Notes under the pieces: generated by a model
Database searches by the model: none
What the model was told of the DNA's origin: nothing
What the model saw: only the letters and a program-made list of their open reading frames with translations
Made by a program: the position numbers and the translations under genes
Origin: Blattamonas nauphoetae
Taxonomy: Eukaryota > Preaxostyla > Oxymonadida
NCBI GenBank assembly: GCA_033064195.1
Contig: JARBJD010000330.1
Coordinates: 1-64,000, forward strand
Direction of reading: 5' to 3'
Length of the DNA stretch: 64,000 bases
Part shown: piece by piece, positions 1-64,000 of the stretch
Numbering within the stretch: position 1 is the first letter of the stretch
How the letters are laid out: every line of letters starts with the position of its first letter

Positions 1-84
1 GAAGCAGAGGTTGCGGTGGATGGACAGGTGAGGAAGAAGGAAAGACATTCACCTCGGTGATGGATTAGTTGGAACCGTTTCCGA

Positions 85-345
85 AAGAGATGACCAGATT
101 CGCTTCAAGATAAGCGGCAGAGTGTTCACCAGATCTGGCTTCCAAGATAAGCGGCAGAGTTCACCAGATTCGCTTCCAAGATAAGCGGCAGAGTGTTCAC
201 CAGATTCGCTTCAAGATAAGCGGCAGAGGTTCACCAGATTCGCTTCAAGATAAGCGGCAGAGGTTCACCAGATTCGCTTCAAGATAAGCGGCAGAGTGTT
301 CACCAGATTCGCTTCAAGATAAGCGGCAGAGTGTTCACCTAGATC
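85..345. repeat. 35-bp tandem repeat, about 7 copies
   Basis: The unit reads roughly ACCAGATTCGCTTCAAGATA followed by AGCGGCAGAGTGTTC. Copies differ by one- or two-base changes such as CTTCC for CTTC and AGAGG for AGAGTG. No reading frame is maintained. It is a short minisatellite at the window start, and the first 84 bases show nothing recognisable. Confidence 0.85.
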
Positions 346-1176
346 CTGCTCTCTGTTTAAGAATGGCTGGAGGTCACACGGAGGGTGGACGTCGAACAGA
401 GGGATAAGAAAGGGCATCCAGTTGGTGCCAAGCGAGGCATCAGGGTATTCACCCTGTTCGCCTCCTCATCAGCGGGGTTTGAGTTTGTGACAAGAGGAAC
501 GGCGTAGGATGGAAGACAGGAAGCAACAAATTGTTGCGTTCGCTTCAAGATGAGCGAACAACAGCCCCTAAAACCACAACAGTTGGTGACAGCTCCCTCT
601 GGGGCACGGGCCATGCTGGACTAAAAGGACAGATCAAGGACCTCTCTTTTCTCATTCTTCGAATCCTGTTTTAGCAGATCTCCTCTTCAATAATTCAATA
701 GTTGATGTATCCTGGTTTGGTTATGGTGAGCGGAGGGAACACCTTTAACCAAACCAGTGCCCATCAACATGGGCATCTGCCACATTAACTAGTTGAGGAC
801 AAGCCCGAGGACATCTCGGCTTGTGCTGGTAGAGGCATCTGCCCGTCAGCGAATCGAGCCGCAGTAGAGGCGCATTTATTTGAAACCCCTTGGTGTTTTT
901 CTATTTCAATCGTTCTTTTGAACTCCTCCTATTTTCTCCATTTTCTTCCCGGTGGGCTTTTCTGAGCAGTGGGGAAAGATACCCACATTTTGACCCATCA
1001 ACGGTCCCCCACTTGGGCAGAACTGACACTGTGGCCCTTGAGCCCCTTGTCGGGAATCTTAGCTTGTTTTAACAGGACAAAATGGTTTATCTGTTTGTTT
1101 GTCTGGTGGATCACACCCATCCTTCCACTCCCCCGTTGTTAGACCCAACAGTTGATGGGCAACTGGTTTGGTTAAA
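346..1176. other. gene-free stretch with a repeated TTGATG..CTGGTTTGGTTA motif
   Basis: No convincing gene. A motif GTTGATG(n)CTGGTTTGGTTA appears at 701-721, inverted at 744-768, and again directly at 1151-1176, where it abuts the purine minisatellite. The first two can form a 12-bp stem. The 744-768 and 1151-1176 copies are near-perfect inverted repeats about 380 bp apart. They could be ends of a small element, but I see no target duplication. Confidence 0.4.
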
Positions 1177-4100
1177 AAGGAACAGAAGAAGGAGGAAAAG
1201 AGGAAGGACCAGGAAGAAGGAGGGAAAGAGGAAGGAACAGAAGAAGGAGGAAAGAGGAAGGAACAGAAGAAGGAGGAAAGAGGAAGGAACAGAAGAAGGG
1301 AGGAAAGAGGAAGGAACAGAAGAAGGAGGAAAAGAGGAAGGAACAGGAAGAAGGGAGGAAAGAGGAAGGAACAGAAGAAGGAGGAAAGAGGAAGGAACAG
1401 AAGAAGGAGGAAAGAGGAAGGAAACAGAAGAAGGGAGGAAAGAGGAAGGAATGGAAGAAGGAGGAAAGAGGAAGGAAACAGAAGAAGGAGAAAGGAGGAA
1501 GGAAACAGAAGAAGGGAGGAAAGAGGAAGGAACAGAAGAAGGGAGGAAAAGAGGAAGGAAACAGAAGAAGGGAGGAAAAAGAGGAAGGAACAGAAGAAGG
1601 AGGAAGGAGGAAGGAACAAGAAGGAGGAAAGAGGAAGGAACAGAAGAAGGAGGAAAGAGGAAGGAACAGAAGAAGGAGGAAAGAGGAAGGAACAGAAGAA
1701 GGGGAGGAAAGAGGAAGGAACAGAAGAAGGAGGAAAGAGGAAGGAACAGAAGAAGGAGGAAAGAGGAAGGAACAGAAGAAGGAGGAAAAGAGGAAGGAAC
1801 AGAAGAAGGAGGAAAGAGGAAGGAACAGAAGAAGGAGGAAAGAGGAAGGAACAGAAGAAGGAGGAAAAGAGGAAGGAACAGAAGAACTGAGGAAGGAGGA
1901 AGGAACAGAAGAAGGGAGGAAAAGAGGAAGGAAACAGGAAGAAGGAGGAAAGAGGAAGAACAGAAGAAGGAAGGAAAAGAGGAAGGAACAGAAGAAGGAG
2001 GAAAGAGGAAGGAACAGAAGAAGGGAGGAAAGAGGAAGGAACAGAAGAAGGAGGAAGGAGGAAGGGAACAGAAGAAGGGAGGAAAGAGAAGGAACAGAAG
2101 AAGGGAGGAAAGAGGAAGGAACAGGAAGGGAGGAGAGGAAGGAACAGAAGAAGGAGGAAAGAGGGGAAGGAACAGAAGAAGGAGGAAAGAGGAAGGAACA
2201 GAAGAAGGGAGGAAAAGAGGGAAGGAACAGAAGAAGGAGGAAAAGAGGAAGGAAACAGAAGAAGGAGGAAAGAGGAAGGAACAGAAGAAGGGAGGAGCGG
2301 AAGGAACAGAAGAAGGAGGAAAGAGGAAGGAACAGAAGAAGGGAGGAAAGAGGAAGGAACAGAAGAAGGGAGGAAAGAGGAAGGAACAGAAGAAGGAGGA
2401 AAGAGGAAGGAACAGAAGAAGGAGGAAAGAGGAAGGAACAGAAGAAGGAGGAAAGAGGAAGGAACAGAAGAAGGGAGGAAAGAGAAGGAACAGAAGAAGG
2501 AGGAAAGAGGAAGGAACAGAAGAAGGAGGAGAGGAAGGAACAGGAAGAAGGGAGGAAGAGGAAGGAACAGAAGAAGGAGGAAAAGAGGAAGGAACAGGAA
2601 GAAGGAGGAAAGAGGAAGGAACAGAAGAAGGAGGAAAGAGGAAGGAACAGAAGGAGGAAGAGGAAGGAACAGAAGAAGGGAGGAAAGAGGAAGGAACAGA
2701 AGAAGGAGGAAAGAGGAAGGAACAGGAAGAAGGAGGAAAGAGGAAGGAACAGAAGAAGGAGGAAAGAGGAAGGAACAGAAGAAGGAGGAAAGAGGAAGGA
2801 ACAGAAGAAGGAGGAAAAGAGGAAGGAACAGAAGAAGGAGGAAAGAGGAAGGAACAGGAAGAAGGAGGAAAGAGGAAGGAACAGAAGAAGGAGGAAAGAG
2901 GAAGGAACAGAAGAAGGAGGAAAGAGGAAGGAACAGAAGAAGGAGGAAAGAGGAAGGAACAGAAGAAGGAGGAAAGAGGAAGGAACAGAAGAAGGAGGAA
3001 AGAGGAAGGAATAGAAGAAGGGAGGAAAGAGGAAGGAACAGAAGAAGGAGGGAAAGAGGAAGGAACAGAAGAAGGAGGAAAGAGGAAGGAACAGAAGAAG
3101 GAGGAAAGAGGAAGGAATGAAGAAGGAGGAAAGAGGAAGGAACAGAAGAAGGAGGAAAGAGGAAGGAACAGAAGAAGGAGGAAAGAGGAAGGAACAGAAG
3201 GAGGGAAAGGGAAGGAGGAAAGAGGAAGGAATGGAAGAAGGGAGGAAAGAGGAAGGAATAGAAGAAGGGAGGGAGGAAAGAGGAAGGAACAGAAGAAGGA
3301 GGAAAAGAGGAAACAGAAGAAGGAGGAAGAGGAAGGAACAGAAGGAGGAAAGAGGAAGGAACAGAAGAAGGAGGAAAGAGGAAGGAACAGAAGAAGGAGG
3401 AAAGAGGAAGGAAAGAAGGAGGAAAGAGGAAGGAACAGAAGAAGGGAGGAAAGAGGAAGGAACAGAAGAAGGAGGAAAGAGGAAGGAACAGAAGAAGGAG
3501 GAAAGAGGAAGGAACAGAAGAAGGAGGAAAGAGGAAGGAACAGAAGAAGGAAGAAAGAGGAAGGAACAGAAGAAGGAGGAAAGAGGAAGGAACAGAAGAA
3601 GGAGGAAAGAGGAAGGAACAGAAGAAGGAGGAAAGAGGAAGGAACAGAAGAAGGAGGAAAGAGGAAGGAACAGAAGAAGGAGGAAAGAGGAAGGAACAGA
3701 AGAAGGAGGAAAGAGGAAGGAACAGAAGAAGGAGGAGAGGAAGGAACAGAAGAAGGAGGAAAGAGGAGAACAGAAGAAGGAGGAAAGAGGAAGGAACAGA
3801 AGAAGGAGGAAAGAGGAAGGAACAGAAGAAGGGAGGAAAGAGGAAGGAACAGAAGAAGGGAGGAAAAGAGGAAGGAACAGAAGAAGGAGGAAAGAGGAAG
3901 GAACAGAAGAAGGAAAGAGGAAGGAACAGAAGAAGGAGGAAAGAGGAAGGAACAGAAGAAGGAGGAAAGAGGAAGGAACAGAAGAAGGAGGAAAGAGGAA
4001 GAACAGAAGAAGGAGGAAAGAGGAAGGAACAGAAGAAGGAGGAAAGAGGAAGGAACAGAAGAAGGAGGAAAGAGGAAGGAACAGAAGAAGGGAGGAAAGA

Positions 4101-5334
4101 GGAAGAACAGAAGAAGGAGGAAAGAGGAAGGAACAGAAGAAGGAGGAAAGAGGAAGGAACAGAAGAAGGAGGAAAGAGGAAGGAACAGAAGAAGGAGGAA
4201 AGAGGAAGGAACAGAAGAAGGGAGGAAAGAGGAAGGAACAGAAGAAGGAGGAAAGAGGAAGGAACAGAAGAAGGAGGAAAGAGGAAGGAACAGAAGAAGG
4301 AGGAAAGAGGAAGGAACAGAAGAAGGAGGAAAGAGGAAGGAACAGAAGAAGGAGGAAAAGAGGAAGGAACAGAAGAAGGAGGAAAGAGGAAGGAACAGAA
4401 GAAGGAGGAAAGAGGAAGGAACAGAAGAAGGAGGAAGAGGAAAGAACAGAAGAAGGAGGAAAGAGGAAGGAACAGAAGAAGGAGGAAAGAGGAAGGAACA
4501 GAAGAAGGAGGAAAGAGGAAGGAACAGAAGAAGGAGGAAAGAGGAAGGAACAGAAGAAGGGAGGAAAGAGGAAGGAACAGAAGAAGGAGGAAAGAGGAAG
4601 GAACAGAAGAAGGGAGGAAAAGAGGAAGGAACAGAAGAAGGGAGGAAAGAGGAAGGAACAGAAGAAGGGAGGAAAGAGGAAGGAACAGAAGAAGGAGGAA
4701 AGAGGAAGGAACAGAAGAAGGAGGAAAGAGGAAGGAACAGAAGAAGGAGGAAAGAGGAAGGAACAGAAGAAGGAGGAAAGCGGAAGAACAGAAGAAGGAG
4801 CAAGGAACAGAAGACGGAAAGCGGAAGGAACAGAAGAAGCGAGGAAAGCGGAAGGAACAGAAGAAGGAGGAAAGAGGAAGGAACAGAAGAAGGAGGAAAG
4901 AGGAAGGAACAGAAGAAGGAGGAAAGAGGAAGGAACAGAAGAAGGGAGGAAAGAGGAAGGAACAGAAGAACCGAGGAAGGAGGAAGGAACAGAAGAAGGA
5001 GGAAAGAGGAAGGAACAGAAGAAGGAGGAAAGAGGAAGGAACAGAAGAAGGAGGAAAGAGGAAGGAACAGAAGAAGGAGGAAAGAGGAAGGAACAGAAGA
5101 AGCGAGGAAAGAGGAAGGAACAGAAGAAGGGAGGAAAGAGGAAGGAACAGAAGAAGCGAGGAAAGAGGAAGGAACAGAAGAAGGGAGGAAAGAGGAAGGA
5201 ACAGAAGAAGCGATGAAAGAGGAAGGAACAGAAGAAGGGAGGAAAGAGGAAGGAACAGAAGAAGCGATGAAAGAGGAAGGAACAGAAGAAGCGAGAAAAG
5301 AGGAAGGAACAGAAGAAGGGAGGAAAGAGTAAGG
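1177..5334. repeat. 4.2-kb all-purine minisatellite, 26/27-bp unit
   Basis: About 160 head-to-tail copies of a unit close to GGAACAGAAGAAGGAGGAAA plus GAGGAA; the top strand is almost only A and G with one C per unit. Most units are 26 bp; those with GGGAGG are 27 bp and dominate after about 5100, where variants (AGCGAG, AGCGATG) also accumulate. The unit lacks stop codons in most frames on both strands, so kilobase-long spurious ORFs arise on both strands, including arginine/glutamate-rich and proline/serine/phenylalanine-rich ones. I do not regard these as genes. Such purine mirror tracts can form triplex DNA; that is general knowledge, not shown here. Confidence 0.95.
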
Positions 5335-5726
5335 AATACAGTTGTTTAACGATTTTGATAATTTGGAAACTTTCTTCATCCCTTGCGCGTTCTCGGGCCG
5401 ATTGATGACCACTCTCCACAGCAACTTCCTTCCACAAAACGGAGTACTCCCATCTACTTCATTCTTCTCCATCTCGTCATCAGCACGCTCAATCCAAAAA
5501 ACATCTGATTGAGGGCTCAATTTGGTAGGTTTGATGGTCCAACACAGATTCTGACATGAGATCAACAGCTGATGGTCTGTCGTTCTCACAGAGAACTCTC
5601 AACATCGCGACGAATGGAAGGGTCGTACTGTGACTTGACATGATTTGGAGCTGGAGGAGAGGTTCGTATTTTGTTTGTCTTTTTTCCGGCATTTTCCAAT
5701 TTCCCAAAATTGTCCAACAATTGTAG
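5335..5726. other. unique 390-bp block interrupting the minisatellite
   Basis: Ordinary mixed-composition sequence sits between two purine arrays of the same unit. Its edges carry weakly inverted sequence (ACAGTTGTT on the left, AACAATTGT on the right), which might be the ends of a small insertion. No convincing target duplication and no gene. Confidence 0.5.
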
Positions 5727-6035
5727 AAGAAGCGAGAAAAGAGGAAGGAACAGAAGAAGGGAGGAAAGAGGAAGGAACAGAAGAAGGGAGGAAAGAGGAA
5801 GGAACAGAAGAAGGGAGGAAAGAGGAAGGAACAGAAGACGAGAGCAAAGAGGAAGGAACAGAAGACGTGAGCAAAGAGGAAGGAACAGAAGAAGCGAGCA
5901 AAGCGGAAGGAACAGAAGAAGGGAGGAAAGAGGAAGGAACAGAAGAAGGGAGGAAAGAGGAAGGAACAGAAGAAGCGAGCAAAGCGGAAGGAACAGAAGA
6001 AGGGAGGAAAGAGGAAGGAACAGAAGAAGCGATCA
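5727..6035. repeat. second purine minisatellite block, 27-bp unit
   Basis: About 12 copies of the unit of the main array, here consistently 27 bp, so each frame repeats nine residues (for example KEEGTEEGR). Several units carry AGCGAGCAAAGCGG or ACGTGAGC variants. It is a continuation of the main array beyond the unique block. Confidence 0.9.
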
Positions 6036-6039
6036 AAAA

Positions 6040-7185
6040 GGATGTAACTCATAAACAAACCCAACAAGTGGCTGTTCATAGTATTGTGGCCGTCTCATCG
6101 TTGCACCCACGCTGTCTCTTCCTTTTCTGTTCGTACGATGTTTTCTAAACAGTTTTATCTCAATTTTTTTCTAAACTAGTGAAATCAGTCGAATCGACGT
6201 GATCAACCCATTTCCGCGTTTTTCTCGAGAATCAGTGAAAAAGGGATCAAATAAGGTTTTGCCCCAATTTTTGTGCTGATCTTGAGAAATGAATCGATTA
6301 GAAGAAATAAAAAAGGGGTGTCGATTCTGAGTGGGAACGACCCATATAGGAGCCTATCGATATTCTTCTTCTATACTACTTACCTTCAGCGATATGCCAC
6401 TAAATTTTCTCAAGGAGGTTTCGCTGTATTCATTGGCGAAACATCGTTCAACAAGACATGTTTCCAGCAGCAATGGCGATCTCCGCTTGGACAAAGATGC
6501 TTCCAGAAGGTTCGCCGACTTCAGACTGAGAATCTAACTGCGAATACTACCATTTCCGATGCTTGGGGTGTTGTCCATGTGACTTGGGTGCAAGGAACCG
6601 TGAGTGCACAACACCTTTCCACATCTCTCGAAGCAATCCCACATCGGAAGATCTCTGCTGCGATCAGAATCGTCTCTCAGCGACTCCATCCAATTGTAGC
6701 TCGCAGAGGAGATCTGACACTCAGTGCAACACAGCAACAATTTCATCGAGATCTGGAAGGAGCCGACGACAACACCACTCCTGCCCTGATGCCTCCCACT
6801 CAACCAGCTGTCCGTGTGGATGAACCTGATGAGAACTTTTCTCTCATTCTTTTATCTTTGACATTCTCATTTGAGATATTTCATCTTGTTCTGTTCGTGG
6901 TTTGTTTTTACTGAAATGGTGGAACAACGGGAATACGTCAATCAGTCTGTTTAACAGTGGTATCAAAGAAGTGTAGAAGTTGTTTTCATTTCTGAATGAT
7001 TCTTGTTCATTTCAGGACAATCATTTTTCATTTCTGAACAATTCTTCTTCATTTCTGAACAATCATTTTCTTGTCTGAATTAGTCATCTTCATTTCAGAA
7101 CAAGTCCAGCTGGAACCCCACAATTCGAAATGCTCATTCGACCGCAAAGGATATCATCAATCGATGTCAACACAATGATGTTTCA
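6040..7185. other. no recognisable gene
   Basis: A 213-codon plus-strand frame (6273-6914) exists, but its composition changes along its length and resembles no family I know. Overlapping frames on both strands look equally weak. The stretch may be the decayed 5-prime part of the hAT-like element that follows. It contains a short tandem repeat at 6984-7104. Confidence 0.35.
6984..7104. repeat. 22-bp degenerate tandem repeat, about 6 copies
   Basis: Repeats of TTCATTTCTGAACAATCATT with drift, including CAGGACAATC and CAGAACAAG variants. It is AT-rich, non-coding and only moderately conserved. Confidence 0.7.
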
Positions 7186-7189
7186 CGTC

Positions 7190-9022
7190 TTTTTTCGTGT
7201 CGACCACCCTCATTTTTGGACCATCGTTGGATCTCAATTGCTCCATTGCTAATTTGGATTTGCAAGAAAGGCAGAATCTTCCAAGAGAATATCCATATTG
7301 GAGTGAATGAATCCATTCTCAATGAAGTCGATGCTTTATTTTTGTTGACTATTCCCCTTCATCAGTGTGTCCTGGTTGTGGAGAGTGACGATGCAAGCTT
7401 CATTGACAGGGTTTATGGTTGTCTGACACTATACACGAGAACGTGAGGTTAAAAGACCTCATCTCCCTCTTTCAGGAGGTGAGGTCTCCTGGTGTCCTAA
7501 TTCGGAGACTGGAACCAAGGGATCTCACGAAGATCGGCCACAACACGACTCTCCAACACCATTTCGCACCGTAAGGTTCCTTCAATTTCACCGGACACAG
7601 TTGACTTTCTCTATTTTTAAGCAATAATATCTGAAACAGGAACTAGATCCAGATGAAAAAAAGTTTGAGGGTTGGATCAATTTTCAGTTTTGCCATCGAG
7701 TGATCCGCTGTGATTTTCGCTTTGATTTTGGATGTTAAATGAGCTTCTCAAATCCATTTACTGACAAAAAAGCGGAAATTTCTCCTTGACTGAGCTTCTT
7801 GAGCAAATGGAAGCAAAAGAAAGCACCGCATTTTTGCCACTATCCATCTCACATTTAGAAATTTTGCTCAATCTATAATCAGTTTAACCCGAAATGAGAA
7901 TCCTCGTGAGAAAAAAAATCAAAAACATAAATTCGAAATGAGGTGAGGTTTTTAAGGGTGAATCAGGTGAGGACCCTATCTAAACCCTGACTCATTGACG
8001 TTGATCCTATTCTCATGCAACTATTGAATCATTTGTGAACACTGTGGTCAGTTGCATACTCAAGTTCTTCACTTTGGTGCAAGACCATCCAAGCGACGAT
8101 GGAGAGCATTTCTTCTCGTTGCATTGACAACGATGCTGGTTTGCTTGCTTTGCTTGCATTTTTACAACCACAAAGCACTCACACTTGAATCGACCGAACA
8201 TGCGACTCTCGCAACAGTCGAAGAAGGTGTCTTCAAAAAATGAAGACTGCTATGCAAGAATGGGTCAATGAGGATGATGGAGACGACAGCGAAGATTGCA
8301 GAGATGACACAGATTATCCTAACAAAAAAGACGTTCACCAATCAAGACGCTATCGTGAATCACCAATTAAAAACCAAATCTGAAATCATCGACATTGAAC
8401 TGCATGAACCCCCCACGCAGCTAGTGCACACGTTGGTATAGAACTTCCAGAAGAAACTATGCTCGTCGATGACGATGATGACATTCCAACAGCCTAAGAT
8501 GGAAATACAGTGGGAATCCATCCTGTACTTCAAGCTATACAAAACCGGCCTTGGAAAGTTGAAGTGTTTTTCATGTTAAGCGACATGTTGAGCAAGACTC
8601 TTTCTATCGCAGATGAAGACAAGGGGAGAAAGCTTTTAACCATTTCTGCATCATGGCTGGACGGTCGCCAACGCTTTCCATTTGAACACTCACTGAAGGA
8701 AAGCACAAATGACTTTCGGTGCGAGAATACCAGGATCAATGAGTTTAATTCGGTCCTCTTTTCCCAGGATGATTTTCGTGACAATGAAAAACGGATTGCT
8801 CAATTTTCACTCATTGCATGCGCCCTCCAAGCAACACCAGCATCAGAAGCATCATGTGAGAGAGAGATTGCTCGTATGCGAAGCACTATTGTCACAACGA
8901 GATTCAAAATAAAACCCGATTTGCTGTTGGCCCTACTCAGAATCGGTCTTCACAAACGGCTGGAAATAGCAGCGAAAGAAGTCGAAAAGAAACAGTACCC
9001 CGAACAACTAAGCAACATTTGA
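7190..9022 (+). pseudogene. decayed hAT-type transposase
   Basis: The clearest part is the last frame (8510-9022). It ends with a segment like the hAT C-terminal dimerisation domain: ATPASEASCEREIARMRS, then a basic stretch and a leucine-rich helix (KPDLLLALLRI), with a stop shortly after. Upstream, in other frames, are FLDHRWISIAPLL near 7216-7250, like the hAT tRW segment; LHQCVLVVESDDASFIDRVY near 7347-7420; a LLALLAFLQPQ helix near 8140; and an acidic linker (EDDGDDSEDC) near 8275. In hAT enzymes the dimerisation domain and the RNase-H-like core assemble the transpososome. Here stops and frame changes break the order, so it is inactive. I could not find terminal repeats or the expected 8-bp target duplication. 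Family assignment is from motif resemblance only. Confidence 0.55.
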
Positions 9023-9770
9023 TCGTTTCTTCATTCTTCTCAACAGTATTTTTGTGTCTGTATCAACGAAAAACAACTATATGAGTCATTCTTGAAAAAG
9101 TCAGACTCATTTCCAGGTTAGAAAAAATATTGGACTATCAATCTACTTTTTTCGTCAGGAATCACGACGCAGCTCTCAAAATACGAAATAAGAAAACACC
9201 GACTTGCCCCCAATCACGATCACGTGTGAGAGATTCCTGGTAATGCAGAGGAGATGCTCGAGATGAATGAGGAGTGGTGTGGAAGGAGTAAAGATCGTTC
9301 TGGATTTCAAAACATTTTTCACTCGATGTTCTTGTTGTTCATTTCTTCATTGGTTCTTCCTCCACTCATTATACGCTCTGACCGTTCTCTCTCCTTCCTC
9401 TACTATCCAAATTCATGCAGAATCAACCATCAAACTTCTCACTCGGAATTATGCAGACACACGGTCTTTTGTGACATTTCCTAAGGTATTCATTCTCAAT
9501 CGAGTTTTATGCTTTATTTTCACGTGACACTAACCATTCTTCCAGATCTCTTCCGTCAGTATTTAAACCTTCAAAAAACCACAAGCCGTCGTCGCAACAA
9601 CACCTCCCTACAATTTTTCCAATTGTTCCGTCAGAAAGGCGCCGATATTCATGAACCCGCCATAGATCGAGATTTTTTCTGGGAAAAGTTCTTTCGGTGA
9701 GAAAATAATCCTGACGAACATTTGGAGCTAAAGACCCATTATTGGGCTCTGTCGCTTCAAACAGTAAAAG
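9023..9770. other. intergenic, nothing recognised
   Basis: AT-rich sequence with only short frames on both strands. No family motif, RNA gene or strong repeat was found. It leads into a repeat-rich stretch. Confidence 0.4.
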
Positions 9771-9774
9771 CACA

Positions 9775-9937
9775 CACTTTTTTTTTCTTTTCGACATCAT
9801 ATCTCCACAACCAGCCATCCGTTTAGAACCAAAAAAAGTGCAATATATTCGTAAAGATCTCGAGAAAATGTGCTCAAAAAAGAAAGACTTTTTTTCTTAG
9901 AACATATTGTCGAGAAAATATGGTTTTTTTGAATATT
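9775..9937 (+). repeat. dispersed repeat copy, MITE-related
   Basis: Contains ACAACCAGCCATCCGTTT followed by a run ending in GTAAAGATCTCGAG. The same roughly 150-bp sequence recurs at about 10430-10575 in the same direction and at about 12775-12900 inverted. The last copy is the interior of a TA-flanked MITE, so this copy is probably a remnant of the same family. Confidence 0.6.
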
Positions 9938-10347
9938 GCCAGAAACCCAGAATTTTTTGCCCAAATTTTATCCAGAATGTTCGAATCATCAAAAAAAGGA
10001 TCTGTAAAACATTCATCAAAATTGATTCACGGGTTGTTGAGATATTGCCAAAATGAACTTATTGAAAAGGCTGCATCCATGCAAGGCGCAGAAATTCATC
10101 AAACAGTCATAAATTGAGATTTTCTCGAAAACAGATAGATATCGTCCAACTAAGAAAAAAATGAAAAAAAAATCCATGAACTCGCTGAGAAAACTGCCCA
10201 TTGCATGGATGCAGCCTTTTCAATAAGTTCATTTTGGCAATATCTCAACAACCCGTGAATCAATTTTGATGAATTTTTTACAGATCCTTTTTTTGATGAT
10301 TCGAACATTTTGGATAAAATTTGGGCAAAAAATTCTGGGTTTCTGGC
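9938..10347. repeat. fold-back palindrome with 147-bp arms
   Basis: Bases 9938-10084 and 10201-10347 are inverted copies, starting GCCAGAAACCCAGAATTTTT and ending TGCATCCATGCAA, around a 116-bp centre. They differ at only a few bases. An arm segment resembles 12620-12745, so the palindrome belongs to the same MITE family. No target duplication was identified. Confidence 0.8.
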
Positions 10348-10424
10348 ACTAAAAGCGAAAAACAGCCTTCATTCACATCTTCCCAGATGTCCATTTCTTT
10401 CTCATTGTTTTTCCAATTAAAACT

Positions 10425-10580
10425 ATTCACCAAACAAACATTTTCTCAACTTTTTGCCCTCTTTTCTCAACAACCAGCCATCCGTTTTGAATCAAATAAA
10501 TGGCATTGGGATCGTAAACATCTCGACAAAAGCAACTCAAAACAAACCTATTATTTTGCTAAGAATATTTGGCATGGGTT
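10425..10580 (+). repeat. dispersed repeat copy, MITE-related
   Basis: Second plus-strand copy of the sequence seen at 9775-9920, with ACAACCAGCCATCCGTTTTG and GATCGTAAACATCTCGAC. It is closer to the inverted copy inside the 12462-13054 MITE than the first copy is. Confidence 0.6.
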
Positions 10581-10814
10581 AAGATGTTTAGCTCTCTTTC
10601 TTTGATGGTTTTTCACAAAAAAAGTGGGAGAAAAGTGACTGGACGACGAGGGAGTCTGGGAGGTAGATGTCAATTCTCACTCCCCGAACGGAAGCGAGAG
10701 CGTGGAGATCTGCTGAGCATCCTGAAATCTTTGAAACCATTTACGACAGTTGGCTTCGAAACGTTGCAGTCAATCATCGTTCGTTTAGTTTATTTGTTGA
10801 TCCAGAATGTGTGA

Positions 10815-11095
10815 CTAATTTTGATGATTTTGGCGGTACTGAGTTTGGATCCCCGAAATATGGTTTGATCCCGAATTCCGATTTTTGTTTTCTGCACTTT
10901 GCAATGACAATTGAACGTCAAATAGTTGGTATTTGTCTCCTCTCGTGTCATCTTCATCTCCTTTCCACATTTTGGAGTCCAGCACTTGTGGATTCAAGCC
11001 AAGCTCTTGCGCGAAACAAATGGCACCTTCAGGCGTGCGGGTTCGGGTTAGAATCACCTCTTCGGATAAATCGGTGTGTTTGACTGGATTGGAGG
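10815..11095 (-). other. possible exon of an unidentified gene
   Basis: The minus-strand frame reads like real protein (for example HTDLSEEVILTRTRTPEG and AICFAQELGLNPQVLD). It is preceded at 11096-11110 by a pyrimidine tract and TTTAG, which would be a good 3-prime splice site. It runs to a stop at 10815. I could not place an upstream exon or start, and I do not recognise the protein. It may be an orphan exon carried with repeats. Confidence 0.25.
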
Positions 11096-11099
11096 CTAA

Positions 11100-11458
11100 A
11101 AAACAGACCATGATTGAACGGATAGTCGAGAAAACGAAAAAAACCACAACTCACAAAACGCACAGAAATCTGGACGATGATCGCGTTTGTCGAGATTATC
11201 GATACCACCAATCAAGTTTCATCATCGTTTATCACCTCACTCACCTCTATCTGTTGTGTTTCAGGCTTTTTGCGTTATGGGAACCTATTAAAAGTGTGTG
11301 TCAATAGAGAATACAGCATACAATCGTGTGAATCGATTCAACATTGTCGAGAAAAAGTCGTCCCATTCATCAAACAATGATCACCATTCATATACCAATG
11401 TTCTGGACATTATCACTTTTGATCCACTGATTCTGGATCAATGAAATAGTTTATCTGG
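11100..11458. other. intergenic, nothing recognised
   Basis: Mixed sequence with no supported gene. It ends at the left arm of the fold-back element. Confidence 0.35.
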
Positions 11459-11460
11459 GT

Positions 11461-12132
11461 GTCGATTGGTCGTAACGTAATGGGGATATGCTGACATCCT
11501 TTTCTACTCCACTTCACATTGTATATTATCCTAAAAGACTTCTTTTTTGCAAACAAATCTTAATGCGTGAGAAAACGACCCACTTTCTTTTATTGATTTT
11601 GTCTTCATTTGTTCAAACAGTTGTAATTTTGAGTTCATTTGTCACAGAAACAGAATAAAATTAAGATTTTCTATCGTTTGAGATTGTCTCTTCTTTGATT
11701 CTTTCTTTGAGTGGACAGATCTAGAGAGTTTTCATTCGTTTTTCTATTTCTGGATTCTGACTTCACACATTTCAAGTTTTCTTTCAGTAATTATGTTGAG
11801 GAAGATGCCAATTTTGAATGAATGAATGAAGTGATTGGAAGGATTGGGGGAAACTTAAGATCAACTCACGAGATCTGTCCACTCAAAGAAAGAATCAAAG
11901 AAGAGACAATCTCAAACGATAGAAAATCTTAATTTTATTCTGTTTCTGTGACAAATGAACTCAAAATTACAACTGTTTGAACAAATGAAGACAAAATCAA
12001 TAAAAGAAAGTGGGTCGTTTTCTCACGCATTCAGATTGGTTTGCAAAAAAGAAGTATTTTAGGATAATATACAATGTGAAGTGGAGTAGAAAAGGATGTC
12101 AGCATATCCTCATCACGTTCCGACCAATCGAC
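11461..12132. mobile_element. fold-back element, 262-bp inverted arms
   Basis: Bases 11461-11722 and 11871-12132 are long inverted repeats, with outer ends GTCGATTGGTCG / CGACCAATCGAC and inner ends AGATCT, around a 148-bp spacer. They match with very few differences. Immediately outside are GGGT on the left and CCCC on the right, then ATCT on both sides in direct orientation, a possible 4-bp target duplication. No coding capacity. It is a non-autonomous fold-back or MITE-like transposon of unknown superfamily. Confidence 0.75.
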
Positions 12133-12459
12133 CCCCATCTCCTCTCTTCTTTTTGTTGAACTGAAATCTGTTCATATCGTCAACAAAAGGTGGCACTCCA
12201 AATCGAAGAAAAAATCATGAGAAATGGAGGTTCGAACTGGAAAACATCCACAAGATGGGAACGAGATTTAATTGAAGACTAGACAGTTAAATCAAAGGAC
12301 TCAATGTCGTTCAATCTCACTCATAGAAAAACCAATCAACGTGTCCATCCATTCAGACGGTATCTGTCAATTTCTCCTCAATCCACATTGTATCATCCAA
12401 ACCAACTTAATGGACACACTCGAATTTTGAGCAAAAAGATTTTTCTGCAATAGATTTAA
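12133..12459. other. intergenic, nothing recognised
   Basis: No gene, RNA or repeat supported. It separates the fold-back element from the next MITE. Confidence 0.35.
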
Positions 12460-12461
12460 TA

Positions 12462-13054
12462 GTTGTGTCACCAAGGAGTCCCATGTCACCAACTTGGCCC
12501 TTTTTCAGGAAAAATCTAAATTGGTCAAACTAAGAAAAAAAAACTTTAAGAATTATTCTCCCACGCAATCCCAAGAAAACCTCAAAATACCCTCTTTTGT
12601 CAGAAGAAAAAAATCGTTTTGGCAATATCTCGACAACCAGTGAATCGATTTTGATGAAATTTTTCACTGAAACATTTTTTTGGTGAACCGAACATTTTGA
12701 AAAAAATGTGGGGACAAAATTCTGGGTATTTGGGAAAATCGAAAAAAAAAACATATTTTTCTCGACAAAACCTTCTTAGGAAAATAATCGGATAGTTTTT
12801 TGAGCAACTTTTGTCGAGATCTTTACGATCACAATGCATTTTGTGTGATTCAAAACGGATGGCTGGTTATGGAGAAATGAGGGCAAAAAGTTGAAAAAAA
12901 TGTGTGTATTCGTAACGATAAACGTATTTTCAGGTTTTCTCGGGATCGGGTGGGAGGATAATTCTAAAATTTTATTTTTTTCTTGGTTGGACCAAAATGT
13001 TCCCTCACAGAAAAAAGGCCGGGTTGGTGACACTGTACGGGTTGGTGACACAAC
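12462..13054. mobile_element. 593-bp MITE with TA target duplication
   Basis: The ends are GTTGTGTCACCAA and its complement TTGGTGACACAAC, directly flanked on both sides by TA (12460-12461 and 13055-13056). The inverted arms extend about 150 bp inward with many substitutions, including a conserved TCCCACCCGATCCCGAGAAA-like stretch. A TA duplication is the hallmark of Tc1/mariner-type elements. The interior has no transposase frame. It includes the dispersed CCAGCCATCCGTTTTG sequence found twice near 10 kb. Confidence 0.75.
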
Positions 13055-13189
13055 TACAATTAGATCTTGTCAATTCAATCATTTTCAGAGCGAGGAACCC
13101 TTTCTGAGAATTTTGATTGTTTGTTCTTTTGAAATGGGTTTGATCAAAAAGACAATTTTTTAGACAATCAACAAGACGATCGAAATGGA

Positions 13190-13770
13190 TTCCCAGATCT
13201 ATCAAATGTTACGACGAACATTTAAAAGCACGTCCCGAACGTGGAAATGGCTTGTCGACTATGTTTTCAACGATAGGAGAATGACATGCAACTGTCAACG
13301 GATACAAAGACCCATGACGATCAGCACCAAAAGAAAATACCCAGTTTGGAATTTTAAGAAGTGTTGCTCAAGGGAAATGCTTTATTCTTCCTGTTCAAAA
13401 TTGATCTGCGCTTGTTCACATCACAGTGAATCATTCAAAACGGTTGTTAGATGACGAGACAGGAGCGTGTACGAATGTGATAGAGGGCTTGTGGAGTCAA
13501 TTCAGACGATCAATACCAAGAAAGGGTTTTCGAGACAAATACATCCACGAGTATATTGATGATTGTGTCGGGAAGAAGAATCTCAAAATTACATTCATTC
13601 TATTCGTTCGTCATTTCTTTAGCATGACACCATCGCGAACTCCTCCAAACATTCCTATTGATGCAGAAATCACCGAAGAACAAGACCCAGAAACACCGAT
13701 TCTCGACATTGATGACGAAGAAAGCGCATTTGATGACGGTGGAGATGCTTCAGACTTTTCTCCACATTAA
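13190..13770 (+). pseudogene. Merlin (ISXO2-like) transposase relic with core deleted
   Basis: The last frame (from about 13427 to 13770) begins VNHSKRLLDDETGACTN, followed by IEGLW and a basic segment. This is the C-terminal catalytic signature of eukaryotic Merlin/ISXO2-like DDE transposases. It ends in an acidic tail. Just upstream, in another frame (13220-13350), is a small Cys-rich segment with CNCQR, PMTI, VWNFKKC like the N-terminal zinc ribbon of the family. The middle of the enzyme, with the first catalytic aspartates, is absent: the ribbon passes almost directly into the VNHS segment. It is therefore an internally deleted non-functional copy. Terminal repeats and the expected 8-9-bp duplication were not found. 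Confidence 0.65.
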
Positions 13771-13974
13771 CTCTCATTTCACTACATAATTTCTGGAAAA
13801 TTTAGCATATTTTTCGAAAAAATTTGATCGAACCCATACCGATTTGTATGACTTGTTCTGATCTAAAGAAGTGTTTCAGCGCTAGAGAGATGAATTTGAT
13901 GATTAAAGGATGTTTCAGTTGTGTCCATAAGGTTGCCATGAACCGAAACATTTCACAAAATGAACAGTGTTCTA

Positions 13975-14343
13975 GATGGGGGACACAATTATTTAACGGG
14001 ACATAATTCACTTTTCTCGATAAGTATACATTTTTTGCATCCAATTTTTAAAAATAATATAGGTGAGATTATCTGACACAACATGTCAAGGACGAGAAAA
14101 GATACAAATTCCTTCGGAAAGAGAAAACTTGAATGTTGTGTCATCTTTCGATCCTCTCCCCATTCATCGACCACTCATCAAGAAACTCTATTTTCTCTTT
14201 CCGAAGGAATTTTTATCTTTTCTCGTCCTTGACATGTTGTGTCAGATAATCTCACCTGTAATATTTTCAAAAATTGGATTCAACAAATCCATAATTATCG
14301 AGAAAAGTGAATTATGTCCCGTTTAAGAATTGTGTCCCCCATC
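13975..14343. mobile_element. 369-bp palindromic MITE flanked by TA
   Basis: The left end GATGGGGGACACAATT is mirrored by AATTGTGTCCCCCATC. TA lies immediately outside on both sides (13973-13974 and 14344-14345). The arms continue inward for about 150 bp (ACGGGACATAATTCACTTTT and CTCACC/GGTGAG blocks), so nearly the whole element folds into a hairpin. It is non-coding and Tc1/mariner-like by its target site. Its termini differ from the 12462-13054 element, so it is a separate family. Confidence 0.75.
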
Positions 14344-14345
14344 TA

Positions 14346-15580
14346 TTATTGTTATCGAGTGAGTGAAATGTTTATTGAATTTAAAATTAACAAGTCCTTT
14401 GGTGAGAATCCTGAGCGGATATTCAACAATCACGACTTCTTGAATTCGTGACGGAAGTATTTGGGAGAAAATTTTTGAAAACTTGGCAGCGTACCCCAGC
14501 TCTGAAAAGAGATGTAACTCTTATTTTTTTGACAATTTTTGAATGAGGAGGTCTCTGACTGCATAAATCTCAAAAATTTCTGTGACAGATGATAGAATAA
14601 AAAAGTTGGTGTAAATTCGATCGAAGCTTCAAAACTATAATCTAGTCCAAGAAATCATCTTATTTATCGTTTTACTTGTAAATGAATCAACTGATCGACT
14701 AAAAAACAACTAAAAACTGAGAAAATGAGGAGATGACAAAATGTGTTTTTTCTTGATACTAATCACAAATGGACGAGATGAATCGATTCCTGATGTTTTT
14801 CTTGGCCTATGGAGCACATGACAACTCCAAAAAAAGAGATCCAGAAGCTGAATAGGTGATGTGGTGAAGTGGGTGTGTGTCGGGAAGAGCGAAATGAATG
14901 AGTGAGTCACACCAAGGAATATCCTTGTCAGAATCTCGTCCAACAGCGACCTGTCAAACACAGATCGCCGAAAGAAGAATACGAAGAAGTGATGGTCAAG
15001 ACAGAAACGATGAAAACACGACATGCGAAATGAGAGTCGATGAAGGACGTGATACGAGAAGTGTCAGAGCGATGTGAAAACAAGAGTGGAAGTGAGAAGG
15101 AAGAAGCGTGTTGAAGTGGAAGACAAACGATGTCAACAGATTTGAACACAAAACCTGCATAAGATGTCAATTCCAGCGACGAGCGAAGGAGAACGATGGT
15201 GGTTGAAATGTGACTGTCCTGGTTGTTGTGAGGGAAGGAAAATAGGGATTGCAGTTGGGACAGCGGAACATTGTGAAAGTCCCCATTCCAGAAAATTGCA
15301 TTGTGACTGTTTAGTGAGGTTGATTGTGTTGCTCAGTGATTCGTTTGTCGTTTTGTTTGTTGAAGTGATGAGCAGAAAGAATCGCATGAGATGCGATCTT
15401 TCTTCCGTTCGTTTCTCGTCTTGAGTAAGTCGAGAGGAGTAAGGTGAGATGAGGTCAAATGATGAGTGTGAGAAAAGACGAAATTATGATTTTGAGCGAG
15501 ATGAGATCAAAGGATGAGTGTGTGAGATGATGTTTGTGAGGTTCAGTGATGAGGGTTCGAGATGATGCAATGGATGAGTG
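14346..15580. other. intergenic, 3-prime flank of the 3632-residue gene
   Basis: No supported gene. From about 15430 to 15560 there is a degenerate repeat of GAGATGAGATCAAAGGATGA, partly duplicated. The last bases are the downstream flank of the minus-strand gene that ends at 15581. Confidence 0.4.
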
Positions 15581-18500
15581 TCACGGATGCAAGACGACGT
15601 CGTTGCCATCTGATTTCTTCTCAGTTTCTGCTCGATCGTCTTTCGTCTTTCCGTTGAAGTGTTGCGAGATGCTCGCCAGTGTCGGTCGCTTCAGAGGATC
15701 AATCTGGAGGCAGTTCTCGATCAGCTCCGCCATTTCGGGAGACACACGATCCATTTTCGGAAGAATACCACTTCCCAGTTGTCGCTGAGCGTTGATCGCA
15801 TCGATCTCCCCGAAGGGAACAAGACCAGTCTCAATTTCCCACAAGACAAGGCCGAGCCGAAAAACCGTCCCATGACTTGCATCCACAATCTCCTTTCCAT
15901 CTGCCTCTTCGGGCGGAACCCACCGCTGCTCCTCGTTCTGTCGAACTTCCCCCTTCTCTCCACCTTCTACCTGTTGATGTGAAATCGTGGCGACGTCTTT
16001 GGGAGTGTTGAGTCGGAAGAGGATGTCGTCATTCCCATCAAACAGAACCCAGTGCGACGTCAGCTTCGACAGGATCTCAGAGTGCGGCTTCTCTCGCGCA
16101 AGAAGCACCAATCCACGCGTGATCTTCTGCTTCACTGCTGTCTTGTCCATCGGCTTCGGATTGAACGTGTTTTGCTGTCTGTGGAGTCGGCTGTAAAGCG
16201 TCTCTCGGACAACAACATTCATTTCTCCAACTTTCTCATCTCGAATAACCACGGCCTTCAGTTCTTGCTTGCTTGATTCCAGTTGTTTATCCGTTTCGAG
16301 AAGAGGGACAACAGATGCCGTCTTGTGCTTTTCCTCATTCGTCGAGCACGAGTCGTTGTCGGAGAATGTGAGAGCGCTGTTGGCTTTGATCATGTTGACT
16401 GATTGGTCGAAGTGATTCTCTCCGAATTCATCAAACTTGATCTCAACTTGATTCAATTCTTCTGTTTCACGTTCAGAATCCTTCTTCGCTTGCGCTTTCC
16501 TGTGGCGTCGACAGAGCAGAACAATCATGAGGAGGAAGATCACGAGAAGAGTCACCACAACTCCAATAATGATCGGAATCATCGTTTTCATCATCTCCTT
16601 CGTGTATGCTTTCTTTTCCGATGCTGCTGTCACCTTCACGAGGAAGTCGGATGTCACCAAGCCATTTCCATACTTCAGACGACCTCGCCATTCGTTCGCC
16701 TCTGTCAGTCTCGAAAGATGCGTCGTCAAACTCAGCGTGAGATTCAGATGCGTCTCGTTCCAGAATGTCGTCGGAGCAGAGGAGAGATCGACAACGGTTG
16801 AGTCTGTTTCGTTCCCTTTCGAGAAGATCTCAAGCAACAACGAGCACGGAATCAGTGTTGTTCCTTTGAGGCTGATTGAGAAGACTCCTGTTTTCCGATC
16901 TTTCGAAGACGAGCACTCATTCTCAGCCAGTGTCGGGATGAACAGAGGAGCATCCACATTCACAACGGAACTTGTCAGCTTGCAATCCGATGATGATATC
17001 CATGTCGACGACCCTTCTTTGAAACCATCTCCACCTGACAAGCTCAGAACCTGAATTGTGGACTGGTTTGAGCAAGCAATGTTGCGATGGAAGGATGGGA
17101 AAAACGAATGGTCGATTGAGTTGTCTTCAAAGGCAGTTGTGTGCAGAGACACTGATCCTCCATCCACAACCAACGCACCAGTCGGCAGTTGAGCGAATGT
17201 CGTTCTGACAACTTTCGTTGATGAGTTCGTCAGTTTCACCATTCCACTCGACCAGCTGCACAAGTCTTCTCCATTTGACTCTTCACTCCCCAACACTCCA
17301 TCAAACATGCAGTCCCGAAGTGTCAACAGCGATTTTCCATTAGAGGCTGTCAGAAATGTTGATCCAGTCCAGTCCGACACAGAAACAAAGCCCATCTCAG
17401 CGGATTCAAACGAAGAAAGCGAGATCAGAGGACACGAAGATGAGAGACACAGAAAAGATGTGTTCGAGAGACTCATCGTCCCTCCACTCACTTTCACAAC
17501 TGCGCTTTCGATATTCTTGTTCCGAGTCACATTCACTCCTTTCAACACCAAGATCCCTCCTCTGTTCTCAAACACTCCTTCATCCGATGACAGCGTGGAA
17601 CCATCCAGATTCACAACAAGCTCGCTGATCGTCAGATAATCAAGTCCATTTGATTCACCATTCACAATCTGACCCTTCCCAACCACCAACAGTGATCCAG
17701 AATGTCGCAACGAGCTCAAAGCAACATCAATTCCATCAAACTCCATTTTGGATCTGAGTTCGCCATTTCCAGAGATCTTCACTGTTCCTTCTTTTGTCAA
17801 CCCAAATCCAGTGTCAACGGCGCGGCAAGGAAGCTTCACATTCCCACACAGCGGATGGTCTTCCGATGTCGATGTCGTCTCAACAACAATCTCACTCTCT
17901 GTTCGACCATGGAAGCAGTACAGAAGCGAGAATGGGTTGAACGAGCTGTCAAATGTGAGTGTCGACGGATCTCGCTCGATCATCACACTCGACAGAGCAC
18001 AGCTCGAATTGAATGTTCCTGACCAGCTCTCCTCTTTCTCCGACAACGAATCAACTCCTTTCAGCAGAACCCAATGAGACTTCCCATTCGACAAGCTTCC
18101 AACCATTTTCGTGTTCTTCATCGAAACGGGATGTGTGTCTGACAGCGAGGCAACGAGGATAGAAGGACCATCTGAACTTCGTGAAACTTGGTCGAACGAG
18201 CAGGACTCAATCATCACGGAGCTCGAAGTGGAGAAGAGAGAAGTCGTTGTTCTGATCGAAGACGATGTCACTCCATTCATGTTCAGAGAACCAGCTGACA
18301 TTTCGATCAGATGAACATTCAGAACCGATCCCGATACAGACGATAGCGAACAGGAGAGAAGAGAGAGTGAACATTGAGTGGAGGCAATGAATGATTCTGA
18401 TTGACGAGTCGATGAGAAGAGGAGAGAGAGCGTGTCGAGTGTCAGATGAGATTCGGTCGACAGTGCGTCACAAATCACTTCAATTCGTCCATCTTCTGAA

Positions 18501-21500
18501 AGTCTCAGCTCAGACAAAGACGTCTTCCCAACAATCGAGAACATTCCCTTCGCGACCAGAGTGGTCACAAGAGACGCAGAGTTGACGATCGTCATCGATC
18601 CAAGATTCGCTGATTGCATTCGCTCCAGTCCAAAGTGAAGTGTTTCGCAGAAAAGGAAGAAATGCCCACATTTCAAGAAAGGCCATCCAGACTCGTCCAC
18701 TTCCACGCTTTCGGCGATGTCAACCAGATAAGGAAGAATCGAGCTGTTCACTTCACTCTTCGTGTCGTCTGCCCAGATCGACCGTTCTTTCGATCTGTCC
18801 CAGCTTCCTTTCCACAACTCTTCCCGAATCATCGAATCCAAATTGTTGCCGAGAAGATACACATCAATCCCTGCTGTTGATTCAGTGGTGTTCTGAGTCT
18901 GTGCAGTGTTCTCAAATGTCAGATCGGTCATCGAATAATCGAAAGAAGGCGTGGAGGTTGTGTTCACAAGTTCCATCCAAACACAACGAGATCGACCTGA
19001 ACAGCTGCACGATGAGAACGTCAGATTGTCAAGCTTGAACGAACATCCTTCCAACACAGATGCAACAATCACTCCTGCCAGCGAATGTGTCGAAGTTACA
19101 GAAGAGAAGGAAGTGTTGCTCACACCCAGATTCGCTCCTTCGTTCACACAAACCAAACAGTCAGCAATAGAAGTCTCAAGTGCCACTGAACTGTCTTGCA
19201 GTGAGAGTGATGAAGAAGAGTGACAATCAAACAGCGATCCACTCTTCAGTGCTTCAATCTCCACATTCATCGACTTGATTTCTGCTTCCTTGCTCACTCC
19301 AAACAATCCTGATTCTGTGTTTCTAATTGTTTCTCTTTCGTTGATCGACAGAGTGTGTCCTCCTCCATTCAATCTCACTTTCTTGTCAAAAACCATTGAC
19401 TTCACTTGTTTCACGTCTCCTTCCACTTCGATCGTCACATCGGTCTTCTCTCCAAATCGCTTCCAAAGCGACGGCAGAGACTTGCACGGATACACCGACA
19501 GTCCACACACCGACATGTCCGACCACTTCGGGTTCAGATGGCCAGTCGACTCCATCGGAGTGAAGTACAAGAAGAGGGGCACGAGAGGCAGGAAGCCTCC
19601 TTCTTTCCCAACAAACTGAGTCGCTGACGACGAATCTTTTTTCCAAGTCAGTTGTAGACAATTCTCGATCACTGATCTGCTGAGTTTTGGGTGAGAGAGG
19701 AGGAGATAGTGTGATGTGATTCCTGTCGACACACATTTCTCGAATGATGAGTCAGCCGAGAGGAGGAACGACGAAGTGTCGGGGAGAAGAGAAATGTCAA
19801 GCACACCCGATCCATCAACATTTGTCGAAGAACAAGATACAAATTTGGTCGCTTTGAACACAACAGAACATCCTCCTCCAACACTTCCAGACAGAACTGA
19901 TCCTGAGCAGGATGAGGTGAATGCGGTGAACGAACAGGATGTCACAGAGAGAGACGCAGTGTTGGCCAAGCTGATGAAGGACGATGATGACAACGACATG
20001 GCCACATTGGAGAAGTCCAGCATCGAAAGAGACAGAGAATGAGCTGGCGAGACAATGAACGACCCAGACTCAGAAACAGTGATTGCGAGAGCAGATGACT
20101 TCGATTTCAGTGTCTGTGATGTTTGGGTTGTGGATAGCGACGAGCTGAGAGTGATTGCGGAGGAGATGACAACAGACGATGACGAGTCTTTCAGTTGAGA
20201 CCATCCATGCGACAGAGACGAACATGGCAATTTCTCCCTCCCACAATTCGCGTGATCGAAGAACGACGAATCAACTGCAACATCTCCCGCTGAGTGACCA
20301 AACATGAAATAGGCGAGCGGGCCAGAGTGTTCGGGTGTCGTCTGATCCTCACCCAAAAATTGATTCAATTTCAGAAGTGACAGATCATCCTCGCTTCCAA
20401 ATGTCCCATCAAATGATTCTTCAGTCACAGTATTCCCAATTCCGGCTCCCTTCAGCAATACATCTGTCCCTTCTTTCCCTTCAGTGACAATCAAAGACAC
20501 ATACTTCATGACAACATCACTAGACGAGAACGAGTCCTTCGAGATGTGGATCACACGACCTTTCTTGCTTGATTCCTCGTTGCAATGAGAGAACGAGACA
20601 CTGTGCAGCTTCATCGTTCCCGACGATGTCGAACGAATCAAACTACCAGAATCGGCGGTTGAGAGGGAGGAGAACGAGACGTCAGTCAGAGAGAGGCAAC
20701 TCGATGAAGTGAGGGTAAAGAGCGACGATGCTAACGTTTCACTGTCAAGAGCCTTCTCAAAGTCGACTGACTCAATTGTGAGAGATTGGGTGGTCAGACT
20801 GAAGGAGCCAGACGACGTGACGGACAAAGATTGGCGAGTGAGCGACGTGAACGATGTGATGGCGAACGAAGAGGATGTTGGAGTGAGTGATTGAGAAAGA
20901 GAACTTGAAGTGTTCAGAAGCAGCTTGTTCGTTCCCGACTTCTGTTTCAGGAATGCCTTCTCAAACGACGAGCAAGGCAGAGCAATCAATCCACAATTGT
21001 TGTGGTCCATTCCTTCAGAAGCCACAAAGATCTTCTCCTCAGTGTCTGAATGAGGGAACCAGCTCCACAGCAGACTCTCCTCCTTCGCTTCCTCCTTCCC
21101 CACAAACAGGTTCTTTTCTTGTTTCGTGAATTGACGATCCACTGGGACTGCGAGTGTGCTTTTCAGGAAAGAGAACGGAGAACTTGAAGCTGTCGACGTG
21201 ATGTCTTCTGTCTCAACGAAAACGATGGATCCCGTTCCATTCGACACGATAGAAGTCAAAACACAGTCTGAGCTCATGGAGAACTGCGATCCGAGTGAAA
21301 GATGAATCAGGGTTCCAGCCGTGGCGTGTGTGAATGTGAGAGATGCGAGTGTTGTCTTGAAAAGAGAGAGGATTCCGTTGGACCCAACGTCAATCAGACG
21401 AACGAGATTCTGTCCGAGAGTGGTTGTCGAGCCAATCTTCCCGATTTCGCAGGAAGTCAGCGAAAGAGTGCCTTGTGGAACAGAGAAAAGACATGCTGTC

Positions 21501-24500
21501 TCGCTCGTCGATGACAGAACGAACGAGAGCGATGTCAAATCAAGCGAAGCAGCCACTCCATCAACCTCAATCCATCCATCCGATGTCTGCGTGACAGTGT
21601 GAACGGTTGAAGAGGACGAGTTCATCGTGACGTCAGTCGAGACAGAAAATGGTTCTTCCAAAGTGAGAGAGTCGTCCACCAACACTGTCGAGATGAGACG
21701 AGAAGAGGCCGAGCGGAAAGCAGAATCCAACGACGAGCATCTCAGCCGAGCAGAACCACAATTCGGATGAACACTGTCTGCGTCATTCGCCAGACCGGCA
21801 TGCACTTCATCAGCAGGCAGAAGAAGGTAGAACAGCAGCGATGACTCGAAGAAAGGATCGACACTTTGGAGACTGGTGTCTTGAGCGACGAACTGGAGGA
21901 GAGGAGTCGAAGCAGTGTCAAAGTGTGGCCAGAGGAGAGGGGAGACGGTGTGAGATAGGCGAGGCGAGCGGACGAGGACGATGGTGCCATTCGAGTTAGA
22001 GTCGGATCGGGACGAGTCGGCGAAGGAGACTGCGTCAAAAGTGATCGTTCCTTCCGTCGACAAGTCCAGAAGAGGACACATCGTCGCTTGAAGCTTCGAG
22101 AAGTGCGCTGAGACGAGTGAGAGCGATTCTGAACCAGCGGAGATGGCAATGAGAGGAGCGGTGAAGATGGCTGGGTTCGTTGAGTCGCGTGTCGTGTTGA
22201 ATGTGCACTGTGAGATCATTACAGGGCCAGACGATGTTTTCACAAGCGAGCAAGCGTGTATGTCATCCTCCTTCGAGATCACAGTAATGTCCAGCAGTTC
22301 GAGTCCAGTTGCATCTCCCAACAGCTCAAACACTCCACAACCAGCTTTCGATTTGATGTCCAGATTCGTCACTTTCAACTTCGCCTGATTGTGCACTTGA
22401 AACAGGAAGCTTCCAACAGCCATCGCTTCATCAATCTCAACCAAACTTCGAAGAATGGCTGCCTGAACTGGTGACTTCGCTGATGTCCCTGTGACTGTCA
22501 CATCCTGATCAGAGACTTCAACGCTCTTTTCTGTGTACGTCGTGTTGTGCACAAACTGGATCGTCTGCTGGACAGCCGATCCATCCAACGCTTTCTGCTT
22601 CAGAAATTGGATGCCAAAGCCAAGTGTGGCACAGAATGTCGATGTCCATTTGCATGCTATTTTGTCTTTCCCACTCGGGTTTCCAAACAGGTCAGGCTCA
22701 CTTCCATTCACGGACACTTTGGGCGATGGGAGAAGTTTGTTTTGGATCTCGTCTTTTTCATCCTCGTCGATGCCAAGTCCTTCAACAACAACTCTGAAGT
22801 TGTTGGAGTGGGAGCCTCCTCCGAACGATGAGATTTGCGAGAGAGTCTTTCCTGAGAAGACAGAGCTTGCAACAAACACATCGTTTCCCTCTTCTGCGGA
22901 ATTGTTCTCAAAACGAGCATCGTCAGACGACGAGGAGAAGAACTTGAGAGGGTTGGAGTTGGTTGTTGAGCCATTCACAAAAATCGCTCCTCCCTTCCCT
23001 GTCGGAGTCTCAAATGTCCCATCCATTCCAATTGCTTGACAGTTCGTGAAAGTCGCATCGAATGTTGACGAAGATGAGTGGGTGATGGTTGCTGTGACTG
23101 AGTTGCTAACTTCAATCGCCAGTGCTCCTCCATTCGTCGCCGAACAATTCTCAAAACACGACAGAGTGCACGTCAGTGTCGTCTTCTTTGCGTTCAGCAC
23201 AGCTCCATTCGAAGACGATGTGATCCAGAAGAAATGCATCGATGTGAATTCCACTGTTCCACCTGTGCTCTCGATGAACGAGTGACTCCCAAAATCGATT
23301 CCAGTTTTGGTGATCCTCGTGTTCTGGATCGAAACTGAACCTCCCGAGTTCCGAATGAAAGAATCTGAATGCTGATCATTTGTGAAAATGATGGCTGTGT
23401 AATAGAAACTAAGTTTTGCCGAGTCCTGAACGACAAACGGGCAATGCTGGATCGAGTATGGCACTGTGAAAGATCCTTCCCAAACTCTGAAGTAACTCTT
23501 CCCTTTCAGAAGAATCTCCTCCTTTCCATTCAAGTCGAGCGTGAAATGGGCATATCTCATCGTGAACCGCTTGTCGGTCAAAGTGATGGCTTTGAGAGGA
23601 CCAGACTGAGCAGTAGCGAATGTGATCGTAAGAACTGCGGTCGTTGCAGACAGTGTTTCCATCAGATTGTTGAAGGATGTGAAGAAAGAAGAAGGTGTGC
23701 CTCGAATGAAACGGTTTCCGACGGGGAAATCGAACGAATATGCATAAAGAAAAAGCGGCATGGCATCAAAAGATGAAGGTGAAGCGTCGAGGAGACAGTG
23801 GGGTTTGGTGCTGATAGACCGGGCAGAGGTGAGTGACAACTTTTCAGAGATGAACCCAGAGAAGGCCAAGTCATTTCCGAAAGATGTCAGAGGAACGTCG
23901 GTAGTTTTGTTTGCGAGATTGTTGTGGAAATACGTGTATGGCATGATGACTTGAGATAAAGAGCCAGATGAAGTGAAATCGCAGCAGCCTGCTCGGCCAG
24001 AAGATGTGCAGCGACCAAAATCAGACTTGTCAATCGAAATAAGACCATTGGTTGATGAATCAATCACACCTCCCCCACTTCCCGATTTTCGCTTTATTTC
24101 CATGAACCAGCAGTGCCTGGCGGAGAATGTGGTTGTCCCAGAAAGTGAGAAGGCAGCTGTCTGAGTGAGTGAGATCGTGTTCAGAACTGACTGCTCGAAA
24201 GTTGCTGAACCAGCAGAGAACGAGAAGAGAGCGACAGTGTGGTCGGCGATCTGCTCAACCCAAACATTCGAAACGCGAATCTTGGCTGAGGCTGAGTCGA
24301 GAGAGACGAGAGTGGCGGAAGAAGAGGAAGGGTGGAGAGAGAGCGACGTTAGAGACACATTCCCACTTCCACTCACCTTCATCCCTTCCGTTTTGATTTG
24401 GCTGAATGTCGTGCTGTTCACATCCCATCCCATCCCTTGAAACTCAACTGAAATCGCAAGTGTGGTTTCTGCGAGAGGAAAAACACCAGAGTCAACATGA

Positions 24501-26479
24501 ACAAGATTGAACCCAGCTGTGTTTTTCGAAATTGCGACGGCATCTGACAGAGCTGAGCATGGACTTGAAGTTGTGCAATCTGTCCCACTTCCACTGATCT
24601 CCACCCACCACTCCCCAGCTGCTTTTGGGAGCGATGTGGTTTCTGGATTCGGAAGAATCGTGTCTTCCGTTGTCATGTTTCCATTACTTGCGTCTGTTGC
24701 AAAGACCCCTATTTTGGGATTTGAAGATGTCGACGTGCAGCCGATTGTGGTGGACGCGACGGGCCCTATTGAATTGTCGGTCAAGCACATGTCGTTCCCT
24801 CGAAAGTGGGCAAGTGTTGGGTTTTTCTCCGAATAAACTTGTTTCGCTTCGTTGTCCCGAAAATGGCAATCCTGTAAAGATATTATTGATGGCCACGAGA
24901 ACAGCAGTGCACCACCTCTCTGCTTGGCTGTGTTGGACGAGAACTCGCAGTGAAAGAATCTGGAAACTGGGTTGTGATGCAAGACCACTCCCCCGCTTTG
25001 ATCTGCCTCGCAATTCGAGAATTTGCAGCTCGTCCAGAGGTTGACAGAACTGGATCCTATGTCTGCGTAACACGAGCCAGAATCGTTGGTTGATTGTCGC
25101 TCGAAAATGCAATTTGAGAAAGTTGTGAATGCAATCGCATTGTTGCAGGCAATCGACCGGGCACACGATGTTTGTTCAGGTGATGGGGTCGTGAAATTTG
25201 ATGAAATAAGATGGAGATTGAAAGAATAGTTCAGAATGAGTTGGCTGTTTGCGGTTGGGGTGCTTGACGAGGAGGAGGTGAGAGAAGATGAGTCGAGAAG
25301 GAAAAGTGGGAAGGCTTCAGTCTCAGCCCCAAGATTCACAGCGCCAACGAATGACGACCCGAATGACACTTTGAAGTTACAACCAATGATGCTGAAACGA
25401 CCCTTCACTTTCGTTTTTTGAATGATCCGAAATGAAGTTGAAGGCGTTGTTTGTGTGTCAAATTTGTTTCGATCTGCTTCTGAATTTACAGTGAAAGTGG
25501 TCTTTTCCTCATTTTGTTCAGTTTGGGTGTGATGGTTGATACATTCAAGCACAGACGAGTTCAGACAGAGCGACGACGCGTATGTTGTGAGGGAGGCTGT
25601 CGCTGTTCCATAAAGTGCATTGTCAACACACAACAGTTCACTTCCTGTCATCTGCTGATCCATCGTCGTTGCTGGTGTCGTTACGTCGACTGATGACGTC
25701 ACATTCGAAATCTGGCTTGATGCGATGGAAGAACGACCAAAAATGGAGTGTTGATGAGATTCAGTCGAACAAGCAACACCATGCGAGCCAATGAAGTGGG
25801 ATGAATGATGATGAATCCCTGACACCGAGACATCGACGCGCAGAGAATCGGTTTCGGTGTTGGAGGCCAAGCAGAACGAACCCAGCAAATTGTCCATGGT
25901 TCTGAGGGAGCACGACAAAATAACAACACTTGACGAGGCTGCTGACGTTGGAGATGAGCTGGGCATCACCAGAAGAGGCGACATTCCACAGCTCACTTCA
26001 AAAGAAGAATCGGACAGTATGGCGGCAGAGTCCATGATAATTGCACTGCGTACCGTTGTGAGAGATGTGATGTGATTTGATATCGATGATCTGATGTCGT
26101 CTGGGTTTGGTTGTTTGAAGTGGATGGACGAGATGTGAATCGTCGAGTTTTCAACAACAAAGATGGAACTGAGCAAACTCTTCGATGTGAGTGAGGTTGA
26201 TGAAGTGGCCTGGTTGTCTTCTTTCGCATCTCGGTGAGGCAAAAGTGTTGTTGTCTTTGAGCCTACCAGCGACAAGTGTTGCGAGAGAATTGCGAGGTTC
26301 AGCCCAAAGTATGCATCATTTCCAAGTTCAAGTGAGGTATGTTTGGTTGAGAAATCGTTGCTTTGAGAGAGATGCAAGTCGAGCAGTTTCGATAACGATT
26401 TAGCTTCTGTGTGTTGGCTGGTTGTTTGGATTGAATTGACCAAAATGAGGTGACAGAGTACAAGTGTCAACCAGTGCAT
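15581..26479 (-). CDS. giant beta-helix surface protein with transmembrane helix and pseudokinase tail
   Basis: An uninterrupted 3632-residue frame. I place the start at the ATG at 26479 because it begins a signal peptide (MHWLTLVLCHLILVNS); the frame opens ten codons earlier without ATG. The ectodomain is Ser/Thr-rich with short beta-strand repeats (many 'LTSCSFS..S' and 'GGAI.V' turns), as in right-handed parallel beta-helices. At least eight modules open with a Cys pair like NCGSARLRCSSL, at roughly residues 640, 1280, 1575, 1830, 2080, 2330, 2610 and 2880. One membrane helix lies near 3294-3320, followed by a CRRHRK stop-transfer. The tail (about 3450-3620) aligns with a kinase C-lobe: RWVPPEE for APE, VFRLGLVLWEIETG for helix F, and CLQIDPLKRPTL for helix I. 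HRD and DFG are replaced (SHWVLFDGNDDILFRL), so it is presumably catalytically dead. A surface adhesin or receptor role is inference. Confidence 0.9.
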   Translation of the reverse strand: MHWLTLVLCHLILVNSIQTTSQHTEAKSLSKLLDLHLSQSNDFSTKHTSLELGNDAYFGLNLAILSQHLSLVGSKTTTLLPHRDAKEDNQATSSTSLTSKSLLSSIFVVENSTIHISSIHFKQPNPDDIRSSISNHITSLTTVRSAIIMDSAAILSDSSFEVSCGMSPLLVMPSSSPTSAASSSVVILSCSLRTMDNLLGSFCLASNTETDSLRVDVSVSGIHHHSSHFIGSHGVACSTESHQHSIFGRSSIASSQISNVTSSVDVTTPATTMDQQMTGSELLCVDNALYGTATASLTTYASSLCLNSSVLECINHHTQTEQNEEKTTFTVNSEADRNKFDTQTTPSTSFRIIQKTKVKGRFSIIGCNFKVSFGSSFVGAVNLGAETEAFPLFLLDSSSLTSSSSSTPTANSQLILNYSFNLHLISSNFTTPSPEQTSCARSIACNNAIAFTTFSNCIFERQSTNDSGSCYADIGSSSVNLWTSCKFSNCEADQSGGVVLHHNPVSRFFHCEFSSNTAKQRGGALLFSWPSIISLQDCHFRDNEAKQVYSEKNPTLAHFRGNDMCLTDNSIGPVASTTIGCTSTSSNPKIGVFATDASNGNMTTEDTILPNPETTSLPKAAGEWWVEISGSGTDCTTSSPCSALSDAVAISKNTAGFNLVHVDSGVFPLAETTLAISVEFQGMGWDVNSTTFSQIKTEGMKVSGSGNVSLTSLSLHPSSSSATLVSLDSASAKIRVSNVWVEQIADHTVALFSFSAGSATFEQSVLNTISLTQTAAFSLSGTTTFSARHCWFMEIKRKSGSGGGVIDSSTNGLISIDKSDFGRCTSSGRAGCCDFTSSGSLSQVIMPYTYFHNNLANKTTDVPLTSFGNDLAFSGFISEKLSLTSARSISTKPHCLLDASPSSFDAMPLFLYAYSFDFPVGNRFIRGTPSSFFTSFNNLMETLSATTAVLTITFATAQSGPLKAITLTDKRFTMRYAHFTLDLNGKEEILLKGKSYFRVWEGSFTVPYSIQHCPFVVQDSAKLSFYYTAIIFTNDQHSDSFIRNSGGSVSIQNTRITKTGIDFGSHSFIESTGGTVEFTSMHFFWITSSSNGAVLNAKKTTLTCTLSCFENCSATNGGALAIEVSNSVTATITHSSSSTFDATFTNCQAIGMDGTFETPTGKGGAIFVNGSTTNSNPLKFFSSSSDDARFENNSAEEGNDVFVASSVFSGKTLSQISSFGGGSHSNNFRVVVEGLGIDEDEKDEIQNKLLPSPKVSVNGSEPDLFGNPSGKDKIACKWTSTFCATLGFGIQFLKQKALDGSAVQQTIQFVHNTTYTEKSVEVSDQDVTVTGTSAKSPVQAAILRSLVEIDEAMAVGSFLFQVHNQAKLKVTNLDIKSKAGCGVFELLGDATGLELLDITVISKEDDIHACSLVKTSSGPVMISQCTFNTTRDSTNPAIFTAPLIAISAGSESLSLVSAHFSKLQATMCPLLDLSTEGTITFDAVSFADSSRSDSNSNGTIVLVRSPRLSHTVSPLLWPHFDTASTPLLQFVAQDTSLQSVDPFFESSLLFYLLLPADEVHAGLANDADSVHPNCGSARLRCSSLDSAFRSASSRLISTVLVDDSLTLEEPFSVSTDVTMNSSSSTVHTVTQTSDGWIEVDGVAASLDLTSLSFVLSSTSETACLFSVPQGTLSLTSCEIGKIGSTTTLGQNLVRLIDVGSNGILSLFKTTLASLTFTHATAGTLIHLSLGSQFSMSSDCVLTSIVSNGTGSIVFVETEDITSTASSSPFSFLKSTLAVPVDRQFTKQEKNLFVGKEEAKEESLLWSWFPHSDTEEKIFVASEGMDHNNCGLIALPCSSFEKAFLKQKSGTNKLLLNTSSSLSQSLTPTSSSFAITSFTSLTRQSLSVTSSGSFSLTTQSLTIESVDFEKALDSETLASSLFTLTSSSCLSLTDVSFSSLSTADSGSLIRSTSSGTMKLHSVSFSHCNEESSKKGRVIHISKDSFSSSDVVMKYVSLIVTEGKEGTDVLLKGAGIGNTVTEESFDGTFGSEDDLSLLKLNQFLGEDQTTPEHSGPLAYFMFGHSAGDVAVDSSFFDHANCGREKLPCSSLSHGWSQLKDSSSSVVISSAITLSSSLSTTQTSQTLKSKSSALAITVSESGSFIVSPAHSLSLSMLDFSNVAMSLSSSSFISLANTASLSVTSCSFTAFTSSCSGSVLSGSVGGGCSVVFKATKFVSCSSTNVDGSGVLDISLLPDTSSFLLSADSSFEKCVSTGITSHYLLLSHPKLSRSVIENCLQLTWKKDSSSATQFVGKEGGFLPLVPLFLYFTPMESTGHLNPKWSDMSVCGLSVYPCKSLPSLWKRFGEKTDVTIEVEGDVKQVKSMVFDKKVRLNGGGHTLSINERETIRNTESGLFGVSKEAEIKSMNVEIEALKSGSLFDCHSSSSLSLQDSSVALETSIADCLVCVNEGANLGVSNTSFSSVTSTHSLAGVIVASVLEGCSFKLDNLTFSSCSCSGRSRCVWMELVNTTSTPSFDYSMTDLTFENTAQTQNTTESTAGIDVYLLGNNLDSMIREELWKGSWDRSKERSIWADDTKSEVNSSILPYLVDIAESVEVDESGWPFLKCGHFFLFCETLHFGLERMQSANLGSMTIVNSASLVTTLVAKGMFSIVGKTSLSELRLSEDGRIEVICDALSTESHLTLDTLSLLFSSTRQSESFIASTQCSLSLLSCSLSSVSGSVLNVHLIEMSAGSLNMNGVTSSSIRTTTSLFSTSSSVMIESCSFDQVSRSSDGPSILVASLSDTHPVSMKNTKMVGSLSNGKSHWVLLKGVDSLSEKEESWSGTFNSSCALSSVMIERDPSTLTFDSSFNPFSLLYCFHGRTESEIVVETTSTSEDHPLCGNVKLPCRAVDTGFGLTKEGTVKISGNGELRSKMEFDGIDVALSSLRHSGSLLVVGKGQIVNGESNGLDYLTISELVVNLDGSTLSSDEGVFENRGGILVLKGVNVTRNKNIESAVVKVSGGTMSLSNTSFLCLSSSCPLISLSSFESAEMGFVSVSDWTGSTFLTASNGKSLLTLRDCMFDGVLGSEESNGEDLCSWSSGMVKLTNSSTKVVRTTFAQLPTGALVVDGGSVSLHTTAFEDNSIDHSFFPSFHRNIACSNQSTIQVLSLSGGDGFKEGSSTWISSSDCKLTSSVVNVDAPLFIPTLAENECSSSKDRKTGVFSISLKGTTLIPCSLLLEIFSKGNETDSTVVDLSSAPTTFWNETHLNLTLSLTTHLSRLTEANEWRGRLKYGNGLVTSDFLVKVTAASEKKAYTKEMMKTMIPIIIGVVVTLLVIFLLMIVLLCRRHRKAQAKKDSERETEELNQVEIKFDEFGENHFDQSVNMIKANSALTFSDNDSCSTNEEKHKTASVVPLLETDKQLESSKQELKAVVIRDEKVGEMNVVVRETLYSRLHRQQNTFNPKPMDKTAVKQKITRGLVLLAREKPHSEILSKLTSHWVLFDGNDDILFRLNTPKDVATISHQQVEGGEKGEVRQNEEQRWVPPEEADGKEIVDASHGTVFRLGLVLWEIETGLVPFGEIDAINAQRQLGSGILPKMDRVSPEMAELIENCLQIDPLKRPTLASISQHFNGKTKDDRAETEKKSDGNDVVLHP

Positions 26480-26509
26480 TGTAAGGTCAGATTTGTTGTT
26501 TCGGTTCAA

Positions 26510-27465
26510 CAGGATGTCAGATTTGAGAAGTTGTCCGGACTGTGAATGTTTACGAGGAATTCAGAGAGTGGATCATTCCCTTAATCTGCGTAGAGGACAG
26601 AAATTGTGATTCATGAAGAGAATAGCTGTTAAAAGCTGTGAAGAGCGATGGTATTCCTGTTGTGATGGGTCTGATCTTTCAGTTGTTTGATTTGCGTTCC
26701 AGATTTGACGGTTTCGGTCAGAATTGATTTATGTGATTTCACATGAACATTTCTTCGAGTATTCTCACGATTGGACGGCGAAAGGACAGAGAGACGAAGC
26801 ATCTGAGCAAGAGAGCTTGTGAGGTCGACCAATCAGATGGGACATTTTCATCTGGAATTTCGGGTCCACACGAACGTCGGATGTATAGTGATTTAATCCT
26901 CTTTAAAACAAAATCTTCAAACAAGGTATCATATGATAGACAATGAGCTTCATAAAAAGAGTATTTGTTTGTTCCTTCTCCTGGTTTGTCATTCTCACGT
27001 TCAACTCTTTCTCCTCATTTCTTGTTTATTACGACTTCTTTAAGGTTCAATCCCCACTCGTGCCCGCCACTCTCTCCATACCTTCCTCGGAAGCGAGATT
27101 GATTGAGTTCTTTTGCTTGTTTCTTGACGATCATGAAAAATGAGTCCAATGTAGTTTTATCCCATTCTTGTCTCTCTCAAATTACGACTCAAAACATTAC
27201 AATATTGAAGTTTTGTTTATCAATTCGAGATTAAGAACTCTCAACCACAAAAAATTTTCTTCATAGACGAAAACCACTCATGTGGAGGATGTATTCATAA
27301 ATCGGGTGAAGTTGATCAAAAAGCGCTCTTTTTAACCTAAAATTCTCTCAATTGAGTCTCACCATCTTGGGAAGATTGTTTCAACTGTTTTTCGACACCA
27401 GTTGAACTGGTTGCTCTTTTGAGCGTTTCGATCGAATTGACTGCAGAAAAAACGCGGTTTGCAGC
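26510..27465. other. intergenic region, 5-prime flank of the 3632-residue gene
   Basis: No supported gene. A 66-codon plus-strand frame at 26943 looks unsupported. A GGTTCAATCCC at 27044 resembles a tRNA T-loop but has no matching acceptor stem. The promoter of the minus-strand gene should lie just right of 26480, but no clear element was seen. Confidence 0.4.
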
Positions 27466-28004
27466 TTGTCAAATGATTTCCGAATTGAAGTGACCAGCCC
27501 CAATGAAATGAGGTGAGGTCAAAGTGAAATAACGAATCAAATCATGTTGAGATTCGTTCGGCCAACGGACAGAGTCTTCAGAAGAAGTCAACTCACCAAC
27601 GAACAGCAAGAAAACAAGAGAGAATGTCTGGTGAATTGTCGGTTCGTAGGGTGATGTGGAAATGGTTGGATTCCTTCTGATGGAACACACCAATGACAAA
27701 TTGAGAGAACCGACAATCAGAAAATGAAGAGAGGAAAGGAACACTGAATCAAACGAGTGACATGAGAACGAAAGACCATCCACAACATGAGAGACAATGA
27801 AGAGTGGATGGACGGAAGAGAAAGCGTGATAGAACGGAACTATTCATCGAAATGGGTGTGAAGATGTTGATGTGAGTCATTGGATCCGAAGTGAGGTGAG
27901 TTCATTCAGTTGAGGAATCGAGTCGAATGGGGTCGTTGTGAATGGAGTGACGAATAGTAAGGTGATGCGATTGGCGTCGAGAGAGGAAGTGTGCGTGGGC
28001 AAGA
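27466..28004. repeat. duplicated downstream flank, copy 1
   Basis: This sequence matches 36248-36781 over nearly its whole length (for example TCAAATGATTTCCGAATTGA at both starts), with scattered substitutions. It is the 3-prime flank of the tandemly duplicated beta-helix genes and marks the left edge of the duplication unit, about 8.8 kb. No gene inside. Confidence 0.85.
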
Positions 28005-31000
28005 CTAGATTTTGCTCGCGAGCTGCACATTTTGCCTTTTGTCGGAGGCTTCCAATGGTTTCGGGATGGTCACTCGTGTGTCGAGGAACGATGAAAGATC
28101 TGACAGCTTCGGCCGCTTGTCGGTGTGAAGAGAGAGGCATTCTTCGATCTTCCCTCGAAGTGCCTCGTCCGAAACAAGACTCAAATCGAGGCCTGTTCCC
28201 GTCGCAAGAGCTCGTTGAGCATTCGCTGCATCCAGTTCCCTGAATGGCACCAATTCAGTCTCTATTTCCCACAACACCAGGCCAAGACTAAAAACTGCCC
28301 CGTGGCCAGCATTTGTGTTTTTCTGATCGTCATTTTCATTTCCATTCGCTGCCAGTTCCGGTGCTTGCCATCGTTGTGCGTCGTTTCCCGTCTTCCCATC
28401 CTGAAGTGTCGTTCCTTGTTTCTCATCGTGCGAGAGATTGAAAATCACTGCGTTGTTGTCTTGCACGATGATCGAGTGAGGCGAGAAGTTCGAGAGGAAC
28501 GCTCCCAGATTGAACACGTCGAACTGAACCAGTCCAGCTGCAATCTGCGCTTCCACTGACTTCTTGTCAATTGAATGATTCTGGTGGTGTTGTGCTGGAC
28601 GATGCAGACGATTGAAAAGTGTGTGGTGTCTGTTTATCTGAACTGTCTCTTCTCGCCCATCCATCATCATCCCTTGAATCACTGCAACGTCAGATGGAAG
28701 CTCTTCAGAGATCGGACCAGGCTGGTTGAAGGCATTGAGAGGCACAAAGCTCTCGCTCTTCGCATCTGCCGGTTTGTCAAACACGAATGCCGTTGTTCCG
28801 ACTGTGTTCTCATCACCCATCTCCATCTTCTCGTCCATCACTTCTGGGAGGTCGTTGAGTTCGGCTTGTGATGCAAGTGGGGTGTTCCTCTTTCGGTGTT
28901 GGCGACACCACAGAAGAAGAACGAGCAGCAGGATCAGGATAAGGACGACAGAGACACCAATGATCACTGGAAGCAGCCATTTCATCGTGCGCGTCGTTTG
29001 GGCCTTCTTGATCTCAGCCAGACTCTCTTTCAGTTTGAACGATGTTGTTGTTCCATCAACACCGAACAAGAGGCGAGCATGCCACTCAGGTTCTGGTGCG
29101 AGTGAGTTCAGGAGCGTGGTTTCGTTCAATGTGATGCTGAACGACGATTCTGTCCAGTTCTTCGGCGATAAAGTGAGTGGATCTACTTGTGTCGAGTTCT
29201 TCGCAGTTCCATTCACAACTTCGAACACCTCCAAACTCAGTCCACATGGAATCAACAGCTCGCCTTCAATTTTGAGATCGAACAGTTTCGTCTTCTTGTC
29301 ATATCCAACAACATTCTTCGTGATCGAAGGAATGAAGAACACTTCGTTAGGTTCAACAAGATCAGACAACACAGAACAGTCGTCTTCCATCTTCATCCAT
29401 CCAGACGGCAGCTTGTCCGTCGATCCATCTCCTCCACTCAGCGTCGAAATCTCAATCAATCCATTTCCAACACAAACAATGTTTCGATGCAACGAAGGGA
29501 AGTCTGACAAATGAGGATTGTTCTCCTTGAACGAAGAGGAGTCGATCTCCAGTTTCCCATCCTTCATCGCAATCGCACCATTCCCAAAATGAGAGAACGA
29601 CGATCCCGTCAGAGTGGTTGTGCAGTTGTCAAGTGAAACGAATCCTGTCGACCATCCACAAATCTCTTCCTCGTTCGTTTGCGACATCTGCTTTGTCCCG
29701 CTCAGTTTGCATTGTGAAAGGTAGACTGTCGAGTTTGACGCTGACAGAAGCATCGCTGTGTCGGTGTTTGAAAAGATGAAATCGATGAAGCGTCCATTGG
29801 CTTGTGTGGAGAGTTCGATGGGAATTGAACTGAAGGAAAGACCGGTCAAGTTCAGATTTGTGATTTGGAGTGATCCCGTGGAGACAGAGACAAGTTTGGC
29901 TGAGATGGTTGAAGAAGAGGTGATTGAGCAAGACGTGAGAGACAAGTCACCGTTGTTCGACGAGATGAGTGAAGGAGCTTGGGCTGACGAGAGGTCGAAC
30001 GAGATGTGAGTGATGGTGACTGTGTGGCTCGTGGAGGAAGGATGGATGTTCAAAAGCTGTCCATTTGAGGAAACCACAATCATTCCCACTCCACCCTGAG
30101 GCTCAATCAATAGGTTTTGTTTCGACAGTGACACAGTCCCATCCAGTCTGGTCTTCCCCATGACTACCAAGGTCAATGTGTGATCTCCAACAAGATGTGA
30201 GTGGGCAGTGGAGAAGGAGCTGCACGGAAGAGTCGTGTGTCCACATCCTTCTCCATCTCGTCCTTCCAAACTCGTCGAGATCTCTGAGTGGCGATACGGG
30301 AACAGATAATAAAGCAGGGTCAGCGAGCGATATTTGCTTTCGGATTCTTCAGCCAAGTCTTCTCCCCACAGAACGTCATTGTTGTCGGGTGAAATCAGTT
30401 GGTTGTTATTGATGATCCAGCGAGACGAGTCGATGAGTGATTCGAATGAGGATGCTGTCAGATGGAGAGCATTGACTGGTCGAGCAGATGATGAACACAA
30501 TGTGAAGGTCGCTTTGATGGACAACGACGATGAGACAAGTTCTTTCTCACAAACAATCGCCAAACCACCTCCGACCTGTTGGGAAGAGCAGCCATCGAAT
30601 GTGGTGTGGGAAATAACGAGGACTCCACCTTTTGAGATCGAACAATGCAGAGCTCCTCCTTCTCCACGCGAAGAACACGACGTGAAGAGAACTGGCTTCG
30701 ATTCTGCTCCAATCTCCACTTTCTGGTTGTTCCCAATCGACAATGTCAGAGCACGAACACTTTCCGAGTTTGAAGAAAATATGGATGAGTCGATGAGAGA
30801 AGTGAAAGAACAATCCATAATCGACACCGATCCACTTCCACTGATCAGCGAAGACGAGAGGACTGCCTTTTCGAAAGATGACGATTTCATCTCAATCTTT
30901 CCTCCTTCCATCGTCACAACCGATCCAACTGCTCCATTCGAGAAATCGTTGTTGGACACCAGTTTCAGAACGGCTGTTCCACTCAGCGAGAAAGCAGCAT

Positions 31001-34000
31001 GTGAAGAAATCAGCGATGTGATCGGTCCCGAAATCGATGACGTTCCACCAGACATCGAGATCAGCGGAGACGAGCGAGTTGGTTGGATAGTAACGATCAC
31101 TTGGATAGTGTCGACTGAGAACGATCCAGAAGTGATCGACAAGAGTGGATGTGACGAACTTGGTGTCGCGATGCTGCCTTTCGTGAGAATCAGCGATCCT
31201 CCTCCGACAGCAAACAGACTCGACGAAATCGATTTCACATCAGAATTGACTGAACAGTCATTCATCTCGATTGTGCCTGACTGAATATCTAGAATCGGGG
31301 TCGAGCGGCTGGCAGAGTTAGTCTCAAATTTGATGGTGAGCGTGGCGAGCGTGAGGCTGGACGAGACACCCTTCTTTATGCTGATTTGCGCTTCATTTTC
31401 CATTGTGAACGAGTTCGATAAGGAGCCACGGAGAATCCAGTTAGGCGCGGTCGACAAAAGAGGAGAAGTCAGGTTGAGATCAGAGTCAATATCAACTTCG
31501 GGAGTGTCAGATTCTGGAGATTGTGGTTTCAAGTTCCTCATCGCTTGAGAAAGAGACGAGCAAGGCAGTTCTGCCACTCCACACAAAGGATGGTCTTCTC
31601 CACCTGTCCGAAGATGCACTGCTCCCGTTCTGTGCGGATCCCAATAAAACAGCAGAGATCCTTCTGTCCCTCCCTCTTTCGTCTCTCTTCCCCACAGCAA
31701 CTTTCGTTGGTCATCTGTGAACACCGAATTCGTGCTGACTTTGGGCTTGATCGATGCGAGAGGTGAAGTGCCAGATGTCGGAGTCAGGAATGCTTGGAGG
31801 TCTGAACAGACGATGAACAGTCCATTTCCATTTCCATCCTCAACTTCGCAATCCGTGAATGACACTCCCTCCCCAGTTCTGAATGATCCCGTCGAGATCG
31901 CTGAAAGATCGACGAAACAAGCTCCTCCTTTCTTCGACGATGAACATTCTGTGAATGTGGTGTGCGAGATGGCGAGGATTCCACTTCCTGAAATTGAACA
32001 CTGCAGAGCTCCTCCTTCTCCACGAGACGAACACGACGTGAATGAAACCGGTTTCGAGTCGGCTCCGATGGCGAGGACTTGGCCATCTGCAACTGAGAAT
32101 TGTACAGATCGACAGGGTAATAAAGACGAGTCTTTCTCTTTGATTGAGAGGAATGTCGAGTCGAGTATGGTCAGCGAGCCACTTCCAGTGATGAACGATG
32201 AGAGGGATGTGATGTTTGAGAAGGATGACGATGCGATGGAGGCTGTGCCAACAATGTTGAGGAATGTTGCAAGTTCAGAATCGGTCAGATCCACTTCTTG
32301 ATCCTTCAGATCGACAGATGTCCCGCTTTGAATTTGGATGATGCTCGTTCCTTGGCTGAGACGGCACGCTGGAATGACACATTTCGAGATTGTTCCTGAA
32401 CCTTCTGCGATTTCAACGAGATGTCCAGAAATCGTGGGAGACGAAGATGGGTTGACAAAAGTGACCGAAGTGAGAGTGAGTGTGCCTGACGAGGAAATCG
32501 CGGCTTTCCCGGAGTCCACAGGAGTGAGGACGATGGAGAGGGATTCAGCAACGAGAATGCCGTTCTGTTTCACAGTGAGGAGCGATCCTGTTGTGTCCTT
32601 TGTTTTCAGGAGAGCATGTTTCGCAACATCAGAGCTGATGAGTTTGATCTTCTTCTCGATGACCAGATGATCCTCCTCGTGTTCGCCCTCTCCAATTTCA
32701 ATCAAAACAAACTCTGAATGCGAGAGGACGGAGGGGCAGAGTTCGAGAGCGAATTCAACTGTTTTACATGCACGAGAGGGATGTCCACACATCGTCTCAT
32801 CGATTGTCGTTGGGAGATTGGCTTCTGCGGCGACTCGAAGCTGCGGAGCGAGGAAGCCAGAACTGAAATCTTTCTCTTCAGTGATGAACGGTTCGTCGCA
32901 CAGCAACTGACAGTTCGAGAAGGAAAGTGAAGAAGTCTCTGAAAGCCAGATCGGATTGATAGTGATTCGACCCTTCTGCAGACTTGAACTTGAAGATGCC
33001 ACGAAGAGTCCATCCACGCTCGCCAGATTAGGTGATTTGAAACCAAACGAGAGTGGTGCCCATTCTTTCTCTTCAATTCCGCAGTCGATGAAGTGGATGT
33101 TGGAGAGAGTCAGACCACTCGATGACCAGACGAAGAAGAAAATGTCATGACCTCCGACACAATTCCGAAGAACAACATTCTCAACAGACGAACCGGTTGA
33201 GATGTTGTTGAAAAAGACAGCATTGATCATGTGAACCGATGAACACTCGGCGATATTGCAGTCCCGAGCGATGACTTGTCCTTGGACAACCGAAATGGCA
33301 CCAGAATAAGCGGCATACAGATTCTTGCTAATTTTGCACTTCAGAAAATCGCACGAAGTGATCGTTGTGGTGATGACCCCCAGAGATGTCAGAGCTGCTC
33401 CTCGAATTTCAATCCCATCAGCGGTGAGTGATTCGAAGTGGCAGGAGGTGATCGAAGCGGAGCCAATTTGGTTCAAATACAGTCCGGCCCCCGATCCTCC
33501 AGCGATGGAGTTCGACGCAAAGTGAGTGTCGGTGATTTCGATTGATCCTGGTTTTGCGGCGTTTCCAATCACTCGAACAATACCACCGCGTGATTGAGCA
33601 GAAGGGCTAGATATTGTTGGATCTGTGATTTCGAGTCCTGTATAATCACTGTCGAGCGAGTGGCAGTCTTCAAAGCGGCTGTTTTCGATGGTGACTTTGC
33701 TGTTTGTGGTGAGTGATGCTTCCACAGCCACTCCACTCCCTTCCTGTCGGGTGATCGACGTGAAGTTTGACGATTGGATGGTGAGATGTGTCGTTGCTGT
33801 ATTGGTGATTTGAATGGACGCGGCATTGTGAAAGACGAATGATGAAACACCAACAGAATCGAATGAGAACGATCCCTTTGTTCCGACGAAGAATGCTTTT
33901 GTGAAGACAGCATCAGTTTGATCAGCTCCATCAACGGTGACATCAGACAGCTCGAATGTTCCTCCATTCGACACTTCAACGAGGCTGGATGTTGGTGATG

Positions 34001-35945
34001 GAACGAGGGAGACACTGCTCAGAGCGAATGAGCCAGCTGTGATGGAGAAGAGCACACTCGTTGACTTGTCAGCAATCCACACTTTGTCCTTCCCATCCCC
34101 CACAACCACCAACTGTCGCTCTCCGATCGTCAGGTCACTTTCTTCCATTTCCACCGATTCTGAGTTCTCGTCGCATTTCAGGAGAAGCTTCCCTTCGAAC
34201 AGCACACTCAGACGAGGCAGTGTGTCAGTGAGAGTTTTGCATCCATTCCCATTCCCAGGCACCCAACAGAATGCCTCGTCCACACCATTCATCTTGTCGA
34301 TAATGATGTTTTGAACTGTCAGGAAACTGGATCTGACATTTTCTGTTCCATTAAAATGAACGACCGACTTTGGCTGATTGGTTGAGTAGCAATTGACGAC
34401 CTTGTTCTGGTTCAGTGAATTCGTAAAATTCTCGACACAGACATCCAATCCTCCCAATTTTCCATCTCCGGCTTCAAACCAACAATCCTCCAAAGAAAGA
34501 TCTGCGAGTGAAGTTTGACCTGTGTGAAGGGCTCGGCTGTCAATAACAGGGCCGATATTTCCTGAAATTCCCACAATCTTCCAGAATTTAAGTGAGATTG
34601 CTCCTTTGTGATATCGGAACCCAAATTGACCATTTGATGTTCCAGTGCAATGAGAAATTACGCAAGATGATGACTCAAACGTGCCATAACAGTTTTCTGA
34701 CTTCCACGGACCTTCATAGCGTGTGACTTCGCAATCTTCGAAGATGGTGTTGTAGATGGTAACTGTGAGGGTATTATGGACATAGAAAGAGTCAATATGA
34801 TCAGCCTTGTTTCCTTCAAAACGGCAATGACTAATGCTCGATGAATAAGCGGCTAGAACCGGTGACTGAGTGTAGATTGCTCCACAGGCAGCTACTGACG
34901 AACAACCAGAAAAATTCGACGATAAAATTTGAGCATTTTGTCCGCTTGACGCCGCGGAGGCGAAAAAAATAGCACCAGCACGTGCTGTTCCTGTCACAAA
35001 GCACGATGTGAAGGAGCACGCATCAATCTTGAGATTAGCTGAATGTCTGAAACTGATAGCGCCTCCATACACATCTTTGATCGCATGGCACCCCTCAAAA
35101 GTGTCTCCAGTGAACGAGAAGAGGTTATCGGTCGCGGTGTCGGTTGGTACGATTTCTTGGCGTTCCTTGTTGCTTGAACCAGTCCTTCTTGTTTGAAAAT
35201 ATGTGTTGTTGAGAGAGGTAAATGAAACGTGTCTGTTCAAGCTTAGAAACACATTTCCATCAAGCACATCCTCGTTAAATTTGAACGAGTTTCCAACGAC
35301 GAGCGAAGATGTCTGGCCAGCATAATGTGCTTCCATTGAGGATATGACAGGAGAATGTGTCAGATTTCTGATCTGACAGTGGCAGACCTGGATGGTTTGG
35401 AGAGTATCTCCCAGAATCGGCGAAGATGCAATATTGTGAGTTTGCTCCAGGCTACAGGCAAATAATCTGACCTCTCCATTTGTAGACGGACTCACGATCA
35501 GCGATGATGTCGTGGTTGGTTGGATTAGAGTGGTTTGTATCAGAATCAGTGTCCCATCCACTTCGAACAATTTGTGGCCGTTAGATTCCAGAAGACAGCT
35601 TTCAAACTGGAAATGCGACGTCTCATCCACTGTGGCAATGATCTGGTCGGCGATGGTGAAGGCTACGCTTGTGAAAGACAACGATGAATTGCTGAGCGAG
35701 AAAAGTGGTTTGTTGTCGTTGACGAGTTTGGACGGAAGAATGGTGGAAATGTCAGATGTCGATATGAAATCAATGTTCTGCGAGACAATAGTCATCGGTT
35801 GGCTGACCAAAACCGACTCTTCGAGCTTGATCTCGGAATGGCTTTGTACGCCATTTGATGACAGATTGATGGCCTTAACAAGAACACTGAGATCACTTGG
35901 TTGACAGAAGGACCAAGGGAAGACGAGCAAAACAGGAATCAGCAT
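28005..35945 (-). CDS. beta-helix surface protein with transmembrane helix and pseudokinase tail (tandem copy 1)
   Basis: An intact 2646-residue frame. The start ATG at 35945 begins a clear signal peptide (MLIPVLLVFPWSFCQPS). The ectodomain is made of parallel beta-helix repeats with recurring 'GGAI.F', 'SCHFES' and 'SSFSNITS' turns. Cys-pair module openers occur near residues 565 (GNGCKTL), 1050 (MCGHPSRACKTV), 1450 (LCGVAELPCSSL) and 1900 (GCGHTTLPCSSF). One membrane helix lies at about 2323-2346 and ends CRQHRKR. The tail (about 2460-2628) keeps RWQAPEL, VFSLGLVLWEIET and CLSLHTDKRP of a kinase C-lobe. The catalytic-loop and DFG positions read FSPHSIIVQDNNAVIFNL, so a pseudokinase is expected. 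Its neighbour 36782-45848 is a duplicate. A type I surface protein with a cytoplasmic scaffold is inferred. Confidence 0.9.
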   Translation of the reverse strand: MLIPVLLVFPWSFCQPSDLSVLVKAINLSSNGVQSHSEIKLEESVLVSQPMTIVSQNIDFISTSDISTILPSKLVNDNKPLFSLSNSSLSFTSVAFTIADQIIATVDETSHFQFESCLLESNGHKLFEVDGTLILIQTTLIQPTTTSSLIVSPSTNGEVRLFACSLEQTHNIASSPILGDTLQTIQVCHCQIRNLTHSPVISSMEAHYAGQTSSLVVGNSFKFNEDVLDGNVFLSLNRHVSFTSLNNTYFQTRRTGSSNKERQEIVPTDTATDNLFSFTGDTFEGCHAIKDVYGGAISFRHSANLKIDACSFTSCFVTGTARAGAIFFASAASSGQNAQILSSNFSGCSSVAACGAIYTQSPVLAAYSSSISHCRFEGNKADHIDSFYVHNTLTVTIYNTIFEDCEVTRYEGPWKSENCYGTFESSSCVISHCTGTSNGQFGFRYHKGAISLKFWKIVGISGNIGPVIDSRALHTGQTSLADLSLEDCWFEAGDGKLGGLDVCVENFTNSLNQNKVVNCYSTNQPKSVVHFNGTENVRSSFLTVQNIIIDKMNGVDEAFCWVPGNGNGCKTLTDTLPRLSVLFEGKLLLKCDENSESVEMEESDLTIGERQLVVVGDGKDKVWIADKSTSVLFSITAGSFALSSVSLVPSPTSSLVEVSNGGTFELSDVTVDGADQTDAVFTKAFFVGTKGSFSFDSVGVSSFVFHNAASIQITNTATTHLTIQSSNFTSITRQEGSGVAVEASLTTNSKVTIENSRFEDCHSLDSDYTGLEITDPTISSPSAQSRGGIVRVIGNAAKPGSIEITDTHFASNSIAGGSGAGLYLNQIGSASITSCHFESLTADGIEIRGAALTSLGVITTTITSCDFLKCKISKNLYAAYSGAISVVQGQVIARDCNIAECSSVHMINAVFFNNISTGSSVENVVLRNCVGGHDIFFFVWSSSGLTLSNIHFIDCGIEEKEWAPLSFGFKSPNLASVDGLFVASSSSSLQKGRITINPIWLSETSSLSFSNCQLLCDEPFITEEKDFSSGFLAPQLRVAAEANLPTTIDETMCGHPSRACKTVEFALELCPSVLSHSEFVLIEIGEGEHEEDHLVIEKKIKLISSDVAKHALLKTKDTTGSLLTVKQNGILVAESLSIVLTPVDSGKAAISSSGTLTLTSVTFVNPSSSPTISGHLVEIAEGSGTISKCVIPACRLSQGTSIIQIQSGTSVDLKDQEVDLTDSELATFLNIVGTASIASSSFSNITSLSSFITGSGSLTILDSTFLSIKEKDSSLLPCRSVQFSVADGQVLAIGADSKPVSFTSCSSRGEGGALQCSISGSGILAISHTTFTECSSSKKGGACFVDLSAISTGSFRTGEGVSFTDCEVEDGNGNGLFIVCSDLQAFLTPTSGTSPLASIKPKVSTNSVFTDDQRKLLWGRETKEGGTEGSLLFYWDPHRTGAVHLRTGGEDHPLCGVAELPCSSLSQAMRNLKPQSPESDTPEVDIDSDLNLTSPLLSTAPNWILRGSLSNSFTMENEAQISIKKGVSSSLTLATLTIKFETNSASRSTPILDIQSGTIEMNDCSVNSDVKSISSSLFAVGGGSLILTKGSIATPSSSHPLLSITSGSFSVDTIQVIVTIQPTRSSPLISMSGGTSSISGPITSLISSHAAFSLSGTAVLKLVSNNDFSNGAVGSVVTMEGGKIEMKSSSFEKAVLSSSLISGSGSVSIMDCSFTSLIDSSIFSSNSESVRALTLSIGNNQKVEIGAESKPVLFTSCSSRGEGGALHCSISKGGVLVISHTTFDGCSSQQVGGGLAIVCEKELVSSSLSIKATFTLCSSSARPVNALHLTASSFESLIDSSRWIINNNQLISPDNNDVLWGEDLAEESESKYRSLTLLYYLFPYRHSEISTSLEGRDGEGCGHTTLPCSSFSTAHSHLVGDHTLTLVVMGKTRLDGTVSLSKQNLLIEPQGGVGMIVVSSNGQLLNIHPSSTSHTVTITHISFDLSSAQAPSLISSNNGDLSLTSCSITSSSTISAKLVSVSTGSLQITNLNLTGLSFSSIPIELSTQANGRFIDFIFSNTDTAMLLSASNSTVYLSQCKLSGTKQMSQTNEEEICGWSTGFVSLDNCTTTLTGSSFSHFGNGAIAMKDGKLEIDSSSFKENNPHLSDFPSLHRNIVCVGNGLIEISTLSGGDGSTDKLPSGWMKMEDDCSVLSDLVEPNEVFFIPSITKNVVGYDKKTKLFDLKIEGELLIPCGLSLEVFEVVNGTAKNSTQVDPLTLSPKNWTESSFSITLNETTLLNSLAPEPEWHARLLFGVDGTTTSFKLKESLAEIKKAQTTRTMKWLLPVIIGVSVVLILILLLVLLLWCRQHRKRNTPLASQAELNDLPEVMDEKMEMGDENTVGTTAFVFDKPADAKSESFVPLNAFNQPGPISEELPSDVAVIQGMMMDGREETVQINRHHTLFNRLHRPAQHHQNHSIDKKSVEAQIAAGLVQFDVFNLGAFLSNFSPHSIIVQDNNAVIFNLSHDEKQGTTLQDGKTGNDAQRWQAPELAANGNENDDQKNTNAGHGAVFSLGLVLWEIETELVPFRELDAANAQRALATGTGLDLSLVSDEALRGKIEECLSLHTDKRPKLSDLSSFLDTRVTIPKPLEASDKRQNVQLASKI

Positions 35946-36013
35946 CTTCGGCGAGGATAACGAACTTGAAGATTTCCGGCTGAGTTATCTAAAGCATAGT
36001 ATGGCTTGATCGA
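35946..36013 (-). promoter_or_regulatory. conserved 5-prime flank of the tandem pair, copy 1
   Basis: GATTTCCGGCTGAG lies 26 bases upstream of the ATG, and CATAGTATGGCTTGATC a further ten bases out (plus-strand spelling). Both recur at the same distances before the second copy, at 45874-45914, while the bases between differ. This could hold the core promoter or simply reflect recent duplication. Confidence 0.4.
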
Positions 36014-36247
36014 CGTTGATTCCCAGAGTTTGTATTAATAAGCATTGTTCCTCAAATTGAGAAATCAAACGATTTCACAATGACTTTTTTGGGTGAGATC
36101 GATCTCCAATTGAATCATCTCCAATTCAATCGCTTCCATGAATGTTCACTTCAATTTATAGTCCCCTCAATAGAATTTCACCATTTTAGGAACCTCGTTA
36201 CAACTTTCCTTCGAACTGTCATCAGAAAAAACGGTGTGCGATTCATG

Positions 36248-36781
36248 TCAAATGATTTCCGAATTGAAGTGACCAGCCCCAATGAAATGAGGTGAGGTCA
36301 AAGTGAAATAACGAATCAAATCATGTTGAGATTCGTTCGGCCAACGGACAGAGTCTTCTGAAGAAGTCAACTCACCAACGAACAACAAGAAAACAAGAGA
36401 TAATGTCTGGTGAATTGTCGGTTCGGAGGGTGATGTGGAAATGGTTGGATTCCTTCTGATGGAATGCACCAATGACAAATTGAGAGAACCGACAATCTGA
36501 AAATGAAGAGAGGAAAGGAACACTGGATCAAAAGAGTGACATGAGAACGAAAGACCATCCAGAAAGAGAGACAATCAAGAGTGGATGGACGGAAGAGAAA
36601 GCGTGATAGAACGGAATGATGAATCGAAATGAGTGTGAAGATGTTGACGTGAGTCAATGGATCCGAAGTGAGGTGAGTTCATTCAGCTGATGAATCGAGA
36701 TGAATGGGATCGTTGTGAATGGTGTGACGTACAGTAAGGTGATGCGATTGGCGTCGAGAGAGGAAGTGTGCGTGGGCAAAA
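36248..36781. repeat. duplicated downstream flank, copy 2
   Basis: Near-identical to 27466-28004. It is the 3-prime flank of the second gene copy. The unmatched 36014-36247 between the gene-1 promoter and this block is unique sequence with no gene. Confidence 0.85.
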
Positions 36782-39700
36782 CTAGATTTTGCTCGCGAGC
36801 TGTACATTTTGTTTCTTGTCGGAGGCTTCAGGTGGTTTCGGGTTGTTCGATCGAGAGTCGAGGAACGATGAAAGATCTGACAGCTTCGGTCGCTTGTCGG
36901 CGTGAAGAGAGAGGCATTCTTCGATCTTTCCTCGCAGTGCCTCGTCCGAAACAAGACTCAAATCGAGTCCTGTTCCTGTCGCAAGTGCTCGTTGAGCATT
37001 CGCTGCATCCAGTTCCCTGAATGGCACCAATTCAGTCTCTATTTCCCACAACACCAGGCCAAGACTAAAAACTGCCCCGTGGCGAGCATCTGTGTTTTTC
37101 TGATCCTCATTTTCATTTTCATTCCCTGCCAGTTCCGGTGCTTGCCATCGTTGTGCGTCGTTTCCAGTTTTTCCATCGTTCAATGTCGTTCCATGTTTCT
37201 CATCGTGTGATAGATTGAATATCACTGCGTTGTTGTCTTGCACGATGATCGAGTGAGGCGAGAAGTTCGAGAGGAACGCTGCCAGATTGAACACGTCGAA
37301 CTGAACCAGTCCAGCGGCAATCTGCGCTTCCACTGATTTCTTGTCAATTGAGTGATTCTGGTGGTGACGTGATGGACGATGCAGACGATTGAAAAGTGTG
37401 TCGTGTCTGTTGATCTGAACTGTCTCTTCTCGCCCATCCATCATCATCCCTTGAATCACTGCAACGTCAGATGGAAGTTCATCAGAGATCGGACCAGGCT
37501 GGCCGAAGGCATTGAGAGGGACAAAGCTCTCGCTCTTCGCATCTGCCGGTTTGTCAAACACGAATGCCGTTGTTCCGACTGTGTTCTCATCAGCCATCTC
37601 CATCTTCTCGTCCATCACTTCTGGCAGGTCGTTGAGTTCGGCTTGTGATGCGAGTGGTGTGTTCTTCTTTCGGTGTTGGCGACACCACAGAAGAAGAACG
37701 ATCAGCAGGATCAGGATAAGGACGACAGAGACACCAATGATCACAGGAAGCAGCCATTTCATCGTGCGCGTCGTTTGGGCCTTCTTGATCTCAGCCAGAC
37801 TCTCTTTCAGTTTGAACGATGTTGTTGTTCCATCAACACCGAACAAGAGACGAGCATGCCATTCTGGTTCAGTTTTGAGTGAGTTCAACAGCGTGGTTTC
37901 GTTCAATGTGATGCTGAACGACGATTCTGTCCAGTTCTTCGCTGACAAAGTGAGAGGATCAACTTCTGTCGAGTTCTGTCGAGTTCCATTCAGAACCTCG
38001 AACACCTCCAAACTCAGTCCACAAGGAATCAACAGCTCGCCTTCAATTTTGAGATCGAACAGTTTCGTCTTCTTGTCATATCCAACAACATTCTTCGTGA
38101 TCGAAGGAATGAAGAACACTTCGTAAGGTTCAACAAGATCAGACAACACAGAACAGTCGTCTTCCATCTTCATCCATCCAGACGGCAGCTTGTCCGTCGA
38201 TCCATCTCCTCCACTCAGCGTCGAAATCTCAATCAATCCATTTCCAACACAAACAATGTTTCGATGCAACGAAGGGAAGTCTGACAAATGAGGATTGTTC
38301 TCCTTGAACGAAGAGGAGTCGATCTCCAGTTTCCCATCCTTCATCGCAATCGCACCATTCCCAAAATGAGAGAACGACGATCCCGTCAGAGTGGTTGTGC
38401 AGTTGTCAAGTGAAACGAATCCTGTCGACCATCCGCAAATCTCTTCCTCGTTCGTTTGTGAGATTTCTTTTGCCCCGCTCAGTTTGCATTGTGAAAGATA
38501 GACTGTCGAGTTTGATGCTGAGAGAAGCTGATCAGTCGTTGTTGATGTGTCTGTCAAGTTGAAAAAACTTCCCGTGGCCGATGTCGAGAGTTCGAAGGGA
38601 ATCGAACTGAAGGAAAGACCAGTCAAGTTCAGATTGGTGATTTGGAGTGTTCCAGCAGAGACAGAGATAAGTTTGGCTGAGATTGATGCTGAAGAAGTGA
38701 TTGAGCAAGACGTCAGTGATATTTCTCCATTGTTCGACCAGATGAGCGACTGGGCTTGGGCTGACGAGAGGTCGAACGAGATGTGGGTGATGGTGACTGT
38801 GTGGCTCGTGGAGGAAGGATGGATGTTCAGAAGCTGTCCATTCGAGGAAACCACAATCACTCCCACTCCGCCCTGAGGCTCAATCAATAGGTTTTGTTTC
38901 GACAGTGACACAGTCTCATCCAGTCTGGTTTTCCCCATGACAACCAATGTCAATGTGTGATCTCCAACAAGATGAGAGTGGGCAGTGGACAAGGAGCTGC
39001 ACGGAAGAGTCGGTTGTCCGCATCCCTCTCCGTCTCGTCCTTCCACACTCGTTGAGATCTCTGAGTGGCGATACGGGAACAGATAATAAAGCAGGGTCAG
39101 CGAGCGATACTTGCTTTCTGATTCTTCCGCCAAGTCCTCTCCCCACAGAACGGCATTGTTGTCGGGCGACTTCAGCGAGTTTTCGTTGATGATCCAGCGA
39201 GACGAGTCGATCAGTGATTCGAACGAGAATGCTGTCAGATGAAGAGCATTGGTAGAACGAACAGCTGAAGAGCAGGACGTGAACGTCACTTGGACTGACA
39301 ACGACGATGAGACAATTCCATCCTCACAAACAATCGCCAAACCACCTCCGAACTGTTGTGAAAAACACTCATCGAATGTTGTGTGCGAGATGGCGAGGAT
39401 TCCACTTCCAGAGATCGAACATTGCAGAGCTCCTCCTTCTCCACGAGACGAACACGACGTGAAGAGAACCGGCTTCGAGTCTCCTCCAATCTCCACTTTT
39501 TGGTTGTTCCCAACCGAAACAGTCAGAGTACGAACACCCTCCGAGTTTGAAGATGATGTCGTCGATTCCTCAAGAGAAGTGAAGGACGAATCGGCGATCG
39601 AGACTGATCCACTTCCACTGATTAGCGATGACGAGAGAGACGCTTTTTCGAATGTCGACGATTCCATCTCAATCTTACCTCCATCCATCGTTACAACTGA

Positions 39701-42700
39701 TCCAACTGATCCATTTGAGAAATCGGAATTCGATTTGAATTTTAGAATTGCTGTTCCACTCAGTGAGAAAGCAGCATGCGAAGACATCAGCGATGTGATC
39801 GGTCCAGAAATCGATGACGTTCCACCAGACATCGAGATCAGTGGAGATGAGCGAGTTGGTTGGACAGAAACAATAACATCCTCAGTGTCGATTGAGAAAG
39901 ATCCAGAAGTGATCGACAAGAGTGGATGCGACGAACTTGGTGTCGCGATGCTGCCTTTCGTGAGAATCAGCGATCCTCCTCCGACAGCAAACAGACTCGA
40001 CGCTATCGATTTCTGATCAGAATTGATTGAACAGTCAGTCATCTCGATTGCCCCTGACTGCACATCCAGAATCGGCATCATGCGGTTTGCTGAGTTGATT
40101 TCAAATTGCATGGAGAGTGAGGCGAGGGTGAGGCTGGACGGGACTCCATTCTGGATGCTGATTTGGGCGTCATTGTAAACAGTGAGAGAGTTCGATGCGG
40201 ATCCACGAAGAATCCATTTTGTCACTGTCGACAAAAGAGGAGAAGTCAGGTTCAGATCAGAGTCAATATCAATTTCGGGAGTCTCAGATTCTGGAGATTG
40301 TGGTTTCAAGTTCCTCATCGCTTGAGAAAGAGTCGAGCAAGGAAGTTCTGTCACTCCACACAAAGGATGGTCTTCTCCACCTGTCCGAAGATGCACTGCT
40401 CCCGTTCTGTGTGGATGCCAATAAAACAGCAGAGATCCTTCCGATCCTCCAACCTTCGTCTCTCTTCCCCACAGCAACTTTCGCTGCTCATCTGTGAACA
40501 CAGAATTGGGACTGACATTGGGCTTGATCGATGCGAGAGGAGATGGGTCAGATGTCGGAGTCAGGAATGCTTGGAGGTCTGAACAAACAACGAACAGTCC
40601 GTTTCCATTTCCATCCTCAACTTCGCAATCCGTGAATGACACTCCCTCCCCAGTTCTGAATGATCCAGTCGAGATCGCTGAAAGATCGACGAAACACCCT
40701 CCTCCTTCCTTCGACGATGAACATTCTGTGAATGAGGTGTGCGAGATGGCGAGCACTCCACCTTCTGAGAGAGTGCAATGCAGAGCTCCTCCATCTCCAC
40801 GAGACGAACACGACGTGAAGAGAACTGGCTTCGATTCTGCACCAATCTCCACTTTCTGGCTGTTTCCAATCGACAACGTCAGAGCACGAGCTCCCTCAGA
40901 GTTTGAAGATGATGTCGTTGAGTCCACAAGAGAGGTGAAATTACAATCGAGAATCAAGACTGATCCACTTCCACCGATCAATGACGAAGAGAGTGCAATA
41001 TGTTCAAACTGTTCATTCTCAATCGAAAACCATCCACCATCCACTGAAACCACAGGAACAATCCCACATGGAGCCAGAACTGACGAAGAGGAATCAATTA
41101 TGACAGATCCTCCTCTCATAAGAAACAGAATGCACGCCAGCGAGTCACTGTTCGTGGTGAGTGTGCATCCATCCATTTCCAGTGATCCTGATTGGATGTC
41201 GAACACAGGCAACACACGACTCGCAACATCAGTTTCAAACTGGATGGAGAGTGAGGCGAGCGTCAGGCTGGACGAGACACCAGTTTGGATGATGATTTGG
41301 GCGTCATTGTAAACATTGAGGGAGTTCGATGGGGATCCACGAAGAATCCAATTCGTTACGGTCGACAAAAGAGGAGAAGTGAGATTGAGATCAGAGTCAA
41401 TCGAAACTTCGGGAGTCTCAGATTATGGAGATTGTGGTTTCAAGTTCCTCATCGCTTGAGAAAGAGTCGAACAAGGAAGTTCTGTCACTCCACACAAAGG
41501 ATGGTCTTCTCCACCTGAACTCAGATGCACTGCTCCCGTTCTGTGTGGATGCCAATAAAACAGCAAAGATCCTTCCGTCCCTCCCATCTTTGTCTCTCTT
41601 CCACTCAGTCGATCTCGCTCTTCAGTTGTGAACACTGAATTGGATGTGAACGTGGGCTTGACTGCGGCGAGGAGTGTTGATTCTGCGAGCGGAAGGATCA
41701 GAGCTGCGATGTCTGAGCACACGATGAAGATTCCGTTCATGTGATCATCTTTCGCTTGGCAGTCGCTGAAGAAGACACTTGCGTCGACGTTGAACGAGCC
41801 TGATGATAAGAGCAAAAGATCGACGAAACAAGCTCCTCCTTCCTTCGACGATGAACAGTCGGTGAATGTTGTGTGTGAAATCGAGAGGATTCCACTCCCA
41901 GAGATCGAACAGTGCAGAGCTCCTCCATCTCCACGAGACGAACACGATGTGAAGAAAACTGGCTTCGAGTCTGCTCCGATGGCGAGTATCTGGTCATATC
42001 CAACGGGGATGTCGATGGCGCGGTTGGGAAATGGCGACATGTCTTTCTCTCTGATCGAGAAGAAAGATGAATCGAGGATGGTCAGCGAGCCATTTCCAGT
42101 GATCAATGATGAGAGGGATGTGATGTTCGAGAAGGACGACGATTCGATGGATGCTGTGCCAACAATGTTGAGGAATGTTCCAAGCTCAGAATGATTGAGG
42201 TTCACTTCTTGTTCCATCAGATTTACAGACGTGCCGCTTTGAATTTGGATGATGCTCGTTCCTTGGCTGAGACGGCACGCTGGAATGACACATTTCGAGA
42301 TTGTTCCTGAACCTTCTGCAATTTCAACGAGATGTCCAGAAATCGTGGGAGACGAAGATGGGTTGACAAATGTGATCGCAGTCAGAGTGAGTGTGCCTGA
42401 CGAGGAAATCGTGGCTTTCCCGGAGTCGACAGGAGTGAGGACGATGGACAGGGATTCAACAATGAGAATGCCGTTCTGTTTCACTGTGAGGAGCGATCCT
42501 GTTGAATCCTTGGTTTTCAGGAGAGCATGTTTCGCAACATCAAGGCTGATGAGTTTGATCTTCTTCGCGATGACCAGAGGATCCTCCTCGTGTTCACCCT
42601 CTCCAATTTCAACCAACACAGGGTCAGATGTTGATAGGACGGTTGGACAGAGTTTCAGAGCGAATGCAACGGTTCGGCACAAACGAGAGGGATGAGCACA

Positions 42701-45700
42701 CATCGTCTCATCGATTGCCGTTGGTGGATCAGATTCTGCGGCGACTCGAAGTTGTGGAGTGAGGAAGCCAGAACTGAAATCGTTCTCTTCAGTGATGAAC
42801 GGTTCGTCGCACAGCAACTGACAATTCGAGAAGGAAAGTGAAGAAGTCTCTGAAAGCCAGATCGGATTGATCGTGATTCGACCCTTCTGCAGACTTGAAC
42901 TTGAAGATGCCACGAAGAGTCCATCCACGCTCGCCAGATTAGGTGATTTGAAACCAAACGAGAGTGGTGCCCATTCTTTCTCTTCAATTCCGCAGTCGAT
43001 GAAGTGGATGTTGGAGAGAGTCAGACCACTCGATGACCAGACGAAGAAGAAAATGTCATGACCTCCGACACAATTCCGAAGAACAACATTCTCAACAGAC
43101 GAACCGGTTGAGATGTTGTTGAAAAAGACAGCATTGATCATGTGAGCCGATGAACACTCGGCGATATTGCAGTCCCGAGCGATGACTTGTCCTTGGACAA
43201 CCGAAATGGCACCAGAATAAGCGGCATACAGATTCTTGCTAATTTTGCACTTCAGAAAATCGCACGAAGTGATCGTTGTGGTGATGACCCCCAGAGATGT
43301 CAGAGCTGCTCCTCGAATTTCAATCCCATCAGCGGTGAGTGATTCGAAGTGGCAGGAGGTGATCGAAGCGGAGCCAATTTGGTTCAAATACAGTCCGGCC
43401 CCCGATCCTCCAGCGATGGAGTTCGACGCAAAGTGAGTGTCGGTGATTTCGATTGATCCTGGTTTTGCGGCGTTTCCAATCACTCGAACGATACCACCAC
43501 GTGTTTGAGCAGAAGGGTTTGATATTTTAGGATCAGTGATTTCGAATCCTGTGTAATCTTTGTCGAGCGAGTGACAGTCGACGAACTGGCAGGATTTGAT
43601 GGTGACTTCGCTGTTTGTGGAGAGTGATGCTTCAACAACCACTCCACTCCCTTCCTGTCGGGTGATCGACGTGAAGTTCGACGATTGGATGGTGAGCAGA
43701 GTTTGTCCTTCGTTTGTTATTCTGATCGGTGCGGCATCTTGAAAGATGAAGCCCGAGAGCTTCACCGAATAGAAGATGAGTGATCCCGTTGTTCCGACGA
43801 AGAATGGTTTTGTGAAGGCTGCGTCAGTTTGAGCAGCTCCATCAACGATGACATCAGACAGCTCGAATGTTCCTCCGTTCGACACTTCGACGAGGGTGGA
43901 TGTGGGTGATGGAACGAGAGAGACACTGCTCAGAGCGAGAGAGCCAGTTGTGATGGAGAAGAGCACACTCGTCGACTTGTCAGCAATCCGCACTTTGTCC
44001 TTTCCATCTCCCTCAACGTCCAAATGTCGCTCTCCGATCGTCAGGTCACTTTCTTCCATTTCCACCGATTCTGAGTTCTCCTCGCATTTCAGGAGAAGCT
44101 TCCCTTCGAACAGCACACTCAGACGAGGCAGTGTGTCAGTGAGAGTTTTGCATCCATTCCCATTCCCAGGCACCCAACAGAATGCCTCGTCCACACCATC
44201 TGTTGAGTCAATGATGATATCTAGAACTGTCAGGAATTGTGATTGGACATTCTCAGTTCCATCAAAATGAATGACCGACTTTGGCTGATTGGTTGAGAAG
44301 CAATTGACGACCTTGTCTTTGTTCATCGAATTCAGATCTTTGAAGACGCTGACATCCAACCCTCCCTTGCCTCCATCTCCGGCTTCGAACCAACAATCCT
44401 TCAAAGAAAGATCTGCGAGTAAAGTTTGACCTGTGTGAAGGATTTCGTTGTCAATGGCAGGGCCGATATTTCCAGAATTTCCCACGATTTTCCAGAATTG
44501 AAGTGAGATTGTTCCTTTCTGACTTCTGAACCCAAACTGACCATTTGTTGTTCCAGTGCAATGAGAAAGCATGCAAGATGATGACTCAAACGTGCCATAG
44601 CAGTCATCTGACTTCCAGGAACCTTCATAGCGTGTGACTTTGCCATCCATGAAGACAGTATTGTGGAGGGCAACATTGAGGACTCGAGAGATACGACACG
44701 AATCGATAAAATCTGCCTTGTTTCCTCTAAAATGACAATGACTAATGCTCGATGAATAAGCTTGTTGATGTCAGATCGATGGCTCCTCGCGTATTTTGAG
44801 CAGAGCAACCAGAAAAATTTGATGATAAAAATTGAGCAGTTTGTCCGCTTGATGCCGTGGAGGTGAAAGAAACAGCACCGGCAATCGCAGATCCAGTCAC
44901 AGAACATGATGAGAACAAGCATCTGTCGATCTTGAGATTAGCTGAGTGTTGGAAACTAATAGCGCCTCCGCTAACACCGACAGCAGGAGAACAACCCTGA
45001 AAAGTGTCTCCAGTGAACGAGAAGAGGTTTCCGGTCGCGGGGGTGGTTGTTATGATGACTTGGCGTCCCAGATTGCTTGTACCGGTCCTTCTCGTTTGAA
45101 AATACGAGTTGTTGAGGGAAGTGAACGAGACGTGTTTGTTCAAGCTTAGAAACACATTTCCATCAAGGACATCCTCGTTAGACATGAACGAGTTTCCAAC
45201 TATGAGCGATGATGTCTGGCTGGTGTGCTGTGCTTCCAATGAAGACAAAACAGGAGAATGCGTCACATTTCTGATCTGGCAGTGGCAGAGCTGGATGGTT
45301 CGGAGAGAATCCCCCAGAATCGGCGAAGATGCGATTTTGTGAGTCTGCTCCAGGCGACAGGCAAATAATCTGAACTCTCCATTTGTAGACAGACTCACGA
45401 TCAGCGATGATGTCGTAGTTGGTTGGACTAGAGTGGTTTGGACCAGAATCAGTGTCCCATCCACTTCGAACAATTTGCGGCCGTTTGATTCCAGAAGACA
45501 GCTTTCAGACTTGAAATGCGACGTCTCATCCACTGTGGCAATGATCTGGTCGGCGATGGTGAAGGCCACGTTGGTGAAAGACAACGACGAATTGCTGAGC
45601 GAGAAAAGCGGTTTGTTGTCGTTGACGAGTTTGGACGGGAGAATGGTGGAAATGTCAGACGTCGATATGAAATCAATGTTCTGAGAGACAATAGTCATCG

Positions 45701-45848
45701 GTCTGCTGACGAAAACCGACTCTTCGAGCTTGATCTCGGAATGGTCATGGACTCCATTGGATGACAGATTGCTGTCCTTAACAAGAACACTGAGATCACT
45801 TGGTTGGCAGAATAACCAAGTAAGGACGAGAAAAACAGAGATCAGCAT
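36782..45848 (-). pseudogene. broken tandem duplicate of the 2646-residue beta-helix pseudokinase gene (copy 2)
   Basis: Homologous along its whole length to the neighbour at 28005-35945: signal peptide from the ATG at 45848 (MLISVFLVLTWLFCQPS), beta-helix ectodomain, membrane helix, and the same pseudokinase tail with RWQAPEL and VFSLGLVLWEIET. Two lesions split it. Near 44757 a net 8-base deletion relative to copy 1 shifts the frame, so the first segment stops at 44742 after ALDLTSTSLF-like residues. At 41423-41425 a single C-to-A change (plus strand) turns the Glu codon of copy 1 (NLKPQSPES) into TAA. The rest, 41422 to 36782, stays open. It also holds one extra 378-codon module. Either a recent pseudogene or, less likely, an assembly with two errors. 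The last 1528 codons could still be expressed from an internal start. Confidence 0.85.
40287..42554 (-). repeat. internal 1134-bp tandem module repeat in copy 2
   Basis: The block around 40287-40470 (GTCTCAGATTCTGGAGATTG onward) recurs at 41421-41600, an offset of exactly 1134 bases (378 codons). Both encode the LCGV.ELPCS.LSQAMRNLK module opener and the WILRGS.SNSL follow-on. Copy 1 has this module once. The right edge of the second unit is approximate. Confidence 0.7.
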
Positions 45849-45918
45849 TGACGGTGACAACAACGCGGTTGATGATTTCCGGCTGAGATCTTAAAAACAT
45901 AGTATGGCTTGATCAAAC
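45849..45918 (-). promoter_or_regulatory. conserved 5-prime flank of the tandem pair, copy 2
   Basis: Carries the same GATTTCCGGCTGAG (45874-45887) and CATAGTATGGCTTGATC (45898-45914) blocks as copy 1, at the same distance from the ATG. Similarity fades immediately to the right, marking the right edge of the duplicated unit. Confidence 0.4.
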
Positions 45919-46699
45919 AGCGTTCATTGCTTCAATAGTCTATTCAGTCAATCTCTGCATGAAAGACTAAAGAGATTTACCGGATCTGGTTCATACTGTT
46001 CTCATCAGATGAGGTGGAGTTTCAGAAACAAAGTGTGCACGTTGGAAAACAAGTTGAGTGAGTTCTGTCTTTAGAAATGAAGAGAAAACGCCTCTCCACA
46101 CTCAATTCGAGCTTGGCAGAGACGAACAGGAGAAACACTGGTCCAACAGAAAACGATGGAGAAGTGGTGTCTGAGTGTATGGAAGTGACCACAGAACAAG
46201 AAAAGACTGAATAGAAGCCAAGATACGAGATTCAGGGGAATCAACGACATCAAAACTGGTCGATCTCAGAGGACAGAGATGACGATGAAAAAAGACAGAA
46301 ACTGAAATGATGGACCATTCAATACGAAGAGACGATACACTCTCCTGTCTGCTCGGAAAGACGAAAGAAAATGAAATCTCGCAGAACAACGATCCAGATG
46401 GACCAGTCAGTGGTTCAACGAGATTTGCTGAGCATGAGGGAGGTGAAGTACGAGATGACAACAGAAAAGATGCGATGCAGAAGGAGAGTGAGGAGCAACA
46501 GAAAGACTGACAACTAAAAATGATGAAATGATGATCAACTCAAGATTGTCTAATCCGTCGATCAGAAAGAGAGAGAAACGGAAGAAACGGAGTGTGTGAT
46601 GAAATGGTGGTTCCAAAGATGATCAGTTGAGTGATGAAAACACTCATGATGAACTATTGAAATGAAATGAAGATCAGACGAGAACGAGATGAGAACAGG
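45919..46699. other. intergenic, nothing recognised
   Basis: Purine-rich plus strand with only weak frames. It is the 5-prime flank of copy 2 and the 3-prime flank of the next minus-strand gene. No RNA gene or repeat identified. Confidence 0.4.
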
Positions 46700-48108
46700 T
46701 CAACCAGTGATGGCGATGGAGGCGATTGGCTGTTGGTGGACGGGAGGATCAGGTGGTGAGAGTGTGGAGGAGAAGAGTGTGTTGAGATCGGAGAGCGAGG
46801 GGCGGTCGTTCGGGTCGAAAGAGAGACACTCCTCAACAATCGATGCCAGCGACGAGTCTTCCCAATTCTCAATCAGTGGCACTTGGCCTCCGTTCACTTG
46901 TCGACTCGCATTCACTGCATCCAGCTCCCCAAACGGCACAAGACCAGTCTCCAGTTCCCACAAAACGAGGCCAAGCCTAAAAACTGACGCCTTCAGAGCA
47001 TCAAATGGAACAGCTTGTGGTTCTTTCTCATCTTTCTTGTGGTCTCTGTCATCTTCATCAATCTGTTCAGGCGCACTCCAACGACGATCCTCTTCTCGCA
47101 TCTTCTTCCGATTCGCGATCTGATGTTCCGTCAGATCTGTCTCGTTCAAGTTCTGATCCAGTTTCAGGAAAACCGAGCCAGAAGAATCAACGAGGACCCA
47201 GTGCGACGAGAGTTGAGTGAGGACGTCGCTGAATGGATTGTGTTGCACGAGTCGATTCAGCCCAGCCACCAACTGTCGTCGGATCTCCACCTTCGGCAGA
47301 TCACTTCTCTTCTCAACGTGGAGCGCTGAGTACAGTGTTCGGTTCGCAGGAACACGAACCACAGCTGGCTCACCTTCGCATTTCAACACTTCCACATGTT
47401 CGATGAATGATTGTCCAAAAGACGAGAATTGTTGTTGGTCCTGAGCAACACCATTGCTGATCATGTTGAAAGAGTTTGGATGGAGTGTCACATTGGTTGT
47501 GTCCAAAACTGGTCGAATGGTTGAATTGTTCTCAAGTTCCTCTTCTTTTACTTCGACTTGGCACTCGTCCAGCTCACTCATCGCTTTTGGTTTCTCTTCC
47601 TTTTTCTTCTTTTGTTGACGTCGACAAATCAGAACAAGCACGACGATCAGAAGGAAGAGGAGGAGAACGACGGAGCACACAATCGGAACAACAATCGACA
47701 CAACTCGACCACCCTGCGACATGTTCCCTTTCAGTCCTGTCAGCGAGAACGAATCTGTCTTTCCACTCTCACCAAACAGAACACGACAGTGCAGATCGAG
47801 TTTCTTGTTCAGCAAAGCGAGCGATGACTGATGAAGAGACAGTTCGATTGTGTCTTCTTTCCACAATGTCACTTCGGATGCATCCAACTTAACCAAAATG
47901 TGTTCGCCTTCCGAGTGTTCTGATTCGGAGAGCGCAATACGTTCAAACACTTCGAAAGACAGATCACACGGGATGAAGATCTTCCCTTTCAACACAATCT
48001 CATACGCCTTCGCTTTCCTGTCGAACTTGGAAGTTGACTCTGCCGACGAGAGGGATGGGATGAAGAAGGGTGTTGGAAGAATCGTATCTTCCTTCTCGAC
48101 TGAGCAGT
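46700..48108 (-). pseudogene. C-terminal part of a DIRS-interrupted beta-helix pseudokinase gene
   Basis: Encodes the membrane-proximal region (FFIPSLSSAEST, KGKIFIPCDLSFEVFE), a membrane helix (VVSIVVPIVCSVVLLLFLLI, nucleotides about 47640-47715) and a kinase-like tail. The tail keeps RWSAPEQ, VFRLGLVLWELETGLVPF and CLSFDPNDRPSL, with SHWVLVDSSGSVFLKL in place of HRD and DFG. The frame is open to the DIRS element at 48109 and resumes at 55790: the two flanks join without gain or loss of a base in frame (WISTT, then NCSV), matching the spacing of the homologous WISSSDC in the 3632-residue protein. On its own this part has no start codon or signal peptide. Confidence 0.85.
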
Positions 48109-48126
48109 GGAGTTCCCCCTGGTCAC

Positions 48127-48184
48127 TCCAAGCCCAAACGAGGGCTCCTCAACACATCGAGATAGTACACTGACGTGTAATGGG
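48127..48184. repeat. DIRS left inverted terminal repeat (outer part)
   Basis: TCCAAGCCCAAACGAGGGCT and onward to TGTAATGGG matches the inverse of 55733-55789 with two substitutions and one indel. The repeat resumes at 51074-51087 (TGCCAGATCGAAAC), after the nested transposon. The 18 bases outside it (48109-48126) occur only at this end and in the internal complementary region. Confidence 0.85.
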
Positions 48185-48276
48185 GGTTAAGTATAGGCGC
48201 AGATCCGATTTTCGCTACGCGCAGATCTAAAAATTTGGATACGCGCAGATCCAAATGGATACACGCAGATCTAAAC
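48185..48276. repeat. left terminal inverted repeat of the nested transposon
   Basis: About 90 bp, with CGCAGATC at four positions roughly 22-27 bases apart. It matches the inverse of 50973-51064; the longest difference is a short AT-rich stretch. Confidence 0.85.
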
Positions 48277-48421
48277 TTTTGTTGTTTCTGTTTGAATTTA
48301 TGGCTGATTGTTGTCTCAGAAAACTTCAATATGGACTGATTTACTCTCAAACATCTTTCAGAATAACAAATCGATCGAAAAAAGTTGATTAATTATGCAA
48401 GGTGATTCCAAAAAAGTGACT

Positions 48422-48618
48422 GTCGTGAATTGCTGTTTAAAGAGACTGCACTGGATGAAATCTTGAAAATTCTGGTTGTGATCCATGATAATGCTAATAT
48501 ACCCGACTACGGTGACAAAGACCAAGGGTTATGGAGTGTGTTGGCCTTCGGCATTGGAGGCGTTCAATTTGACAACATGGCGGCTTCTATGGTATTAAAA
48601 AGATCAAAAAGAATGTAG
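48422..48618 (+). pseudogene. captured gene fragment inside the nested transposon
   Basis: The frame reads CRELLFKETALDEILKILVV then IHDNANIPDYGDKDQGLW and ends at a stop at 48618. The composition is that of a folded helical protein, loosely like an armadillo/HEAT repeat, but I do not recognise the family. There is no start codon or upstream exon. It lies opposite to the coiled-coil gene, so two different host loci seem to have been captured. Confidence 0.4.
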
Positions 48619-48797
48619 TAGTGGATTGAATTGTTGCTGTGTTAATTTGGAGGGGAGAAAGGGGGTTGAGCGACGAGGTGGTTGTGGTTGCATAGTTTGA
48701 GAAAGAATACGTAGAGCGAAAGGACGCCTATCATGATTGATTGAACATAGATGAACCAAAATTGTCATTATCTGGTCGTTTACAGTTGGATGAGTTA

Positions 48798-50865
48798 TCA
48801 CCCTCCTCGCTCCACATTGGCGAACGGCGACGACCTTTGCACGTCTTCGCTCCGCTTCTCTTTCTCCCGCTCGACCTTCCCTTTCGACGACCCAATTTTC
48901 GGAGGTGTGTGTGTTGCTTGTAGGCTGCCCTCCTTCGAAGTAGCTGCGACCTTCTTTGGAGTAGCCTGAGCGGGCTGAAGACGAACGAGCTGGTGCTTTC
49001 TTTGCTGAGGATGGGCGTTGTGGCGATTTGGGGCGACGAGAATCACAACATCTTCCTCGTCGCCGACCGAGTGACTCCGATTCTGTTTCTTCTTCTTCCC
49101 AATCAGCTTTTGGAACGCCTTCCTCTCCGCGTCTCGCTTCTCCCTCTCCTTCATCTGCGCCTCCTTCACCACCTTCCGCCGCTCGGCCTCCTCATCGTCC
49201 TTCATCTCTAGCTCGATCCTCCGCTTCTCTTCCTCCAGCGCTTTCTCCTCTTTCGACTTCCCTCTCGTCAGCCACGGTTTGTCGCCTGCCTGTGCCTTCT
49301 TCTCTACCTCGAGCTGTTGCAGTTTCTCTTCGTATTCCCGCTGTTTCTTGTCGTCCACTTAATTTTTTGTTGTGCAGCTGGTTTCGTCTCTTTCGACTGT
49401 TGGAATGACACGCCGGTCGGTGTCCTCGGTCGGGCTGAGCGTGGCTGAGACGGAGCTGGCGAGGCTGCTCGTTGAAGCATTCCCTGCAACTCCCCAAATT
49501 GGTCTTCCAATTTCTGCATTTTCTGTTTGTCGGTGCTTTTGGGGCGATCGGACAGAGGTGAGCCGGTTTTTGGTCGATCGGCGACTGTGGGAGTGACACG
49601 CCTGGCTGAGAGTGGCCTTCTCTCTGCACTCTTCGGTGGAGCCTGTTTGGGTGCAGGAGCAGCTGAACTTGGTCAAGGAGCTGATGTTGGGCGTGGAGAG
49701 ACTCTTCTTCTTCTGGACTGAGATGGGTTCGTACGAACGAGGGTCTGGCTGGGAATATTGTGACGGGGGAAGCGAAGGGGGAGCATTGCTTCCATCCATT
49801 TTGGCATCAATTGCCATTTTGTTCCGTCGGGCCTGTTCCTGTTGATTAAAAAAGTTGCGACGAGCTTCTTCACGAATCATGCGTTCTCGATCCTCTCTGG
49901 CTTTCATTTCCCTCATCTTTTGCTCTCTCGCTTCAGCAGCTCGAGATTCAGCTTCTCTTCGCCTTTGCTCCATCTCTGCCGCCTGTCGCCTGCGTTCGGC
50001 CTCCTTGGCCGCTTCTTGCCTTCTTAATTGCTCCATACGCTGTCCTTGAGCCTCTGCAGCGGCAGCATACGCGGCTTGCTGCTTCTTTACCAACTCTTCC
50101 GCCCTCTGCCGTTCCTTTTCGAGTGCTTGTTGTCTCAAGATCTCTCTTTGTCTGGCTTTGGCTTCTTCCACCCTGTGTTCGGCCTCCATTCGCTCTTTTG
50201 ACTGAACATTGTTCTGTGCTTGAGGAGTGGATGCTCGTGGAACTGGTGAATGGGCTCGATTTGGTGGTTGTGTCGGTTTCACAGCCTGTTGTTGTGGAGG
50301 CAGATAATTAAGCGAAAATATCGTTCATCCAAACAGTCTCCGGTACTGGTATTTCATTTTCACGGAAATGACTCACCAAACGCCAACATCAGAACGAAAT
50401 TTTGACGAGTGGCCTCAGAAGTAGCAGGATCGCGATGGATCAGGAAAGTTGTCAAATTTACATAAAGTTGCTGATCATCTGGATCACTTGTTGATCATTC
50501 AAGACAGATATCACCCAAGTTACGTTGAGGAGGATCCTGATGAGGATCGAGATGGTTTCGAGAGAAGAGGAGGAGTAGGATGAAGAGAAAGATGCAGATC
50601 CTGCGAGAACAGAGGAATGAAAGAGCAAAGAGTTGAGGTACGTGAATATTTTAAGAATAAGAGCAGAAAATGAAGAGGAAAAGGTGGGCAATCAAATGGA
50701 TACACAGAACAGCCTAACGTGTGATCCATGTGCAAGAAAAGGGAAAAATATGGTCAGTGTGGGAAAATGACATACCAAGCTAAGTAATATTGGACTCTGA
50801 TTTGGAGTTGAAACATCAATCGAGAGACGGGTGATGGTAAGATCAACATTCTCGTTTGACGACAT
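48798..50865 (-). pseudogene. captured multi-exon coiled-coil gene inside the nested transposon
   Basis: Likely first exon 50776-50865: ATG then MSSNENVDLTITRLSIDV, 30 codons, ending at a GTATGT donor. Another exon-like stretch near 50385-50475 reads DPDDQQLYVNLTTFLIHRD and ends at GTGAGT. A long part follows an acceptor CAACAACAG at about 50284. The long part is proline-rich, then a charged coiled coil (EAKARQREILRQQALEKERQ; EAERRRQAAEMEQRR), a proline/serine linker, a second coiled coil (EEKALEEEKRRIELEMKDDE) and a basic tail, with a stop at 48798. Frame changes near 49675 and 49365 suggest single-base deletions. Retained introns imply capture at the DNA level. The function is not recognised; coiled-coil proteins of this type are often cytoskeletal, which is only a guess. 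Confidence 0.6.
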
Positions 50866-50972
50866 TACAAAATTAGATTTATGAAAAGTATGTGAGAGTA
50901 AAAATGAATTGTGAGCATTCAGAGTGAAATAACATGAATAGGATATGGTAAGCACAAAACAATCAACGATCC

Positions 50973-51064
50973 TTTTGGATCTGCGTGTATCCATTTGGAT
51001 CTGCGCGTATCCCTTTTTTTAGATCTGCGTGTAGCGAAAATCGGATCTGCGCCTATACTTAACC
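50973..51064. repeat. right terminal inverted repeat of the nested transposon
   Basis: Inverse of 48185-48276 with a few differences. It ends in CCTATACTTAACC directly before the second copy of TGTAATGGG. Confidence 0.85.
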
Positions 51065-51087
51065 TGTAATGGGTGCCAGATCGAAAC

Positions 51088-52278
51088 ATGTCTCAACTTC
51101 GAAACGAAGAGACCTTGCCGCAAACTCCATCACAAGTCCGCCAGCAGTTCGATGACGAGCTTATTATTACGCTTGCGGCTCAGATTGCAGACAAAATACC
51201 AACATTGTTGACTCAGATGAATACGCAAAAAATCATGGAATCAAGTCGAGACAATGCCCAATCGATGGATTCACAACATCAAGAAAGTGACAGGAAGCAA
51301 CTTTTGGGAAGAGAAATCCGAAAAATGAAGCGGAACATGGCGAGTGGAATCGATCCAGCTGAGGATTCAGATTCATCTATTTCTCGGGATCAACGGCGCT
51401 CAGCACGTTCAAATGGACACAACCGGCATAAATACAACATTGACTCGTGCACAAGCACATCAGAATTTTCATCATCCATATCGTCCAGCAGAGACAGTTC
51501 CTCATCGAGTTCTCGTGATGAAAGGCGACGAAGTCACCAAAAAAGGAGAGATCATCGACGAAAAGCAAAAGGATGGAAGAAACATCACGGAAGTCGGTCA
51601 AGATCAAGCTCATCCAGAACACACCGGTCACGACGCATGTCGCACCGCAGTTCCCGCCGAAGACAAGAACAATTGAAAAAGAATATTCTCCGGGAGTTGC
51701 GAAAGCAAGAGCCGACCTTCAAAAAGGGTTGGCTTAAGGTTGCGCTTCCGGCCCAGCAGAGGGACGCATCGAACTTACGATCATCTTCAATGCGGAACGT
51801 CCTGGAGATTCCTGTCGAAATGGCTAAGAATAGCCTCATTCTCACTCCGGACAGACGAATTCAAGATCAGGCGCTCCTTACATCGACCCAATCCAGCCTT
51901 TCTTCAGTTGGCTTGATGGCTGAGGTCTACGGACAAGTATGCGATGAACAACCTCCCTCACACATTCTGTCGACGATCGGGGAAGCAATGATGTCTTCTG
52001 CTGATGCGGCGTGTTGCGCGCATTATGCCAGATACGTGACACCTTCGAATTCTGGTCGAATAGCATCTATATTGAACTTAACTCAGCCTGCCTCGGTGGA
52101 TTCAGATCTGCTCACCCCTCCAAATCAGCGCCAGTCAAATGGAACACAGGGCGGTCATAGTCAATCTCAGACCATGAATCATTCGGCTTTCTCTCCCAGT
52201 GGGGGGTCAGGCCTCCCCCCGAATCAAACAAAAGGCCCATACAACCAACGATATCAAAAACAGCGGCCTCGAATTTAG
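51088..52278 (+). CDS. DIRS gag-like protein
   Basis: A frame of 396 residues from the ATG at 51088 (MSQLRNEETLPQ); it is open a little upstream, where a GTG overlaps the terminal repeat. The N-terminal third is acidic and Ser-rich. Then comes an Arg/Ser-rich basic stretch (SSSRTHRSRRMSHRSSRR) suited to nucleic-acid binding, then a conserved-looking helical segment (PTFKKGWLKVALPAQQRD to ADAACCAHYARYV) and a low-complexity tail. Its position before the polymerase and the basic region support a gag role; no zinc knuckle is seen. The terminal repeat that should carry its promoter is split from it by the nested transposon ending 23 bases upstream of the ATG. Confidence 0.75.
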   Translation: MSQLRNEETLPQTPSQVRQQFDDELIITLAAQIADKIPTLLTQMNTQKIMESSRDNAQSMDSQHQESDRKQLLGREIRKMKRNMASGIDPAEDSDSSISRDQRRSARSNGHNRHKYNIDSCTSTSEFSSSISSSRDSSSSSSRDERRRSHQKRRDHRRKAKGWKKHHGSRSRSSSSRTHRSRRMSHRSSRRRQEQLKKNILRELRKQEPTFKKGWLKVALPAQQRDASNLRSSSMRNVLEIPVEMAKNSLILTPDRRIQDQALLTSTQSSLSSVGLMAEVYGQVCDEQPPSHILSTIGEAMMSSADAACCAHYARYVTPSNSGRIASILNLTQPASVDSDLLTPPNQRQSNGTQGGHSQSQTMNHSAFSPSGGSGLPPNQTKGPYNQRYQKQRPRI

Positions 52279-53855
52279 TCTCAGAGCAGATTCCTCTCCC
52301 ACTTCGTCTCCTCAACTCAATAGACAACTGGACGAAAGTTGGGGGAGCGCAGCGAGTGCAGGCAGGTGCACTTTGGAATTGGAAAGATGCGGAGTCTCCA
52401 CAGCGACTCCAGAACTTGAGCTGGGCGCCTCCGTTCCGTGGGAACCCGGAGGAAACGGAGGCGTTCCGGGCTCTCCTGGAGGAAGAGTTGAGGGCAGGAG
52501 TTGTTGTCGAGGTGCCGATTCATGAAGTAGGAATGTCGCTCCATACGTTCTTAGTCCCCAAGCCTGGGGGGAAATTCCGAAAAATACTCAATGCGTCACC
52601 TCTGAACGACGAGATTCAGGTGGACCATTTCAAAATGGAAAATATCAAAACAGTGATGGACCTGATTGTCGGTGGGGAATGGATGACCAGTCTAGACATT
52701 CGGAACGCTTATCAACATGTCATAGTACCTCCTCAGCTTCGTCGTTATCTGTGCTTCGGCTACAACAACACCTTCTACCAATATGTTGGAATGCCCTTCG
52801 GGCTTGCAACCGCACCGCGGACTTTCACAAAAATTATCAAGATTGCAGTCAAATCGATGAGAGAAGAGCTCCAGACTCCAATTGTGTTTTACCTCGACGA
52901 CATTCTACTCCTATTCAAGACCAAAGAGGAAGCAGAAACGAAGACAAAGCAAGCCATGGAAAGGTTGGAAGCACTGGGATTCGAACTGTCTCAGAACAAA
53001 TGTCAGACAATCCCAAGTCAAACGATCGACTTTCTCGGTTGGACGATAGCATCACATACTCAGACCCTTTCCATTACACAGTCCAGGCAGAGCAAGCTGC
53101 TGAACACCCTTCGCATTCTTTGGCCGCAGGCGGTATCCAGCCAGCTGATACAGGTCAGAGCGCTGGCGAAAATTATAGGCCAGCTCAACTTCTTGCGCGA
53201 AGTCGTTCCCTCAGCGAGTCTCTATCTCAAAAGATTCAACAAGTTGAGAGACGAAACAGTCCGGAAGGCAGGATGGAACTCCAAGGCTCAGCTGTCTCCC
53301 CTTCTCAAGGGAGAGATCACATTCTGGAAGGCAACGATCACGGAGAATATACCACATTCGTTCAGACAACAGACCCCACAAGCGAACTTGACTGTAGATG
53401 CCAGTCCCATGGGGTGGGGGTGTGTATTGGAGAGGAAAGGACAGACAACGTACCTACACGACAGCTGGACGGAACGACAACAGACAGAGACATCCAACTG
53501 GAAAGAAACTGCAGCAATCAGGTTTGCAGTAATCCGAGCAGCACCGATCCTCCATCCACAAGGAGTTACAGCAGTCCAGGTGTTCAGCGACAACACTGCA
53601 GCAGTCAACAACCTTCGGAGGCAGAGAGCATGCCCAGCGTTGACTCCAATCACCCGGCTGACACTAAAAACGATCCAGACAGCGGGCCTGACGATGACCG
53701 GGATCAACCACATCCCTGGGACACTCAATTCCACTGCGGATGCCCTGTCAAGACTTCATCCGCAGGCAGAATACACATTCACTCCACAGGCAATGAAAAC
53801 CATTCAAGAAAGATTGTCACTCGATCCGCAGATCGATCTTTTGCATCAGCGCTGA
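52161..53855 (+). CDS. DIRS reverse transcriptase-RNase H
   Basis: The frame is open from 52161, overlapping the end of gag in another phase, so expression by frameshift or internal initiation is likely; the first plain non-ATG start is near 52356. Reverse transcriptase: FLVPKPGGKFRKILNASPLN (palm entry), MTSLDIRNAYQHV, FGLATAPRTFTK and the catalytic YLDDILLLF, then FLGWTI. RNase H follows: TVDASPMGWG, NWKETAA, VFSDNTAAVNNL and NSTADALSRLHP carry the acidic residues. The frame ends at 53855 within DLLHQR, but one extra T would continue into DLFASALNKQC, the usual downstream segment of DIRS polymerases (next frame, to 54070). I therefore read this as a frameshifted copy. Confidence 0.9.
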   Translation, partial: SISDHESFGFLSQWGVRPPPESNKRPIQPTISKTAASNLVSEQIPLPLRLLNSIDNWTKVGGAQRVQAGALWNWKDAESPQRLQNLSWAPPFRGNPEETEAFRALLEEELRAGVVVEVPIHEVGMSLHTFLVPKPGGKFRKILNASPLNDEIQVDHFKMENIKTVMDLIVGGEWMTSLDIRNAYQHVIVPPQLRRYLCFGYNNTFYQYVGMPFGLATAPRTFTKIIKIAVKSMREELQTPIVFYLDDILLLFKTKEEAETKTKQAMERLEALGFELSQNKCQTIPSQTIDFLGWTIASHTQTLSITQSRQSKLLNTLRILWPQAVSSQLIQVRALAKIIGQLNFLREVVPSASLYLKRFNKLRDETVRKAGWNSKAQLSPLLKGEITFWKATITENIPHSFRQQTPQANLTVDASPMGWGCVLERKGQTTYLHDSWTERQQTETSNWKETAAIRFAVIRAAPILHPQGVTAVQVFSDNTAAVNNLRRQRACPALTPITRLTLKTIQTAGLTMTGINHIPGTLNSTADALSRLHPQAEYTFTPQAMKTIQERLSLDPQIDLLHQR

Positions 53856-54070
53856 ACAAACAATGCGCAGCATATGTCTCGCTATCTCAGGACGAAAACG
53901 CAGTTGGAAGAAACGCATTCTCCCTCGACTGGTCCGGGATGATTCAACCACTTCTTCATCCTCCTATTCTGCTGATCACTCGGGTTCTGAACAAGCTGAT
54001 GAAGGAAACAGTTCATCAGGGGATTCTGATCACCCCAAACTGGGACAATCAACCTTGGTCCCTCTCCTGA
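53841..54070 (+). pseudogene. out-of-frame continuation of the DIRS polymerase
   Basis: Frame plus 1 relative to the polymerase: FASALNKQCAAYVSLSQDEN, AFSLDWSGMIQPLL, ILLITRVLNKLMKE, GILITPNWDNQPWS. DIRS-type polymerases carry such a segment just after RNase H. A single-base loss in the T run at about 53840 separates it from the RNase H frame. It stops at 54070. Confidence 0.6.
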
Positions 54071-55261
54071 AAAAGTCGAAGTGGAATCATTCGTTCTAGG
54101 CCCATTCATTCAAATGACTCAATATTTAAGCAACGACAGAGAGCTGAAGCTCCCGCCCGGAATGGTAAGAGTTTCTATAGTGGGCAGGAGAACATCGATG
54201 GACTGCACTTCTTCCGCGAGCTGTGTCGAATAGGAAAGATTGATGGACGAGTTGTGCAAAGAGAGGAGAAGCGATATAAACAGAAAGGACCGTGGATGCG
54301 AGCGTGGAAGTTGTTTCGACTGTTCTGCCAGAACAACAACTTCTCGTCCGACACCATCATCCAGCCTTCGAACAAGATCGAACCGATTCTGTGCACGTTC
54401 ATGGAGGAACTCGCACAACAGTTCCCTCCTCCCAGTCAACTACCACACACAGTCCTTGTCAAAGTGGTCAAGTCCCTCGGCCTCTTTCACCCAACGCTCC
54501 ACTCTCCACACTCCCACATCTCTTCGTACCGGAAACTACTAGCGAAGGAGAGCCCGTCATCGAGACACCAGAAGAAATACCATGTGATGTGGCACATTAA
54601 CCTCCTTTTGGATTGGGTACGATCAACTTGGGAGCGAGCCCACTCAGATCACACTCTACATCAGCGTCGAACCTGTGCACTTCTCCTCGCCTCAACCTGC
54701 TGTCGCAGAACGGAGATTGTGAATCTCCGTTGGAAGGATATTGAGTTCATCAAGAAGTCTGATCACAACCCTGAGTCCTTCGCGACTATCTCGATCATTG
54801 CGAAAAAGAACCAAACTGAAAAAGAAATCCGCTGTGTCCGCGATGAGGGTGAACCAAGTTACTCTCCATTCATTGCCCTGTCACAACACAGATCAAATGT
54901 CATCTCCGCCTTCCCTGAGCTATCCGATCCAGATCAATTCAAAGAGTCAAAAGTCTGGATCAACATGAATGATGGTTCGGCTGCAAAGATGCCGCAGGTT
55001 GCCGCTATGTTAAAAGACATTCTGACAGAGATTGGAGTCCCTGAACCTTTCGGACCCTATACCATCAAGCATTCCTCCGTAAGCTACCTACGCAGAGTGG
55101 CCAAGGTACCACTTGACGTCCTGAACGGGCATGTTGGGTGGTCGCAGCGATCAACGGCGGCCGACGACTACTATTCGGCGCCGATCTTGATTGGGACCTC
55201 GGCTCCAGAACTGGCACGCGAATGGTGGCAGCCCCTGAGGGGATTCGGCCACGACAAGTAG
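54071..55261 (+). CDS. DIRS tyrosine recombinase
   Basis: The frame is open from 54071 and runs to 55261, about 396 codons, with no early ATG, so the true start is uncertain. The N-terminal core-binding part (SGQENIDGLHFFRELCRIGK, KYHVMWHINLLLDWVRSTW) precedes the catalytic fold. Catalytic residues visible are Arg in CCRRTEIVNLRW, the His/Arg box IKHSSVSYLRR, GH in NGHVGWSQRS and the nucleophile Tyr in AADDYYS. In DIRS elements this enzyme inserts a circular DNA copy without target duplication, in keeping with the clean insertion seen here. The product ends shortly before the internal complementary region. Confidence 0.88.
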   Translation, partial: KSRSGIIRSRPIHSNDSIFKQRQRAEAPARNGKSFYSGQENIDGLHFFRELCRIGKIDGRVVQREEKRYKQKGPWMRAWKLFRLFCQNNNFSSDTIIQPSNKIEPILCTFMEELAQQFPPPSQLPHTVLVKVVKSLGLFHPTLHSPHSHISSYRKLLAKESPSSRHQKKYHVMWHINLLLDWVRSTWERAHSDHTLHQRRTCALLLASTCCRRTEIVNLRWKDIEFIKKSDHNPESFATISIIAKKNQTEKEIRCVRDEGEPSYSPFIALSQHRSNVISAFPELSDPDQFKESKVWINMNDGSAAKMPQVAAMLKDILTEIGVPEPFGPYTIKHSSVSYLRRVAKVPLDVLNGHVGWSQRSTAADDYYSAPILIGTSAPELAREWWQPLRGFGHDK

Positions 55262-55718
55262 TAAGGAGAATCGAAGAACACATTTGGACTATCTTCCTTT
55301 CACTTCTCATTGATTTCTTTCTCTCTCTTTTCATTCAGTTTATACATTTAGTTTCTCCTTTCAACACTCGATGTGTTGAGGAGCCCTCGTTTGGGCTTGG
55401 AGTGACCAGGGGGAACTCCTCCAAGACAAACGAGTGCTCCTCAAACATTACAACTCTGCCACACAAGCCGGCACGTTCTGGACCCCACAGCTGGTAATTG
55501 GGCTGCACACTCTGTTGTACCACTAGTGTTGGTTTTGTTTCACTTCACCTCGTCCACTTGGACCATTTGGCAAGTTTTTGTTCCCTGTTAGGGATTTCTT
55601 GCCCACACTTTTTTGTTTCCTCAACGGTCCTTATAGGGGCAAACCAACCTGTGAACTTTATGTTCCCCGTTGGGTTTAAAGAAACAGATAAAACTTCTTA
55701 TTTGGTTTCTTTGTGTCA
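55262..55718. other. DIRS 3-prime non-coding region
   Basis: Between recombinase and right repeat. Pyrimidine-rich, no frame of note. It contains the internal complementary region. Confidence 0.7.
55367..55444. repeat. DIRS internal complementary region
   Basis: 55367-55419 is the exact inverse of the left terminus 48109-48161, and 55420-55444 the exact inverse of the right terminus 55765-55789, joined head to head. In the accepted DIRS model this region templates the missing ends during formation of the circular intermediate. It fixes both borders of the element. Confidence 0.9.
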
Positions 55719-55789
55719 GTTTCGATCTGGCACCCATTACACGTCAGTGTACTATCTCGATGTGTTGAGGAGCACTCGTTTGTCTTGGA
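55719..55789. repeat. DIRS right inverted terminal repeat
   Basis: GTTTCGATCTGGCACCCATT continues to TCTTGGA at the host junction. It is the uninterrupted version of the left repeat and shows the original site of the nested transposon (one copy of CCCATTACA). Confidence 0.88.
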
Positions 55790-58700
55790 TGGTCGTCGAG
55801 ATCCAATGATGAGGCGACGAATGGCCATCTCCTCCTCCAACTGCTTCAATCGACACTTTCCCATCTGAACAGAACACATTCCGACGAAGCGAAGGGAAGT
55901 CAGTGTTGGATGGAGAGTTGTCGATGAAAGTGCAAGAGGTCAGTGTCAGCTCACCTCCAACCATCGACACAGCTCCAATCGGAAGATGCTTCATTTCAAC
56001 CGAATGAAATGCTGACGAACAATTGGTGAGAGTGATGGAAGAGTCCATCCAGGAACAAATGTTGGACGCTTCCTCGTTTTGTTCAGATGTGGATTTCGTC
56101 GATCCTGAGAATTGACATGTGTTCAGTTGGAGTGATTGCACATCTGTTCCCTCAAAGAGGACTCCCGACGAGCAATTCTTCATTGTCATGTCTGAGACCC
56201 AACACAAATCGAGCGAGGAAAAGAGGAAGGGAGTGTCCGAGAAGGAGATGTGAGAAAGAGTGACATCCTTCAGTCGAGCTGATGTTCCCGATGCAACAAC
56301 AAGACGACCCGAAATCGATGAGACACCAACAATCGACAGTCCAGACACATTCACACTTCCCATCGACATCCACACAATCGACGAGTTCAACCCAATCCCA
56401 CTCTCCAATCGAAGTGTGTCCACACTCACTTTCCCTCCCACAATCTCAACCAAATGAGTGTTCTCTTTCATCTCTGATTCGATCACACAATCCCCCATTT
56501 CTGCTTTTCCACCTGACACACGAACAAGTGTCGCTTCACTCCCTCCCGTCGATCTCACCACAATCCCGCTCAGTGTCGCTGAACCAGAAGGAGGGACGAC
56601 GATGACGGCTTCAGATGATTGGATCGGTGGGAGTGCGAACGCCAGTTCTTCCACCAGCAGTGAGTGGTATGCAGCACATGTCAGAGATCCAGCTGATGAA
56701 ACATGCACAGTCCCGGCTTCTTCTCCCTTCCTCATCGAAACACTGGTTGTCAGCGTCACTGAATGAGACAGATCCGAATTTCCCAAAATGATTAGTTCGG
56801 AGAGAACACGGTCAGTTGTTCGCGAAATCGCTCGCTCGACTGAGCTGCACCACACATTCAGGTATCCACATCTGTCCATGTCATACCCTCCTCGCGACAC
56901 TCCAACTGGGCCTTCCTGTCCAAGAAGATAGAACAGCAGCGATGCTGACAAATTGTTGTGTTCGTCCATGCTCCAGAGATGGTTCTCATTCGAGTCCTTC
57001 GAATACGATCCTTCCAATCTCTCGTCGTTCTCAAAAATGAAGCTCCAGACGTACTGACCAACAATCTCAACAAAACAACCTGTCGCCAGTTGCTCATCGG
57101 TTCCCTCAAATCTCATATTGGTCAGAGAGAACGAAGGGAAGGGGGAAGGAAGCATGATTGAGGAGAAATTGAGCAGAACAGCTGGTGATTCCGACGAACA
57201 ATCCATCGACGACAAGTTCACAGAATCGATTGTCAATTCCATCCCACTTGTCATGTTTGACGACAGAATCGATCCTTTCCCAGAAAATCTGTCGATCGAA
57301 CTCAACTCGCACGAGGTCAGAGAGAGCGAGCCAGAGAGGTGAGAGATCAGCGGACACGATGCGAGTGTGAACGAGGAGAGTGAGCAGGTGTCCAGCGAGA
57401 GAGATCTATATGTGATGACGAAGAGGGAGACAGTGCGAATGCTCTCGCCATTCGAGAACGCAGACGAACTGGCAGAGGTGAACTGAATGGAGAGGAAGGA
57501 GAGATCTCCTTCATCAACTTCGACAGAAGAATCGAGGGCGATAGAGACCTCTCGTTGAGTTGTGCTTGACGACGATCGAACAGATCGAGTGCCAGCCACG
57601 GTCATCGTTCATTCCAGCGAGGAAGGCGACGAGAGAGTGATCACTTCGAGAGAGTTGAGAGAGGCCGATTCCAATGCGGAGTCGAGTGTGGTGCACATGA
57701 ACTCAGATGATCCACAATTCGGATGGTCGGTCGAGGCTGAATCACTGGCATTCACAATAATGACATCCAAAGGCGAGAACAGCCAATACAGAAGCGATCC
57801 TGTTCTCCACTTGTGATTCTCAGAAAGAGACGTGTCTTCGCCGACATGCATATCGAGTGTGGTGTTTGAAAATTTGTTCGCCCAATTCTCGGGAATGATT
57901 TGTTGTTTGAAATTGTGGCCTTTCAATGAGAGATATTTCCCTTCATCCAAATTACTTTCAATTCCCGTGAAATTGTTCGTCTGAAATGTGATGTCGCCTG
58001 ATGTCTCGAGAACGAAAATTGATGAGTTGGAGAGAGTCAGATTTCTGAAGGAGCATCCTGTCATTGAGAAAGGAACTGATCCAAGTCCTCCGTCTTGTGG
58101 CGATGTTGGGTGAAATGAGACAAGAGGGACGGAGAACGTCACACGTGGTGGTGAGGATCCATTGTTGAAGCGACATAAATAAAACGAGAGACCACATCCG
58201 ACAGACAAGACGAGAGGCTGAGAGTATGTCCCTGGTTGGAAGAGCACCTGACAATGCCGCATCTCCAACCAGCTCTCACTGGATACTACAGAAATGAGTG
58301 AATAATTGGCTTTATGTTGGAAGTCGAAGGATTGAAGAGTGAGACGAGATTCTCCCTTGACTGTGAACATGCTTGACCCTTCCGGAACTGTTGAGTTGAG
58401 TTCGACCTTTGGTGATCCTGCGAGCTTCAAGTTTACGTCTTTCAGAGACATCGGTTGAAAGGTGAAATTGTAGCTCAGAGTTGCAGAACGTGGATAGGGA
58501 GTGCCGTTGGGATAGAATGTTTCGAGATGTCGAAATGCATATGTAAGAGTTTTGCAATCATAGTTCGAAAAGCGACAGCTGGTGTTATCAGTTCCGTAAG
58601 ACGAGACCTTGATTTGTGGATAATCGATGAAAGTGGCGATTCGGATCCATTCGTTTTCGTTTCCTTCTTTTGTGATTCCTTCAACTTCGAGGTGAGGCCA

Positions 58701-59210
58701 GTCACTCCATGATTCTCCTTTGCATCCCTTCAGACGATCAGGTCCTTCATCGCGGATGACAGATTCCGCCACAAAAACATCGTTTCCGAATGCTGCCGTG
58801 TTATTGTCAAATGACCAATATGCGAGATGGAGTGGAGTCACTGCAGTTGTTGTTCCGTTCACACAAATCGCTCCTCCTCTCCCCACTGCCACTCCAGTCT
58901 CATCCGTCGCGGTTGCTTCACAGTTCATGAAGGTTGTGCGATATCGTGAATCCTGATCCGAGGTGAGCTGATATGCATTTTCCAGTTCCAGAAAGATCGC
59001 TCCGCCGTGTTGTGCTGAACATGACGAAAACTCAGACTGTGCGATCGTCACGTTGCACAAATGGCAGAATGCGAAACCACCGCGTTGGGCTGAACACGAC
59101 AAGACGTTGAAGTTTGAAATGGTGATATTTGACTTCTTTGCGAACAGAACACTTCCATCACACGACGAGTGGATGTTCTTCATTGGCAGACCTTTGATAC
59201 ATGAGATCAA
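55790..59210 (-). pseudogene. N-terminal and ectodomain part of the DIRS-interrupted beta-helix gene
   Basis: Two open stretches in one frame (57612-59210 and 55790-57608) are separated by an in-frame TGA at 57609-57611 (LSSPSSLE, stop, TMTVAGTRS). Beta-helix motifs abound (GGAIFLELENAYQ, GRGGAICVNGTT, SCSFDQ-like turns). Cys-pair openers are seen as SCRFSNYDCKTL, HPNCGSSEFMCTTL and RCGYLNVWCSSV. The start is missing: the frame opens at 59210 directly after a stop, with no signal peptide. At 55790 the frame meets the DIRS element and continues at 48108. Added together the two parts give 1610 codons. TGA plus loss of the 5-prime end indicate that it was already, or is now, a pseudogene. Confidence 0.8.
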
Positions 59211-59299
59211 TCAAGCAGAAACTGAGATCGATCGATCTCAGTTCCAGTTTTTGGGACTGAGATCAATGACTTAATTAGGCGTATCTATATTTGTCTCAT

Positions 59300-60608
59300 T
59301 GTTGTGTCAATTGGTCAAAATAAGAATCTTGAAAAAGCGAAATGGTTGTAGTGCGATAGAATGAACACTGAAAAGAGGGGAAAAAACGTCTTCTCTCCTT
59401 TTCGCACTCTTCTCGAAGTTGCTTTCGTTGCATAATTATTCAGTCCATGCGATCGCCACGTGTTGCTCATTCCACCTCTCGCTGTCCATCCATCAGACGG
59501 AGAAGGCGTCGATTCAGGAAGAATCGATCGATCTTCCGACAGTTGGATCCAAATGAGAATGGAGTGCGTAACTGGATCGGTTGATGTCTCTGGAATAAAA
59601 AGGATGGATTGCTCTGTCACAACTCCTGTTTGGTCTAAAACACTTTGTGCTGGATGAAGATCGGGATTTGGAGATACTCGTAATTCTCGTCTTTCAGATG
59701 CAGCAGAGGGAGATAATCGTTGATCGAACTGCTTTTCGACTCCTTCTCGAAGACACTTTGATAAGTCGGCGAATCAGAGGCGATCAGAACAATCTTTGGA
59801 AGATCCAAATTTCGAGACCATTCGGGATGGCCTTCCACTTCGATCTGTTTGGATGGAGAACCATCATTCGACGACATCGTGCTATTCGACCAGCTCTTCT
59901 CCGTAGATAAATGGACCACCATTCGACATTGGCAACGATTCGAACTGAACACTCCCAACATGCAACCAATCTCCGTCGAAGAAGATCCCTCCTCCCTTCA
60001 CAGCGACATAATTCGAGGACATGGTTGCAGGGATGTTGATTGAGAGTAGGTCGACATATCCGGGATGAGTCAGGGTCAGTGAGGAAAAGCGAGACACGTC
60101 GAGAAACATTCAGCCACCGAGTTTGGCAGAACACTCGATCAGAGTCGGTTGAAGGTTGAGATCGCTATTTTGATCGAGCGAGGGGATGAAGTAGTCACCG
60201 CCTCTGGTCTCCGCTGAGCAGAGCGTAGCGAGCATCCGATTGACGTTGATTGTGTGACACTCCTCGAAGAAATGCGCTTTGTCAGTTCAACAAACGCATT
60301 TCGGCAACTCAACACGGCTCCATCGCCAGTCGTTGCGACGTTAGCGATGAGAACAGAATTTAAATCACGGGCGAGTAATAGTTTGACAGATCCTCCATCG
60401 AATTCGAAACCCGAATGATCGGCGAAGGCCATATTGGATTCCTCCATCTGATGTGAAGGCACAAAGCGAGATTTCGACCACACCCTCCGAACTGATATTG
60501 ATGAGAAGCTCCGTGATTGAGGAATCGAGTTGGTGGAAGAAAAACCACAAAGAGAGAGGCTTCGTCAGACACGGTGAAGAGAGAGCTGGTAGTGTGAGGA
60601 GGACACAC
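59300..60608 (-). pseudogene. decayed beta-helix gene fragment
   Basis: Several short minus-strand frames that chain by position carry the family's style: LLINISSEGVVEISLCAF, FEFDGGSVKLLLARDL, GDGAVLSCRNAFVEL, IECSAKLGG, stop, MFLDVSRFSSLTL, VAVKGGGIFFDGDWLHVGS. At least three frame changes and in-frame TGA (after KLGG, near 60108) and TAG codons separate them. It lies directly upstream of the interrupted gene in the same direction, so it may be that gene's decayed 5-prime part or an older copy. Confidence 0.6.
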
Positions 60609-60922
60609 GAACGGCTGAAGAGACGACTGAAACTGGCCTTTCAGAGAGACTGCTTTGGCCTCAAAGGTGAATGGGGGATGGTGACTGGAATAGCCAGCTT
60701 CGACCTGATGCTGACTTCAAGCCAATCGCTTCGGGAGATCAAATTGCCTCCTCTTCTCGTAAAACAGCTCCCACTCAACTCGCCTTCTCACTTTCCGTTC
60801 TTCTTCCTTTCTCCATCTCTCTTCATCCACCTTCTCTTCTTTCATCCTCCCTCCAACCCACCTCGTCCCTTCTCTCCCTCCCAATCTCCTCACCGAATGA
60901 TCAGTCGTTACACAGATCCTAG

Positions 60923-61696
60923 TTAGGGCTGTCGACGATGCACATATTTGTCATCCATCTCGTCGCCCTCTTCGATCTCGCTTTGGTCATTGCTTTTGTT
61001 GACTTGTCTCTCTTCGTCGGTCTCTCCAGGTCCGTCTTGTTCATCTTGGCTGTGTCGACTTGAGTCTTCTAAACTGCTTTCTTGTTCAGCCACGCGAGAT
61101 GTCTCTCTTCTTTCTTCTTCAAAAACAATCGACGAGCCTCGTGTGCTTCCAAGTGAGTCGGAGCTTCTCCTCGTATCTCTTCTTTCATTTTGATCCAAAT
61201 TCCGAGATTGTGGTGAGTGTCTGCACGATGTCACACGATCTGTCTTGTCACGGTTGGAAGATGCGTGTGATGACGATTCAGACTTGTGTTGGGAAGGAGA
61301 AGGAGTGTGAAGTGCGGATGAGAGTGGAAGAGGCGAGGTGGAGTGAGAATCGAAATGTGAAGAGTCGATGGTTTGCGGCAGAGGAGAGCGGAAGTCGGTG
61401 ATAGAGTGGTGGGAGGATGGTGGGGAGGGTGAGTCTGGGACAGCCAAGTGTTGTGAGTGAGGTGGTGTCAAGAGTGGAGAATGATGCGAATCCGACGAAA
61501 TCGAGTCGGGTGATGTTTCTGTGTGCTCCAAATCGCTTCGATTTGTTCGTTCCAACCATCGCTCGTTCTCCATTTCCAACTTCACTCCAATCTCACGCTT
61601 TTCCGATAGTAAGTCTGTTCTTTCCCATTCAGCGTCGTTTTCGGGGCGGGAATGCACAAGACCGCCACTCAATCGCCCAAATTCAACATCGCTCAT
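60923..61696 (-). CDS. hypothetical disordered Ser/Glu-rich protein
   Basis: 257 codons from the ATG at 61696 (MSDVEFGRLSGGLVHSRPEN) to a stop at 60923. It is low in hydrophobics and rich in Ser, His, Asp, Glu, Arg and Pro, with runs like SPPSSHHSITDF and an acidic end (IEEGDEMDD). No domain recognised; it is probably intrinsically disordered. An acceptor-like TTTCACAG lies at about 61724, so it could be the last exon of a longer gene, but the upstream four-exon gene has its own stop and does not splice to it in frame. Confidence is limited by low complexity. Confidence 0.45.
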   Translation of the reverse strand: MSDVEFGRLSGGLVHSRPENDAEWERTDLLSEKREIGVKLEMENERWLERTNRSDLEHTETSPDSISSDSHHSPLLTPPHSQHLAVPDSPSPPSSHHSITDFRSPLPQTIDSSHFDSHSTSPLPLSSALHTPSPSQHKSESSSHASSNRDKTDRVTSCRHSPQSRNLDQNERRDTRRSSDSLGSTRGSSIVFEEERRETSRVAEQESSLEDSSRHSQDEQDGPGETDEERQVNKSNDQSEIEEGDEMDDKYVHRRQP

Positions 61697-61842
61697 CCGA
61701 AGCTGGTCCTGTGAAAATGAGTGTGAATTCAAAATGAAAAGTTACAAATTGAAGGCAAAAACGATGAAAAGTCGAGAGAGACCGAATAGGGTCAATAGAA
61801 GACAAGAAGGTTTGCAACACAAACTTGGATCAGTTCCTCACT

Positions 61843-62827
61843 CTAAATGTCCTGCTTGTCACTAAAACGAGTGTCGTTTGCACTCTCTCCGTCTTCTGAG
61901 ATGTTTTCTTCGTCAATTTGTCCGATATCACGACTTTTGGGACCATCCCGTTTTGACAGTTCTTCGCTCATCTTCGACACCCGTCTTCGGCTCGGCATGT
62001 CATGGATCGTCACTTGCTGGACATGTTGAGACAGATCCACTGCACATCCCAAATGCTGCCTGATGTGGGTATGGTAGAGCAGAATCAGCAACGAAAAGAA
62101 AGAAGAGCGAGGACTGTTGGAAACGATAAATGAAATGTGCGATTGTTCAGAAAAGGAGAGCACACATTCAGTCAGGAGGGTCTGTAGAGACTGGTTCTTC
62201 AGTGTGAACAATTTCCGGACCTTGAACAGAAGCGACGCGGAGACAGAGTGGAGCGACAGATACGAGTCGTGGAAGAGAACAGACACCAGATTCGGAATTT
62301 CGAACATCATATTCAGCCACTGCACCAAGCGGTCAGAGAAAAACAGCGTGACATGCCAGACAGCGAGTATCCAGTTTTGTTCAGAATGACAATCCTAAAG
62401 ATAAGAAAATAAAACAATCGATGAGAAAGAAAATAAAAGAATAAAGTCAAAAGAGTTCGGAGGAAGGAAACAGGCAAACAAACCGTGAAGAGAAACATCC
62501 AGTTAGGCCAGAGATTTCGTTTCCAGACTTGAACGAAGGGAGAATTTGAAAGATAAGGAAATAAAAGGAAATGAAAAAGAGAAAATGGAATAAGAATGTT
62601 GAAATATAGAAGAAAAAGGATATAATGAAAAGAAATCTCGAAGACTAATAAACAATTGAACAACGAATGTAAACCTGCTGAATAAATCACTCTAAGAGAG
62701 AAATAATCGTCAAGAAATGGTTTATGAGATCCATCACGGTGGAATTAATAATTTTTTCGATAAACAAGCGTGATTCATCCAGTTCTTCAATCGGATCGGG
62801 AAGAAGAATTATTGTGGGACGATTCAT
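61843..62827 (-). CDS. four-exon gene for an unidentified 224-residue protein
   Basis: Exons (minus order): 62827-62766 (ATG, MNRPTIILLPDPIEELDES), 62691-62675 (17 bases), 62527-62484 (44 bases) and 62394-61843. Introns are 74, 147 and 89 bases. All begin GTTT (GTTTAT, GTTTAC, GTTTGT) and end CTTAG, TCAAG or TTTAG. The joined frame is open with correct phase at every junction, giving RLVIYSAVWKRNLWPNW across the microexon, then HSEQNWILAVWHVTLFFSD. Sequence after that is helical and hydrophobic (SVSASLLFKVRKLF, SLLILLYHTHI) and ends in a charged acidic tail (QIDEENISEDG). I do not recognise the family; an alpha-helical repeat fold is possible. The short introns with a shared donor argue that this is a genuine expressed gene. 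Confidence 0.7.
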
Positions 62828-62920
62828 CTCGAGATTTCAATGAAAGTACTTCTAAACAAAAAACAACACGGATAGTGGGTCTTTTACTTCGTTATTTCGA
62901 GTTTTATGAGAATTTGAACA

Positions 62921-64000
62921 CTAGTTATTTTCTGAGATCAAAAAAGCTGAGATCGATGAGATCAGTCTCAAAGGTCTGTTCATTGGGCTTCCAGTGTTTG
63001 ATTTGATTTCAAGACTTGTCATCCCTTCGAGATGAAGAAACGGCCGAGTCGTGACATTGACAGATATCACTGTGGTGGCTTCCCAAGTGAAGGTTCCGTC
63101 ATTAGTTGACCGAATATGTTGCACAAAAGAGACACCGTTCAGAGTGAGTTCAGTTTCGATGGTGACAGACTTGATGAATGTTGATCGTCCTGTCGAATCG
63201 ATGAAAGGACGAGTGAGTGTTCCATTGGAGAGTGTGATGCGAACACTCCTCAGGGAAATTGATGAATCTTCATCAACAGAAAAGGCAATGTTTGTGAGCT
63301 CTGAGAAAGATAGTTCAAGAGAATACAACGAAAGTGAGGCGTTGAGAAGACAACAAAAGAGCTCGTTATTTTGTAGTGTGACGTTGATTAGAGATTTTTT
63401 TGGCAGAGTCACACTCACTGATGCGTTTATGAGTGAGAATGGTGTCATCGATTCGTTGAACTCGAAATCTGTGGTGATGGCAGTGTGGACATTGTTGTGG
63501 AGACGAGAGCCGAGGAGAGACTGGAGGGTGAGTTCAGACAGGCGAGCTTCACAGAGAACGTTTGGAGAGGACCAAGAGAGAGGCATGTCGAGTCCTTCTG
63601 GTGAAAAGTGGAGAGTGTGAGGCGGAGGAACGTGTGGATGAGAATCATTGATGAGGAACGGGATGGGAGATGGGAATGATTCAATTGAAGTGAAGTTGAG
63701 AGAGAGTTGTTCGTCTGAGAATCCTTTCAGAACAACATCGTCTCCCTTCGCTTCCTCGTTCAGTTCAGACCCCGCCGTGTTCTGATCAAATTGACATCCT
63801 TCCATTTCAACTCGGCTTGTTGTGTCGTTCCACACAATGTCAATCGCTCCTGCTCGACCATTCGATGAGCATCCTCCAAATTTGCAGAATGTGATCGAAA
63901 TCAAGCGACTCGTGTTTGCTTCCACACAACTCCCACTTTGCACTGATCCATTCACAGATTCAATGTGAGTGCGAGAGATGATCAAGAAGAGCGTGTCTGA
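62921..64000 (-). pseudogene. truncated beta-helix gene, 5-prime end beyond the window
   Basis: The frame is open from the window edge to a stop at 62921. Typical family motifs: CKFGGCSSNGRAGAIDIVWN, CQFDQNTAGSELNEEAKGDD, SLRSVRITLSNGTL. A Cys-containing stretch SSPNVLCEARLSEL replaces the usual module opener. The coding similarity fades near 62965 and the frame stops without membrane helix or kinase tail, so the 3-prime two thirds of a normal gene are missing. It lies next to the four-exon gene, perhaps separated from the rest by rearrangement. Confidence 0.7.

What the first reader, a model, noticed from the sequence alone, without database searches (positions are those of the whole stretch)
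48185..51064. Pack-type transposon that captured a multi-exon gene in a protist
Terminal repeats and a perfect 9-bp target duplication bound 2880 bp with no transposase, a minus-strand coiled-coil gene with recognisable GT-AG introns and its own ATG, and a second gene fragment on the plus strand. Such gene-capturing elements are well known in plants (Pack-MULEs); I know of no described case in this type of protist.
Basis: partly seen in the sequence, partly recalled or inferred. Interest (0 to 1): 0.9.

Follow-up and report, generated by a model that had tools for sequence, protein, structure and literature searches.

The report
Gene-capturing Mutator transposon in a flagellate
This stretch is one copy of a jumping-gene family that picked up a piece of a normal cell gene (a NEK-type kinase) and spread it around the genome, something well known in plants and here seen in what is probably a single-celled flagellate.

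Summary
The element is real: 91-bp inverted termini (95%), a perfect 9-bp duplication, 2880 bp, no transposase. Its family has 147 forward and 149 reverse termini in the 88.3-Mb assembly; all 59 two-ended copies examined (55 distinct insertions) have 8-10-bp target duplications. It is a MULE: two relatives with the same termini (L072, L019) encode a PF10551 transposase. The coiled-coil "gene" is captured host DNA, the tail of a NEK1-like kinase gene. Its donor, or a close paralogue of it, lies unlinked and without termini on another contig (C712). 18 of 56 elements carry this piece, all with the same start and ends within 2 bases. 12 others carry pieces of a second gene, CFAP47; 22 have interiors I could not trace. 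So the Pack-MULE reading holds. New member of a known kind, in a lineage (probably the oxymonad Blattamonas) for which I found no such report; gene-carrying MULEs are described in plants and a mosquito.

The parts
48176..48184 (.). target-site duplication, left copy (TGTAATGGG)
48185..48275 (+). left terminal inverted repeat, with repeated CGCAGATC-type units
   Evidence: I1, D2
48276..48800 (.). left backbone, shared in part with other subfamilies; holds the plus-strand reading frame 48406-48618
48801..50309 (-). captured tail of a NEK1-like kinase gene (donor L070 755-3013), with three internal deletions
49024..49031 (-). deletion junction, 8-bp repeat (77 bp of donor missing)
49377..49383 (-). 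deletion junction, 7-bp repeat (496 bp of donor missing)
49698..49700 (-). deletion junction (103-126 bp of donor missing, by the two alignments)
50310..50973 (.). right backbone, shared in part with other subfamilies; minus-strand ATG at 50865, GTATGT at 50775, possible second exon from 50470
50974..51064 (-). right terminal inverted repeat
   Evidence: I1
51065..51073 (.). target-site duplication, right copy (TGTAATGGG)

Best explanation
A non-autonomous Mutator-like element of the Pack-MULE type. An ancestor of this subfamily took up, once, about 2.26 kb of contiguous coding DNA from the coiled-coil tail of a NEK1-like kinase gene (donor-type gene, common endpoints and contiguity are shown; 'once' is inferred from them). 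It was then multiplied by the transposase of relatives of the same family acting in trans (inferred from shared termini and target duplications). Copies lost internal pieces, mostly at short direct repeats (shown), probably by slippage or interrupted gap repair during transposition (inferred). Inside the elements the cargo shows little or no coding constraint and is a passenger (codon-position counts, broken frames); chimeric transcripts from the backbone ATG are possible but untested.
For: Termini and TSD; 147 + 149 termini; TSD in 59 of 59 two-ended copies among 62 loci examined: 55 of 9 bp, 3 of 10, 1 of 8; these are 55 distinct insertions, since 4 pairs have the same TSD and the same flanks. 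Transposase PF10551 5.4e-20 in L072 and 6.9e-20 in L019, both between the same termini; further matches at C351 and C830, not fetched. Donor-type gene L070: kinase exon, best solved relative NEK1 (1.3e-60); tail in one open frame of 1101 codons, 80-96% identical to the window cargo block by block, no terminus in its 3.8 kb. 18 of 18 NEK-bearing elements start at donor base 755 and end at 3013 (11) or 3011 (7); L061 holds the stretch in one piece, 92.5%. Cargo of 56 elements: NEK 18, CFAP47 12, RSN1 + transposase 2, RSN1 2, none of these 22. CFAP47 donor-type gene L073, FAP47 2.1e-55. Codon positions 1/2/3: fixed differences to L070 10/16/51, differences among copies 50/51/58; CFAP47 7/4/24 and 11/12/11. 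The window and C630 copies differ at 5 of 2880 bases and have different TSDs.
Against: A simple count gave N/S 0.53 among NEK copies, below 1 (P 0.0003); with transition bias allowed for it is 0.70 (P 0.04), against 0.97 and 0.88 in the two wrong frames, so some constraint within the element's life is not excluded. L070 differs from the element clade by 77 fixed, mostly third-position changes, so the true donor may be a lost or unassembled paralogue. 22 of 56 elements carry interiors that I could not trace to a host gene. Mobilisation in trans is not shown, nor that any transposase copy is active.
Confidence: 0.95

Rival explanations
1. The coiled-coil gene is a standard accessory gene of the transposon family (like mudrB), not captured cargo.
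For: It recurs in 18 of 56 elements, and the minus-strand region around the ATG is shared by many subfamilies.
Against: Absent from 38 of 56 elements, including both transposase-bearing ones; a kinase gene with the same tail exists outside any element; differences among copies are even over codon positions.
Confidence: 0.03
2. The fragment was taken up through spliced or processed RNA (a retro-copy), the gaps being introns.
For: The captured donor stretch is continuous coding sequence, and most copies lack internal blocks; one CFAP47 junction (L015, L018) can be placed with GT-AG ends.
Against: The missing NEK blocks lie inside an open frame, differ between copies and lack GT-AG ends in the 17 copies run; L061 has the whole stretch.
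Confidence: 0.02
3. The cargo is a functional chimeric gene: backbone ATG and exons spliced onto the NEK fragment and kept by selection.
For: All 18 NEK copies keep the ATG; the first block of 203 codons holds no stop in 9 of 11 copies examined, 3 of the 11 having gaps of 1-4 bases; N/S 0.70 in frame.
Against: Even spread of differences over codon positions; 1-3 stops in the donor frame in each of 18 copies (read in donor coordinates with insertions ignored); frame shifts between blocks; ATG and donor site not kept in several other subfamilies.
Confidence: 0.05

Closest known systems
Pack-MULEs of plants (Jiang et al. 2004, rice; not read, seen as cited in passages of PMC13317346 and PMC6431247)
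   Same: MULE termini, transposase absent, captured host gene fragments, many copies, cargo usually non-functional.
   Different: Host is not a plant; all cargo that I could trace comes from two donor genes (plus undecided RSN1-type frames), each multiplied after capture, while over 3,000 rice elements carry pieces of more than 1,000 genes.
Muta1 derivatives of the mosquito Aedes aegypti (PMC5225508, passages read)
   Same: MULE derivatives with shared termini and host gene fragments, one of them from a serine/threonine kinase gene.
   Different: Animal host; most derivatives there have varying interiors, here one capture is held in 18 examined copies.
TvMULEs of Trichomonas vaginalis (PMC2725143, passages read; table in PMC6446971)
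   Same: MULE family in a flagellate protist, 9-11 bp duplications.
   Different: TIRs of 20-38 bp; the passages found there by 'pack-mule', 'captur' and 'host gene' report no captured gene in TvMULEs.

Membership tests
MULE (Mutator-like element) | 8-11 bp target-site duplication | tested here: met
   59 of 59 two-ended copies: 55 x 9, 3 x 10, 1 x 8 bp; 55 distinct insertions
MULE (Mutator-like element) | MULE transposase domain in a relative with the same termini | tested here: met
   PF10551 in L072 and L019
MULE (Mutator-like element) | terminal inverted repeats | tested here: met
   91 bp, 95% in the window
Pack-MULE | no transposase of its own | tested here: met
Pack-MULE | cargo derived from a host gene that exists elsewhere outside an element | tested here: met
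   L070 NEK1-like gene, L073 CFAP47
Pack-MULE | moved in trans by the autonomous relative | not testable with these tools
   needs a transposition assay

The most novel reading that the evidence does not exclude
The right backbone works as an exon trap: promoter, ATG, first exon and splice donor at a fixed distance from the terminus are offered to whatever is captured, so that the family broadcasts chimeric or antisense transcripts of cilium-type genes (NEK1-like, CFAP47) that could tune their donors.
Probability: 0.08. Interest if true: 0.75.

Novelty: new member of a known kind. Interest (0 to 1): 0.5.

Why it matters
It extends gene capture by Mutator-like elements to what is probably a deep-branching flagellate, with donor-type genes, common capture ends, a graded series of deletions and transposase-bearing relatives in one assembly. 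Capture and later shrinkage can thus be traced outside plants, which argues that capture is a property of the MULE superfamily and not of plant genomes. For annotation it warns that some coiled-coil or CFAP47-like gene models in this genome may be transposon passengers.

Tried and rejected
Considered and rejected: element-encoded accessory gene; RNA-mediated capture; functional cargo (see rivals). For a while I took the L019 transposase for part of a nested element, because the search with L019:1300-4700 broke at base 2574 and no long inverted repeat was found beyond it. The search with L019:4690-7600 showed that only a 1.43-kb piece of another repeat is nested and that the transposase belongs to this family, as L072 then confirmed. 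Codon positions for CFAP47 were first labelled in the wrong frame and redone. A copy count without a check for redundant contigs would have been too high: 4 pairs (L018/L034, L020/L059, L038/L060, L056/L057) share TSD and flanks and are the same insertion twice, so 18 NEK elements are 17 insertions and 12 CFAP47 elements are 10.

Led nowhere: searches with the L010, L014 and L048 interiors gave no host gene that I could name; L014 has 74% matches at C299 that I did not fetch. Pfam found nothing in six frames of L010, L014, L033 and L047, nor in the whole NEK tail frame of L070. Whether the RSN1/B-box frames of the transposase-bearing copies are captured or old accessory genes stays open: the C545 relative could not be fetched.

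Not examined: the counts of termini (147 + 149) point to roughly 150 elements; 59 two-ended copies were fetched, most chosen from the first 100 listed places. Of the 28 candidate places for the NEK cargo I hold 22 (18 elements, L067 with one end, L069-L071); C808, C9:137k (except its start, in L005), C104, C90, C139 and C712:137k were not fetched.

Full report
Observation. The 2880-bp element at 48185-51064 has 91-bp inverted termini, 95% complementary, and the flanking 9 bases TGTAATGGG are repeated exactly. The 20-base terminus occurs twice in the window, against none in 100 shuffles, and 147 + 149 times in the 88.3-Mb assembly at up to 3 mismatches, against none for the pattern read backwards.

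The family. I examined 62 loci (60 fetched by place as L009-L068, the window and L072). 59 have both ends, and 59 of 59 have a target duplication: 55 of 9 bp, 3 of 10, 1 of 8; 3 loci have one end only. Lengths run from 1.15 to 8.06 kb. Four pairs share duplication and flanks (98-100% over up to 150 bases on each side) and are the same insertion on redundant contigs, which leaves 55 insertions. The outer few hundred bases are shared across subfamilies while the middles differ.

Transposase. L072 (C822), 5569 bp between the same termini with a 10-bp duplication, has a 635-codon frame matching PF10551 (MULE transposase) at 5.4e-20. L019 (C48) is another copy, with a 1.43-kb foreign insertion in it; its frame matches at 6.9e-20. 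Further matches lie at C351 and C830 (not fetched). L072 and L019 read differently over a short stretch before the domain; I do not claim that either is active. On the opposite strand both carry broken frames with a B-box (PF00643, above its cut-off) and an RSN1_7TM match just under its cut-off (28.0 against 28.7 bits).

Donor of the cargo. A genome search with the middle of the window element gave 85 matches in 28 candidate places. Of the 22 that I hold, 18 are two-ended elements. One, L070 (C712), is a host gene: a protein-kinase exon (PF00069 1.6e-35; best solved relative NEK1, 1.3e-60) followed by a 1101-codon open frame without a Pfam match. Window 48801-50309 matches L070 755-3013 in blocks of 96, 93, 93 and 80%. 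L070 has no terminus at up to 5 mismatches in its 3.8 kb. L069 (C828) is a more distant paralogue (66-78%). L071 (C268) looks like a partial element copy.

One capture, then shrinkage. 18 of 18 NEK-bearing elements (17 insertions) begin at donor base 755; 11 end at 3013 and 7 at 3011. L061 has the stretch in one alignment block (92.5%). The others lack different internal blocks. In the 17 copies the edges of the missing NEK blocks share 4-13 bases, and none can be placed with GT-AG ends; two copies (L020, L059, the same insertion) have one block replaced by other sequence, without shared bases, and one listed 23-base overlap in the window copy is an overlap of alignment pieces, not a deletion.

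A second donor. 12 of 56 elements (10 insertions) carry at least 150 bp of another gene. Its donor-type gene L073 (C62) is open over 1133 codons with HYDIN/CFAP65-type domains (5.2e-39) and matches FAP47 at 2.1e-55. In the 9 copies run, internal blocks are missing too; edges share 0-13 bases, and one junction, seen in L015 and L018, can be placed with GT-AG ends. That both donors are cilium-type genes is suggestive only (two cases; the ciliary role of NEK1 is recalled).

Selection. Over the NEK stretch (sites covered in at least 6 of 18 copies) the copies differ from L070 at fixed sites by codon position 10/16/51, strongly third-position biased (P 5e-9), while differences among copies are 50/51/58 (P 0.70). 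For CFAP47 (10 of the 12 elements, L039 and L053 left out; sites covered in at least 4) the counts are 7/4/24 and 11/12/11. So both stretches were under selection as host genes and are little or not so in the elements. Against this: N/S among NEK copies is 0.53 uncorrected (P 0.0003) and 0.70 with transition bias (P 0.04), with 0.97 and 0.88 in the wrong frames. Each of the 18 copies has 1-3 stops in the donor frame (insertions ignored).

Backbone. The minus-strand ATG (50865) with the frame MSSNENVDLTITRL and the plus-strand frame at 48406-48618 recur near the same distance from the ends in many subfamilies without NEK cargo, there often without the ATG or with stops. They are not part of the captured gene. 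Whether they are remnants of an older gene is open.

Age. The window copy differs from the C630 copy at 5 of 2880 bases, with a different duplication, so this subfamily moved recently.

Organism. The assembly (837 contigs, 88,311,006 bases) is close to Blattamonas nauphoetae (879 contigs, 88,537,989 bp; PMC10703272, passages). This is an inference from size and contig number only; that the organism is a flagellate follows from it and from the CFAP47 gene.

What is known. Pack-MULEs are described as plant elements in passages of PMC6431247, PMC6446971 and PMC13317346; of PMC8903248 on Pack-TYPE elements I saw the start of the abstract and a term search without hits. MULE derivatives with host gene fragments are reported in Aedes aegypti (PMC5225508, passages), and capture by other DNA transposons in a fungus (PMC3538342, passages). 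In Ectocarpus some giant elements without transposase are called analogous to Pack-MULEs (PMC12477816, passages). My searches on protists and oxymonads listed no paper whose title or abstract start reports such a case; most were seen as listings only, and only open-licence papers are held.

Verdict. A true Pack-MULE by every feature that could be tested, new for this lineage as far as I could search, with an unusually complete record of donor, capture and decay; not a captured multi-exon gene.

Noticed in passing
window 51085-55261: Directly right of the element lie frames with reverse transcriptase (RVT_1 3.5e-25) and a weak phage-integrase match (2.8e-4, under its cut-off), as in DIRS-type retroelements (label recalled). 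The Pack-MULE sits just before the first frame of this unit.
   Followed up: partly
L028, about 1240-5800: A retroelement with RVT_1 (2.9e-25) is nested inside a CFAP47-bearing Pack-MULE.
   Followed up: partly
L011 2822-5420: A frame with an OTU protease match (1.2e-7) and a weak hAT dimerisation match is nested in a NEK-bearing element.
   Followed up: partly
L072 561-3216 minus; L019 858-3515 minus: B-box and RSN1_7TM-like frames accompany the transposase; captured channel gene or accessory gene is undecided.
   Followed up: partly
L019 3874-5308: A 1.43-kb member of another repeat is inserted in the transposase copy; the flanking matches at C822 and C351 overlap by 8 bases, as a target duplication would.
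   Followed up: partly
L018/L034, L020/L059, L038/L060, L056/L057: The same insertions on two contigs each: the assembly holds redundant (allelic or duplicated) contigs.
   Followed up: partly
window 41423-48148 minus: Long frames left of the element: one with a right-handed beta-helix match (4.9e-6), one ending in a kinase domain (2.8e-7).
   Followed up: no
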